The notes under the pieces were generated by a model that did not search any database, was not told the DNA's origin, and saw only the letters and a program-made list of their open reading frames with translations. 47,546 nucleotides of DNA from Gemmatimonadota bacterium (GTDB lineage Bacteria; JBHIER01; G020348925). The position numbers were made by a program, and so were the translations under genes. The DNA is taken from NCBI GenBank assembly GCA_020348925.1, contig CP070758.1:3374265-3421810 (forward strand), read 5' to 3'. The number at the start of each line of letters is the position of its first letter. Positions within the stretch are counted from its first letter, which is position 1. Positions 1 through 47,546 of this stretch are shown here, one piece after another.

Positions 1-1815
1 CCGCCAGGTATTGTTCCAACCGTAGTCGTAGTTTTGGAACACGGCGCCGATCAGCGAAACGTACCGGGTATATTTTCCGGGCTTGGTCCACTTGTAGCCG
101 CCGCCGAGATGACCGTTGATCACATCCGTGCGCCACATGAAACCCATGTCGTTCAAATCGAAATTGGGGTGAATAACTCCCAGTGAACTGTTGAAGATTA
201 CATTTCCCTTCTGCTTATTCACAAGGATACGACCTCCATAACCAGAGAGAGATGTGGCCGAACTGTCGACGCTCACGTGGGAAGCGTCCGGTCTCTGGAA
301 ATAGTGCCCCGAGCTTTCCTGCAGGGAAAGCATCCGCTCCTTGCTCCCGCGGACATGCGTCAAGCCCACCCAACTGGATATGACCCATCTTCTTTCAGAA
401 TCCAGAAATGTCCAACCGTCAAGACCAAAGGTTCTCGCACCGCTGTTGAATTCATCTCTCAGTCGGTCGTCCCGAAACATCCGTGTTGTAAAGGTAGAAA
501 TAAAGCCCAGGCCTTGTTTCCCCTCGTCTATCTCTTTCTGAGCACGGGCCACCCCATAATAGGTGAGAGGCTCCACCTCCGCCCGAAATGTGTGACCTGA
601 GATGTCGAGTTTGGCCTCTCCACGACCAGTCAAGGCGTGGAGTGTACCAATATTCCAGTTGTTGCCGATCTTTCCAGTCAGTTTGGTCGCCCCGAGAATC
701 TGGGTTCCCTCTGGAATCTGAGCCCAATCATGATCGGGAAGACTTCCCTGAGGACATCGGCCAATGCGTCTGCTGTAAAAGAAATTCGGACCACCCCAGT
801 TAAAACTCCAGTGGCTACGTGAGCCCCCGTATCCGAATTCAAAGATCGAGGAGCCTTCGATGAAGAAAGGTCGCTTCTCGCTGTAAAAGGTCTCCACATC
901 ACCCAGATTGATGACCGCCGGATCGACCTCAACCTGCCCGAAATCGGGATTCACCGTGGCATCCAGGATCAGATTATTTCCCAGACCAATCTTAAAATCG
1001 GCCCCCATGTCAGGTGGATATCTCGAGCCGTCGTTGAAGGGATCATCAGGCTCGGCAGGAACATATTCCGCTTTCAGTCGAGTGTACGGCAATATTTCCA
1101 CCTGGCGGGCGGGGTGAATATTCTCAATGCCAACCAGATCGACGAAACGGGAGACGAATCCGCTGCCGTCCTTCGGCGTATAGACGACGTAAGCATGTTC
1201 ATTTTTCCTTTCGATACATCGCCGGAAATTGATTCCCCACAAATATCTGTCCCTCTTTTGGAAACGGAGCTGAGAATAGGGGATGCGCATCTCGGCCGTC
1301 CAGCCCTTGTTGTCAATATTGACTTTCCCCTGCCACACGCCGTCCCATGAATCGTCACTCCATTCGTCGTTGTACAAAATCCCGTCGTCGCAGGTCCCAG
1401 CGGCATTCAATCCGAAATAAAAGCCGCTGCGCCGATCGTAGTAGGGATCGATATAGAACCGAAAAAAGTCGGCACTGGGCCATTGGTCACGGCGGCCCAG
1501 CCGGGCAATTATGGAGTCCGGCGCGGAATCGTACATCCTGGCCCCAACGTAGAGGGCATCATCGTCATAGGCGACCCGCACCTCTGTCCTCTCTGTCGGT
1601 TCCGAGCCTTCATCAGGATCCCGCTGGATAAAATCGCAAATTTCAGATCCGTTGTTCCAGACGGTCTCCGACAGGATGCCGTCAACGACCACCGGCTCTT
1701 CCAGGCGGATGGCATGCACTTCAACATCCTTCGCATCGTTCGCGGAAAGCATTTCAGAAAAGATCATGCTCAACACAGCGAACGTCAGAAGAAAAGAGAA
1801 TATCACGCGCTTCAT
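1..1815 (-). CDS. DUF5916 protein with N-terminal CBM9-like domain (3' end outside window)
   Basis: The minus frame is open from the ATG at 1815 to base 1, giving 605 codons with no stop; the C-terminus lies outside the window. The start follows a GGAGG six bases upstream. A signal peptide (about residues 1-25) is followed by a domain like carbohydrate-binding family 9 (about 30-215, including VVVDGILSE and DDALYVGARM). Next comes the DUF5916 hallmark near residues 290-330, with PDFGQVEVDPAVIN and EKRPFFIEG. The remainder is rich in alternating aromatic and polar strands and resembles an outer-membrane barrel. The family is common in FCB bacteria and its biochemical role is not established; an outer-membrane or periplasmic location is inferred. 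Confidence 0.88.
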   Translation of the reverse strand, partial: MKRVIFSFLLTFAVLSMIFSEMLSANDAKDVEVHAIRLEEPVVVDGILSETVWNNGSEICDFIQRDPDEGSEPTERTEVRVAYDDDALYVGARMYDSAPDSIIARLGRRDQWPSADFFRFYIDPYYDRRSGFYFGLNAAGTCDDGILYNDEWSDDSWDGVWQGKVNIDNKGWTAEMRIPYSQLRFQKRDRYLWGINFRRCIERKNEHAYVVYTPKDGSGFVSRFVDLVGIENIHPARQVEILPYTRLKAEYVPAEPDDPFNDGSRYPPDMGADFKIGLGNNLILDATVNPDFGQVEVDPAVINLGDVETFYSEKRPFFIEGSSIFEFGYGGSRSHWSFNWGGPNFFYSRRIGRCPQGSLPDHDWAQIPEGTQILGATKLTGKIGNNWNIGTLHALTGRGEAKLDISGHTFRAEVEPLTYYGVARAQKEIDEGKQGLGFISTFTTRMFRDDRLRDEFNSGARTFGLDGWTFLDSERRWVISSWVGLTHVRGSKERMLSLQESSGHYFQRPDASHVSVDSSATSLSGYGGRILVNKQKGNVIFNSSLGVIHPNFDLNDMGFMWRTDVINGHLGGGYKWTKPGKYTRYVSLIGAVFQNYDYGWNNTWR

Positions 1816-2195
1816 AACAGCCTCCATTTTTTAAAAGATCTCGTGTGACATTTGCCTTTTAGACGGTTCGATGCAGAAGGATGGTTGCGGACAGTTAAAT
1901 CAGAGGTTGAAATCATCGACAAAAGGAGTATTTTACTCGATGAACGGAAGGTTTCTCGCAATGAGAGAAAGAACCGTTCCACCGAAATCTTGGGTTGGTT
2001 GAGACGAAAATTGGATTTTCAAACGGGAATTGACGGTGCGGAAACGAAAACACGATCGATCCTTGTAACACGAACGAACTGACCGCTTATGGCTTTTCGA
2101 ATTCTGGACTCTTCAACTGTTTAACTCTGTTTTCCTCAATTTGTATTCTTGAGTCCTTGGTTATCGGAGATAAAACGAGTATGGTGCCCTCCTAT
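1816..2195. other. Intergenic, no gene seen
   Basis: About 380 bases between the start of the DUF5916 gene and the end of the interrupted protease. Both strands were read. The only open frame of note (plus strand, 1852-2082) has no protein-like character and no convincing ribosome site. No clear terminator or promoter was recognised. Confidence 0.5.
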
Positions 2196-3734
2196 TTAAG
2201 ATATATTTGATCTTTCAGCCAACGATCGATTCAGCACTTCAGTTGTTGCACTCTGAGGTTCTCTGAGTACGCCAGATCGCTTTAAATGAACCAGATACTT
2301 GCTCAGATTGTCTGGATCCCACGATTGATATCCACGCACGACTCGGTTGACAACAACTAATGCCTGCCAGGAACGGGGCAGGAGAACTCTGAGGATTATT
2401 TCCAGCGGGAACAGCAGTGCTCTCACGACCGGTTCCCAAGGCGGTATGAACCTTTTCATAAGTAGAGGCAACCTCACCATCCAGCAATGCACGAATCTAT
2501 TAACCTGAACGACCCGACTGACTAAATTGGGACGCAAATGCTCCAGCACAAAGTTCATCCTCTTTACCTGATCTGGTGAGAACCTCAGACCCTCGGGATT
2601 GCATTGCCAGTAGCTCATAGTGTTGCGTCTGACGATGTCATTCAAAGATACATTTTCATTAATCTTAGGCGCAGCTCCCGGTTTCGGTTCCCACCATATC
2701 ACCTTCCCATTTGAGTCCTTTATTTCCTGGAGATCGGTCCAGTGATAGCGGGTGAAGGTATAGTTAAACGAATCTTGGCAGGCGAGCTGTCCATGAACCA
2801 GCGGCAATCCAAACCCCATGTCAATCGGTGTATCCATGATGCTGTAATCGTCGGGGATCCCGGCATCAGGACGACCACAGTTGTCCTGTTCAAGAGAAAA
2901 GGGCCACGTAGCAATGTAATCGAGCGCCTGTTGTTTTCTCAACTCTACATCCTGCTCTGTTACTCCCTCCATTTCCGGCAGATTGGCCGGAGTTAAAGGA
3001 AGATTCTTGGAATTCCCCTTGCCGGCCAGTTCCATGAGTTTAATAATGAGCTCAGGGAATGGATGAACCAATCCCATGAAATGACCAAACTCATGAGTAA
3101 GATGGTTGTTGCCAAACACCAAATGACCGTCCATGTAAAACGGCCAGTCTCTCTATTGTCCCGGCATGAGGACATGGTTTGAGGTTACATCGGAGCATGC
3201 CTGCAGTGAAGGGTGATCAGGATCCTTCCCCCATCTGAAGAGAAGTATCACGCTGTCCCGGTACGGGCTGTCCGGGGATTCCGCAGCACGCTGATTGAAA
3301 AACTCTTCCGTGCTCTGTGCATCAGTTGGCTCGTCCCAGCATTCCCTTTCATGCAAGAATGTATTCTTCTCAAGTGTGTAGGTGATGCAGTCATCATCGA
3401 GGCCGAAACGAGCGCCAGAGCAAAGCAATTGCAGATTTGCCAATTTGATCCAATCCTTGATGTAGTTATCCCATGGGTATTTATGCTTCAGAGGGTTCCT
3501 CAGGTAAGGCTCGGCAGGGATCACCTGACCGTTTTCGATCTTTCCTAATGCCTGTGATCCATCATCTCTGGCCGTGAGCACAGCAGTAACTCGAAGCAGT
3601 TTGTAAATCCAGGGCGGCTTGCAAAAGAAACGGACCGTGTGGGATGAGGAGTATATTTTATCCATAGCGCTGTTATGCGCAGTCCACTGCTCCTGGATCA
3701 ACTGCGACAGCTCTGTCATTCTATTCGAATTCAT
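2196..3734 (-). pseudogene. Metzincin-like zinc metallopeptidase interrupted by an in-frame amber codon
   Basis: Two open stretches lie in the same frame. 3734-3156 encodes 193 residues; a TAG occupies 3155-3153; reading continues without another stop to 2196, about 512 positions in all. The sequence across the TAG is continuous in character: MPGQ, stop, RDWPFYMDGHLVFGNNH, then the metzincin zinc site HEFGHFMGLVH. Further on a Met-turn-like NTMSYW and a RMNFVLEHLRPNL segment follow, as in pappalysin/M43-type enzymes. No signal peptide is seen at the N-terminus. The start has GAGGAG six bases upstream and a good promoter. Since TAG ends other genes here (for example at 9442 and 12360), the simplest reading is a nonsense mutation or sequencing error. 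The upstream fragment alone lacks the zinc site. Confidence 0.75.
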
Positions 3735-3887
3735 GGGATTCTCCTCAGGTTCCTAGCCTATCTATTTTACTCAAAAATCACCAGCTTCAATCATCATGTA
3801 TGCGATGACGCCGCGATAACATTAACAAATTTCTGCAGCAAGACCTCCATTTGAATTTAATTATGGGTTTCAATCTCTTCGCCCACA

Positions 3888-3916
3888 ATAATAGTATGTA
3901 AAAACACCTGTGTCAA
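3888..3916 (-). promoter_or_regulatory. Sigma-70-type promoter for the interrupted metallopeptidase
   Basis: On the minus strand TTGACA (3916-3911) is separated by exactly 17 bases from TATTAT (3893-3888). This is the best sigma-70 match noticed in the window. It lies about 150 bases upstream of the ATG at 3734. An intact promoter and ribosome site suggest that the nonsense codon is recent or that the gene is still expressed. Confidence 0.6.
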
Positions 3917-4080
3917 GGCAATTCTTTGGAATTTTTGAACTTACAAGAAATTGTCAATTTGATTTTTGAGGATTATTGGCTAAGAGGCACCGTCCGAGGC
4001 GTACCATATATGATATGTATATGAAAAGATTAAAAGGAATGCTTCAAAACATTCTGCACTTCGCCCAAAAAGGAGAGATG

Positions 4081-4488
4081 TCACTCCTGTGAAGCGCCCA
4101 GAAAGCGATTTATCGCATTCAAAGTAGCCAGGCCGACAGCTTTCTGGGTGTCTTCCTGAATAAAGGCCGTGCCGATGAATTGTTGGCTTCCCCGTGGTCG
4201 AATAAGATCTAAAAAAACTGTCACATACGATGTCGTCCCTTTCAAAGATGGAACTACGTCTTCCACGTACCATGAACCATAATTCGGGAAAAACTTCCTC
4301 ACCGCATTCAAGGTGGCAACAGCAACCAGCCTCAACAAACTCCTGGGAGCACGAGGACCGGAGGCCTCTCCTGTTATTTCGTTACCCTGGTATGAGAGCC
4401 TGACCTTAACGGAAATGTGATCTATGCCCTCATCCTTCTGACTACGGATATCGTAGCCCATCCATTCAATTCTGGAGCTTGACGTCAT
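4081..4488 (-). CDS. Small protein built of two similar alpha/beta halves, family not recognised
   Basis: 135 residues with no signal peptide or membrane segment. It appears to be an internal duplication. Residues about 25-68 (strand-rich, with a V-x-V-x-L pattern, then LVAVATLNAVRKFF) are echoed by about 88-133 (YVTVFLDL, then AVGLATLNAINRFL). Each half reads as three strands and a helix ending in A-T-L-N-A. Similar two-repeat hypothetical proteins exist in other phyla, but I cannot assign a function. The upstream ribosome site is weak (AGAGATGA). It is separated from the metallopeptidase by about 350 bases and from the GGDEF gene by a palindromic element. Confidence 0.65.
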   Translation of the reverse strand: MTSSSRIEWMGYDIRSQKDEGIDHISVKVRLSYQGNEITGEASGPRAPRSLLRLVAVATLNAVRKFFPNYGSWYVEDVVPSLKGTTSYVTVFLDLIRPRGSQQFIGTAFIQEDTQKAVGLATLNAINRFLGASQE

Positions 4489-4572
4489 GAAATCATCTCT
4501 CTCAACGACATTGATTGTTTCGTGGCTGTCTCTTCCAAAGCCGAGCGATTTATAAAATCAATTCGCTTGATT

Positions 4573-4682
4573 TGTCATTCCGAATCCCGAATCAAGTTCG
4601 GGACAGGCTCCGCATAGCGCGATGAAGAACCCCACTCACATGTTAAGAGATTCCTCACCCACAACGCGTTCTCAGAATGACA
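4573..4682. repeat. MITE-like palindromic element, copy A
   Basis: A 110-base segment begins TGTCATTC and ends GAATGACA, an exact 8-base terminal inverted repeat. It lies between two minus-strand genes and has no coding content of its own. Size and ends match copies at 40988-41095 and, less exactly, 6470-6572. Elements of this type (TCATTC at one end, GAATGA at the other, about 100 bases) are widespread intergenic repeats. Mobilisation by a transposase elsewhere is an inference. Confidence 0.55.
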
Positions 4683-4738
4683 GTTACATCAAAATGTTTG
4701 CTTACAATCGTTCATTGTTGGTTCTTTTTACTCTCCAA

Positions 4739-5833
4739 TCACAGTTTCAATTTCATCTGGAGATCGGTGTATTTACAGATATTATTCGCATCGTCATATC
4801 CGCATACCACATCTTTGCCATATTTCTTCGCACCAAACAGCAAAGCCTTGTCGGCCGCTTTGTAGAGTTTTTCGAGACTGGGAATCGGCGAAGGGTACGT
4901 TGCAACGCCTACAGATACTGTCAATGGCACCTGTTGCTCCTCTGTCTCGAGCTCAATCGGTTCACTCCTGACCTTTTTTCTCAAACGCTCACCAAGTTCG
5001 AGAGCTTCCCGATGGCCGACACCGGGCAGGACCACGCCATATTCATCTCCGCCGACTCTCCCCTTGATATCACTTGCCCGGAAAGAGTCCTTGATCATTT
5101 CAGCTATGGCTCTCAAAGCGTTATCACCATCAACATGTAAATATCTATCATTGAAAGCCTTGAAATCATCAACATCTATAAGCATGAGGGATAATGACCG
5201 TGGGGAAATGCGTCTCTCTCCTTTTTCCCCTCTTTCCCCGAACGATACTATCTGTTCCTCCAACAGGTGATTGAAGCACAATTTATTGTTAAGTCCTGTA
5301 AGACCGTCCAGATGGGATACAAATTCAGCCTCCTTCATCTCGATGATTCGACTGACCAGAGCCTTGACGAACATACCCAATATCTGTGGTTGAGGAATGA
5401 AGTAAAATGCACCATTATGAATTGCTTCAATCGCTTCATCCTGAAGCATTCGGTCGGTGAAGACGATGACCTGGGCATGAGGATGAACTTTTTTAATTCT
5501 CCTGAGGAGATCCATACCGGTGGCTTTTTTAGGTTGGGCGTATTGATCCGCCGGTATCTCAAGATCAAGCAAGACCGCATGCTGCCGATGACATTCCCAC
5601 CAGAGAATATAATCCAAGGCAGACCTTGCCGTTCGTATATAAAGTTTTCGCGTAACTTTTTTGGTGCTCTCATCAGTCTGAATTTCGATCTTCCCTTCGA
5701 ACTCCTGGGACTTGACAACCTCTCCAGAGTTGTCGCCGGTTTCCGGAGGTTTTCCCTCAAACAAGTCCACCAGGTACTCTCTCACCCCCCCATCCTTTTG
5801 AATTATGAGTAAATTGTACTCGAATTCCGTCAT
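4739..5833 (-). CDS. Response-regulator-like diguanylate cyclase (REC-like plus GGDEF)
   Basis: From the ATG at 5833 the product has 364 residues; this start has AAAAGGAT just upstream, whereas the longer frame would need the GTG at 5848. Residues about 5-155 resemble a receiver with an expanded middle: candidate phospho-acceptor D90 (in VLLDLEIP), T126 (in VIVFTD) and an FIPQP segment where the conserved lysine should be. Residues about 172-345 are a GGDEF domain with DGLTGLNN, catalytic GGDEY (261-265) and an RASD inhibitory I-site (252-255). It should make cyclic di-GMP and be feedback-inhibited. The missing lysine suggests non-standard phosphorylation control. The start overlaps the stop of a short upstream ORF by ATGA. 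Confidence 0.9.
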   Translation of the reverse strand: MTEFEYNLLIIQKDGGVREYLVDLFEGKPPETGDNSGEVVKSQEFEGKIEIQTDESTKKVTRKLYIRTARSALDYILWWECHRQHAVLLDLEIPADQYAQPKKATGMDLLRRIKKVHPHAQVIVFTDRMLQDEAIEAIHNGAFYFIPQPQILGMFVKALVSRIIEMKEAEFVSHLDGLTGLNNKLCFNHLLEEQIVSFGERGEKGERRISPRSLSLMLIDVDDFKAFNDRYLHVDGDNALRAIAEMIKDSFRASDIKGRVGGDEYGVVLPGVGHREALELGERLRKKVRSEPIELETEEQQVPLTVSVGVATYPSPIPSLEKLYKAADKALLFGAKKYGKDVVCGYDDANNICKYTDLQMKLKL

Positions 5834-5967
5834 TGTATCCTTTTGCACACGGGATATTCGGGTAATCCTTCTTGCGCCATTAGAAACTTAAGGTGTTCGG
5901 CTCGATCAATATTCTCTGCAGTGCCTATTGCTTGGAAAACCGACTTTCTTCCGGTCTGCTTCTTCAT
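5830..5967 (-). CDS. Candidate 45-residue small protein translationally coupled to the GGDEF gene
   Basis: An ATG at 5967 opens a 45-codon frame whose TGA (5832-5830) overlaps the GGDEF ATG (5833-5831) as ATGA, the usual sign of translational coupling. The product starts MKKQTGRKSV and contains RAEHLKFLMAQEGLPEY, a plausible soluble amphipathic composition. No family is recognised. The ribosome site is weak (AAGAG, a little far). It could be a small regulator or sensor peptide for the response regulator, a decayed remnant of a longer gene, or chance. Confidence 0.42.
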   Translation of the reverse strand: MKKQTGRKSVFQAIGTAENIDRAEHLKFLMAQEGLPEYPVCKRIQ

Positions 5968-6469
5968 GGACAAACGCTCTTACACAAAACACCGAAGCCC
6001 TGAGCTTTCCACAAGTCACACGAACATAATATGGCATTCCCAAATTTCATTTCAAAGAAAAATTGCCGCCACAATAAAAAATCAAAGATCGCACAAGCAC
6101 ATCATACCATACAACAAACCCGCAAGAAACGTACCCAGAGGACTCCCTTGAGTTCAATTCTCCTTAATACTCACAGAAGTGTCTTTTTCAGGATAAGCCG
6201 CTAAAAGTTCAATCCTCTCGAAGTGCAACAAATACAACCACCTCATATTCTCTCTCGTTTTAATGAAAGGATTTACCCCACCCAGAGGAGGGCAACTTAC
6301 GCCTGGGGTATTTCCTCAATTTTGGGGCATGTGACCGGAACATGTCAGGCAAAATAGGGTTCCCTGCCACAGTCGTATAGTCTCAGAGATTTGCGGGGAC
6401 ACTCCATGTGCTTTCCCCATTCAACGTTTTATCCGTGAGTCCGGTCTCAAAGGTCAGTTTGACCGAACC

Positions 6470-6572
6470 TGTCGTTGCGAGCGGTGGCATACAATCCGGT
6501 GTGAGGTGTTACAAAGCAAGAGATTAGCCCGTGAAGCTTATCCCGTAATTGCTTGCGGGACTTGAAATGACA
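6470..6572. repeat. MITE-like palindromic element, copy C (divergent)
   Basis: A 103-base stretch begins TGTCGTT and ends AATGACA, so six of seven terminal bases pair as an inverted repeat. Its interior contains TTGCGAGC and GCTTGCGGG-like arms, a pattern seen in widespread intergenic palindromes. It matches the copies at 4573 and 40988 in size and ends rather than in interior sequence. Confidence 0.4.
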
Positions 6573-6704
6573 GATACCACTTTGAAGTGTCACTGGCAAA
6601 GAAAACCTCTGTCATCAAGGCCCGCCATGAAAGCGCTCATAATGAGAGACCGGCTTTTTCGAGTCCATCCATAAAATATCTTGCCCATTCACCTTCGTCC
6701 CATT

Positions 6705-6740
6705 ATATTTCGCACTTGCGAAATATTCGCATAAACGAAT
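6705..6740. promoter_or_regulatory. Palindromic operator candidate upstream of the TonB receptor/marR operon
   Basis: ATATTTCGC (6705-6713) and GCGAAATAT (6718-6726) form a perfect 9-base inverted repeat with a 4-base spacer. It overlaps a second inverted repeat, ATTCG (6725-6729) and CGAAT (6736-6740). The pair lies 75-110 bases before the receptor ATG. A symmetric site of about 20 bp in front of an operon that includes a MarR-family gene fits autoregulation by that protein. The link is inferred; the palindromes are seen. Confidence 0.5.
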
Positions 6741-6814
6741 TATTGTGGTTGAAAAGATTGTTTCTACAAATCAATATCTTTCTTCAACACCGTTCTTGAG
6801 GGGAGGAGTACGTC

Positions 6815-8986
6815 ATGCATTTTCATAACGCCCGCGGAGTGTTCACAGTGAAGCACAGATTCTTTCCAAGATATGTGTCATTCATCGTTGCTCTTTTCGT
6901 ATTCACGACGGCCACCTTTGCCCAGGACTTCGGGACCGTCAGGGGCAGGATCCATGACGCTCATACCGGAGATCCGCTGCCTAACGCCAATGTGGTTCTG
7001 GGCGGTACAAAACAGGGAGCCGTGTCGGGCGCACAGGGCCTGTTCACCATCAATCGGGTGCCTCCAGGAGAATACCGGCTCCAGGCGACCTACGTCGGCT
7101 ATGAAGCGGACGTAAGGACGATCACCGTCACCTCGGATGAGGATGTTTTCGTTCACTTCGACCTGCGGGAGGATTTCTTCCAAATCCAGGAAATTGTCGT
7201 CACGGCAACCCGGACCGACAAGCTGATGGAGGACGTTCCGGTCGTCACCGAGATCGTCACCCGGGCGGAAATCGAGGAGAAGGGGGCCGAGGACCTGTCC
7301 GAAGTTCTCGAGGATCGCCCGGGAATTGCTATCGAATCTGGCACCACCGGCAACCGGTTTCTCTATATGAATGGAGTCGACAGCCGGAGAATTCTGGTGC
7401 TGGTCGATAACGTTCCCCTCTCAGGTAAACTGAACAACCGCGTTCAACTCAATGTGATCGATGCCGACAAAATAGATCATGTGGAAATCGTCAAGGGCCC
7501 CGGCTCGGCCTTGTACGGAAGCGATGCCATGGGCGGCGTGATCAATATCATTACCAAAGACTATGGCCAACACCTGATAATCGAGACGAACGGCAGGGCC
7601 GGCAGCAACGACCTGTACAGCGGCAACCTCTCCGTTTCCGGTGGGAAAAAAGATCTCAACTACCTTCTCAATATCGACCATTTCAGGGAGGGCTTCGACC
7701 AGGGTGCCTCGGAGATCGAAATAGAAAAGACCCTCTCCAGCAGTGTGAACGGGAAGGCCAGGTACACGCATCCTGATATCGGCAACCTGGAAGTTCGGGG
7801 CGAATACAGGCAGGATGAACAGACGTCGGAATCGGCCTTTATGGGAGGCATCAGCGACAATAGAGTCAACATCGAAAACGTCAATTCGAGCTTCGTCTGG
7901 AATAGGGCTGTTTCGGGCCGACTGCAGCTTCAACTGACCGGCTACTATGCCGACAATTTTCGAACATACGAATCCCTCCAACAGGGCTCTGCCTCCCTTG
8001 ACACCACCACAGACGAGCTCTATGGGTTCAAATCGGACTTCGCAGCCATCCCGCTTGAGAAGGTCAAGGTCGATTTCGGATTCGACTTGTCCAGCAACGA
8101 CTATGAGAATGAACGCTTGCCAGGCGTGCAAAGCCGGCAGCAAACCGGTGCCTTCACCCAGGTCGAGACCGACATGATCCGCAACCTCACCCTAACATTT
8201 GGCGGCAGATATGATAAGATCACCGATATCGAGGGATACTTCAGCCCCCGAATGAGCGCCATGTATACTTTTTCCTCGGGATTGAAACTGAGAGGTTCTT
8301 ACGGCGCCGGTTTCCGCGCACCATCATTCATAGAGTTATACAGCGATTTCCCCATTCCCATTCCTGGAATGCCCCTGAGAGTGGTCGGAAACCCCGATCT
8401 CAAACCCGAAAAGTCCCTCGGCGGCAACCTGGGGTTTGAGTATAGGTGGAACTCCCTGCTCCTCGTCAACGCCACTGCTTTTCACAACAAATTCAAGGAC
8501 ATGATCGTGGATTACGAATCCGGGCCCATGACCTACAGTTATCTGAATGTGGAAAGTGCCACATTCAAGGGTACGGAATTACAGGCCCGTCTCTACCTGC
8601 TGCCCAACTTCACCACGACGCTGTCCTACAATTTCACCGACATCGCCCAGAAAGAGGAGGACGTCGCTTTCTCAAAGATCTCGCCGCACACCGCCTCGCT
8701 GAGGATCGTCTATGGTCTGCTGAAAAATCGCCTGAAATTCTCCTTGCGGAATCAATGGTTCAGCGAGCGGGACATTTTGGCGGTCTCCGGGCATTCCGGA
8801 AATCTCTCCAGAGTGAAAAAAGATGCTCACAATGAGATCGATATGACCTTATCTTATACGGCGAATGAATACCTGAGGCTGAGACTTGGAGCAACGAACC
8901 TCACCGATCACACGGACAAGGATTACGGCCCGTACGTGGGCAGAAGATTTTTCTTCGGTTTTCAAACCACATTTCAAAAAGATTGA
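6815..8986 (+). CDS. TonB-dependent outer-membrane receptor, BtuB/FepA-like
   Basis: 723 residues; ATG after GGGAGGAG. After a signal peptide that ends near residue 36 (TTATFAQ) comes a carboxypeptidase-regulatory-like beta-sandwich (about 40-122). A TonB-box-like EIVVTATR (about 127-134) and a plug domain follow (about 135-245, with VDNVPL, GPGSALYGSDAMGGVINIITK-type residues). The rest is a 22-strand-type barrel ending in FFFGFQTTF near the C-terminus. It should take up a scarce ligand across the outer membrane using TonB energy; the substrate cannot be read from the sequence. It is followed after 9 bases by a MarR gene, so it probably leads a three-gene operon. Confidence 0.92.
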   Translation: MHFHNARGVFTVKHRFFPRYVSFIVALFVFTTATFAQDFGTVRGRIHDAHTGDPLPNANVVLGGTKQGAVSGAQGLFTINRVPPGEYRLQATYVGYEADVRTITVTSDEDVFVHFDLREDFFQIQEIVVTATRTDKLMEDVPVVTEIVTRAEIEEKGAEDLSEVLEDRPGIAIESGTTGNRFLYMNGVDSRRILVLVDNVPLSGKLNNRVQLNVIDADKIDHVEIVKGPGSALYGSDAMGGVINIITKDYGQHLIIETNGRAGSNDLYSGNLSVSGGKKDLNYLLNIDHFREGFDQGASEIEIEKTLSSSVNGKARYTHPDIGNLEVRGEYRQDEQTSESAFMGGISDNRVNIENVNSSFVWNRAVSGRLQLQLTGYYADNFRTYESLQQGSASLDTTTDELYGFKSDFAAIPLEKVKVDFGFDLSSNDYENERLPGVQSRQQTGAFTQVETDMIRNLTLTFGGRYDKITDIEGYFSPRMSAMYTFSSGLKLRGSYGAGFRAPSFIELYSDFPIPIPGMPLRVVGNPDLKPEKSLGGNLGFEYRWNSLLLVNATAFHNKFKDMIVDYESGPMTYSYLNVESATFKGTELQARLYLLPNFTTTLSYNFTDIAQKEEDVAFSKISPHTASLRIVYGLLKNRLKFSLRNQWFSERDILAVSGHSGNLSRVKKDAHNEIDMTLSYTANEYLRLRLGATNLTDHTDKDYGPYVGRRFFFGFQTTFQKD

Positions 8987-8995
8987 GAGACCGAA

Positions 8996-9442
8996 ATGAA
9001 AGAGGCCAAAAAATTGGCGGAACTGACGCCAAAAATTATGAATGCCTTTCACGATCTCGGGCGCCACCACCCTTCAGGCGCAAAGCTCTCGATGCGGCAA
9101 TATCAGACGTTGATCATCCTCAAGGCGAGTGGCTCCTTAACCCTTTCCCAACTCTGTAAGAAACTGAACCTGGCCCCATCAACCGGAACCGAACTGGTGA
9201 ACAGAATGATTACGGCCGGCTACATCCAGAAAGAACACGAGCAACCGGATCAGAGACAGGTGCTCCTATCCGTTTCTCCCAAGGGACTGGAACTCATGGA
9301 GAAGAGAAAGGAGGAAACAACGGACATGTTCTCGAAGTTTTTATCGAAGCTTTCGTCGGACGAGGATCGAAAAAATTTTGTTTCCTGTTTCGAGCAAATT
9401 TGGAATCTTCTCCGGAGTCACCAACCGAAAAATTCGGAATAG
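8996..9442 (+). CDS. MarR-family winged-helix transcriptional regulator
   Basis: 148 residues. A winged helix-turn-helix occupies about residues 45-105: LTLSQLCKKLNLAPSTGTELVNRMITAGYI is the helix-turn-helix stretch, given here only as a landmark by its ends LTLSQL and TAGYI, and DQRQVLLSVSPKG is the wing. Flanking helices should form the dimer interface, and the length is typical for the family. The ribosome site is weak (GAGA). It starts 9 bases after the receptor stop, so the two are likely co-transcribed. It probably represses its own operon through the palindromes near 6705-6740; the ligand is unknown. Confidence 0.88.
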   Translation: MKEAKKLAELTPKIMNAFHDLGRHHPSGAKLSMRQYQTLIILKASGSLTLSQLCKKLNLAPSTGTELVNRMITAGYIQKEHEQPDQRQVLLSVSPKGLELMEKRKEETTDMFSKFLSKLSSDEDRKNFVSCFEQIWNLLRSHQPKNSE

Positions 9443-9564
9443 CTTATCGGGGCACTCAACACTATCTATACGGGGAATTATTCCCGGACCATGATCATTC
9501 GCCACAGAGGCGCGGCTCTCCCCCTTGAACTTTTATAAATCCTGTGTAACAGGGAAGTGAAGAT

Positions 9565-9945
9565 ATGAATCCAACACTGGTGACTGGGACACGCATCGTC
9601 GTTGTCGCCCTGATTTTCTACTCCATCGGCATTCTGACTGAACAGCGAAAACATCGGATCACTATTCTGGTATTGACTGCTCTGACCATCGGCATCATCA
9701 CGGATATCACCGCGACGGCTTTTATGATTGTCGGTTCGCCGAATTCTCCCTTCACCCTCCACGGTTTTTTGGGTTATTCCGCACTGGCCGCCATGCTGAT
9801 CGATACAATCTCGATGTGGCGCTTCCGCTTGAAGAGGGGCGGGAACACTTCCGTCACAAAACACCTCCACCTCTATTCGAGGTACGCCTATATCTGGTGG
9901 GTCGTTGCCTTTGTATCAGGCGGTCTGCTTGTTTTCTTGAAATAA
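9565..9945 (+). CDS. HsmA/TIGR03987-family four-helix membrane protein
   Basis: 126 residues that are almost all membrane: helices at about 9-26, 33-56, 63-85 and 105-124. The opening MNPTLVTG, the FYSIGILTEQRK segment after helix 1, the H-G-F-L-G-Y start of helix 3 and the HLHLYSRYAYIWW segment before helix 4 resemble the TIGR03987 family. The several histidines could bind heme or a metal. It lies about 120 bases after marR on the same strand and may share its control. Its molecular role is not established, and the family call rests on memory of the pattern. Confidence 0.68.
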   Translation: MNPTLVTGTRIVVVALIFYSIGILTEQRKHRITILVLTALTIGIITDITATAFMIVGSPNSPFTLHGFLGYSALAAMLIDTISMWRFRLKRGGNTSVTKHLHLYSRYAYIWWVVAFVSGGLLVFLK

Positions 9946-9958
9946 CCCATTTCAAGAA
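9934..9958 (+). terminator. Hairpin across the stop codon of the HsmA-like gene
   Basis: TTCTTGAAAT (9934-9943) and ATTTCAAGAA (9949-9958) form a perfect 10-base stem with a 5-base loop. The stem includes the TAA stop of the preceding gene. No T-run follows, so it may be an RNA-stabilising hairpin or weak terminator separating this operon from the sigma factor operon. Confidence 0.4.
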
Positions 9959-10134
9959 GGAGGAAACCGATCTGCCCCCGGATTCCTGACCAAAATCCTC
10001 CATGAATGACAGTCCCACATTTCTTTATCTTTTCAACTTTAAAAACTTTTTGACGCTCCGACTTTTTTTTTAACTTTTTCACAAAATACGTGTCTATATC
10101 ATTGAACGGTTCACATGTGACCAGGAGGGCGGAT

Positions 10135-10686
10135 TTGCCAGACGATCATGAGCTCATGATGGCGGTACGGGACGGCGACCTGGACAGGTTGGGTCCTTTG
10201 TTCGAGAAACACAACAGGCATCTGTACAACTTTTTCTTCAGACAGACTAGGGATCCGCACACGAGCGAGGATCTCGTTCAGGATGTCTTCCATAAAATAT
10301 TGAGATACCGCCACACATACAGAGGGGAGAGCAAATTCACCACGTGGATGTTCTCGATCGCCCACAATTCGAAAATCGATTATTATCGGAAGAACAAACA
10401 TCAGGGCGACCAAATAGAGTTGTCCGAATCACTGGTGAGTAGTGACCCCACACCGGAGGACACATCCCTTCAAAAGGACGAGAAGGCTCTCCTGATGAAG
10501 GCGCTGCGGATGCTATCGGAGGAAAAGCGAGAGGTGTTATTGTTGAGCCGGTTCCAGAACATGAAGTACGAAGAAATTGCGAAAATCCTGGGCTGCAAGG
10601 TGGGCACGATTAAGGCCCGCGTCCACTGGGCCCTCAAAGATTTAACGAATGCATACCATAAACTTGCGGGGAGTGATGCATCATGA
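10135..10686 (+). CDS. ECF-type RNA polymerase sigma factor
   Basis: The likely start is the TTG at 10135, six bases after a perfect AGGAGG (10123-10128), giving 183 residues. The frame could be extended to a GTG at 10090, but that has no ribosome site. Region 2 is at about residues 20-88, with EDLVQDVFHKILRYRHTYRG spanning 2.2-2.3 and FTTWMFSIAHN in 2.4. Region 4 is at about 118-170, with YEEIAKILGCKVGTIKARV as the helix-turn-helix. The stop overlaps the next start by ATGA, so sigma and anti-sigma are translationally coupled. The downstream DUF4097 proteins suggest an envelope-stress regulon. Confidence 0.93.
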   Translation: MPDDHELMMAVRDGDLDRLGPLFEKHNRHLYNFFFRQTRDPHTSEDLVQDVFHKILRYRHTYRGESKFTTWMFSIAHNSKIDYYRKNKHQGDQIELSESLVSSDPTPEDTSLQKDEKALLMKALRMLSEEKREVLLLSRFQNMKYEEIAKILGCKVGTIKARVHWALKDLTNAYHKLAGSDAS

Positions 10687-11489
10687 CGTGTGAGAACATT
10701 CAAGAGCGGATCATCGATTATGTATTGGGTGCGGTGGAGGCTGCCGAAAAGAGGACTGTCAAGGACCATCTGGCCGAATGCGAAACCTGTCGGCTTCAGC
10801 TCGAGCGGATGGAAATCGTGTGGAGGGGATTGAACCGCCTGCCCGAGAGCGAGCCGTCACCGGCCCTGCGAAGCCGTTTTTACGCCATGCTGGAGAGTGA
10901 AAAACACAGGGAACCGCACAAGATCCCCTTGTCCGGGCGTATCGAGGGTTTCATCGCATCTCTCTGGCCGAAACGACCCGCACTCCAACTGGCGTATGCG
11001 CTGGTCCTTTTGATCGTGGGTCTGTTCATCGGCGGTCGGGTCCAGGTGTGGGAACATGGTAACGGTGAGATGGCTGCCCTCCGCCAGGAAATCTCAGAGA
11101 TGCGGCAGATGGTCTCCGTGTCGCTGATGAATCAGACTTCCTCGGGGGAGCGCTTGCGGGGCATTCAGTACACAGAGCAGATCAAACATCCTACAGGGCC
11201 ATTGTTGCAAGTCCTTCTCGGCACATTGAACTCCGATCCCAATGTCAACGTCCGTCTGGCCGCGGTGGACGCCCTCTTCGCCTTCAGTGACCGACCCGGG
11301 ATTCGGGAGGCACTTATTGCATCGCTGTCACAACAGACCTCACCACTGGTTCAGATATCCCTTATCGATCTCCTCGTGGAGATTCGAGAACGGCGGTCGC
11401 TGGAAGCACTGAGAGACCTCATTGGGAATCAGCAGGTCGATCCGACCGTCAAGGAGTATGCCGAGAAACGGATCAACGAGCTTATTTGA
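10683..11489 (+). CDS. Membrane-bound zinc-finger anti-sigma factor with HEAT-like C-terminal domain
   Basis: 268 residues. The N-terminus is a zf-HC2-type anti-sigma domain with H29, C33 and C36 in the H-x3-C-x2-C pattern. One transmembrane helix spans about 101-119. A short coiled segment follows (EMAALRQEISEMRQMV), then about 165-266 reads as helical HEAT-like repeats (LNSDPNVNVRLAAVDALFAF, SPLVQISLIDLLVEI). The first domain should hold the sigma factor at the membrane; the outer part is placed to sense an envelope signal by protein contact. It starts inside the sigma gene's stop (ATGA). The HEAT-like tail is unusual compared with short anti-sigma factors of this class. Confidence 0.85.
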   Translation: MTCENIQERIIDYVLGAVEAAEKRTVKDHLAECETCRLQLERMEIVWRGLNRLPESEPSPALRSRFYAMLESEKHREPHKIPLSGRIEGFIASLWPKRPALQLAYALVLLIVGLFIGGRVQVWEHGNGEMAALRQEISEMRQMVSVSLMNQTSSGERLRGIQYTEQIKHPTGPLLQVLLGTLNSDPNVNVRLAAVDALFAFSDRPGIREALIASLSQQTSPLVQISLIDLLVEIRERRSLEALRDLIGNQQVDPTVKEYAEKRINELI

Positions 11490-11502
11490 CGGGAGGTGTA
11501 CG

Positions 11503-12360
11503 ATGATTAAAACACTGTTTGCTGTCGCTGCGATCTTCGTTCTCTTCATCCTCGGGATCATCCATGCCGACGTGGAAAAGACCGAAGTGATCGAGAAAAC
11601 GTATCAGTTCAAGGATACCCAGGCCGAGAACCTCCTCATCGTCGACAACGTCTGGGGTGACATTCGTGTGACCGGTTACAACGGAGATAATATTCGTGTC
11701 AAGGCGGCGAGATCCATTTCGGCTCGCACCGAGAGAATCTTGGCAGAAATCGAAGAGGAGGTCTACCTGGACATCACAGAAAAAGACGATATGATCGAAC
11801 TGTATGTGGATGGACCCTTCCGGGATTACGACGGCAGCTCCCGGCGCAGGGGCAAGCGGCGTCACATCCATTACGAAGCTCGTTATGATTTCGAGATTGA
11901 GGTACCCCGGGGGACGTGGGTGGAACTGAGTACGGTGAACGATGGGGAGATCCTCGTTCGGGATATCGATGGGGATTACGATGTCCACAACGTCAACGGC
12001 GGCATAGAAATGGAGAGAATCGGTGGGTCCGGAGAGGTGTATGCGGTCAACGGGGATGTGACCGTCGACTTCGTGAAGAACCCGTCGAAGAACAGCCGGT
12101 TCGGTTCCCTCAACGGGGACGTTCGCCTCCACTTCCTGCCGAAGTTATCCGCTGACTTCTATTTGAAAACCTTTAACGGTGAGATCTACTCCGATTTCCC
12201 TGTATCGTATCTGCCCATACAATCGGAGACGAGCTCGTCGAAAAATGGAAGCAGGTATGTCTACAAGGTCAATCGTGAAACAGCGGTCAGGGCAGGTGAT
12301 GGCGGGCCGGAAATCGAGCTGGACGGATTCAACGGGGATATGTTTATCCTGAAAAAGTAG
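11503..12360 (+). CDS. Exported DUF4097-family beta-helix-like protein, first copy
   Basis: The ATG at 11503 follows GGGAGG by six bases, giving 285 residues; a longer in-frame extension to 11422 lies inside the previous gene and is rejected. A signal peptide ends near residue 21 (IIHADVE). The mature part has the DUF4097 rhythm of short strands with N-G/D-G turns: VNDGEI, VRDIDGDYDV, VNGGIEM, VNGDVTV, SLNGDVRL, FNGEI. An Arg-rich insert lies near residues 110-125. Such proteins are thought to form periplasmic or surface beta-solenoids, and their function is open. It is 13 bases after the anti-sigma gene and almost surely in that operon. Confidence 0.83.
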   Translation: MIKTLFAVAAIFVLFILGIIHADVEKTEVIEKTYQFKDTQAENLLIVDNVWGDIRVTGYNGDNIRVKAARSISARTERILAEIEEEVYLDITEKDDMIELYVDGPFRDYDGSSRRRGKRRHIHYEARYDFEIEVPRGTWVELSTVNDGEILVRDIDGDYDVHNVNGGIEMERIGGSGEVYAVNGDVTVDFVKNPSKNSRFGSLNGDVRLHFLPKLSADFYLKTFNGEIYSDFPVSYLPIQSETSSSKNGSRYVYKVNRETAVRAGDGGPEIELDGFNGDMFILKK

Positions 12361-12440
12361 TAGCTATATATCGCAACTGATGCTACTGATTTTGAATGAA
12401 AATTGTAAATTCAAAAATGAAAAACTTTTCACCCGTGTTT

Positions 12441-12488
12441 CCCCTTATCACTGGGGAATTCATGCACGTTCCCCCTTATCAAAGGGGG
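12441..12488. repeat. Two adjacent CCCCTTATCA hairpins
   Basis: CCCC/GGGG (12441-12456) and CCCCCTT-ATCA-AAGGGGG (12471-12488, perfect 7-base stem) lie 15 bases apart between the two DUF4097 genes. They look like two copies of one small palindrome sharing CCCTTATCA. A related form, CTCCCTTACAAAGGGGGA, lies near 38379-38396. They may be a small intergenic repeat or RNA-processing sites that set different mRNA levels for the two genes. Confidence 0.4.
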
Positions 12489-12637
12489 CTGGAGGGCGTT
12501 ATCATCATTGAAGATTTTCATTCGCGGTCTACCAAATCTAAAACCGCCTTGAATGAAAATAGTTCACAACCTTTTTGGAAACGACTTGTCCATAGTGATG
12601 AGATGAAAAAAAGAAAGAGCAAAAAAAGGAGGTTATT

Positions 12638-13474
12638 ATGATTCGAAAAGCATCCCTCGTCATCGTTCTGTCCCTCTTCACCGGATTGGGGTGGGTGTAT
12701 ACTCAAGAAGAGGCGCTCGATCGCATTAATGTCAAATTGACGGATCCTTCGAAGCCCGTGTATGTGGAATTGAGTCTGGTGAACGGAGGCATCACGGTGA
12801 CGGGCTACGAAGGAGTGGAGGTGATTGTCGAGGCGAAGACCAGGACCCGCAAACTTTCGGAGGGAAAAGACCGGGGCAAGAAGACGAAAGGCATGTTCCG
12901 CATTCCTGTGTATTCGACCTCTCTTGAGGTGGAAGAACACAACAACAGAATAGAGATCTCGACAGCTTCCTATAAAAGGACCATCGATGTGGAGTTGAAG
13001 GTCCCGGTGAACACGTCGCTCAATCTACATTGCGTCAATCATGGAGATATTTACGTGGAGAACGTGACGGGCGACCTCGACGTAAACAATACGAACGGAA
13101 AAGTCACGCTGCGAAGCATATCCGGTTCCGTGGTCGCCCATGCCTTGAATAAAGACGTGGTCGTCACCTTTGAGGCGGTGGATTCAGAGAATCCCATGTC
13201 TTTCAGCAGCTTGAACGGTGACATCGATGTCACGTTTCCCAAGAACCTGAAATGCAACGTCAAGATCAAGAACGATATGGGCGATGTTTACAGTGATTTT
13301 GAAATCACGCGCAGCGAGAGGCCTGCCGAAACATTCGAGGAGAATGACCGGGGGCACGACGGGAAGTACCGGGTTCGGGTTGAGCGGACGTTCTACGGTA
13401 CCATCAACGGGGGCGGACCGGAGTATTCGTTTAAAAACTTTAACGGCGATATCATGATCCGCAGGGTCAAATAG
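12638..13474 (+). CDS. Exported DUF4097-family beta-helix-like protein, second copy
   Basis: 278 residues; ATG after a strong AAGGAGG. A signal peptide ends near residue 22 (WVYTQEE). The body repeats the pattern of its neighbour: LVNGGITVTGYEG, VNHGDIYV, NNTNGKVTL, SLNGDIDV, FNGDIMI. It also has a basic insert (residues about 72-90, rich in K and R). The paralog pair probably arose by duplication and diverged strongly. It is separated from the first copy by about 280 bases that hold small hairpins, and a strong terminator follows, closing the sigma-factor operon. Confidence 0.83.
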   Translation: MIRKASLVIVLSLFTGLGWVYTQEEALDRINVKLTDPSKPVYVELSLVNGGITVTGYEGVEVIVEAKTRTRKLSEGKDRGKKTKGMFRIPVYSTSLEVEEHNNRIEISTASYKRTIDVELKVPVNTSLNLHCVNHGDIYVENVTGDLDVNNTNGKVTLRSISGSVVAHALNKDVVVTFEAVDSENPMSFSSLNGDIDVTFPKNLKCNVKIKNDMGDVYSDFEITRSERPAETFEENDRGHDGKYRVRVERTFYGTINGGGPEYSFKNFNGDIMIRRVK

Positions 13475-13497
13475 CATCCTGCAGTCGCATCGAATTG

Positions 13498-13535
13498 AAA
13501 AAGGGTTCCTAATATATCCGGAACCCTTTTTCTTT
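13498..13535 (+). terminator. Rho-independent terminator of the sigma/anti-sigma/DUF4097 operon
   Basis: An A-run and GGGTTCC (13503-13509) pair with GGAACCC (13520-13526) across a 10-base loop, followed by TTTTTCTTT. The A-run before the stem lets it act on the opposite strand too, which would suit the convergent methyltransferase gene. Confidence 0.8.
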
Positions 13536-13747
13536 GAACGTATGTACGATTAAGCCCCAAGAACAATCCGCTTGGCGATCTTCGTACTCCTTTCTTCTGC
13601 TTCCTTTCCTCAGTTCTCTTGCATCTCTGTGTTATTGCCCCTTTCATATTCGATACTTATGGACTCCTTGACTTTTCGACTTTTTGACTTATAATATTTA
13701 TTTTTTAAACCTAACTCCGAACATATGACACTCTGTTTTACCGTATA

Positions 13748-14560
13748 TCACTTTACGTTAGCATGAAACACCGAATACGTAAAAAAAGCATAGTAATCCG
13801 GGCAGTTTAAAATGAAGTCAGGTGACTCCGGCAGACAGAGACGCTCATATTCAGCCCAATCCTCCTCCGATACTTCTTGTTGTTTCTCGCCCCAGAGCAT
13901 TTGAAAGAACAGAATCAAAGCATGGCGAATATCGTCACGCAGAGGAGCGTGCACATCGTCTACGAAGGTTTGAACTGTTGGCTCATCAAAATCCGCTTCG
14001 CAAAACCAACCCAGTGCACGGAGAAAGTTCGTCTCCGGTTTTTTTCCCGTGACTATGGGGATCAGCGCCGAGCAGGTGGCGTTCAACCGTGCTTCCAACA
14101 GGGAATATCCCGGCAGCAGCATTTGCGAAGACCAGGCCAGAATGGCCACAGTACCCCCGGGCTTGACCACCCGAGCAAGCTCTTTCAACACCGACAGGGA
14201 TCTTTCCTCGATAGGATATCCCACACAGTCCGAACTCCAGGCACAGTCGAAGGTGTTATCATCAAAAGGCAGATTCCTCACGTCTCCTTTCTGAAAATTA
14301 ATCCGTTCGGACAGTCCTGCTTTTCTCACAATATCTTTCGCGCACAGGATAAACTCCGGGGAAATATCCAGACCCGTGACATGCCCCCTTGAACCCACTA
14401 CCTCGGCAAGTAGTAATGCCTGCTGGCCGATTCCGCATCCCGCATCGAGGCCATGACTTCCGGGGGGAAATTTCAACGTCTGGATTACCTCCCGGAGAAT
14501 TGGTTCTCGCAAAGGATGCGTCTCTTGTAACTGCTTTATGTATGTATCCGTATCAGTCAT
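13748..14560 (-). CDS. SAM-dependent methyltransferase, UbiE-like class I
   Basis: 270 residues. The class I Rossmann core runs from about 35 to 150: motif I LDAGCGIGQ, acidic end of strand 2 GLDIS, KGDVRNLPFDDNTFD around strand 4, and LARVVKPGGTVAIL as the post-motif segment. The C-terminal 100 residues, with WFCEADFDEPTV, probably form the substrate lid. The substrate is not evident. The ATG overlaps the end of the TIGR04076 gene by 8 bases, so the two are co-translated. It is the last gene of a set that may include the amidotransferase upstream. Confidence 0.85.
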   Translation of the reverse strand: MTDTDTYIKQLQETHPLREPILREVIQTLKFPPGSHGLDAGCGIGQQALLLAEVVGSRGHVTGLDISPEFILCAKDIVRKAGLSERINFQKGDVRNLPFDDNTFDCAWSSDCVGYPIEERSLSVLKELARVVKPGGTVAILAWSSQMLLPGYSLLEARLNATCSALIPIVTGKKPETNFLRALGWFCEADFDEPTVQTFVDDVHAPLRDDIRHALILFFQMLWGEKQQEVSEEDWAEYERLCLPESPDFILNCPDYYAFFTYSVFHANVK

Positions 14561-14888
14561 TTTCCATTCTCTCCACCTTAAATATGACAGGTCGAAACCA
14601 GTCTGTGCAGCCGGTTATGAGAGTACCACGTTGTTTGATACCCCTCACATGGGCACCATAAGCAATAGTCATGATATCTTTTCGTATGTCCGCCCAGGCC
14701 CAGTCGCAAAATTTCTGAGGAACTTTTTGGAAATCAGCTTCGGATTCGAGTATAAATTCCTGACCATCATAAAAACATTCACAGAACCCAGTGTTTTTGT
14801 ATTCATCCTCTAAATATTCTTCAATCAAATCATGGTTTACAGTTCGTTTAAGAACGGTGATTTTACATTTGGGTAGTCTGGTAGACAT
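14553..14888 (-). CDS. TIGR04076-family protein
   Basis: The ATG at 14888 has AAGGAG nine bases upstream, giving 111 residues; the longer frame to 14927 is not needed. Recognisable family features are CKITVLKR near the start, an F-x-D-G-Q-E-F segment, KFCDWAWADI in the middle, and a C-terminal TGCTDWFRPVIFKVER. The family is small, soluble and of unknown function, with conserved cysteines (here in PKCK, FCECF, KFCDW and TGCTD) that suggest metal binding or redox chemistry. It overlaps the methyltransferase start by 8 bases. Confidence 0.75.
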   Translation of the reverse strand: MSTRLPKCKITVLKRTVNHDLIEEYLEDEYKNTGFCECFYDGQEFILESEADFQKVPQKFCDWAWADIRKDIMTIAYGAHVRGIKQRGTLITGCTDWFRPVIFKVERMEND

Positions 14889-14950
14889 TTTAAGGTGCTC
14901 CTTATGACAATAATTTGATACAAGCACAATGTAAGCTCCTTTTATTGGCG

Positions 14951-15670
14951 CTATTTTCCCGCCTTCACAAGAGATGCAAATCGTTGAAGAATCTTCGCCG
15001 CATGCGGAGTCTCAACCACTCCAGATCGCAACGATGATATATCCAATCCCTCCGCTTTCAGCCCCAGAGATTGCTCATTAATGTAGGATCGCATAATGGC
15101 CGCCTCGAATTCGGGGTGAAACTGGACACCCCAGGCACATTCGCCGACCCGAATGGCGTGATGCGGCTCAAATGCATTGCTTGCTAATATCAGGGCACCA
15201 GGAGGCAAGCGCAGAACCGTCTGCGTGTGTGTGACGTGACCAAGAAACTCTCTCGGTAAGATGCTTATGAGCTCATCGCCTGCCCCTTTGTCTTCGATCT
15301 CAATTCGAACGGTCCCGATCTCCCTGCCTCTGGGATGGTTTCCAACATGACCGCCCATGGCGTATGCCAGCAACTGATGACCGTAGCACAGCCCGAGAAA
15401 GGGAGTCCCACGCTCAATTATTCCCCGTATCCATCCGGCAAGTTCTTCGCTCCACGGCTCGCGATCAGTGACCATGGCGTGGGATCCGGTAACAACAACC
15501 CCGCAGAACGAGTCGTCGGTTGGCAAAGACTCATTTCTAAACACTGCTAAGACACGGACCGCGTCCTTCGATAATCCCATACCCCGGATAGTCCAATCTT
15601 CAAAATCGCCGAAAGCTCGGGCCGTAGCTTCAAAAGTTGTTCCAGCCTTGATAATCAGGATAGGCTTCAT
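14951..15670 (-). CDS. Class I glutamine amidotransferase (stand-alone GATase)
   Basis: 239 residues. The catalytic triad is visible: nucleophile C95 in GLCYGHQL, and H185/E187 in GVQFHPEFE. VVTGSHAMV (about 58-67) is the usual glycine-rich loop before the elbow. It resembles stand-alone GMP-synthase-like amidotransferases rather than GuaA, since no synthetase domain follows. It should release ammonia from glutamine or cleave a gamma-glutamyl bond; the acceptor is unknown. It is 62 bases upstream of the TIGR04076 gene on the same strand, so an operon of three is likely. Confidence 0.86.
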   Translation of the reverse strand: MKPILIIKAGTTFEATARAFGDFEDWTIRGMGLSKDAVRVLAVFRNESLPTDDSFCGVVVTGSHAMVTDREPWSEELAGWIRGIIERGTPFLGLCYGHQLLAYAMGGHVGNHPRGREIGTVRIEIEDKGAGDELISILPREFLGHVTHTQTVLRLPPGALILASNAFEPHHAIRVGECAWGVQFHPEFEAAIMRSYINEQSLGLKAEGLDISSLRSGVVETPHAAKILQRFASLVKAGK

Positions 15671-15870
15671 ACGTTTTCAGGTTCATACACTTGTGAAGAT
15701 ATATACCGTTGATTCGATGTCGATAAATCTTTTCAAAAAACTACTCTCTTGTCACTCCTGCCGAGACTTCTGTATGTCATTCCGGTCGCATTCCCAGAAT
15801 CCACAATTCAGCAACAACCCACCTTACCGGTTGGAGACGCCTGATGCGCGGGCGTAACATTCACTACCAT

Positions 15871-18027
15871 TCAATCAATGTCCATACCCAACGTGCTCAC
15901 TAAAAATGCCAACACATCCGCCGCCTCCTCGATCCGCATCGTCGTAGGCTTACCCAGGCCATGTCCGGCCTTAGTCTGAATGCGAATGAGAACAGGGGCA
16001 GAGCCCGCATGCGCTGCCTGCAATGCCGCAGCGTATTTGAAGCTGTGGGCCGGCACCACACGATCATCGTGATCCGATGTCGTAACCAGCGTCGCCGGAT
16101 ACGTTGTATCAGGTTTCAGATTGTGAAGAGGTGAATAGTCGTACAACGCCTTGAATTCTTCCGGATTGTCGGGTGAACCGTAATCTGATACCCAGGCCCA
16201 GCCGATGGTGAATTTGTGAAACCGCAACATATCCATTACGCCGACATCAGGCAGACACGCACCGAATAAGTCAGGTCTCTGGTTCATACACGCCCCCACG
16301 AGCGTTCCCCCATTACTGGCACCGGAAATGGCCAACTTCTGCCTTGACGTGTACTTATTATTGATCAGCCACTCGGCTGCGGCTATGAAATCATCAAAGC
16401 AGTTCTGCTTCTTCAATAGCATCCCGGCTTCGTGCCACTCCTGGCCGTACTCGCCGCCACCGCGAATATTCGCCACCGCATAGACACCACCCATCTCCAT
16501 CCACACTATTCGGTTCACTCTGAAGTACGGCGTCAGTGAGATGTTAAAGCCGCCGTAGCCATAAAGCATCGTAGGATTTTGACCGTTCAGTTCCAAGCCC
16601 TTTTTGTGGGTGATAAACATGGGCACCCTTGTCCCATCCATACTTGAAAAGAAAACCTGTTTTGTTTCATAATCCTCGGGGTTGAAATCGACCTTCGGGC
16701 GACGGAACAGTTCGTTTCTTCCTTTCTTAAAGTCATATCGATAGACCGTCCCCGGATCTGTATAGCTGTTGAATCTATAAAATGCCTCGTCATCCTTCCG
16801 CGTGCCCTCGAACCCATAAGCTGTTCCCAATCCGGGAAGGCCAAGTTCGTTAACGAACCGACCTTTGAGGTCGAACAATTTGACTTGCGTCCGGGCGTCC
16901 TTCAAATACAATACGATGAACTTATCGCCTACAACATGTACCTCATCTATCGTCTCCTGGGCTTGAGGAACGATCTCACGCCAATTCGACGGATCCGGTT
17001 TTCGTATATCAATGGCAATCACCCTTCCCCGTGGTGCTCCATAATCGGTCTTAAACCAGAGGATCGGTCCGTCATTATCGAGGAACAGAAACTCGGCTTC
17101 GAACGCATTGATCAACTCCACAACCTCCGCTACTTCCTCTTGAAGATCTTTATAGAATACGAGGTTCTTTTCTTCGCTACTCCTATAAATTTCAATGACC
17201 AAATAACGACCGTCGCTGGTGACCGTACCTCCGAAACCCCACTCCTTCTGATCCGGACGATGATATACGAGAACATCCTCCGCCTGCGGTGTCCCCAATT
17301 GGTGATAGTACAGTTTGTTGTAATAGTTTACCTCCTGAAGTTTCGTCGCCTCGTCGGGCTCATCGTATCGGCTGTAGAAGAATCCGTTATTGTCCTTCGT
17401 CCATGAAACTTCGGAGAACTTGATCCATTTGATATGATCACTCAGATCCTCACCCGTCCCGACATCTCGAACATACCATTCCTGCCAATCCGACCCAGCC
17501 GTCGATAGACCGTAGGCCATCAATCGTCCGTCACCAGTAACCACCCACCCGGTGAGAGCAATCGTACCATCCTGGGACAATATGTTTGGATCAAGCAGAA
17601 CTCTTGGTTCCTCGTCAAGAGACGTCATCGTGTAGATCGTATACTGATTCTGCAGTCCATCCTTTTTTTCAAAGAAGTAACGATTTCCATGCTTCCGGGG
17701 CGGGTCGTACTTCTCGTAGTTCCACAATTCCGTCAGGCGTTCTTTGATGTGCGGACGTTCCGGAATCTGTTCCAGGTATTCGAACGTTAGGCGATTCTGG
17801 GCCTCGATCCACTCCCGTGTCTCCGGTGAACCGGGATCTTCCAGCCAGCGGTACGGATCTGGTACCATGACGCCGTGATACCCATCGACAACGTCATCTT
17901 TGTGTGTTTTCGGATAAACAATCGGCTCTTTATCTTTCAGAATATTTGAAAGTGGACTTACTGTTATTGAGAATAAGCCGAAACTAATGATCAAAAGAAG
18001 AATGAAGCTTTTTTGCCACGCCATCAT
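15871..18027 (-). CDS. Exported prolyl oligopeptidase family serine peptidase (S9A)
   Basis: 718 residues from the ATG at 18027, five bases after AGGAGG; an ATG at 18024 is also possible, and the GTG at 18033 overlaps the ribosome site. A hydrophobic signal segment covers about residues 5-27. The seven-bladed propeller N-domain starts with YPKTHKDDVVDGYHG and DPYRWLEDP. The hydrolase domain has Ser about 571 in GASNGG, Asp in SDHDDRVVP and His in AGHGLGKP. It should cut proline-containing short peptides outside the cytoplasm. Together with the M3 peptidase at 35722 it suggests peptide scavenging or envelope turnover. Confidence 0.93.
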   Translation of the reverse strand: MMAWQKSFILLLIISFGLFSITVSPLSNILKDKEPIVYPKTHKDDVVDGYHGVMVPDPYRWLEDPGSPETREWIEAQNRLTFEYLEQIPERPHIKERLTELWNYEKYDPPRKHGNRYFFEKKDGLQNQYTIYTMTSLDEEPRVLLDPNILSQDGTIALTGWVVTGDGRLMAYGLSTAGSDWQEWYVRDVGTGEDLSDHIKWIKFSEVSWTKDNNGFFYSRYDEPDEATKLQEVNYYNKLYYHQLGTPQAEDVLVYHRPDQKEWGFGGTVTSDGRYLVIEIYRSSEEKNLVFYKDLQEEVAEVVELINAFEAEFLFLDNDGPILWFKTDYGAPRGRVIAIDIRKPDPSNWREIVPQAQETIDEVHVVGDKFIVLYLKDARTQVKLFDLKGRFVNELGLPGLGTAYGFEGTRKDDEAFYRFNSYTDPGTVYRYDFKKGRNELFRRPKVDFNPEDYETKQVFFSSMDGTRVPMFITHKKGLELNGQNPTMLYGYGGFNISLTPYFRVNRIVWMEMGGVYAVANIRGGGEYGQEWHEAGMLLKKQNCFDDFIAAAEWLINNKYTSRQKLAISGASNGGTLVGACMNQRPDLFGACLPDVGVMDMLRFHKFTIGWAWVSDYGSPDNPEEFKALYDYSPLHNLKPDTTYPATLVTTSDHDDRVVPAHSFKYAAALQAAHAGSAPVLIRIQTKAGHGLGKPTTMRIEEAADVLAFLVSTLGMDID

Positions 18028-18086
18028 GAACACCTCCTCAAAAAAGGTGGAACCTATTCGTCATATTTTTATCGAGTATAAGACAG

Positions 18087-18115
18087 AATATGATGCACAG
18101 GCTTGAAAATATCAA
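18087..18115 (-). promoter_or_regulatory. Possible promoter of the prolyl oligopeptidase gene
   Basis: On the minus strand TTGATA (18115-18110) is 17 bases from CATATT (18092-18087), about 60 bases upstream of the ATG at 18027. The -35 matches consensus at five of six bases and the -10 at four of six. It would let this gene be expressed independently of the FGE-like gene upstream. Confidence 0.35.
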
Positions 18116-18150
18116 CATGTAATAATTCACCCTGGATGAATTCAATTTGC

Positions 18151-19149
18151 CTATCTGCTTGGAACGACGCAGCGAAAGCCCACATCCTCGTAACGATCCC
18201 AGGGCGGATTCTGATGGCGGACGGTGCACGTTGTCCAGGCTTTGCCCTCTCCATCGTACCACGCCCCTCCCCGCATTGAGCGGAAGGTCCCCGAATTCGG
18301 CCCTGCAGGGTTTTTGTAAGGAGAAATCTCATAATATTTCTCATCATACCAGTCCACCACCCACTCCCAGACATTCCCGACCATATCCAATACGCCATAG
18401 GGACTGGCTCCGTCAGGATAGCTCCCTACCGGGGAAGTGAAGGCATACCCATCGTCATAGTCAGGATCTCTCCACCGTTCGACAGGACATCGAGAATCAC
18501 AGAAGTTCAATCGACTTCCGTCGAAACTATTTCCCCAGGGATACATCCGCCCGTCGGTACATCGCGCTGCTTTTTCCCACTCGGCCTCTGTCGGCAATCT
18601 TCCTCCGGCCCATGTGCAATAAGCCGCGGCGTCATCCCAGCTCACTTGTACGACAGGGTGATCGTCCTCCGCTACCGGCCCTGGACCGTGTGGGTGCATC
18701 CAGTCGGCACCTTCCACCCTGGGCCATTCCGACTCCTTTGGCCCCGCTCTCCACGGTTTTCCCCAACCATCTCTTTCCGCTGTCGTCATGTAACCAGTAG
18801 CCTCCGTAAATCTACGGAACATGGCCACCGTCACTTCGGTCCGATCTATCCAGTAGCCATCCAGGTAAACCGTATGCCTTGGTCGTTCATTTCGAAAAAC
18901 ATGCAATGCCAGATCGCCATCCCCCAGACTACCACTCCAGCGAATCCATCTCAAGCCACCGCTGCCCATCTTGAACTCCCCCGCCGGAACGTAGACCAAG
19001 GTCATATCGTCGGTGGGACGGATGTGCGTATCGTAAATGACGACTTCCTGAAATGCGGTTTCCAAAATAAAACTTTTACCGAACAATATGCATCCGACAA
19101 TTATCGCACCTGATAGCGCTATCAATGTAAGCATTTTATGTTTCATCAT
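18151..19149 (-). CDS. FGE/SUMF1-fold protein lacking the formylglycine-generating cysteines
   Basis: The preferred start is the ATG at 19149, whose ATGA overlaps the DinB stop, giving 332 residues; a GTG at 19176 would be 9 codons longer. A hydrophobic N-terminus ends in IIVGC, either a signal anchor or a poor lipobox. The FGE-sulfatase domain (about 45-332) shows VPAGEFKMGS, VTVAMFRRF, PVVQVSWDDAAAYC, RLPTEAEWEKAAR, GNVWEWVVDWY, MRGGAW and DVGFRC. Aligned by eye to human SUMF1, the positions of both active-site cysteines hold other residues (Tyr and Lys). So it is probably not a sulfatase-activating enzyme but a binding or other-function member. It sits between DinB and prolyl oligopeptidase genes. 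Confidence 0.85.
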   Translation of the reverse strand: MMKHKMLTLIALSGAIIVGCILFGKSFILETAFQEVVIYDTHIRPTDDMTLVYVPAGEFKMGSGGLRWIRWSGSLGDGDLALHVFRNERPRHTVYLDGYWIDRTEVTVAMFRRFTEATGYMTTAERDGWGKPWRAGPKESEWPRVEGADWMHPHGPGPVAEDDHPVVQVSWDDAAAYCTWAGGRLPTEAEWEKAARCTDGRMYPWGNSFDGSRLNFCDSRCPVERWRDPDYDDGYAFTSPVGSYPDGASPYGVLDMVGNVWEWVVDWYDEKYYEISPYKNPAGPNSGTFRSMRGGAWYDGEGKAWTTCTVRHQNPPWDRYEDVGFRCVVPSR

Positions 19150-19625
19150 GGCATGAATTCGTTTCTTGTTAACCACAGCTCCTCAATGCGGTACATGTGA
19201 AAGTGGTCGTGCATGAGAATGTGACGGAGCATAATATAGGGTGTGTATTCGATGTACTCAATATGCTTCGCTTTTCTTGTCCACTGCTCTTTCTCAAAAG
19301 TATGAATGACATCTAATAATTCGGCTCTCAATGTTGAGAATCTATTCAGTTCTGATATTAAATCCAAATTCATTAGGTTGTCATCAGGAAACGTTTTACC
19401 AGGTATATACGGTTCTATGACAGGTTCTTCTTCATCCAAGAACAATCTGAAACGATCGATGAGCATCGGTTGAGCAGCAACTATATGACAAGCGTGCTCA
19501 TGAATCGACCACTTCCCTGGTATTCTTTTTCTCTTCAATAGCTCTGTGGGAATTGAATGAATGAGGTTTTCCAAGATTTTCGGTGAATGCTCCAAATCGT
19601 GCATAATCTCATTTATGTCATTCAT
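19146..19625 (-). CDS. DinB-superfamily four-helix protein
   Basis: The ATG at 19625 follows GGAGGA, giving 159 residues; a longer frame to 19730 has no ribosome site. Family features are GKWSIHEHACHIV near residue 40 and HILMHDHFHMYRIEEL near the C-terminus, which supply the histidines of a DinB-type metal site. Members are often thiol-dependent transferases or hydrolases, and the substrate is not predictable. It is coupled to the FGE-like gene by an ATGA overlap and follows the ABC permease genes by about 125 bases. Confidence 0.8.
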   Translation of the reverse strand: MNDINEIMHDLEHSPKILENLIHSIPTELLKRKRIPGKWSIHEHACHIVAAQPMLIDRFRLFLDEEEPVIEPYIPGKTFPDDNLMNLDLISELNRFSTLRAELLDVIHTFEKEQWTRKAKHIEYIEYTPYIMLRHILMHDHFHMYRIEELWLTRNEFMP

Positions 19626-19751
19626 TGAAATCCTCCGTCGTCTGAAAAGTTTTTTATGCGTGGGGGGAAAATACATACGGGATTGAAGTTGCACAACAGA
19701 GAACAAAAGATGAATGAATTCACAATTCACATCCCTTCACTCTATGTATTC

Positions 19752-21389
19752 TTACTTATGAATCTGTCTCTTTCGCCCTATCACAGCGAATAGAATCAAG
19801 AGAACAGTAATGCCTAAATAGTATAAAGGAATACCAGACCGGACCGAAGCCTCGGTCGAACCTATATAATTGAGAAATTTCACTGCTTTAAATGCACCCA
19901 AATACCATACAATGAAATACACCATTTCGAAAAGCCGACCCCCGTTTGTCCAGACACCGAGAGTCAGAGCGAGCGAGGGCACAAAGAGAATACCCACGGC
20001 CCAAGCGCCGAGATGATTCCATTGACCGACAAAAAGCCAACGCAGCCCGTTCCCGCTGGTAGCGATAACGGTTACCAGCACCCCCGCCAGCCAGATCGCG
20101 GGGAGCTGACGGCGCACCAGACGGGCCGTGGAAAATACAATCTGTTGTGTCTGATACCGTTTTTCGTAATTGCCCATGGACGACCAGAGAAAGATCGGCC
20201 AGATCCAGGCAGCGGGGATCAACCATCGGCGACAGACCTCAAGCGGGCTGGCCAGGTTGGCTATGATCAGACCGACGGTCACCATATACCACCACCATTT
20301 CCGTCCTCTCGCTATCAGGAGGAATTCAGTCAGAACCATGTTCCAAAAACGGCCGTGCATACTTTTTTCATCCAAAGGCGTCAGTTGCACGTCTACATTG
20401 GGAACATGAGATGAAACCAATTCATTCGTTACCAGGAGAGTCGCTTCAAAGTCCGTCTCTTGCTTTCTCCGTTTCCGTTTGGGCTTTTTTCGTCTCTTCC
20501 GCAACCGAAGGTGCCGGCGAGCGGGATCGAAGCGATCAAAGGGAAGTGCTGCGGCCAGAACAATCGCCACCGCCAGGCCAAACCACATCAAACGCTCCAG
20601 GATTATGTCTGCAGTCCAAACCAAGCCATCCCAGACAAAGCGAACAACCTCGCGACCGCCAGTCGGCTCGAACAGATCGGTTGTGCCCTGGTTGATGTCA
20701 ACACCTTTGGATTCCAACAACTCTCGAATGTCCACCATTGTCCTCGATATGCCGGAAAAATCATTGGAAGGAACAAGTGTCTCCGGAGACAGAAAAGGCT
20801 GGGCAATGTACCATGTAAAGAGGCAGAGATAAACCGCCTGGCCGATGCCTCTGCGCAGCAGAGGCAACGTTTCGAAAAGAACCGCCACGGCTGACACGAT
20901 GGCCAGGGTCGGAAATCCTATGAACCAGATCGGTGCAATCAGTGCCCACAGATCAATGTTCGTATCTTCGGCCCGGACAATCTGCATGATGAGGGCCATC
21001 ACGGTCAGAATAACGAGAATCGAAGTCAACACGGCCAGATTGCTCAACCACTTCCCAAACACATAAACCGGCTTCCTGATCGGTGTGGTGGCAATAATCT
21101 GCCCCACACGCGTCTCGTAATCCCGGTTGACGGCGTTTCTGATGAGATAAAAACCGATGAGAACAAGAAGCGTGGAAACCACCACCCCAAAAACCGTCCC
21201 CACCCAGGCCGAGTTGTAGACTCCCCGCTGACCGCCAACAACAAAAGCATTGTAAAGTGCATCGATGGGGGGCACCATGGCATAGCCGGCATACACGGTC
21301 ACCCCCAGCACGATCAAAAAGCTGTAACGCCGGACACGTTCCAGAAAATCGGCCCGCATCAAATGATAGACGCTGAGAACGATCCTCAC
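19752..21389 (-). CDS. ABC-2-type transporter permease, second paralog
   Basis: The start is the GTG at 21389, eight bases after AAGGAG, and it overlaps the TGA of the previous permease as GTGA; this gives 545 residues. There are about eleven hydrophobic segments with a long charged cytoplasmic loop near 285-345 (RKRRKKPKRKRRK). It aligns throughout with the upstream permease: YHLMRADFLERVRRYSF against YHFMRSDFQERVRSFSF, and KPVYVFGKWLSNLAVL against KPVYVLGKWLSNLAVL. With the ATPase at 23026 it should form an exporter or lipid/peptide-handling ABC complex of heteromeric permeases. No substrate clue is present. Confidence 0.86.
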   Translation of the reverse strand: MRIVLSVYHLMRADFLERVRRYSFLIVLGVTVYAGYAMVPPIDALYNAFVVGGQRGVYNSAWVGTVFGVVVSTLLVLIGFYLIRNAVNRDYETRVGQIIATTPIRKPVYVFGKWLSNLAVLTSILVILTVMALIMQIVRAEDTNIDLWALIAPIWFIGFPTLAIVSAVAVLFETLPLLRRGIGQAVYLCLFTWYIAQPFLSPETLVPSNDFSGISRTMVDIRELLESKGVDINQGTTDLFEPTGGREVVRFVWDGLVWTADIILERLMWFGLAVAIVLAAALPFDRFDPARRHLRLRKRRKKPKRKRRKQETDFEATLLVTNELVSSHVPNVDVQLTPLDEKSMHGRFWNMVLTEFLLIARGRKWWWYMVTVGLIIANLASPLEVCRRWLIPAAWIWPIFLWSSMGNYEKRYQTQQIVFSTARLVRRQLPAIWLAGVLVTVIATSGNGLRWLFVGQWNHLGAWAVGILFVPSLALTLGVWTNGGRLFEMVYFIVWYLGAFKAVKFLNYIGSTEASVRSGIPLYYLGITVLLILFAVIGRKRQIHK

Positions 21390-23029
21390 CTCTGCAACTC
21401 CTTCCACCTTCCAACCACTGCCACGACGTACAAAAGGAGACTCAGCCCCAGGCAGACAAAAGGAATCTCCCAGCTTACATCTTCGAGGGCCAAGCCTTTA
21501 AAATCCATGCCCCCGGCAAGGTTGAAGGTCCCATACCACAAAATCAGATAGATAACTTCAAACATGCGGGGCGTATTGCTCCAGGTTCCCAAGGCCAAGG
21601 CAAGGGACGGAATGAACACGGCTCCCAGCAACACGGCAACCAGTTGGCCCGTTTCACCCCTTATTACAAGACCGAGAGCTACTCCGGTCCCTAACAGGAG
21701 AGCGAAAAACACTCCAACCAGCCAGGTCGCAGCAAGCTGGCGGCGTAGGGGATGGGAAGCGGAAAAGATCAGTTTGTACGTAAAATGGTGTGTCTCCCTC
21801 GCGCCCATCATCGACCAGACCTTCAGAGGCCAGAGCCACGAGAAAAACAGGATCATCAGTGAAACTTCGGGCTTGGTTGCAGCGCCGCCGACGACAAAAG
21901 CCACAACGCCAGCGTACCACCACCATGCGTGTCCCCTGAGCGCCAGACGCAATTCCGCCAACAACACAGTGCCAAAACGCCAGTATCCCTTTCGATCATT
22001 CAACGGCCTCAGGTCGGCTACCGGAACCTCGATCAGGTCCTTACCGGACAGGGCTGGATCTCTCCGTTCAGGTAGTTCCACCGTACGTTTGGACAGTCCA
22101 AAGACCTTGAGTCTTTGACCCACACCATGGCCCGACTTATCGCGCCTGCGGGCGGGGTCGAAGCGATCAAAGGGCAGCACGGCAGTGAGAGCGAGAACCA
22201 TGGCTATCCCGAACCACATCAGACGTTCAACAAATATTCGAGGCGTCCAGACGATGCCTTCCCATCGAAAGATTATGGGATCAGCCGTAAACTTTTCAGC
22301 ACCAATGCTTAAACTTCCTCCGTAATCCGGATCAATCTTGAGTAATTCCCGCTGCATACTGGCAATCGGCCGGGACATTCCGTAAAAGTCACAGGAAGGT
22401 TGAGACATTCCATTGGCATCCGTCGTCCCGGCAATAAAGAGCGGCAGCATGGCCATGTACAAAAAAAAGTACGCCACGTTTCCAAAACTACCGCTCAAAA
22501 AAGGAACACTTTCAAACAACACGCCCATCGCAGCCACACTAGCCAATACGGGCAAACCCATAAGCCAGATCGGCGCCACCAGTGACCACAAGTCAATGTG
22601 CCTGTCCTCCCCCCGGAAGAGCTGCATCCCCAGCGCCGTTACTGTTAAAATGAAGAGAATTAGGGATAATACTGCCAAATTACTCAACCACTTTCCCAGA
22701 ACATAGACAGGTTTGCTCGTCGGCGTGCCGGCAATTATGCGACCCACCCCTGTTTTACGATCCCGTCTCACCGCATTATTGATCAGGTAAAAAGTGATCA
22801 GTGGAGAAAGTGTTGCGCTCATCGCTCCAAACATGGTACCGACCCACGGCGAGTTGTAGACACCTCTCGCGTTCCCCAGCGTGAGGGTCTGATAATTGGC
22901 ATCTCTTGGCGGTACGAAGAAATAGCCCATAAAGAGGGTCATTATCACCACGACCAAAAAGCTGAAACTCCGGACACGCTCTTGAAAATCGGACCGCATG
23001 AAATGGTACATACTCCGAAGGACGATCAT
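21386..23029 (-). CDS. ABC-2-type transporter permease, first paralog
   Basis: 547 residues; the ATG at 23029 overlaps the ATPase stop as ATGA. Membrane segments lie at about 21-40, 65-90, 113-135, 145-168, 175-195 and 265-285, then a charged loop (290-345) and five more segments after 355. The N-terminal half carries an extracytoplasmic loop with GNARGVYNSPWVG, and the paralog has GGQRGVYNSAWVG at the same place, a motif that marks this pair. Conservation between the two suggests a tandem duplication followed by specialisation as a heterodimer. Confidence 0.86.
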   Translation of the reverse strand: MIVLRSMYHFMRSDFQERVRSFSFLVVVIMTLFMGYFFVPPRDANYQTLTLGNARGVYNSPWVGTMFGAMSATLSPLITFYLINNAVRRDRKTGVGRIIAGTPTSKPVYVLGKWLSNLAVLSLILFILTVTALGMQLFRGEDRHIDLWSLVAPIWLMGLPVLASVAAMGVLFESVPFLSGSFGNVAYFFLYMAMLPLFIAGTTDANGMSQPSCDFYGMSRPIASMQRELLKIDPDYGGSLSIGAEKFTADPIIFRWEGIVWTPRIFVERLMWFGIAMVLALTAVLPFDRFDPARRRDKSGHGVGQRLKVFGLSKRTVELPERRDPALSGKDLIEVPVADLRPLNDRKGYWRFGTVLLAELRLALRGHAWWWYAGVVAFVVGGAATKPEVSLMILFFSWLWPLKVWSMMGARETHHFTYKLIFSASHPLRRQLAATWLVGVFFALLLGTGVALGLVIRGETGQLVAVLLGAVFIPSLALALGTWSNTPRMFEVIYLILWYGTFNLAGGMDFKGLALEDVSWEIPFVCLGLSLLLYVVAVVGRWKELQR

Positions 23030-23928
23030 TGTTCTCGCATCTCCGAATTTTGAGCCGCACCCTGTGTCGAAGAAATGGAATAGAGATAGGCATCCTCCAA
23101 TGTCGGCGGGACACCTTGAGCCGCATCTGCGGGCTGAGCGTCGGCAACGATGCGAACGTGCACGCCGTCACTGCGCCGGGCGGTGCTGCTGATCAGATAT
23201 TGCTGGCGGAACGATGTCAACTCGTGGCTGGAGATCGTACACATCCATACTTTGCCTTCTACCGCTTGCAACAACTGCTCAGGCGCGGCGTGCTGCAGCA
23301 GATGCCCTTTACGAATGAGCGCGATTTCGGTTGCTGTGGCCTCCACATCGGAAACGATATGGGTGGAAAGGATAACGATGCGTTCGCCGGACAGATCGGA
23401 GAGGAGGTTCCGAAAACGGACGCGCCCCTCAGGATCAAGACCGGTGGTCGGTTCGTCGACGACGAGAAGTTGCGGGTCGTTGAGAAGGGCCTGGGCGATG
23501 CCCACCCGCTGTTTCATACCACCCGAGTAACCGCCCAGGGGGCGCTTGCAGACGTCGGTGAGATTGACCAATTGCAGCAGCTCGTCGATCCGTCGACGCG
23601 CCGCTTTGCCGCTCACACCTTTGATGGCCGCCAGGTATTGCAGAAATTCGACTGCGTTGAGGTTGGGGTAAATACCAAAATCCTGCGGAAGATAACCGAG
23701 CACTGCGCGCAGCGTATTGGGTAACCGGGCAGTATCCTTTCCATTCCAGGTGACCCGGCCTTCCGTGGGTTTGGTAACGGTCGCCAGAATGTTCATCAGC
23801 GTCGTCTTGCCCGCGCCATTCGGACCCAGTAAGCCCAATATACCCGGTCGCAACTCCAGGCTGAAATTGCGCAGTCCCCAGACATTACCTTTGTACCTTT
23901 TACCCACATTGTCAATGACGAGTTTCAT
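23026..23928 (-). CDS. ABC transporter ATP-binding protein
   Basis: 300 residues; ATG with AGAGGTG upstream. The nucleotide-binding domain shows Walker A GPNGAGKTT (about 36-44), Q-loop LPQDFG, signature YSGGMKQR, Walker B LLVVDEPTTGLD and switch histidine STHIVSD. The C-terminal 75 residues are an accessory domain typical of ABC-2 export ATPases. The gene overlaps the first permease by 4 bases and leads a three-gene operon. It should power export or membrane-lipid or protein transactions by the paired permeases. Confidence 0.95.
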   Translation of the reverse strand: MKLVIDNVGKRYKGNVWGLRNFSLELRPGILGLLGPNGAGKTTLMNILATVTKPTEGRVTWNGKDTARLPNTLRAVLGYLPQDFGIYPNLNAVEFLQYLAAIKGVSGKAARRRIDELLQLVNLTDVCKRPLGGYSGGMKQRVGIAQALLNDPQLLVVDEPTTGLDPEGRVRFRNLLSDLSGERIVILSTHIVSDVEATATEIALIRKGHLLQHAAPEQLLQAVEGKVWMCTISSHELTSFRQQYLISSTARRSDGVHVRIVADAQPADAAQGVPPTLEDAYLYSISSTQGAAQNSEMREQ

Positions 23929-24299
23929 AGGTTCACCTCTTTTCGTCAGTCTCGAAAATCAAACCGTGCCCTAAAGTGTTTCTGCTGGATTATGCACCAC
24001 ACAAGTGCATTCCACGGTGTAGTTTTCCCCGTTGGAAAAAGATTCCACAGGGTTCGTACAAGGGCAGAGAGACACCCATATGATCGAAAAACAATACACC
24101 GTGAAATGTATCCCTAAAAATAATTGTCAGATTCTATGGCGAAATTTGAGCCTAATGGAATCATGTATATTCTCTGCATCATGTTGTTCTTTGCACATAT
24201 GATGGAACGGACTCTTCTTGGCAAGCAAGAAGTACGCCGCTGGGAAGAACAGTCTCGTTGCATTTGTCAGGCACTATGAAAGTGATAAATCATAAAATT
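23929..24299. other. Intergenic region upstream of the ABC operon with a spaced inverted repeat
   Basis: About 370 bases with no gene. TTCCACGGTGTA (24010-24021) is matched in inverted form by TACACCGTGAAA (24095-24106), 11 of 12 bases, across 73 bases. It lies 80-180 bases before the ATPase ATG and could be a pair of regulator half-sites or the base of an RNA stem. No clear -35/-10 pair was found. Confidence 0.35.
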
Positions 24300-25235
24300 T
24301 TATTTTTTAATTTCAAAGGGTTCCAGATGAACGACGACATCCAATACGTTGGGACCTTTTCCGATAAGTTCGCTTTTTACTTCTTCCGAAATGTTATGGC
24401 CCAAGCGAACAGAAACTTCCGCATCAACTAAAATATGAAGATCGACGTGTAAATTAGACCCAAACTTTCGAGTTCTTATGGCATGTACCCCCTTCACACC
24501 ATGAACATTTTTTGCTATTTTCTTTATAATATGATGATCTTTCGTTGAGGCCCCGCGATCGATAAGTTCCGATAATGACGGCCTGACAATATCCCAAGAG
24601 ACTTTCAAAATAAAAATGGAAATTATTAGTGCTCCTATATGGTCAACAAAGGCCCATTTTGCATTCGTCGCAGAAGCTGCGACAGCAATGAGCGCTGGTA
24701 CTGAACTTAAAGCATCCGATCGATGATGCCATGCATTGGCAACAACAGCAGAAGATTTCACTCGATAACCTATTTTAACTGTCCACCGATACAATATTTC
24801 CTTACTCACGATAGAAAGCGATGGACCTAAGATTGCGATCCAAGCCGTTTGTCCTATATGATCATCGCGAATAGTGGTAAGAGATTTATATCCTAATACA
24901 AAAGCGACAATGAGGAGAGCAAGTCCAATTACGGCAGTGATCAATGCTTCAATTCGTCGATGTCCATAGGGATGATCCTCATCCGGTGGCGCGGACCAAT
25001 ACTTCACTCCGAAGAGAACCGCAAAATCAGTAGATATGTCCGATATGCTGTGCACTGCATCTGCGATAACTGCTTGACTGGAGCCTAAAAAGCCAACGAT
25101 AAATTTTACCATCGCCAGACCCAGATTGACGACTATACCGATCCATGTTACTCTCCTAATCTGGGTAACATTGTCACTGTTTTTCTTTGACTCCATCTTA
25201 TCTCGAACATTCTCCCACAATGCGGTTCGTCTCAT
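24300..25235 (-). CDS. Cation diffusion facilitator (CDF) divalent-metal transporter
   Basis: 311 residues. Six membrane helices lie within about 30-220. The intramembrane metal site is made by AVHSISDISTD in helix 2 (His/Asp) and NAWHHRSDALSS in helix 5 (His/Asp). HPYGHRRIE follows helix 2, as in the family. The C-terminal cytoplasmic domain (about 225-308) has the ferredoxin-like CDF pattern with VKGVHAIRTRKFG and HVDLHILVD. It should export Zn, Mn, Fe or a similar ion by proton exchange; the exact ion is not predictable. The start is uncertain: the ATG at 25235 has no clear ribosome site and one at 25196 is also possible. It stands alone. Confidence 0.92.
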   Translation of the reverse strand: MRRTALWENVRDKMESKKNSDNVTQIRRVTWIGIVVNLGLAMVKFIVGFLGSSQAVIADAVHSISDISTDFAVLFGVKYWSAPPDEDHPYGHRRIEALITAVIGLALLIVAFVLGYKSLTTIRDDHIGQTAWIAILGPSLSIVSKEILYRWTVKIGYRVKSSAVVANAWHHRSDALSSVPALIAVAASATNAKWAFVDHIGALIISIFILKVSWDIVRPSLSELIDRGASTKDHHIIKKIAKNVHGVKGVHAIRTRKFGSNLHVDLHILVDAEVSVRLGHNISEEVKSELIGKGPNVLDVVVHLEPFEIKK

Positions 25236-25686
25236 TTAAATGTCAGGACTGTCTATAGCAATTGAGAATAAAACCATTTCAGACCGATGTCTTATCGTTC
25301 CTAATTTATAATCAAATGTACAAGCCAACCACACTTATTATGAAATGCCAACAGTAGTATTATACATTAGGCAAAGCGATATACTGTGATATCCCATTTT
25401 TTACTGTTTTTCTCAAAATTATTCCGTGTCACATACACTCTCCATGACATCAAGGGCAATAAGTACCTTCTCTACTTGGTTCATGTCCCATCTGAATAAA
25501 CAGCTTTCCCCGGCTCGAGAATTTTTTATGCACTTTAGAATTTGGAGAGAACAGTTTGCCACGCGCTTCTTTCCTTTTTCTGGAAATCTCCTGAATTTTA
25601 TCCGTGACAACCTTTTCAATAAAAAGTACGTTCCTCAACTCTCTCAGTGGCGCTCGATCTGAGAATAGAACTACGAACGAATGTAC
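25236..25686. other. Intergenic region, possibly holding a decayed short gene
   Basis: About 450 bases. On the minus strand two overlapping frames each look partly protein-like: RNVLFIEKVVTDKIQEIS (25638-25585) in one, and WDMNQVEKVLIALDVMES near 25480-25425 in another. They could be halves of a frameshifted gene, but there is no ribosome site or recognised family, so no gene is called. Confidence 0.25.
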
Positions 25687-26280
25687 TCAAAAGTCTCTCC
25701 CGAGTTGATATGCTCTTGCCAGATTTTTCAAGCGAACCGCCTCATCATGTTCAACCATCCCACCGAGAATCTCCATATCGGCCGCCTTCACGCCCACGCC
25801 AAGCAAGCGATCATTGAGCATGATCTGTCTCATGCTTTCTGCGATCCCGGTCTCCTCAAGATGCTCCACCGTGTGTCCTGCCGAACAGAGAACCAGAGCT
25901 TTCTCAATTTGTATCTTCGAAATGAGATGCTCGCCGTTTTCATAATAGTACGCATACCCATATGCCCAGACTCGATCGAACCACCCTTTCAGTTTAGCCG
26001 GACAATCGCTCCACCAGACGGGATATACAAAGACCAAAGCATCTGCTCTGTCGATTTTATCCTGCTCTCTCTTGACGTCTTGGGGAACTTGTGCATCGAC
26101 ATCCAAGGACGACTCACGAGTATATTGATCCAGATCCATATCGGTAACGAAATTCATTTCGTAGAGATCGCAGATTTCAAAGGTATGATTTGCGTCCCGT
26201 AATCCTTGGGTGAATACCTCGAGCACTTCCCATGTAAAAGATTTTTTGCTGGGATGGGCGAAAACAATATAGATATGCAT
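25687..26280 (-). CDS. Flavodoxin-fold NAD(P)H:quinone oxidoreductase family protein
   Basis: The ATG at 26280 has GGGAG upstream, giving 197 residues; the 45 extra codons of the longer frame look non-coding. It starts MHIYIVFAHPSKKSF, the Flavodoxin_2 first strand and phosphate loop. DALVFVYPVWWSDCPAKLKGW is the second FMN-binding region and ALVLCSAGHT the third. It should bind FMN or FAD and reduce quinones or nitro/azo compounds using NAD(P)H in the cytoplasm, a detoxification role. No operon partner is evident. Confidence 0.87.
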   Translation of the reverse strand: MHIYIVFAHPSKKSFTWEVLEVFTQGLRDANHTFEICDLYEMNFVTDMDLDQYTRESSLDVDAQVPQDVKREQDKIDRADALVFVYPVWWSDCPAKLKGWFDRVWAYGYAYYYENGEHLISKIQIEKALVLCSAGHTVEHLEETGIAESMRQIMLNDRLLGVGVKAADMEILGGMVEHDEAVRLKNLARAYQLGRDF

Positions 26281-26525
26281 GGCGATTTCTCCCTTTTGAT
26301 AGTGAGCAGAAGGAAGACTCTTGGGGACAAAATAGATGCCAATCGCGTATCCAGAGACGGTTTGACTCTGAGGTCGCAGAAAAACCATTACAGAAGAACA
26401 AACTTTTAGACACACCTTTGTGGCAATAGTTTCTCGGTCGAAAGGCGTGGCAAATCCTTGTCATGCCACGAAGAACGGACACTGTCTAACAGGAACTCAG
26501 GATATGTTGTGGAGACGCGAACCTC

Positions 26526-27068
26526 TTATCGAATATCTATGTATATATTGGGCTTATTTGTTTTTTTTATGAGACCACACCAGTTTTCCGGAAGTTCCTC
26601 TATGCCGGCAACTTTTTTAAATTTATCAAGTGCTAATGGAACAACTTCAAATTTAGCCTCGGTAAGAAGTCTCCCCTTTTCGTCCCGGGCTTCAGTTCGT
26701 ACCAACGCAAAATCCACATGAGTCCCCTCCTTCTCAATCCATCCTGAGAGTGAGAGGAGCTTCCCCTCATGGGCAGGCCGAACATATTTTATGTTCGCGG
26801 AGCGAAGTATCCAGAACACCTTCATCTCGCTCCGTAAAACAGTCGGAGTCCAAAATGCCATGCAATCGAGAGCGGTGTAGATCGCTCCTCCATGAGTGAT
26901 GCCGGGAAATCCGATCATGTAATTCGTGGGATTAAAAGTACCTATGAGGCGATCGTCATTATCCGGGTCCCGTTCAATTTCAATCTTCAATCCGTTGGGA
27001 TTCTCGTGCCCGCACCCGAAGCACACATTTTCCGGCAATAGAACTTTGTTCAATGTTTCATCTGCCAT
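26526..27068 (-). CDS. PaaI-like hotdog-fold thioesterase
   Basis: 180 residues from the ATG at 27068. The opening C-F-G-C-G-H-E-N-P-N-G-L is typical of a PaaI/YiiD-like hotdog subgroup. The central G-I-T-H-G-G-A-I-Y-T-A-L-D-C-M segment is the hotdog helix with the HGG turn that positions the acyl thioester. The strands with SANIKYVRPAHEGKLLSLSG close the sheet. It probably hydrolyses an acyl-CoA; the chain is unknown. The region after about residue 150 is an extra tail. The ribosome site is weak (GAGAG). Confidence 0.84.
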   Translation of the reverse strand: MADETLNKVLLPENVCFGCGHENPNGLKIEIERDPDNDDRLIGTFNPTNYMIGFPGITHGGAIYTALDCMAFWTPTVLRSEMKVFWILRSANIKYVRPAHEGKLLSLSGWIEKEGTHVDFALVRTEARDEKGRLLTEAKFEVVPLALDKFKKVAGIEELPENWCGLIKKTNKPNIYIDIR

Positions 27069-27235
27069 AATCTCTCGTAGTCTCAAAATTAGCTATGATA
27101 ATTGGTATAAGGAGACAACATAACATTTCTTATTTCGCTCGGCGATCATTCACTCTGCTTCTCAAACGGTCACTGGTTCAAAGCACATTAGGAAACGCAT
27201 TACCCAGATTCAATTGATCGTGAAAGGATTCTTCC

Positions 27236-28921
27236 TCAAGATGCTACCCTCGCAAGTTTCATGATAGCACGTCGCAGGCGCCGATGTTTGTCGAATAACC
27301 TTACAAAGTCGGATTCGCGGGGTCCGCCCTTCGCTCTGACGATCTTTACGAGCGCACGCTTCTTCTCAGGTTTCCAGCCGGAGAGTCCCGGCAATGTCAG
27401 GACGAGGGGGCTCCAACGTTCCCACGCCAGACGCTCACCAGCCGACCAATTCCGCAGGGTCCTGACTCCCAGAAGTTTCGCCGCCTCGCGCGACAGCGTC
27501 CGCACCCCCTTCTCCCGGTCGGACCCGAAACGCTCCGCCAACAGGCGGGAGATTTTCAGGCCGAGCTCTCCAATGGATATCTTCGCCAGGACATCCTGCC
27601 TTGTCTTGTCGAGATAAAGGAACATAGGTTCGGAGGAGAGCTTCTGCAGGGTCGCCAGGCTGGAGCGATGCCGGGGATTCCGGCGCAAGCACCGCAGCTC
27701 AGATCGAAGTATCCGGCGCACCTCCGGATCCTCGGGGCGGAAGCCGAGTTTATAGTAGAACCACCAGGCTCCGGACACGAGACCTTCTTTGTTGTCGTGT
27801 CCGAGCTGATATGGATCGATGGAGAAGGCAGTCGAACCAAAGAGGTGTCGCGCCATGGCCAGCACGCGCCCGAAGATTCGGGCGGCTTCGGCCCCCCGGT
27901 ACGTCTCGAAGACGTTGTAGGCGATCTCCGAGGAGCTGAACAGGGAGCTGGCGAGCACGTACCCGATAGGCACGCCGTTCTTTATGGTCAAAAAGCCGTA
28001 AACCGTCTCCAGGAGCAAACGCCGTTCAGGAATCTGACCGATACAGGCGAACTGGAGGCCCTGCCCGCAATCGACCAGCCTGACGTCGTTCATGTCACCG
28101 TAGGCGAAGGCGTCGAGGTCCCGGGCACGGGTGATCATGGCTTCCACAGCTGCATCGACCAATCGCTGACCTTCACCGGGTGAGAGAAAACGCACCCGAA
28201 GCGGTGGCCTTCGGATCTCCTGCCTCAGATTGGGTCGCGTCCGTGACAGAGGTTTGCTCTGATAGATGACAGGCATCCCGGGCAGTTTCGCACCTGTGCG
28301 TGTCGGCGTGCCCGGACCTGGGGCGAGCCGCATGAGGATGTCGAGATCCTCGTAAAGCTTCTCCCGGCTGAAGGAGCTTGCCCTCAGGGCCGCGAAGCGG
28401 CGGATCAGGAAGGCCGCGTCCGTTTCGCCGGGACCCTTCAAACGGTCGAGCCATTCCCTCGGTGAAAAGCTCAAACTGTCGAGAGAAGGATACTCGGAGT
28501 AGGGCAGAAGCATGACCAGCATATCGACCAGCTTTTGTTTGTTGGTGAACTCGGTCCAGTCGATGGTGAGGTTATCCGGGAACCGTTTGGCGAGCCAACA
28601 GGCCGTGGGCCAGAAGAAGCGGTAGTAAATGTCTGTGCCGACGATGCCCGTATCGGCCAGCTCTCGACGACGTAGGCGCAGGTCGCTACGCCTGGCAAAC
28701 ACAGCAAGCATGCGCTCCACATGTTCGAGAACAAACTTATTGTCAGGGTAAGCCTGCAGGAAAGAGAGTAACTCGTGGAGACGATAGACTTCCTTGGCTT
28801 TGTCCAACCGTTGGCGTTCGAGCTTTCCCAAGAGATCCAGCTTCCGCGTGGCGGCTCCGCAGCCGTAAGAATTCTTCATCTTCTCAAGCTGTCTCAAAAG
28901 GGTTGCTGCTTTCACTCCCAT
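27236..28921 (-). CDS. Large orphan protein with a GNAT-like core
   Basis: 561 residues; ATG after GGAGG with a 12-base gap. No signal peptide or membrane helix. The N-terminal 220 residues are mostly helical and basic. About 295-420 looks like a GNAT-type acetyltransferase fold: VYGFLTIKNGVPIGYVLASSLF as beta-4, IAYNVFETYRGAEAARIFGRVL as the helix-3 region, and AWWFYYKLGFRPED as the C-terminal arm. The glycine-rich acetyl-CoA loop is replaced by RGAEAAR, so activity is uncertain. The C-terminal 150 residues are Arg/Lys-rich. Similar uncharacterised proteins exist in other phyla. The gene is clearly richer in G+C than its neighbours, which may reflect transfer. A perfect palindrome lies 74 bases upstream. 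Confidence 0.75.
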   Translation of the reverse strand: MGVKAATLLRQLEKMKNSYGCGAATRKLDLLGKLERQRLDKAKEVYRLHELLSFLQAYPDNKFVLEHVERMLAVFARRSDLRLRRRELADTGIVGTDIYYRFFWPTACWLAKRFPDNLTIDWTEFTNKQKLVDMLVMLLPYSEYPSLDSLSFSPREWLDRLKGPGETDAAFLIRRFAALRASSFSREKLYEDLDILMRLAPGPGTPTRTGAKLPGMPVIYQSKPLSRTRPNLRQEIRRPPLRVRFLSPGEGQRLVDAAVEAMITRARDLDAFAYGDMNDVRLVDCGQGLQFACIGQIPERRLLLETVYGFLTIKNGVPIGYVLASSLFSSSEIAYNVFETYRGAEAARIFGRVLAMARHLFGSTAFSIDPYQLGHDNKEGLVSGAWWFYYKLGFRPEDPEVRRILRSELRCLRRNPRHRSSLATLQKLSSEPMFLYLDKTRQDVLAKISIGELGLKISRLLAERFGSDREKGVRTLSREAAKLLGVRTLRNWSAGERLAWERWSPLVLTLPGLSGWKPEKKRALVKIVRAKGGPRESDFVRLFDKHRRLRRAIMKLARVAS

Positions 28922-28994
28922 GACAAGTCACTTCCTCCACCGTGCGTCTCTCTGTATGGTATTTGTCAGTCTGATGGGTGATTCCCAAATTCCA

Positions 28995-29026
28995 AAATTA
29001 TAACGGTTCTAAAACCGTTATAATTT
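28995..29026. promoter_or_regulatory. Perfect 14-base inverted repeat, operator or terminator
   Basis: AAATTATAACGGTT (28995-29008) and AACCGTTATAATTT (29013-29026) pair perfectly around CTAA. It lies 74 bases upstream of the 561-residue orphan and about 150 bases after the dockerin protein. On the minus strand the stem ends in ATTTT, so it could be an A/T-rich terminator for the dockerin gene. Its 32-base symmetry would also suit a dimeric repressor of the orphan gene. Confidence 0.5.
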
Positions 29027-29173
29027 CTATTCAGGAGTCTATTAAAGACAATATATGGCTTACCAGAAATCCTGTCAAGTCATTTTCCATATGCACATTG
29101 GCCGGGGATTTCCTTGACAATCTTCAATCTTTCTCAGTCCAACCGCTACAGCAGAAAGGAGAACATGGGACTG

Positions 29174-30882
29174 CTATCGAATATCTAATATCTTCATTAT
29201 TTCAGGGGTGCGTTTGACCCCGCTTGCCTCCGGGACACACTCGCTGATGCCCAGAATCACGTTTACAATACCCAATACATCAAGGACATCAATGTCGCCG
29301 TTCCCGTCACAGTCTGCCCGGTCAAGGGCATCTCCGACCAAAGGATCCCTTTCCAGGACATGACGAACCACGGCCAGCACGTCCAGGACATCGATGGCTC
29401 CGTCATTGTTGACATCGCCCCTTCTCTCCTCGGGCATTCCGGCAATGGACACCGACAATGCATTCGACCACTCACTCTCATTACCGTTACCGTCTTTTGC
29501 CCTTACTTTCATCTCGTATAACCCCGCTTCACTCCATATGTGCAGCGCGTTCACCTGAGCTCCCGAAGCATACGGTCCCAGCCAGCCGCTGTCGGTTCCG
29601 TCGCCCCAGTCGAAGAGATAGTAAACATCATCACCTTCAGGATCCCCCGTGCTGCTGGTGTACATATACTCCGTATCTATCCCGCCGGAGGATGATCCGT
29701 CCGGTGTCCCAGGTGTATCAGGTGCCTGATTCTCCGGAGTAGTACCGGCGTCTCGAACACATCGGACGTAGTTGTAAATGCGAACGGCGTCGCCCTGAGG
29801 ACCGTGGCCGGTGGAGTAGTCAGCCGGATCGCCGGCCTTGGGATCGCTTCGCTGGGCGCCGGCGCCGTGCACGTCCTGCCACTGTCCGTTCATGTAGCCC
29901 ATGGCCCGGCCGAAAGCGACGTAAGCCGCATTCCCGCCTTCCTGTCCCGTGCGGGTACTGGCTTGGGTCGTACCGGTCCAATAGCATGGATAATCCGTTT
30001 GTCCGGCTTCGTTAATAATCAAGGTGACATTAAATACCGGATCGATGGCAGCCGAACTTGTGGTTGACGGTGACCGGGTATAATCGACAATACTCTGCAG
30101 TTGCTTGGCATTGGGCAGACGCCAATCGTTATAGCCGGCCAGTATTAAGCTCTCAGCATAATTGAGGGCTTCCTGCCAGTTATAACCATGTTCGTCGTCT
30201 GCTTTCTGCCACATCAGTCCCGTGGCCCTATCTGTGACGGTCCCGTCGCCGTTATCTAAGAAGTCGTTCTGACCGTAACCGGAGTTGCCCCGCACATAGC
30301 GCACGAACTGCTCCATCTCTCCGCCACCGGGAAACTCCCTGCCGTAACCCTTGATCCGCCCGTCGGCGAAGTTGACGCCGAAAGTCGTCGCACTGCCGCC
30401 CATGGTCGTCGAGACGTATTCCGTGCTCGACCAGTACTGGGCGTCGATGATCCGCTCTCCGGGCCGCTGGGATCGGTGCCGCTGAACAGGATCAGCAAGT
30501 ACAGCTCCTTGATGGACGGCAGCCGCCAGTCGGTATACCCGGCCAGGCTGAATGTCGAGGCTCCAGCCACGGCTTCACTGAAAATCACTTTCTCTCCCGG
30601 AGTCTTCTGCCACATCAGGCCGGTATTGAGGTCCGTCACGGTGCCGTCGCCGTTATCCTGATAGGACGGTTGCGTCCCATAGTACTGGGCATCCTGCCCA
30701 TAGAAGGACTGTCCTGACTGAGGGCAGACCATCTCGGTAATCGTGTTATAGCATGCACCTTGATCGGTATCGACGATGAGATACTCTTCGGCCCAGACCT
30801 TCTGTGATTGGAAACATGTGGGGGGATTGCCCAAGAGAATAACTACTCCGGTGAGTAGTACGTGAAAAAGCTTTCCTTTCAT
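29174..30882 (-). pseudogene. Frameshifted exported protein: two Lcl/DUF1566 domains, PKD-like domain, type I dockerin
   Basis: The gene begins at 30882 (ATG, AAGGAT upstream) with a signal peptide and a first Lcl/DUF1566 unit (NGDGTVTDLNTGLMWQKT, AGYTDWRLPSIKELY). The frame is lost near 30452-30465, just after FSGTDPSG; reading resumes in another frame at RIIDAQYWSSTEY and runs to 29174. The second part has a second Lcl unit (DRATGLMWQKA, YNDWRLPNAKQL), a PKD-like domain (FDWGDGTDSG) and a dockerin with two calcium loops (GDVNNDGAIDVLDV, ADCDGNGDIDVLDV). In related proteins I recall extra residues between GTDPSG and RIIDAQ, so an out-of-frame deletion there is likely. Dockerin suggests cell-surface anchoring. 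A sequencing error is the alternative. Confidence 0.78.
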
Positions 30883-30937
30883 GTTTTTATCCTTTTTTGA
30901 ATTTCGTCACTGTCGCATCACATTTCCTGCTCATCTT

Positions 30938-31081
30938 CTAAGACGTCGCACGCCAAAAAACCTTATTGCGAGCAAGCCGGAAGCAGGCATTTCGTACCTT
31001 TTCCCGATGCTGCTCAACCAAAGTTTTGAAGGCGCCCACCTGACCCGCCTTGATGTTTTCCAGTAATTCTTGTTCTTCCAT
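30938..31081 (-). pseudogene. 5' stump of a second ECF sigma factor gene
   Basis: An ATG at 31081 starts a 47-codon frame ending at TAG (30940-30938). The first 40 residues are those of an ECF sigma factor N-terminus: ELLENIKAG, then GAFKTLVEQHREKV, then NACFRLARNK, equivalent to region 2.1. After that the match breaks off into VFWRATS and a stop. In another frame VLEDEQEM follows, perhaps a relic of region 2.2. Regions 2.3-4 are absent before the Lcl gene at 30882. It is too short to work as a sigma factor. It lies just after an STN-type TonB receptor, a class often controlled by ECF sigma/FecR pairs. Confidence 0.62.
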
Positions 31082-31301
31082 AGATTGTCCAGTTATACCT
31101 CATGCAAAGAAAACGGGCCGTGAAATATTGCGAATGAAAAATACCAATCAAAGGAACATCATTTTAATGACAATATCCGTCTCCAACAATATAAACTTAA
31201 AAAGCGGGTATACCAGAACGATATTATTATTGAGGTTTTGGAATAGAAAGAGAGAAGCTACTTCATTTTGTAAAAATGAAGAATAGGACTATGAATCGAA
31301 A

Positions 31302-33956
31302 TCAATGATCCCAGGTCCAGCTTATCCCAACAGAGGGCAGCAGGCGAAACCAGTATTCGGGCTCTTCGACCAGAATATAGCCTTTTCTTGAATTCCAATA
31401 CCAATTATAATCAAAGTTTCTCACATTGCCGTGGTCGTAGAGATTGATAAACGTCAGAAAAGCCGATATGCGTCCCTTGGAGGTGTAGAAATGGCGATTG
31501 ATTTTCAGGTCCAGGCGGTGGTAGGAGGGATAGGTGGCACCGTTAAAATCTTCGGTGGTCTCATAATAGACAGTACTGCCGTCCGGCAGCTGCTCCGATT
31601 TGATAACCCGTGAGGTATAGGGCCAGCCCGTGTGGTACTGCCACGAGAGGTTGAAATGCCAGTTTCGATTTGGCCTGAAGTTGAGATCAAAGTAAATGGT
31701 GTGACACTGATCGTATTTCCCGGGATATTCACCGGCATCCTCCGTGTACACAATTCCCTCAAACTCCAGACTTTCGATATCCTCCACCACCTTCGCCAGT
31801 CCATAACTGGCCCACCATGACCATTTTCCGCCGCGGTCGTATTTCAGATAGGTCTCTATCCCTTTCGCCCGCGCGTTTTTTACGTTAAGCCTGAAGCGAT
31901 CGTACTGCAGCTCGGGGAAGAATTCGATGTCATTCGACCAGTTTCTGAAATCCGGACGGAGGTCGGACAAACGTTTATGGTAACCCTCCAACCGGAGATG
32001 TAGTCCGTTTTTGAAAAGATGCTCGAAGCCCGAAACCCAGTGTTCGGCGAGAGAGGCTGGATGGAATGAATCTTCTCCCTCTTCAACGCGGATCTGGTGA
32101 ATGCCCTCGCTCTGATAAAAATATCCCCACCCCCCCCGCAGGAACGTCCCTTCTCCCAGAGCATATACGATATTAAAACGCGGACTGTAAAATAGGTCGT
32201 CGGCATATGACGTCCGGTCGTACCGCAGACCGAGCTCCGCCGTCAGGGGAGAAAATTTGCTGACCCGAGGGGCCACATATGCGCTGATTCTGCTCCCTGA
32301 AGGATGAATATCTACACTGGTCACATCTTCGCTATCCAACGAAGCATCACGGTACAGGTACTTCACACTGTCATAGTCGTAGTCACCATTGAGCCCTTTC
32401 AGATCGAAACCCCACTTCAAGACCAACCGATCTGAGATCCCCAGATTCCAATCCTGCTTCAGACCGAACACGTTAAAGTGCCTCTCGTCCAACACGGTAA
32501 AATCCAGGTCGGAATTATCTCCAAGATAACCTATCCCCTCCCTACGGCTCGTCATCCTGGTGTATGATCCAACGGTCCGCACAAACAGGTTCTTGTTCGG
32601 AACAGACACTAACGTCAGCCATGCGAAGGTATTGTCGTACGACGTGTCATCAACATCATCATCGTCTTCCGTAAAACTCACTCTATCGCCGGCATGAAGC
32701 AGATTGGCCGAAAGGGTGTGTATATCGCTCAGCCGATATTCCGTCTTGCCCAGGATGTCATAGTACGTCGGGCTGGGTTGGTTCTCCTCACCCATGAGAT
32801 CCAGGACAATATCGAGATATCCCCTCCGGGCCGAGAAGAGCCACGCCCCCCGGTTATTGCTGAAGGTCCCCTCAGACATCGCTCGCGCGTTCATGAAGCT
32901 GATACCCAGGGCGCTTCTTCTACGTCCTTCCGTTGCCCTTTTCAACTTCATATTGAAGACACCGCTCATCCGATCGCCGTATTCGGCCGTGAAGCTGCCG
33001 GTCAAAAGATCGATACCCTCAACTGCTTCCACATCGACGATACTGAGAGCTCCCCCCTCGATATCTTTCAGATGAAAAGGCTCATAGAGCTCCAAACCGT
33101 CGATAAGAACCAGAACCTGATCGTGCTCCCCGCCGCGAACGGTAAATTTCGCCGAGAAGTCGCTGGATGAAATACCTGGAAGCCGCGCAATGGCCCGATA
33201 GGTATCCTCACCCCAAGCCATGATCTGAATATCCTCATGGGTTAAGGTTTGCCGGGAAGGAGGGACATTTCCCATTATTGTAAACTGGCTTGGAGTGACT
33301 ACGATCTCGTTCAACGAGATGATATCCGGTTCCAATTCAACAGTAATTTCTATTTCGTCTTTCTTGAAAAGAACGATAGTATCGATTTGTTGGCTTTTAT
33401 ACCCGATGTATGAAAACCGCAACGAGTACACTCCATGACGCAGAAAAGGGATAGTGAAATACCCATCCGGATCTGTCGTTCCCCCTTTGCTTGTTCCTAA
33501 AACGAGTATGTTCGCTCCAATAAGCGGTTCTCCCGTGGCACCATCGAGTACTCGTCCCGTTATGGTTCCCTCTTTCGGAAACGTTTTTTCGTAAGCAGGT
33601 TCGATGACCATCCGGCCGTCATCCAAAACGGACAACTCTGTCCTTGTCATGTCGAGAAGGCGAAGCAATACATTGAAGATGATCTCGTTTTCCTCTCTCA
33701 GATATACTTTGGTATCTGAGGGAATCTGACTTCTGTCGTAATAGAATTGAACCTCTCCTTTCTCGGCTAACATATGCAACGCTTGTTCGAAAGAGATGTT
33801 ATCGAAATCAAAAGAAGCTTTCTTCAAGAGTGATTCCAGAATCTTCCGGTTATCGTGTCGGTTTCCATACGAGTGCGATTCCTGAGAGGAAATTGATGTA
33901 TGAACAATGACCAGCAAGAATAAAGTAACACAAAGAGCAGCAACATCTTTTTTCAT
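31302..33956 (-). CDS. TonB-dependent receptor with STN signalling domain
   Basis: The ATG at 33956 has GAGG five bases upstream, giving 884 residues; 67 extra codons in the longer frame look non-coding. After a signal peptide (about 1-24) comes an STN domain (about 45-110, FDFDNISFEQALHML), which in FecA-like proteins contacts an anti-sigma factor. A carboxypeptidase-regulatory-like domain follows (about 118-205, ITGRVLDGATGEPLIGANI), then a plug with EIVVTPSQF and FTVRGGEHDQVLVLIDG, and a barrel with many Tyr/Trp strands to the C-terminus. The substrate is unknown. No FecR homologue is nearby, and the adjacent ECF sigma gene is only a stump, so signalling may be lost or supplied elsewhere. 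Confidence 0.9.
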   Translation of the reverse strand: MKKDVAALCVTLFLLVIVHTSISSQESHSYGNRHDNRKILESLLKKASFDFDNISFEQALHMLAEKGEVQFYYDRSQIPSDTKVYLREENEIIFNVLLRLLDMTRTELSVLDDGRMVIEPAYEKTFPKEGTITGRVLDGATGEPLIGANILVLGTSKGGTTDPDGYFTIPFLRHGVYSLRFSYIGYKSQQIDTIVLFKKDEIEITVELEPDIISLNEIVVTPSQFTIMGNVPPSRQTLTHEDIQIMAWGEDTYRAIARLPGISSSDFSAKFTVRGGEHDQVLVLIDGLELYEPFHLKDIEGGALSIVDVEAVEGIDLLTGSFTAEYGDRMSGVFNMKLKRATEGRRRSALGISFMNARAMSEGTFSNNRGAWLFSARRGYLDIVLDLMGEENQPSPTYYDILGKTEYRLSDIHTLSANLLHAGDRVSFTEDDDDVDDTSYDNTFAWLTLVSVPNKNLFVRTVGSYTRMTSRREGIGYLGDNSDLDFTVLDERHFNVFGLKQDWNLGISDRLVLKWGFDLKGLNGDYDYDSVKYLYRDASLDSEDVTSVDIHPSGSRISAYVAPRVSKFSPLTAELGLRYDRTSYADDLFYSPRFNIVYALGEGTFLRGGWGYFYQSEGIHQIRVEEGEDSFHPASLAEHWVSGFEHLFKNGLHLRLEGYHKRLSDLRPDFRNWSNDIEFFPELQYDRFRLNVKNARAKGIETYLKYDRGGKWSWWASYGLAKVVEDIESLEFEGIVYTEDAGEYPGKYDQCHTIYFDLNFRPNRNWHFNLSWQYHTGWPYTSRVIKSEQLPDGSTVYYETTEDFNGATYPSYHRLDLKINRHFYTSKGRISAFLTFINLYDHGNVRNFDYNWYWNSRKGYILVEEPEYWFRLLPSVGISWTWDH

Positions 33957-34187
33957 GAGAACCTCGCTGAATCGGATACAACGTCCAAACCGTACGTGTG
34001 AACGAATTAGATCCTTTGACAGCACTTTTGGGGGAATGGTTTCATCCCGGTGGGAATGGAACCGGAAAGAATTGTTGCCAAAGGGTGTAAGGTTTCTCCT
34101 GTTCGACCGACTAAATGGTGAGTAAAAAAACGAGATTTTACTCGGTTCCATTTCCACAGGAGTTTTGAGAATGAGGAGGTGGTTATA

Positions 34188-35315
34188 ATGAAGTTGGCGT
34201 TTCTTGTTACGTTGCTGTTTGCCGTGGGGGCATTGGCTATTGCCATCGAGCGCCCCAAAAACAGTACCAATCCAAAGGCCATCGGTTTGACTGCGGAATA
34301 TGACAATTTGCGTACGGCTACTTTCGCCGGTGGATGTTTTTGGTGTGTGGAAGCCGATTTCGAAAAAGTAGAGGGTGTGGTTGAGGTTATATCCGGCTAT
34401 ACAGGGGGAAACAAGGACAACCCGACTTACGAGGAGGTCTCAGCGGGAGAGACCGGTCATGTGGAGGCGATTCAGGTTCTCTACGATCCACAAAAAGTTT
34501 CGTATAGGCAACTCCTCGATGTCTTCTGGCAGCATGTTGATCCGACCGATCCGGGCGGGCAATTCGTCGATAGAGGGGAACAGTACCGGAGCGTCATCTT
34601 CTACCACGACGAGGACCAGAAGCGTCTGGCCGAGGAAACCAAAATGGAGCTGACACAATCAGGCCGTTTCGACAAAACCATTGTTACTGAAATAGTGAAG
34701 TTTACCGAGTTTTACAGGGCCGAGGATTATCACCAGGACTACTACAAGACGAACGGACTTCGTTACAAATTTTACAGGTGGAATTCCGGACGCGATCAAT
34801 TTTTAAAGAAGGTCTGGGGTGATGACAAATCGGAGGCCGCGCTCCTTTCGAACACAACCGGATATTCGAAACCGAGTGACGAAATTTTACGCGAAAAGCT
34901 CACACTCTTACAGTACAAGGTGACCCAGCGCGACGGGACAGAACCTGCCTTTCATAATGAATACTGGGACAACGGAGAGGAAGGAATCTATGTGGACGTG
35001 GTCTCGGGTGAACCGATTTTCAGTTCACTGGACAAATATGAATCCGGTAGCGGCTGGCCCAGTTTCACCCAGCCCCTGGAGCCTGGAAACATTGTGCAGA
35101 AGGAGGACCGAAAACTTTTCGCTGTTCGTACCGAGGTGCGCAGCAAACACGGCGATTCCCACCTCGGACATGTATTTCCAGATGGTCCGCCGCCCACGGG
35201 TCTGAGGTACTGTCTCAACTCAGCCGCCCTTCGATTCATTCCCGCGGAGGACCTTGAGCGGGAGGGCTATGGTGAGTACGCCCACCTCTTTTCGACAGAA
35301 ATGGTTTTAGACTAA
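34188..35315 (+). CDS. msrAB: Exported bifunctional peptide methionine sulfoxide reductase MsrA-MsrB
   Basis: The ATG at 34188 is eight bases after AGGAGGT, giving 375 residues. A signal peptide (about 1-22) sends it to the periplasm. MsrA (about 42-200) has catalytic C50 in GGCFWC and [13 protein letters not shown] and H-x-D-Y-Y. MsrB (about 245-365) has [14 protein letters not shown] and catalytic Cys in RYCLNS. The zinc CxxC pairs of classical MsrB are absent, and the GCGWPSF resolving cysteine of PilB-type enzymes is Ser here, so another thiol must resolve the sulfenic acid. It repairs both methionine sulfoxide diastereomers in envelope proteins. It is divergent from the STN receptor gene. 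Confidence 0.94.
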
Positions 35316-35721
35316 CAATGTGATCTTCCTTCGATCTCTTGACGATAGGGGCATATCTTTTTCTTGCACCGGCACTACTACTTTCTGTTCTTCAACTTGA
35401 GACGACAACTTTGCTAAAGGGATATGCCCCTTTTTTTACTTCTGATGTAAGATTGAAATCAATTGCCTTTGATCTCCGGATTGCCTATATTGTACGCCCT
35501 ACTCGACCAGTTATAACGACTGTGAGCGAGACATCACACTTTTATAACGCAAAAGATTGGAGCATCATCCGCGTGACGGAAAGGCTTAATCGAAGGAGTC
35601 GGCTTTTGAAAACTCGTCTGCAGCGATTTTCAATTAGTTGAAACTTTATCGAGCGGAATATTGTCTTGGTACTGTTAATAAAGAGTCTTCAAACAATAAT
35701 TGACTGAAAGGAGGTCGCAGA
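35316..35721. other. Intergenic region between msrAB and the M3 peptidase
   Basis: About 400 bases. It contains a terminator-like long-loop hairpin (35347-35437). The open frame 35339-35641 overlaps that hairpin, starts with TTG without a ribosome site and is not protein-like. A promoter for the peptidase should lie in the last 250 bases, but no clear -35/-10 pair was found. Confidence 0.4.
35347..35437 (+). terminator. Terminator-like hairpin with an unusually long loop
   Basis: AGGGGCATATC (35347-35357) pairs perfectly with GATATGCCCCT (35421-35431), followed by a 7-base T-run. The 63-base loop is far longer than usual for a simple terminator. Placed 32 bases after the msrAB stop, it probably ends that transcript. 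The long loop could also allow a switch-like alternative fold ahead of the peptidase gene. Confidence 0.6.
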
Positions 35722-37818
35722 ATGAAGATGTTGGTCTTACCGTTTGTTACCGTGTGTGTGCTGTTTTGCTCGATTACGGGCTATGCTCAGAATCCGTTTT
35801 TCAGTGATTACGATACGCCCTTCGGTGTCCCTCCCTTTGAGAAAATTCAGGAAGAACACTATATGCCCGCTTTCAAGGAAGGGATCAAGCAGGGGGAGGC
35901 GGAAATTCAGGCCATCGTCGATAACCCCGAGGCACCGACTTTTGAGAACACTATCGAAGCGCTGGAACGATCGGGTGTGTTGTTGTCTAAAGTTCAGTTG
36001 GTCTTCTACAACCTACTGGGCGCCCACACCAATGATACATTGCAGGAGATTGCCCAGGAAGCATCCCCCATGTTTTCAAAGTACAGGGATGATATTCTCC
36101 TCAACGAGGATCTGTTTCAGAGAGTGAAAGCTGTCTATGTGCAGAAGGATAGACTGAATCTCACAAAGGAGCAGAAGAAACTTCTCGATAAGTATTACAA
36201 GGATTTTGTCAGGGGAGGCGCCAATCTCGACGAGGAGAAAAAGGCTCAGCTGCGAGAGATCAATGAAGAGTTGTCCCTGCTGTCACTGCAGTTCGGTGAT
36301 AACGTTCTCAAGGAGGACAATGACTTTTACATTGTTCTCGAACGTGAAGAGGATCTGGTCGGTCTGCCCGAAAACGTCATCAGCGCCGCTGCCGAAGCGG
36401 CTACGGAGCGTGGCCATGAGGGCCAATGGGTCATTACCCTGCATAAACCGAGCTGGATCCCCTTTCTTCAGTATTCCGGGAGGCGCGATCTTCGGGAGAA
36501 AATATACAAGGGGTACATTAACCGCGGCGACAACGACAACGAATACGATAACAAAGAAATAGCGTCCAGAATGGCTGCCCTGCGGGTGAAGCGGATCAAG
36601 CTGTTGGGATATAAGACCCATGCCCATTATATTCTGGAAGAGTACATGGCCAAAGAGCCCGAAAATGTCTACAAACTCCTGGATCAGCTCTGGAAACCGG
36701 CCCTGGCGAAGGCCAAGCAAGAGGCAGCCGAGTTTCAACAGATGATTTACGATGAAGGGGACGATTTCAAGCTCGAATCGTGGGACTGGTGGTACTACGC
36801 CGAGAAAGTGAAGAAGGCCAAATATGACCTGGATGAGGAGATGACCAGGCCGTATTTCAAGTTGGAGAATGTCATCGACGGTGTCGTGACGCTGTCGAAC
36901 AAGCTGTTCGGTATCACCCTAACAGAGTTGCAGGACATGCCAAAGTATCACGAAGACGTGAAAGTCTTCGAAGTCAAGAACCAAGATGGGTTTCATGTGG
37001 GCATTCTGTACACAGACTATTTCCCCCGCGCCAGCAAGCGCGGCGGGGCATGGATGAGCAATTACAGGGAACAGATGAAAATCGGCGGGACGGATATCAG
37101 GCCCATCATTTGCAATGTGGGTAATTTCTCCAAGCCGACGGCCGACAATCCATCCCTGTTGAGTCTCGACGAAGTGACGACGCTCTTCCACGAGTTCGGG
37201 CACGCCCTCCATGGCATGCTCTCCGAGTGCACCTACGAAAGACTGTCCGGTACCAATGTTCCCAGGGATTTTGTCAAGCTTCCATCACAGATTATGGAAA
37301 ACTGGGCCTTCGAACCGGAGATGCTAAAAATCTACGCCAGACACTACAAGACAGGAGAACCCATGCCCGAGGAGTTGATCGAGAAGATCGACAAAGCCGG
37401 CAAATTCAATCAGGGCTTCAAAACCGTCGAATACTTGGCGGCGTCCTTTCTTGATATGGACTGGCATACCCTGACCGAACCCGAAGAGCTGGACCCGATC
37501 GAATTTGAGAATGAGACCTTCAAGAGAATAGGTTTGATCCCGGAAATTATCTCTCGATATAGAAGTCCTTACTTCAGACATATCTTCTCCGGCGGATATT
37601 CATCGGGATATTACAGTTACATTTGGGCCGAGGTGCTGGACGCCGATGCCTTCCAGGCTTTTGTGGAAAAAGGCCTCTTTGACCGAGAGACCGGCATGGC
37701 CTTCAGAAAGCATATCCTGTCCAAGGGCGGGACTGAGGATCCCATGGAACTCTACGTCCGCTTCCGCGGGACCGAACCCAAGATCGAACCGTTACTGGAG
37801 AAAAGAGGACTCAACTAA
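35722..37818 (+). CDS. Exported M3-family zinc oligopeptidase (Dcp/OpdA-like)
   Basis: 698 residues; ATG seven bases after AAAGGAGG. A signal peptide ends near residue 22 (ITGYAQ). PFFSDYDTPFGVPPFEKI is the usual start of Dcp-type enzymes. The zinc site is HEFGHALHGML at about residue 490, and the third ligand is the Glu of QIMENW about 30 residues later. The long helical N-domain that limits entry to short peptides is complete. It should cleave dipeptides or oligopeptides in the periplasm. It complements the exported S9A enzyme at 15871. Confidence 0.95.
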   Translation: MKMLVLPFVTVCVLFCSITGYAQNPFFSDYDTPFGVPPFEKIQEEHYMPAFKEGIKQGEAEIQAIVDNPEAPTFENTIEALERSGVLLSKVQLVFYNLLGAHTNDTLQEIAQEASPMFSKYRDDILLNEDLFQRVKAVYVQKDRLNLTKEQKKLLDKYYKDFVRGGANLDEEKKAQLREINEELSLLSLQFGDNVLKEDNDFYIVLEREEDLVGLPENVISAAAEAATERGHEGQWVITLHKPSWIPFLQYSGRRDLREKIYKGYINRGDNDNEYDNKEIASRMAALRVKRIKLLGYKTHAHYILEEYMAKEPENVYKLLDQLWKPALAKAKQEAAEFQQMIYDEGDDFKLESWDWWYYAEKVKKAKYDLDEEMTRPYFKLENVIDGVVTLSNKLFGITLTELQDMPKYHEDVKVFEVKNQDGFHVGILYTDYFPRASKRGGAWMSNYREQMKIGGTDIRPIICNVGNFSKPTADNPSLLSLDEVTTLFHEFGHALHGMLSECTYERLSGTNVPRDFVKLPSQIMENWAFEPEMLKIYARHYKTGEPMPEELIEKIDKAGKFNQGFKTVEYLAASFLDMDWHTLTEPEELDPIEFENETFKRIGLIPEIISRYRSPYFRHIFSGGYSSGYYSYIWAEVLDADAFQAFVEKGLFDRETGMAFRKHILSKGGTEDPMELYVRFRGTEPKIEPLLEKRGLN

Positions 37819-37859
37819 GATAAAAAGTCTCTGGACTCAATTTCATCTGATATATATCG

Positions 37860-37882
37860 GGGCAGGAGGTCAACTCCTGCCC
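37860..37882 (+). terminator. Hairpin after the M3 peptidase gene
   Basis: GGGCAGGAG (37860-37868) pairs perfectly with CTCCTGCCC (37874-37882) around a 5-base loop, 42 bases after the stop. The stem is strong, but no T-run follows, so it is either a factor-dependent end or an mRNA-stabilising structure. Confidence 0.5.
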
Positions 37883-38061
37883 TGCTCATTTCACGAGTAC
37901 TCACGAGAATGTTTGGACTTCAAAGAACCTAACTCAAAGCATATCATACAGAATTACATATTTTTTGTATCCAGGAATCAAAAAAATATATTATCGTAAT
38001 GTATTGGCTCTTCAATGCCCTGAAGCCTGAGCCGTTAGACCGAAAGGCGAACACAGCGGCC

Positions 38062-38204
38062 GTTTTTTCCGTGTCTGAATCCCTCGCCTTAGCGGGGGAT
38101 GAGTTTGGAAAAAACAGCGCAGTGAGCCGTTGACGGTCTCGGCGAAGGCTTTGGGTTGGTCTTTCTTTTTGCTTCTTTTTCTTTGGCCAGAAAAGAAAAA
38201 GAAG
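38062..38204. repeat. Compound palindromic intergenic repeat
   Basis: GTTTTTTCC (38062-38070) pairs with GGAAAAAAC (38107-38115) across a 36-base G+C-rich loop. Then CTTCTTTTTCTTT (38172-38184) pairs perfectly with AAAGAAAAAGAAG (38192-38204) around a 7-base loop. The combination resembles multi-copy intergenic repeats found in many genomes. No second copy is seen in this window. Confidence 0.4.
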
Positions 38205-38475
38205 AGGAATACTATTTTCCCCCCGCATCTGATGTAAATAATATACATGTTTTGAATATCAACTCTGTTTATCCTTTCAATCGCTCAAGCGATTCAGGAG
38301 CCGGGAAATCACCAAAACGAATGCTTGAAAGCACACTACATTCTTGCGACGGGCCAAAAAGAAAAATCCCTCCTCTCCTCCCTTACAAAGGGGGACATAG
38401 AGGGACTCAATCTAAAAAAATAATTCCTAGGGTCTTTCTATCAGGAAGTTGCTTGTCCCTAATGTATGTGCAGTT

Positions 38476-39009
38476 TTATTTCAAAACAGTCAGAAAAAGA
38501 AACGTGGCGCTACCCATTTTTATCTGTGTACCGTTTCGGAGGATTTGGCCTTCCTCAGATATCTCATTTCCATTGACATTCACACTTCCCTCTCGAGGGA
38601 AGATGTGAAAACACCCATTCCTGAACACAACAGCGCTGTGCTCCGGCCGCACTGTTTCGAAATCATCCACTTTGAAATCCGCCCTTTTACTGTTCCCAAG
38701 TATGGTCACAGGCCTGTTGATATGCATGAAGGCAGGGATTTTCCGTATTTTTTTCACTATCTGGGCTGCATCAACGAGGGCAAGCACACTGAAGCTTTCA
38801 AAGGGATTAAAGGGTTCGCCTTCAAGCTCAACAAAGGGTATGTCTACAGTCTCGATGGTAGCTTCTTTCTCTCCCTCAGAGCCTACCTTCGTCAATTGCA
38901 GGATTCCCGGGGATTCCACCTCTCCCTTGTGGACCCTCGTGACATTTGGGTCCTCATCACTGCCTCCCTTTTCCTCATGTACCCATTTGAGTGTGTCATC
39001 TTGTCCCAT
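38476..39009 (-). CDS. FHA-domain protein with a flexible N-terminal extension
   Basis: The ATG at 39009 has AAGGAG upstream, giving 177 residues; an ATG at 39024 lacks a ribosome site. The N-terminal 80 residues are acidic and low in predicted structure (GEVESPGILQL). About 85-177 is an FHA fold: VTILGNSKRADFKV is the start of the sheet, RPEHSAVVF holds the H of the phosphothreonine loop, and GSVNVNGNEI is the N-G turn; the usual Arg of GR is replaced by GN. It probably binds phosphothreonine, or no longer does. It starts 28 bases after the vWA-FHA gene and should be co-transcribed with it. Confidence 0.8.
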   Translation of the reverse strand: MGQDDTLKWVHEEKGGSDEDPNVTRVHKGEVESPGILQLTKVGSEGEKEATIETVDIPFVELEGEPFNPFESFSVLALVDAAQIVKKIRKIPAFMHINRPVTILGNSKRADFKVDDFETVRPEHSAVVFRNGCFHIFPREGSVNVNGNEISEEGQILRNGTQIKMGSATFLFLTVLK

Positions 39010-39036
39010 AATTTTCTCCTTCATGAATCGCCATTA

Positions 39037-40653
39037 TTATCTGCTAACCATTGTCTGTTCAAACTCTCTCTTCACTTGATCGCTTTCTCTGTAAACGATA
39101 CGTATGCCATCCTTCCCACCCAAATCTATAACGTCTCCGTCCTGCAAGGGGAACGTGCCATCTATTTTTTTCCCTCCGATCCAAGTTCCGTTCATACTTC
39201 CCAGATCCTCGATGGCAAACCTCTCCCCCTCACTCACAAATATCCTGGCATGGCCGTCTCTTTCTTGGCTTGCCCTGGAAACATATTCATTCCTCGTCCA
39301 GAGGTACACGACTCCCTTTTTGCGAAAAGAGGCTCGCTCTTTCGACTTTTTGGCAATAATCAATTCATCGAGAACCTCAACACCCTCGTGCACGAGAGGA
39401 ACCGAACTCTTCAGACAGTCTATTTGAAGTAAAACATCCGGTGCATTCCTAGCCACCTGTGTCATCTGACCGGATCGGGAATCAAAGTAATGCACAATGG
39501 TGGGATATTCCGATGGGTATTCGAGCTCACAGTCCTCGGTGTCACTGCTTTCTATCATTTCCGCAATCTGTTTCATCCAGCCTTCTTTCTCTTCCCTTTC
39601 CTTTCTTATCTTTTTTCTCGATCTCTCTATATAAATGATGATAAGCACAAGGAGCACGACTACAAGCGATCCAAGGACGATCAACTGTTGCCTCGTCAAG
39701 CTCTCATACCACGGTTTTTGAGGCGGCATAACTCTCTCCGCGACTGGCGGAGCCACCACAATCGGAGCACCGGTGGGATTAAAGAGAAATTCCTTTGTGG
39801 ACTTGGCAGTGAGGTTTCCATAAGTCAGAGAAAGGCTCGCTTTATACGTGGAAGGCTCCTTCGCAAAATCGAAACTTATCATGTACTGGTTCTTCAATTG
39901 ATCTAAGACCCCCTGATACAGCTCCGGGATTCTTTCAGGTTCCGGTGTCGTGGCAAAATCTCCTCCGCTCACTTGGGCAATCCCCTGGAGATAGGCACTG
40001 TCAATATCATGGCCGAAGCCTAAGGTGAAAACAGGAACAGAAGCACCTGTGGCCATGTCCACAGCATCCTTTGCCACGCGCTCGCTTCCTTCGTCCTTCC
40101 CGTCCGTAAGGAGAATGACGGCCGTCCTGGTAGTCGGCGCATCTTTTCCTTTTTTGAGAGCCTCATATGTGGCGTCATAGAGGTGGGTCCACTCTTCGAC
40201 AGGTCTCAAGGCCTCAACCTGAGTTCTCACGATATACCTCTCCTGAGTGAAGTCGGTCATGAACCGAACCGCTGTCCCAAAACTCATGAGAACCACAAAA
40301 TCTTTCTTTTCCAGTTGATCCAAAAAGATGGAAATGGCTTTTTGGGTTTCCTCAAAAGGCCTGCCGCGCATGCTTCCGCTAACATCCACTCCCAGAATGA
40401 TGGATAAAGGCTCCTCAACGGTGGACGCAGGTTCTAACGCAAAATCTTCAATTTTTTCTCCTCCGATAAAAAGCACAAAATTTTCTTCGGAAAGACCTTT
40501 TATCGGTCTGCCGGCATCATCGACCGCCGATATATATAACGCTGCCTTATTCTCTTCAACCGCCTCGCCCTTCAAAATAGCCACTGAAACATCGGCCGAA
40601 GCTATACAGACCGAGCACAGGAAAAATAAGAAGACAAAGCCCGCTTTTCTCAT
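39037..40653 (-). CDS. Exported vWA domain, one membrane helix, cytoplasmic FHA domain
   Basis: 538 residues; ATG after AAGGAGG. A signal peptide (1-20, IASADVS) is followed by a strand-rich segment and a vWA domain (about 83-260) with MIDAS DVSGSM (90-95), a T in EEWTHLYD and D in LLTDGKDEGS. A second small beta domain precedes a helix at about 325-347. The cytoplasmic side has a middle region, then an FHA domain near 470-530 with GHARIF, LGSMNGTW and LQDGDVIDLGG; the S-M-N-G turn is intact. This topology joins external metal-dependent protein binding to internal phosphothreonine recognition. No kinase gene is in the window. Confidence 0.87.
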   Translation of the reverse strand: MRKAGFVFLFFLCSVCIASADVSVAILKGEAVEENKAALYISAVDDAGRPIKGLSEENFVLFIGGEKIEDFALEPASTVEEPLSIILGVDVSGSMRGRPFEETQKAISIFLDQLEKKDFVVLMSFGTAVRFMTDFTQERYIVRTQVEALRPVEEWTHLYDATYEALKKGKDAPTTRTAVILLTDGKDEGSERVAKDAVDMATGASVPVFTLGFGHDIDSAYLQGIAQVSGGDFATTPEPERIPELYQGVLDQLKNQYMISFDFAKEPSTYKASLSLTYGNLTAKSTKEFLFNPTGAPIVVAPPVAERVMPPQKPWYESLTRQQLIVLGSLVVVLLVLIIIYIERSRKKIRKEREEKEGWMKQIAEMIESSDTEDCELEYPSEYPTIVHYFDSRSGQMTQVARNAPDVLLQIDCLKSSVPLVHEGVEVLDELIIAKKSKERASFRKKGVVYLWTRNEYVSRASQERDGHARIFVSEGERFAIEDLGSMNGTWIGGKKIDGTFPLQDGDVIDLGGKDGIRIVYRESDQVKREFEQTMVSR

Positions 40654-40987
40654 ATGCTACCTCCTTGGATTGCCAATGCGATCAAGACCTCCTCCGCGAG
40701 GACGAAAAAGATTTTACGATTAGAGCGACATTGAACACCAATGTTGAACGTGCTTCGGCTAATCTCACAGACTTTATATCAAAACTGTTATGTTGCGAAA
40801 TTTGTGCCAAGAGATTTGGCCTGACTCTCTTTACCTGATATATCTTTGAAGCACAATAAATTATCACAAAAAATCTTTTCCCAGAAAAAAAGTGCAGACA
40901 GAGGAAAATAGGAGAACGTGTGCAATTTACCCGTTCAGAAAGTGAGTCTTCCAGTTAAGAAACGATTGACCTGTTTGTTCATGAGCA

Positions 40988-41095
40988 GTCATTCCGGGTT
41001 TATCCCGGAATCTCCTGAATTGAGATTCCGTTGCCCTGCTTGAGGAGATTCCGTCACGGATTTTCCCCTGTATTCTATAACGGGGCCGGAATGAC
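40988..41095. repeat. MITE-like palindromic element, copy B
   Basis: The 108-base segment starts GTCATTCCGG and ends CCGGAATGAC, an exact 10-base terminal inverted repeat. Inner arms (TTATCCCGGAATCTCC and GGAGATTCCGTCACGGA-like) could fold into further hairpins. It lies in the divergent region and does not interrupt a gene. Ends agree with copy A at 4573. Confidence 0.55.
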
Positions 41096-41318
41096 ATTTC
41101 ATAAAGAAAGTACGTTAGATCCCAAAAAATACCATACTTTGTATGGAGCAAAGATTGGGTGATTTCATCCAGTCTTCCTGATATGGAATGGTACATCCTT
41201 TTATTTATGAAGGTCAATTTATATAATTTTACACCATAACCCTAATAAATACAGACAACTAAATCAATATTACTTTTAACACTTCATCTTCTGGCATGAA
41301 AATCGCACTTCGTGTAAG

Positions 41319-41345
41319 ATGTGACATTGATGTCTTGTGTCACAT
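41319..41345. promoter_or_regulatory. Inverted repeat ATGTGACA-N11-TGTCACAT before the 834-residue gene
   Basis: The two perfect 8-base arms lie at 41319-41326 and 41338-41345, 42-68 bases before the ATG at 41387. The spacer holds GATGTC, which with the left arm makes a smaller GACAT/ATGTC repeat. It may be an operator or a 5'-UTR stem. The spacing does not match a CRP site. Confidence 0.35.
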
Positions 41346-41386
41346 GACTAAGGATTTTTGTGGAATTTTAATAGGAGAACAGTACA

Positions 41387-43891
41387 ATGAGAACAGGAAT
41401 GTTGCCAGCTCTCGTCGGAATAATAATCCTCATATGCGGTGGTTTTCTGACAGGGATCTCGGCTGATGAGCTGATGAGCCAGGGGAGTCAGTTGACTGTT
41501 CCCTGGGATGAGTTTAAAAAATTGGTGAATCTCGATGAAGACGAGATCGTGCTTTCTTTGGAGACGTACCAAAAACTGGTGGCACAGACCGGCGTAAAAA
41601 CAACACCACCTCACACAGTGAGGCAGGGGAATGTGGTTCTGACCCGCGCCGAATTCAAAAAGTTGATTGACGGGATGAGGCTTCCTGCCGATCCTCAGAC
41701 GCAACCCCCCTTTGATTATCTCATAACCAAGGCGATATACTCCGGAAAAATGGCGGAGGACAATACGGCCTTCGTCGGGATATTCACCGTCCACGTCCTG
41801 AAACAGGGCGCCTATTTAAGAATACCGCTTCTTCCGCAGAGTATCGCTCTGGAAGACATACGAATGGACGGCAAAGAGGCGCTGGTGATCAGCGAGAACG
41901 GATATCACCACGTGATCCTGTCGCGTGCCGGTGAATACGAAGTGACGGCTTCATTCTCCCTGAAAACCTCACTGGACAAAGGTCCCCACAAGATCGATCT
42001 GGCCATTCAGCAGACGCCCATTACGCTTCTGAAACTGGAGCTGCCCTTGAAGGATATTGATGTGGAGATCCCTCAGGCTCAACAAGTCGCAAGCAGCACA
42101 AGGGGCAATACCACGACTGTTTCCGCAGTCATCACGCCGGGCCGGACTGTAAGTATCCGCTGGCGAAAGAAGGTGGCCATCACCGAGAAGATCCCGCCCA
42201 AACTCTACAGTGAGGTCTATCATCTCATCTCCATCGATGACGATGCGCTCAAGATCAATTCGGATATCAATTACACCATCCTTCACAGCGAGGTCGACGC
42301 TGTCCAGCTGGCCATCCCGGACAATACCAATGTGCTCACCGTAACGGGCGAAGGCGTGGGCGAGTGGCAGGAGACCGAACAGGAGGGGCAACGCCTGATC
42401 CTGATCCCGTTCACGTATGGGAAGAAGGGATCCGTGACGGTGCGAGTCACTTCTGAGATTCCACTGTCAGCGACCGGGTTGGCGAACGTCTTTTCCGGGA
42501 TACGGGCGCTGGAAACGGTTCGTGAAACTGGATTCATCGGCATCGAGCTCAATACCAGCGCCGAGGTGCTCGTGACGGAGAGCGTGGGATTGGAGCCGAT
42601 TGCGACGCCGAAACTTCCAGCCCAGCTGATCAATAAGTCCGCCAAACCCCTCATTATGGGATTCAAATATCTCAAGCATCCGTTCAGTCTGGTGCTTGAT
42701 ATCAAGAAGCACGAAAAAATCGCCGTACCGGTGGCCACCATCAACTCCGCCAACATTGTCACCCTCTTTACCGAGGACGGAAAGGTGGTCCATCGTTTGG
42801 TGTATCAGGTACGAAACAGCGCCAAGCAGTTTCTGGAGATCCAGGTTCCTGAAAAAGCGGACGTCTGGAGCGTCTTCGTCGGTAACGAGCCTGTCGAGTC
42901 GTCCCTCAATTCTCACGGGAAGCTGTTAGTGCCCCTTATCCGCTCCCGCTCGGTGAACAACCGTCTGGACACCTTCCCCGTCGAGGTCATCTACTGTCTG
43001 GTGGAGGACAGATTTACCTGGTCGGGCTCCCGGGCATCGGCGCTCCCGGCCGTAGATCTGTTGATCAGTCAGCTCATGTGGTCCGTGTATCTGCCCAACG
43101 ACTATTCGTACATCTATTTCAGGAGTACCCTGGAGAAGGAGGAGATCATCCGCGGATTAAACGTTTTTAAAGGCGCACAGAGGCAGTACAACGAGAGAGC
43201 CATGAAGGAGCTTTCCGACTTGGACGCTGTGGAATCAGACGAAATGTACTGGGACAAGCTCAGGGGAGCGTACAAGGGAAAGGAGTACAAGAGCCGGTTC
43301 AGAAATGTTCCGCTCCAGGAGGAGCAGCTCTCCAGCCAGGTTCAGACCGAGCTCGAATTCAGCGGACGCCTCGAGGGCCTCGCCCAGCAGGAGCCCCAGG
43401 CGGCCGTCTCCGGAGGTGTAGGCATACTGCCCATACAGATACAGATCCCAACCGGTGGACAGGTCTACAGGTTTGCCAAAACCATCGTCAAGACCGAAGA
43501 TCCCCTCACCATGAGTGTCGTCTACGCACAAAACTGGATCTTAGGGACGATCAAGTGGGTCGTAATTGTGCTCATTGTCTTGATACTCATTATAATGAGA
43601 AAAACAGTCATCAGGATCTTTCGGTGGTTCAAAGACGGGTTCAGTAACGTGGAGAAATGGTATAAAAAGCATGACAGTACCTTTGAAAAAATATCCAAAT
43701 CCAAAATGACGCCCTTCGTCCTGTTCGGACTCTTCATCGTATTCTGGTCCATTTCAAAGTTGCTCACACTCCTCGTCTTCTTCCTTTTCTGGATGAGTGT
43801 CGTGTATCACATCATTCTCTACAGGGAGAGAAGGGCTGAGAGGAGATCAAAGATTGAAGAGCAGGATCAAGATCAATCGACTACACTTTAG
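41387..43891 (+). CDS. Large exported, membrane-anchored protein of unknown function
   Basis: 834 residues; ATG nine bases after AGGAG. A signal peptide (1-26) leads into a short segment, LTVPWDEFKKLV, that is echoed by VLTRAEFKKLI (about residue 85), suggesting a small repeat. About 110-640 is rich in beta strands in sandwich-like sets (VHVLKQGAYLRIPLLP). About 650-700 is charged and Gln-rich. One membrane helix lies at about 720-738 and a helical hairpin at 775-812, followed by a basic, then acidic tail. No catalytic motif was recognised. It is divergent from the vWA-FHA pair, and I infer, without proof, that they act together in the envelope. Confidence 0.78.
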   Translation: MRTGMLPALVGIIILICGGFLTGISADELMSQGSQLTVPWDEFKKLVNLDEDEIVLSLETYQKLVAQTGVKTTPPHTVRQGNVVLTRAEFKKLIDGMRLPADPQTQPPFDYLITKAIYSGKMAEDNTAFVGIFTVHVLKQGAYLRIPLLPQSIALEDIRMDGKEALVISENGYHHVILSRAGEYEVTASFSLKTSLDKGPHKIDLAIQQTPITLLKLELPLKDIDVEIPQAQQVASSTRGNTTTVSAVITPGRTVSIRWRKKVAITEKIPPKLYSEVYHLISIDDDALKINSDINYTILHSEVDAVQLAIPDNTNVLTVTGEGVGEWQETEQEGQRLILIPFTYGKKGSVTVRVTSEIPLSATGLANVFSGIRALETVRETGFIGIELNTSAEVLVTESVGLEPIATPKLPAQLINKSAKPLIMGFKYLKHPFSLVLDIKKHEKIAVPVATINSANIVTLFTEDGKVVHRLVYQVRNSAKQFLEIQVPEKADVWSVFVGNEPVESSLNSHGKLLVPLIRSRSVNNRLDTFPVEVIYCLVEDRFTWSGSRASALPAVDLLISQLMWSVYLPNDYSYIYFRSTLEKEEIIRGLNVFKGAQRQYNERAMKELSDLDAVESDEMYWDKLRGAYKGKEYKSRFRNVPLQEEQLSSQVQTELEFSGRLEGLAQQEPQAAVSGGVGILPIQIQIPTGGQVYRFAKTIVKTEDPLTMSVVYAQNWILGTIKWVVIVLIVLILIIMRKTVIRIFRWFKDGFSNVEKWYKKHDSTFEKISKSKMTPFVLFGLFIVFWSISKLLTLLVFFLFWMSVVYHIILYRERRAERRSKIEEQDQDQSTTL

Positions 43892-44086
43892 TCCGCAAAG
43901 ATGCTGGCTATTTTAGTGCATGGTTTTCAATTCCCTATCCTGAGGACATTAATAATACTTTTACCCATACTGGTTCCCCTCATTTTCCTGTACTCCCCTG
44001 CACTCTTGCACCCCTGCTCCTCTGAAATATTCAGTGTCAACCGATCAAAATTAGAGCTTCAGGGGCTCTTGCTGGCTTTGTTCGTA

Positions 44087-44245
44087 TTAATGCGGGTCGT
44101 AGAACCAGTCCTCCTCAATGTCTTTGACCGGCTTTCCCCAGAGATCTGGCTCAATCGTCTCTTCAGGTTTTGGTATCGGCACTAAAAATATCTGGTCCTT
44201 CTTGTAGATATCTCCCCCGAGCTGTGGCATGACTTTCTTGGGCAT
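44087..44245 (-). CDS. Candidate 52-residue protein downstream of the repeat fibre gene
   Basis: An ATG at 44245 starts a 52-codon frame ending TAA at 44089-44087. The product begins MPKKVMPQLGGDIYKK and ends EEDWFYDPH, with a Pro/Glu-rich middle (VPIPKPEETIEPDLWGKPV). The composition is soluble and protein-like. No Shine-Dalgarno is seen, and an in-frame stop lies three codons upstream, so the start is limited to this ATG or a later one. It is on the same strand as the fibre gene and about 230 bases after its stop. Confidence 0.38.
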   Translation of the reverse strand: MPKKVMPQLGGDIYKKDQIFLVPIPKPEETIEPDLWGKPVKDIEEDWFYDPH

Positions 44246-44450
44246 AGAGAATCAGGGAGGATAATTGAGAAGGGATGTCTAAATGTTTAGCGTTTGTGGT
44301 GTGCTTTTCGTTCGGAAAAAAGAGTAGGGTATTACAAATTTAAATGTGTAAAAGAATAATAATCAATAGTAATGAATATCAAAGATAACCAACACTCTGG
44401 AATTTCAGCAAAAAGTAATGATTTCACCCAAGAATTACAGAAATCCATCA

Positions 44451-44484
44451 CTCCCAGCATTGAACTTGGGAGCATTTATTTTTT
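44451..44484 (+). terminator. Terminator between convergent genes
   Basis: CTCCCA (44451-44456) pairs with TGGGAG (44467-44472), followed by a T-rich CATTTATTTTTTAT. It would end plus-strand transcripts coming from the 834-residue gene. It overlaps the last codons of the convergent fibre gene. Confidence 0.5.
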
Positions 44485-46989
44485 ATAACTCAGACGATAC
44501 GACTCGGGCTTGCCAAAACACTCCGGATGGAGATAGGTGCCTCTCTGCTCCGGGGACTTGTCCTCTTCAACCTGAATACGATTGGCCTCTGCATAAGCGT
44601 CCTGGCGAATACCTGTCACCTGCCATGACACCTCCAATCCAGAATGACCGCCTGCGATCTGAAACCGGTTGCTTTGGATTTTCTCGGCAACATACACAGG
44701 TGCATATCCGCCGATGCAGGTCAACTGATAGCGGAAATCCTTGTTCAAGGCACCAAACCAATCGGGCAGCTCCACCCAGGCTTCACCGGACTCATCCAGA
44801 GCTACATTGCCGTTGTAAATATTCATCATGTCCGGGCTTTCCACAAAGGAGTGGTAAAGGAATTTATTCTCCGGGTCCAAAGGATGGTCGATTTTGAATG
44901 AACCGGCAGGCTTACTGAGAATACCCTGAACTTGGAGAACGTCAGACACAAAACAGTTCTTGACAGTCAAAAATTCTTTGATTAAGGCATTCCCATCGGG
45001 ATCGGCATGAAAGTAATAGTCCCCACCATTACGCTCACGAATAGCGATCCCAACTTCAGGATTGATGTCAATATATTTTCCCAATCCAATGGGAATTTCT
45101 ATACCGGCTTCATAGGTTTCAAGCCCTTTGTGTTTTGAGGTGCCATCGGAATAAAAACTTGTAACAGTATCACCCTCGTCACTGACGACATGCAGATCGC
45201 CGTTCACTTCCACATCACCATCAAAAACTCCGGCGGCATCGTTCTCGGTTTCAGCTTTACCGTAGACTGCCAGTATTTTGTCAGTACCCAGATCTTTTCT
45301 GCCAAATCCGGCAATGGTTTCCTCGCTGTCGTTGACCAGTTTTATGCCCTTACCATCTTGCCCCCTTAATATGACATCCTCATAAAAGCTTTCGGGTTTG
45401 TAGTGAAAAGACGAATCCTGATTGAATATATGAGCAGGTCCACCTGCCGAATCAAAAACAGAAATACCTTCCTCGTTAATGATAGTACCTGTTTTTCCCG
45501 CCTCGTCTGTAATGAAGAGCCAACCATCGATTTTCAAACGTTCTTTAATGAGATTGTATTCTTCAGGATGATTGAAATAAGCTAAGATTTCTCCCTGCGC
45601 ATTTTCAATAACAACCAAGTGGTCTGTGGAAATAATACCACTTTCTTCATCATATTCCCAGCCGCACTCATGACCCTCTGCGGTATCGGAGGGCAAGGTT
45701 CTGCATTTTACAAATTTATCACCTGACCAGACGAGGAATTGTTCAGACTGCGGATCTTCCGGTACGTTATCTATTTTAAGTTTACCAGTTTCCTCTATGA
45801 GTACATCACCTTCAAACTCAGCCGCTACATCCAATCCATAAGCGTAAAGTCCTGTGCCAAAATCCGAAGATGCATACACGCCCACGCCATCTATTGATTC
45901 CCCCCTGACACCAACACCATTCTCTGAATCTGAAACGCCTAAAACGCCAACGTCATCGGTTGATTCCCCCTGTACACCAACACTTTTCGTTGACTTGCCA
46001 AGAACGCCAACGTCATCGGTTGATAAACCATAAACAGCGGTACCATAGGGTGAAGAGCCAAAAACGGCTGTGGATTCGTCTGATTCTCCATAAACACCGG
46101 TACCAGTCTCTGATTTGCCATAAACGCCTATGGATTCGCTTGAATGCCCCCATCCCATTACACCTACCCCTTCCCTTGAGTCACCAAAAACGCCCATGCC
46201 ATCTTCCGATTCCCCCTGTACACCATTATTAGTCCTTGATTTACCAAAAACGCCCCCGCCACTTATTGATTCCCCCCTAACACCTATATTTATCGATGAA
46301 ACACCCCAAACGCCCGCGTCATCGCCTGAACTCCCAAATACACCGACATTAGTCGATGAAAAGCCAGCAACAGCTACTCCGACTGCGGAGTAACCGTAGA
46401 TCGCCCTGTCTTCATTTGAAGTAAGCTCATGAAGTGCGTCAATACTATTACTTTTCATGGATTGTGTTCCACTCGTATCACCAAGAATGACTTCCAGGCC
46501 TCCTTCGAAGTATCCTTTGCCCTTATGAGTCACATCCCCATTCTGACTCAGAATGTGTGTCTGCTCGCCCAGGCTATCACGAATTGCAAAACTCTGGCCA
46601 GCCTCCGGCTCAACAATGGTCGATAATGCATTTAAACTGTAAGGAGAAGAAGTCAGAGCGTAACGGGGTGTGAGTTCCTCTTCTCCTTCAACTTCTATGC
46701 CCAGCCAGTAGGGCTTGTCAAAGGGCAGGTTCAAGGGTTTTCCTCTGCCCAGAATCACATGAAACAGACCGTCCGTTATCTCGACCTCCCGGATTTCTTC
46801 CCAGAGTGCTGTGCCTTCCTCCTCCACATCGTACAGCCTGAAAGCTATGATGACTGTACCGTCGGCCACAGGATTGCCGGCATCATCTTTGAGCATCCCC
46901 TGATAACTCATGGTCTGAGGAATCTGTGCCCAAGCGAATCCAGCCAGGAGAATACAAATTATACCGGTACATAGGATTCGACGTAACAT
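44476..46989 (-). CDS. Exported repeat-fibre surface protein with conserved C-terminal domain
   Basis: 837 residues; ATG five bases after AAGGAGGG. A signal peptide ends near residue 22 (GFAWAQ). Residues 23-125 form the N-terminal domain typical of FCB surface proteins (QTMSYQGMLKDDAGNPVADG). About 195-388 is a run of 10-residue repeats of the type G-V-x-G-x-S-x-x-x, predicted to stack as a beta-solenoid or trimeric fibre. About 390-690 has further strand-rich phage-fibre-like modules. About 695-837 is a conserved C-terminal domain (SFKIDHPLDPENK, SPDMMNIYNGNV, WQVTGIRQDAYAEANR, YLHPE) that I recall ending many bacterial surface proteins. It may act in folding or anchoring. Adhesion or a cell-surface coat is inferred. 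Confidence 0.85.
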   Translation of the reverse strand: MLRRILCTGIICILLAGFAWAQIPQTMSYQGMLKDDAGNPVADGTVIIAFRLYDVEEEGTALWEEIREVEITDGLFHVILGRGKPLNLPFDKPYWLGIEVEGEEELTPRYALTSSPYSLNALSTIVEPEAGQSFAIRDSLGEQTHILSQNGDVTHKGKGYFEGGLEVILGDTSGTQSMKSNSIDALHELTSNEDRAIYGYSAVGVAVAGFSSTNVGVFGSSGDDAGVWGVSSINIGVRGESISGGGVFGKSRTNNGVQGESEDGMGVFGDSREGVGVMGWGHSSESIGVYGKSETGTGVYGESDESTAVFGSSPYGTAVYGLSTDDVGVLGKSTKSVGVQGESTDDVGVLGVSDSENGVGVRGESIDGVGVYASSDFGTGLYAYGLDVAAEFEGDVLIEETGKLKIDNVPEDPQSEQFLVWSGDKFVKCRTLPSDTAEGHECGWEYDEESGIISTDHLVVIENAQGEILAYFNHPEEYNLIKERLKIDGWLFITDEAGKTGTIINEEGISVFDSAGGPAHIFNQDSSFHYKPESFYEDVILRGQDGKGIKLVNDSEETIAGFGRKDLGTDKILAVYGKAETENDAAGVFDGDVEVNGDLHVVSDEGDTVTSFYSDGTSKHKGLETYEAGIEIPIGLGKYIDINPEVGIAIRERNGGDYYFHADPDGNALIKEFLTVKNCFVSDVLQVQGILSKPAGSFKIDHPLDPENKFLYHSFVESPDMMNIYNGNVALDESGEAWVELPDWFGALNKDFRYQLTCIGGYAPVYVAEKIQSNRFQIAGGHSGLEVSWQVTGIRQDAYAEANRIQVEEDKSPEQRGTYLHPECFGKPESYRLSYKK
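45826..46407 (-). repeat. Tandem repeat coding for about nineteen 10-residue G-V-x-G-x-S units
   Basis: The repeat unit is 30 bases. The register is exact from residue 195 to about 278. A two-residue insertion at WGHSSES shifts it, and another at SDSENG shifts it again. Unit positions 1-3 alternate between G-V-F/Y/L and G-V-R/Q/W forms, so the array has a higher-order 20-residue period (VFG-S then VRGES). Such repeats can expand or shrink by slippage. Confidence 0.75.
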
Positions 46990-47007
46990 TTTATCCCTCC
47001 TTTCCTG

Positions 47008-47024
47008 CCCTGATGAAATCAGGG
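47008..47024 (-). promoter_or_regulatory. Hairpin just before the fibre gene's ribosome site
   Basis: CCCTGAT (47008-47014) and ATCAGGG (47018-47024) form a perfect 7-base stem with a 3-base loop, a few bases upstream of AAGGAGGG. It could protect the mRNA end or modulate initiation. Confidence 0.4.
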
Positions 47025-47153
47025 ATAAAGGTGATTAGTCTGCTGCTTATGAAAGTCAACTAAGATTTTATGAACTAATCTTGGTTAAAACGGATATTGA
47101 CAAAGTCGAGTAGCATCACCTCCTATTGAGATCCTAAACTCTCCACAAGGGCA

Positions 47154-47182
47154 ATAATAGTGAACTCGGAACAGCAAATCAA
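47154..47182 (-). promoter_or_regulatory. Sigma-70-type promoter for the repeat fibre gene
   Basis: On the minus strand TTGATT (47182-47177) is 17 bases from TATTAT (47159-47154), about 165 bases before the ATG. The -10 is the same as in the promoter at 3888. The leader so defined contains AGGAGGTGATG near 47121, which could start a 13-codon leader peptide, but the spacing is too short to be sure. Confidence 0.48.
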
Positions 47183-47251
47183 GAGTTTTTCGCCCATTTC
47201 TGCAAGTAATAAAAATTGTACAAGAATTTAGACTTTTTGTTACCTGATCAT

Positions 47252-47267
47252 TTCCGACATGTCGGAA
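47252..47267. promoter_or_regulatory. 16-base perfect palindrome TTCCGACATGTCGGAA
   Basis: The sequence is exactly self-complementary with no spacer. It is centred about 80 bases upstream of the -35 at 47182, in an A/T-rich region, and a partial echo (TCGGAAA) follows at 47271-47277. A dimeric regulator site is a fair guess; the regulator is unknown. The remaining right-end DNA to 47546 shows no gene. Confidence 0.4.
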
Positions 47268-47546
47268 TATATCGGAAAATAAAAAAGCCAAACCACCTAA
47301 ATTGGAGTAGTTCAGCGTACAAATCAGACGTTTTTTAAGAAACCTACAAATGTTGAATATCAAAGATATTCTTCACTGTCCAATTTTTTAAAAAAGTCAA
47401 TATTTCCCCCAACAATCACAGAAATAGATTTTGGCTATAACCGGCTGCCATTAGGGTACTGATTTAATAACGTTCGTCGTTTGTCAGATGAACACGGGTT
47501 TGTGTTTTCATATTTACTGAGATACAATTTCATATAGTGAAATCCT

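Follow-up and report, generated by a model that had tools for sequence, protein, structure and literature searches.

The locus described here is best read, with a probability of about 0.6, as two independent units: a compact variant of the vWA/FHA signalling modules, and a membrane-anchored protein whose ectodomain is predicted to be built from beta-sandwiches of the M1 aminopeptidase N-terminal type. It lies in a window of 47,546 nt, by which we mean the whole stretch of DNA that was analysed, taken from a genome of 5.04 Mb. A first-pass annotation had placed three genes there, and the open reading frame coordinates bear this out (Table 1); the genes are genuine and conserved, so that chance need not be considered. 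The P0001 gene follows the stop of P0002 after a gap of 12 bp, and this pair is divergent from the P0003 gene, with 733 bp between them. Two transcription units (38476-40653 on the - strand and 41387-43891 on the + strand) would thus meet at a divergent region that contains a repeat. Beyond the P0003 gene, the window also carries an exported, repeat-rich protein of 837 aa (44476-46989, - strand), which has a sub-threshold match (33 of 60 bits) to the N-terminal domain of the Bdellovibrio mosaic adhesive trimer.

Table 1. Features of the locus, in nucleotide positions of the window or, for D1 to D3, in residues of P0003
Feature	Position	Strand	Basis or description
P0001, FHA protein, 182 aa	38476-39024	-	open reading frame and Pfam FHA match
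P0002, vWA-TM-FHA protein, 538 aa	39037-40653	-	Pfam VWA_3/VWA and FHA, hydropathy
Dispersed palindromic repeat	40975-41110	.	49 genome matches and inverted repeats
P0003, membrane-anchored envelope protein, 834 aa	41387-43891	+	open reading frame, hydropathy, AlphaFold model
P0003 D1	~107-262		predicted beta-sandwich, M1-N-terminal-domain-like
P0003 D2	~270-445		predicted; D2-D3 matched to Ost1
P0003 D3	~447-714		predicted beta-sandwich, M1-N-terminal-domain-like

The vWA-TM-FHA protein and its FHA partner

P0002 begins with a signal peptide (residues 1 to ~20, from hydropathy), followed by an extracytoplasmic vWA domain (~80-250) whose MIDAS is formed by D90xSxS, T156 and D184, with the motif letters DVSGS at residue 90 and TDG at residue 183. 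A single TM helix (318-347, from hydropathy) and a run of basic residues then lead to a cytoplasmic linker and to a degenerate C-terminal FHA domain (~430-520). Against the NCBIfam model of acidobacterial VWFA proteins (TIGR03436), P0002 scores 80.7 bits, borderline under the curated cut-off of 81.25. P0001 is devoid of any hydrophobic segment in the hydropathy profile, which makes it cytoplasmic, and its FHA domain (~100-177) scores 23.3 bits in Pfam for a cut-off of 20.7.

The recurrence of this arrangement was followed by searching P0002 in 386 genomes and taking the regions of all matches with E<=1e-12, plus locus L127. This gives 39 other vWA loci, that is, 38 regions covering 39 matches outside our own locus (two of them in one region) and L127. 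The kinase, FHA, PP2C and vWA profiles used to read these loci were built from loci of this analysis, so the counts below should be read knowing that L123-L125, L127 and L129 served among the seeds of the FHA and vWA profiles and are counted as well, and that the vWA profile is silent in 3 of the 39. The vWA and FHA domains share one reading frame in seven of the 39 loci, and a separate FHA gene is also present in six of those seven. The coupling of a second FHA protein to P0002, as proposed in the first-pass annotation, is therefore a recurrent feature. Kinases were detected in 7/39 loci and PP2C genes in 4/39, in regions that often end at contig ends and with reading frames chosen by length, without a gene caller. 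Among the six fused loci with a separate FHA gene, three (L124, L180 and L186) show no kinase in the region retrieved. More complete clusters occur at L123 and L125, which encode an FHA protein, a vWA-TM-FHA protein, a PP2C and two kinases, and in L127 the kinase, TM-FHA, vWA-TM and PP2C are all separate genes.

Around our own locus, no kinase and no PP2C phosphatase gene was found in a region of 19.7 kb. The absence of a nearby kinase had been pointed out before, and it extends to the entire window; elsewhere in the genome, 27 Pkinase matches exceed the cut-off. Given the separate FHA gene in six of seven loci and the lack of a kinase in half of those six, both the pairing and the absence of a kinase are ordinary for this architecture. 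The P0002/P0001 pair is a slimmed-down variant of the known envelope signalling modules that combine vWA, FHA, PP2C and Ser/Thr kinase functions. In the parts of the literature on vWA-FHA modules that our searches covered, we found no description of a vWA-TM-FHA/FHA pair.

The closest known system is that of PpkA, Fha1 and PppA in type VI secretion, where, in the portion of the source consulted, the extracellular vWA of PpkA is proposed as a sensor (PMC3224232). In both cases a TM helix connects an extracytoplasmic vWA with phospho-signalling in the cytoplasm, in which an FHA protein is a partner (PMC3224232). The vWA of P0002 differs in being fused to an FHA domain and not to a kinase. The locus also differs in having neither kinase nor PP2C nearby, and in the loss of the FHA contact residues, to which we now turn.

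The phosphothreonine contacts of FHA domains are made by a conserved Arg (in GR), a conserved Ser (in SxxH) and a conserved Asn (in NG). In our alignment, 10/10 reference FHA domains from vWA/FHA loci carry the SxxH Ser. P0001 has lost all three contact residues, with GN in place of GR, RPEH in place of SxxH, and the Asn gone. In P0002, RDGH replaces SxxH and the first half of the domain, including GR, is unrecognisable, while NG and the His are kept. The earlier description of P0002 as an external MIDAS-bearing domain joined to an internal phosphothreonine reader thus holds for the external vWA and for the internal FHA fold, and fails, by the binding residues, for the reader. Degenerate FHA domains are found elsewhere too, for instance as the first FHA domain of the L180 and L186 proteins, where a canonical second one then follows.

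This loss of contact residues in both FHA domains suggests that they probably bind their partners independently of phosphate, and that the pair could act as an assembly platform. A precedent comes from the FHA domains of EssC in the T7SSb, which, in the part of the source available to us, are described as lacking a phosphothreonine site (PMC11217815). These domains are likewise phosphate-independent interaction modules, as we propose for P0001 and P0002 (PMC11217815). The resemblance stops there, as no WXG100 or FtsK-type partner could be recognised in the neighbourhood of P0001/P0002, and the FHA domain of P0002, unlike those of EssC, is fused to an extracytoplasmic vWA.

It can be argued that the pair still belongs to a phosphothreonine circuit served by a kinase encoded elsewhere in the genome. 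The 27 Pkinase matches would offer ample candidates, P0002 does keep NG in the FHA loop as well as the SxxH His, and a kinase and a PP2C adjoin the homologous pairs of L123 and L125. The loss of GR, Ser and Asn in P0001, together with that of the Ser in P0002, makes this somewhat unlikely, and a third FHA domain of the genome speaks in the same direction. There are four FHA matches in total: the two of the locus, a partial one with stops, and one beside a kinase at 2.407 Mb, which has kept both GR and SREH. Apart from the two of the locus, the gene of the latter (2407195-2408366), which immediately precedes that of a large Ser/Thr kinase, is the only FHA gene in the genome with good support.

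The P0003 family and its predicted fold

P0003 carries a signal peptide and two C-terminal membrane segments (714-748 and 774-813, from hydropathy), the second being a hydrophobic hairpin. It had been announced as a large beta-rich envelope protein with membrane anchors, and both the hydropathy and the AlphaFold model agree with this, with no Pfam family to which it could be assigned. Relatives with 50-68% identity occur at 15 loci, in MAGs labelled Latescibacterota, KSB1, Zixibacteria, Delongbacteria, UBP11 and Deltaproteobacteria, and a 19-row profile finds the family in 28 of 386 genomes. It is often present as two tandem copies, or as one reading frame with two (1,773 aa in L162); fused or diverged reading frames of 1,130-2,696 aa are found in L162, L171 and L174-L177. 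The family has no match beyond noise in Pfam, NCBIfam or PDB sequences, the latter giving weak hits alone, such as DUF3244 and auracyanin A. It has no consistent neighbour either, as the largest non-family cluster is found in 5 of 33 loci, and in 3 of 18 in another comparison. Within the Pfam, NCBIfam and literature searches, the family is undescribed. Close to the N-terminus of P0003 (residues ~35-97), three short strand-helix repeats (PWDEFKKLV, SLETYQKLV and TRAEFKKLI) could be spotted by eye, and PWDEFKKLV also occurs in close relatives.

The AlphaFold model of P0003 (pLDDT 70.6, pTM 0.34) has a beta-rich ectodomain, and that of a distant member of the family (from L165, ~26% identical, with a different alignment) reaches a pLDDT of 77.7 and a pTM of 0.41. 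In Foldseek, the top hits of both models are Ost1/RPN1 proteins (E 9.2e-10 for P0003 and 1.6e-9 for the L165 member). With VIA-align, residues 270-720 of P0003 superpose on residues 28-446 of Ost1 with a Z of 16.5 over 304 aligned residues, and the L165 model on Ost1 with a Z of 14.5 over 313. D1 in both models, and D3 in P0003, match the N-terminal domains of M1 aminopeptidases over ~150 residues with Z ~13 at ~3 A, when, according to the VIA-align tool, models that lack a clear match typically reach a Z of 7-8. In the best Ost1 superpositions the overall rmsd is 17-21 A, and as much as 30 A with the human chain, in models whose pTM is low, so that the match covers the order and the fold of the domains and not their relative orientation. 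As regards the cytosolic helical domain by which ribophorin I binds ribosomes, the C-terminal helices of the models have low to middling confidence; the human ribophorin chain aligns through residue 535. A profile-profile comparison of D1 and D3 (E 0.0015, probability 17) is unconvincing by itself as a sign of an internal repeat.

P0003 thus shares a predicted fold with two kinds of known proteins. D1 and D3 resemble the N-terminal domain of M1 aminopeptidases such as PepN and LTA4H; unlike these enzymes, P0003 has its domains in a tandem string and has no M1 catalytic domain. The possibility that it is itself an M1 protease was discarded, as Pfam gives no match to the zinc catalytic domain. 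As for Ost1/ribophorin I, it likewise presents beta-sandwiches in tandem in its ectodomain and then a TM helix, an arrangement that P0003 shows in predicted models. In the portion of the source consulted, Ost1 is described as having two similar lumenal beta-sheet domains and as binding only glycosylated peptides (PMC7226087), and, according to the available part of a 2024 paper, OST1 occurs solely in eukaryotes and in the TACK and Asgard archaea (PMC11417166). P0003 differs in being bacterial, in its extra N-terminal sandwich D1, in its C-terminal membrane hairpin, and in belonging to a family that is often tandem.

P0003 could not be retained as a member of PF04597, which matched neither the aligned members of the family nor 8 further ones, and which was over the cut-off in 0/386 genomes. 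A place in an oligosaccharyltransferase was also rejected, as the genome has no STT3 (no PF02516 match at E<=1e-5). Across genomes, carriers of STT3 (PF02516) and of the P0003 family overlap as chance would have it (2 for 2.5 expected). With the PF04597 profile unmatched and STT3 absent, what we propose P0003 and Ost1 to have in common is a predicted fold. In the sections of the literature covered by our searches, Ost1 structure papers included, no bacterial relative of ribophorin I is described. We consider a genuine kinship of the bacterial P0003 family with Ost1/ribophorin I quite unlikely; the family would then be a prokaryotic lineage of membrane-anchored proteins with M1-N-terminal-like double sandwiches, which handle translocated polypeptides, and this lineage may predate, or parallel, the recruitment of such proteins into the oligosaccharyltransferase.

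P0003 might also be an adhesin or stalk of a generic multi-sandwich kind; the match to Ost1 would then arise from nothing more than two common beta-sandwiches placed beside a TM helix. Integrin ectodomains and PIG-T do appear among the Foldseek hits, and the sequences of the family give no PF04597 match. We nonetheless find this explanation rather doubtful, since single domains match the M1 N-terminal domains far above the typical Z, and since Ost1 is the top hit for the models of two distant members of the family. Within the two-unit reading that we favour, P0003 would be anchored in the inner membrane and expose a string of M1-aminopeptidase N-terminal-type sandwiches without a protease domain. 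Judging from the models, a role as a periplasmic scaffold or polypeptide-holding chaperone is the most likely one, fulfilled in many lineages by two tandem or fused copies.

The junction between the two proposed units

The first-pass annotation suggested that the three genes could be one envelope system, and it had set out beforehand that the absence of the three-gene neighbourhood from related genomes would count against this. The neighbourhood is absent from every other locus examined, in a sample that includes no second genome of the phylum. This is true from both sides. No sensor gene, that is, no P0001- or P0002-like gene, was found by tblastn (E up to 1) beside the P0003 relatives of 18 other loci, which are 17 distinct ones as L017 and L029 share a contig, and many of whose flanks end at contig ends (both full 10-kb flanks are present at 6 of 15 P0003-relative loci). 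An all-against-all blastp gave the same result for 32 other loci, two of which (L030 and L173) lie on the same contig and one of which (L167) has no chosen family reading frame. Conversely, P0003 relatives were found beside 0/39 vWA loci, and 17 other genomes with the P0003 family (of which G080 and G106 look like one and the same assembly) have no P0002 match that spans both vWA and FHA.

The divergent region itself points to the same separation. The repeat that it contains is MITE- or REP-like; its genome matches, counted at E<=0.001, include some that are the two arms of one copy. The presence of such a dispersed repeat between the units fits a chance junction. Rfam gave no match in the window, and a scan for promoters and terminators was uninformative, with 11 promoter-like sites for 6.6 expected.

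A single system, in which the vWA would bind the P0003 ectodomain and the FHA proteins would report the state of P0003 inside the cell, was rejected on the grounds of this lack of adjacency elsewhere, and we hold it to be highly improbable. It draws on the adjacency and divergence of the genes here, on compatible topologies, and on a weak association of the families between genomes: among the 385 other genomes, a P0002-like vWA is present in 6/27 carriers of the P0003 family and in 25/358 non-carriers (6 for 2.2 expected, Fisher p 0.015, with relatedness and genome size ignored). These six genomes include none of the seven that have a fused vWA-FHA protein. Against it stand the tblastn and blastp results, the vWA loci devoid of P0003 relatives, and the 733 bp that separate the units and carry a dispersed repeat. 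The three genes may be linked in a lineage-specific manner, in a comparison set that includes no close relative of this genome.

Proposed signalling and scaffolding at the envelope

In the two-unit reading, the vWA domain of P0002 would bind a ligand or a partner outside the cell through its MIDAS, and the single TM helix would couple this domain to the cytoplasm, presumably carrying the signal inwards or outwards. There, the FHA-type domain of P0002 and P0001 would form the platform, through contacts that would not involve phosphate. The locus is thus split into two parts that can be tested separately, a sensor pair and an orphan family. In the pair, an extracellular vWA would be linked to FHA modules that may no longer read phosphothreonine. 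P0003, for its part, represents a Pfam-less family with an Ost1-like predicted ectodomain, spread across several poorly studied phyla. If the kinship with Ost1 were true, it would mean that an accessory subunit of the eukaryotic oligosaccharyltransferase has bacterial relatives that work without any oligosaccharyltransferase.
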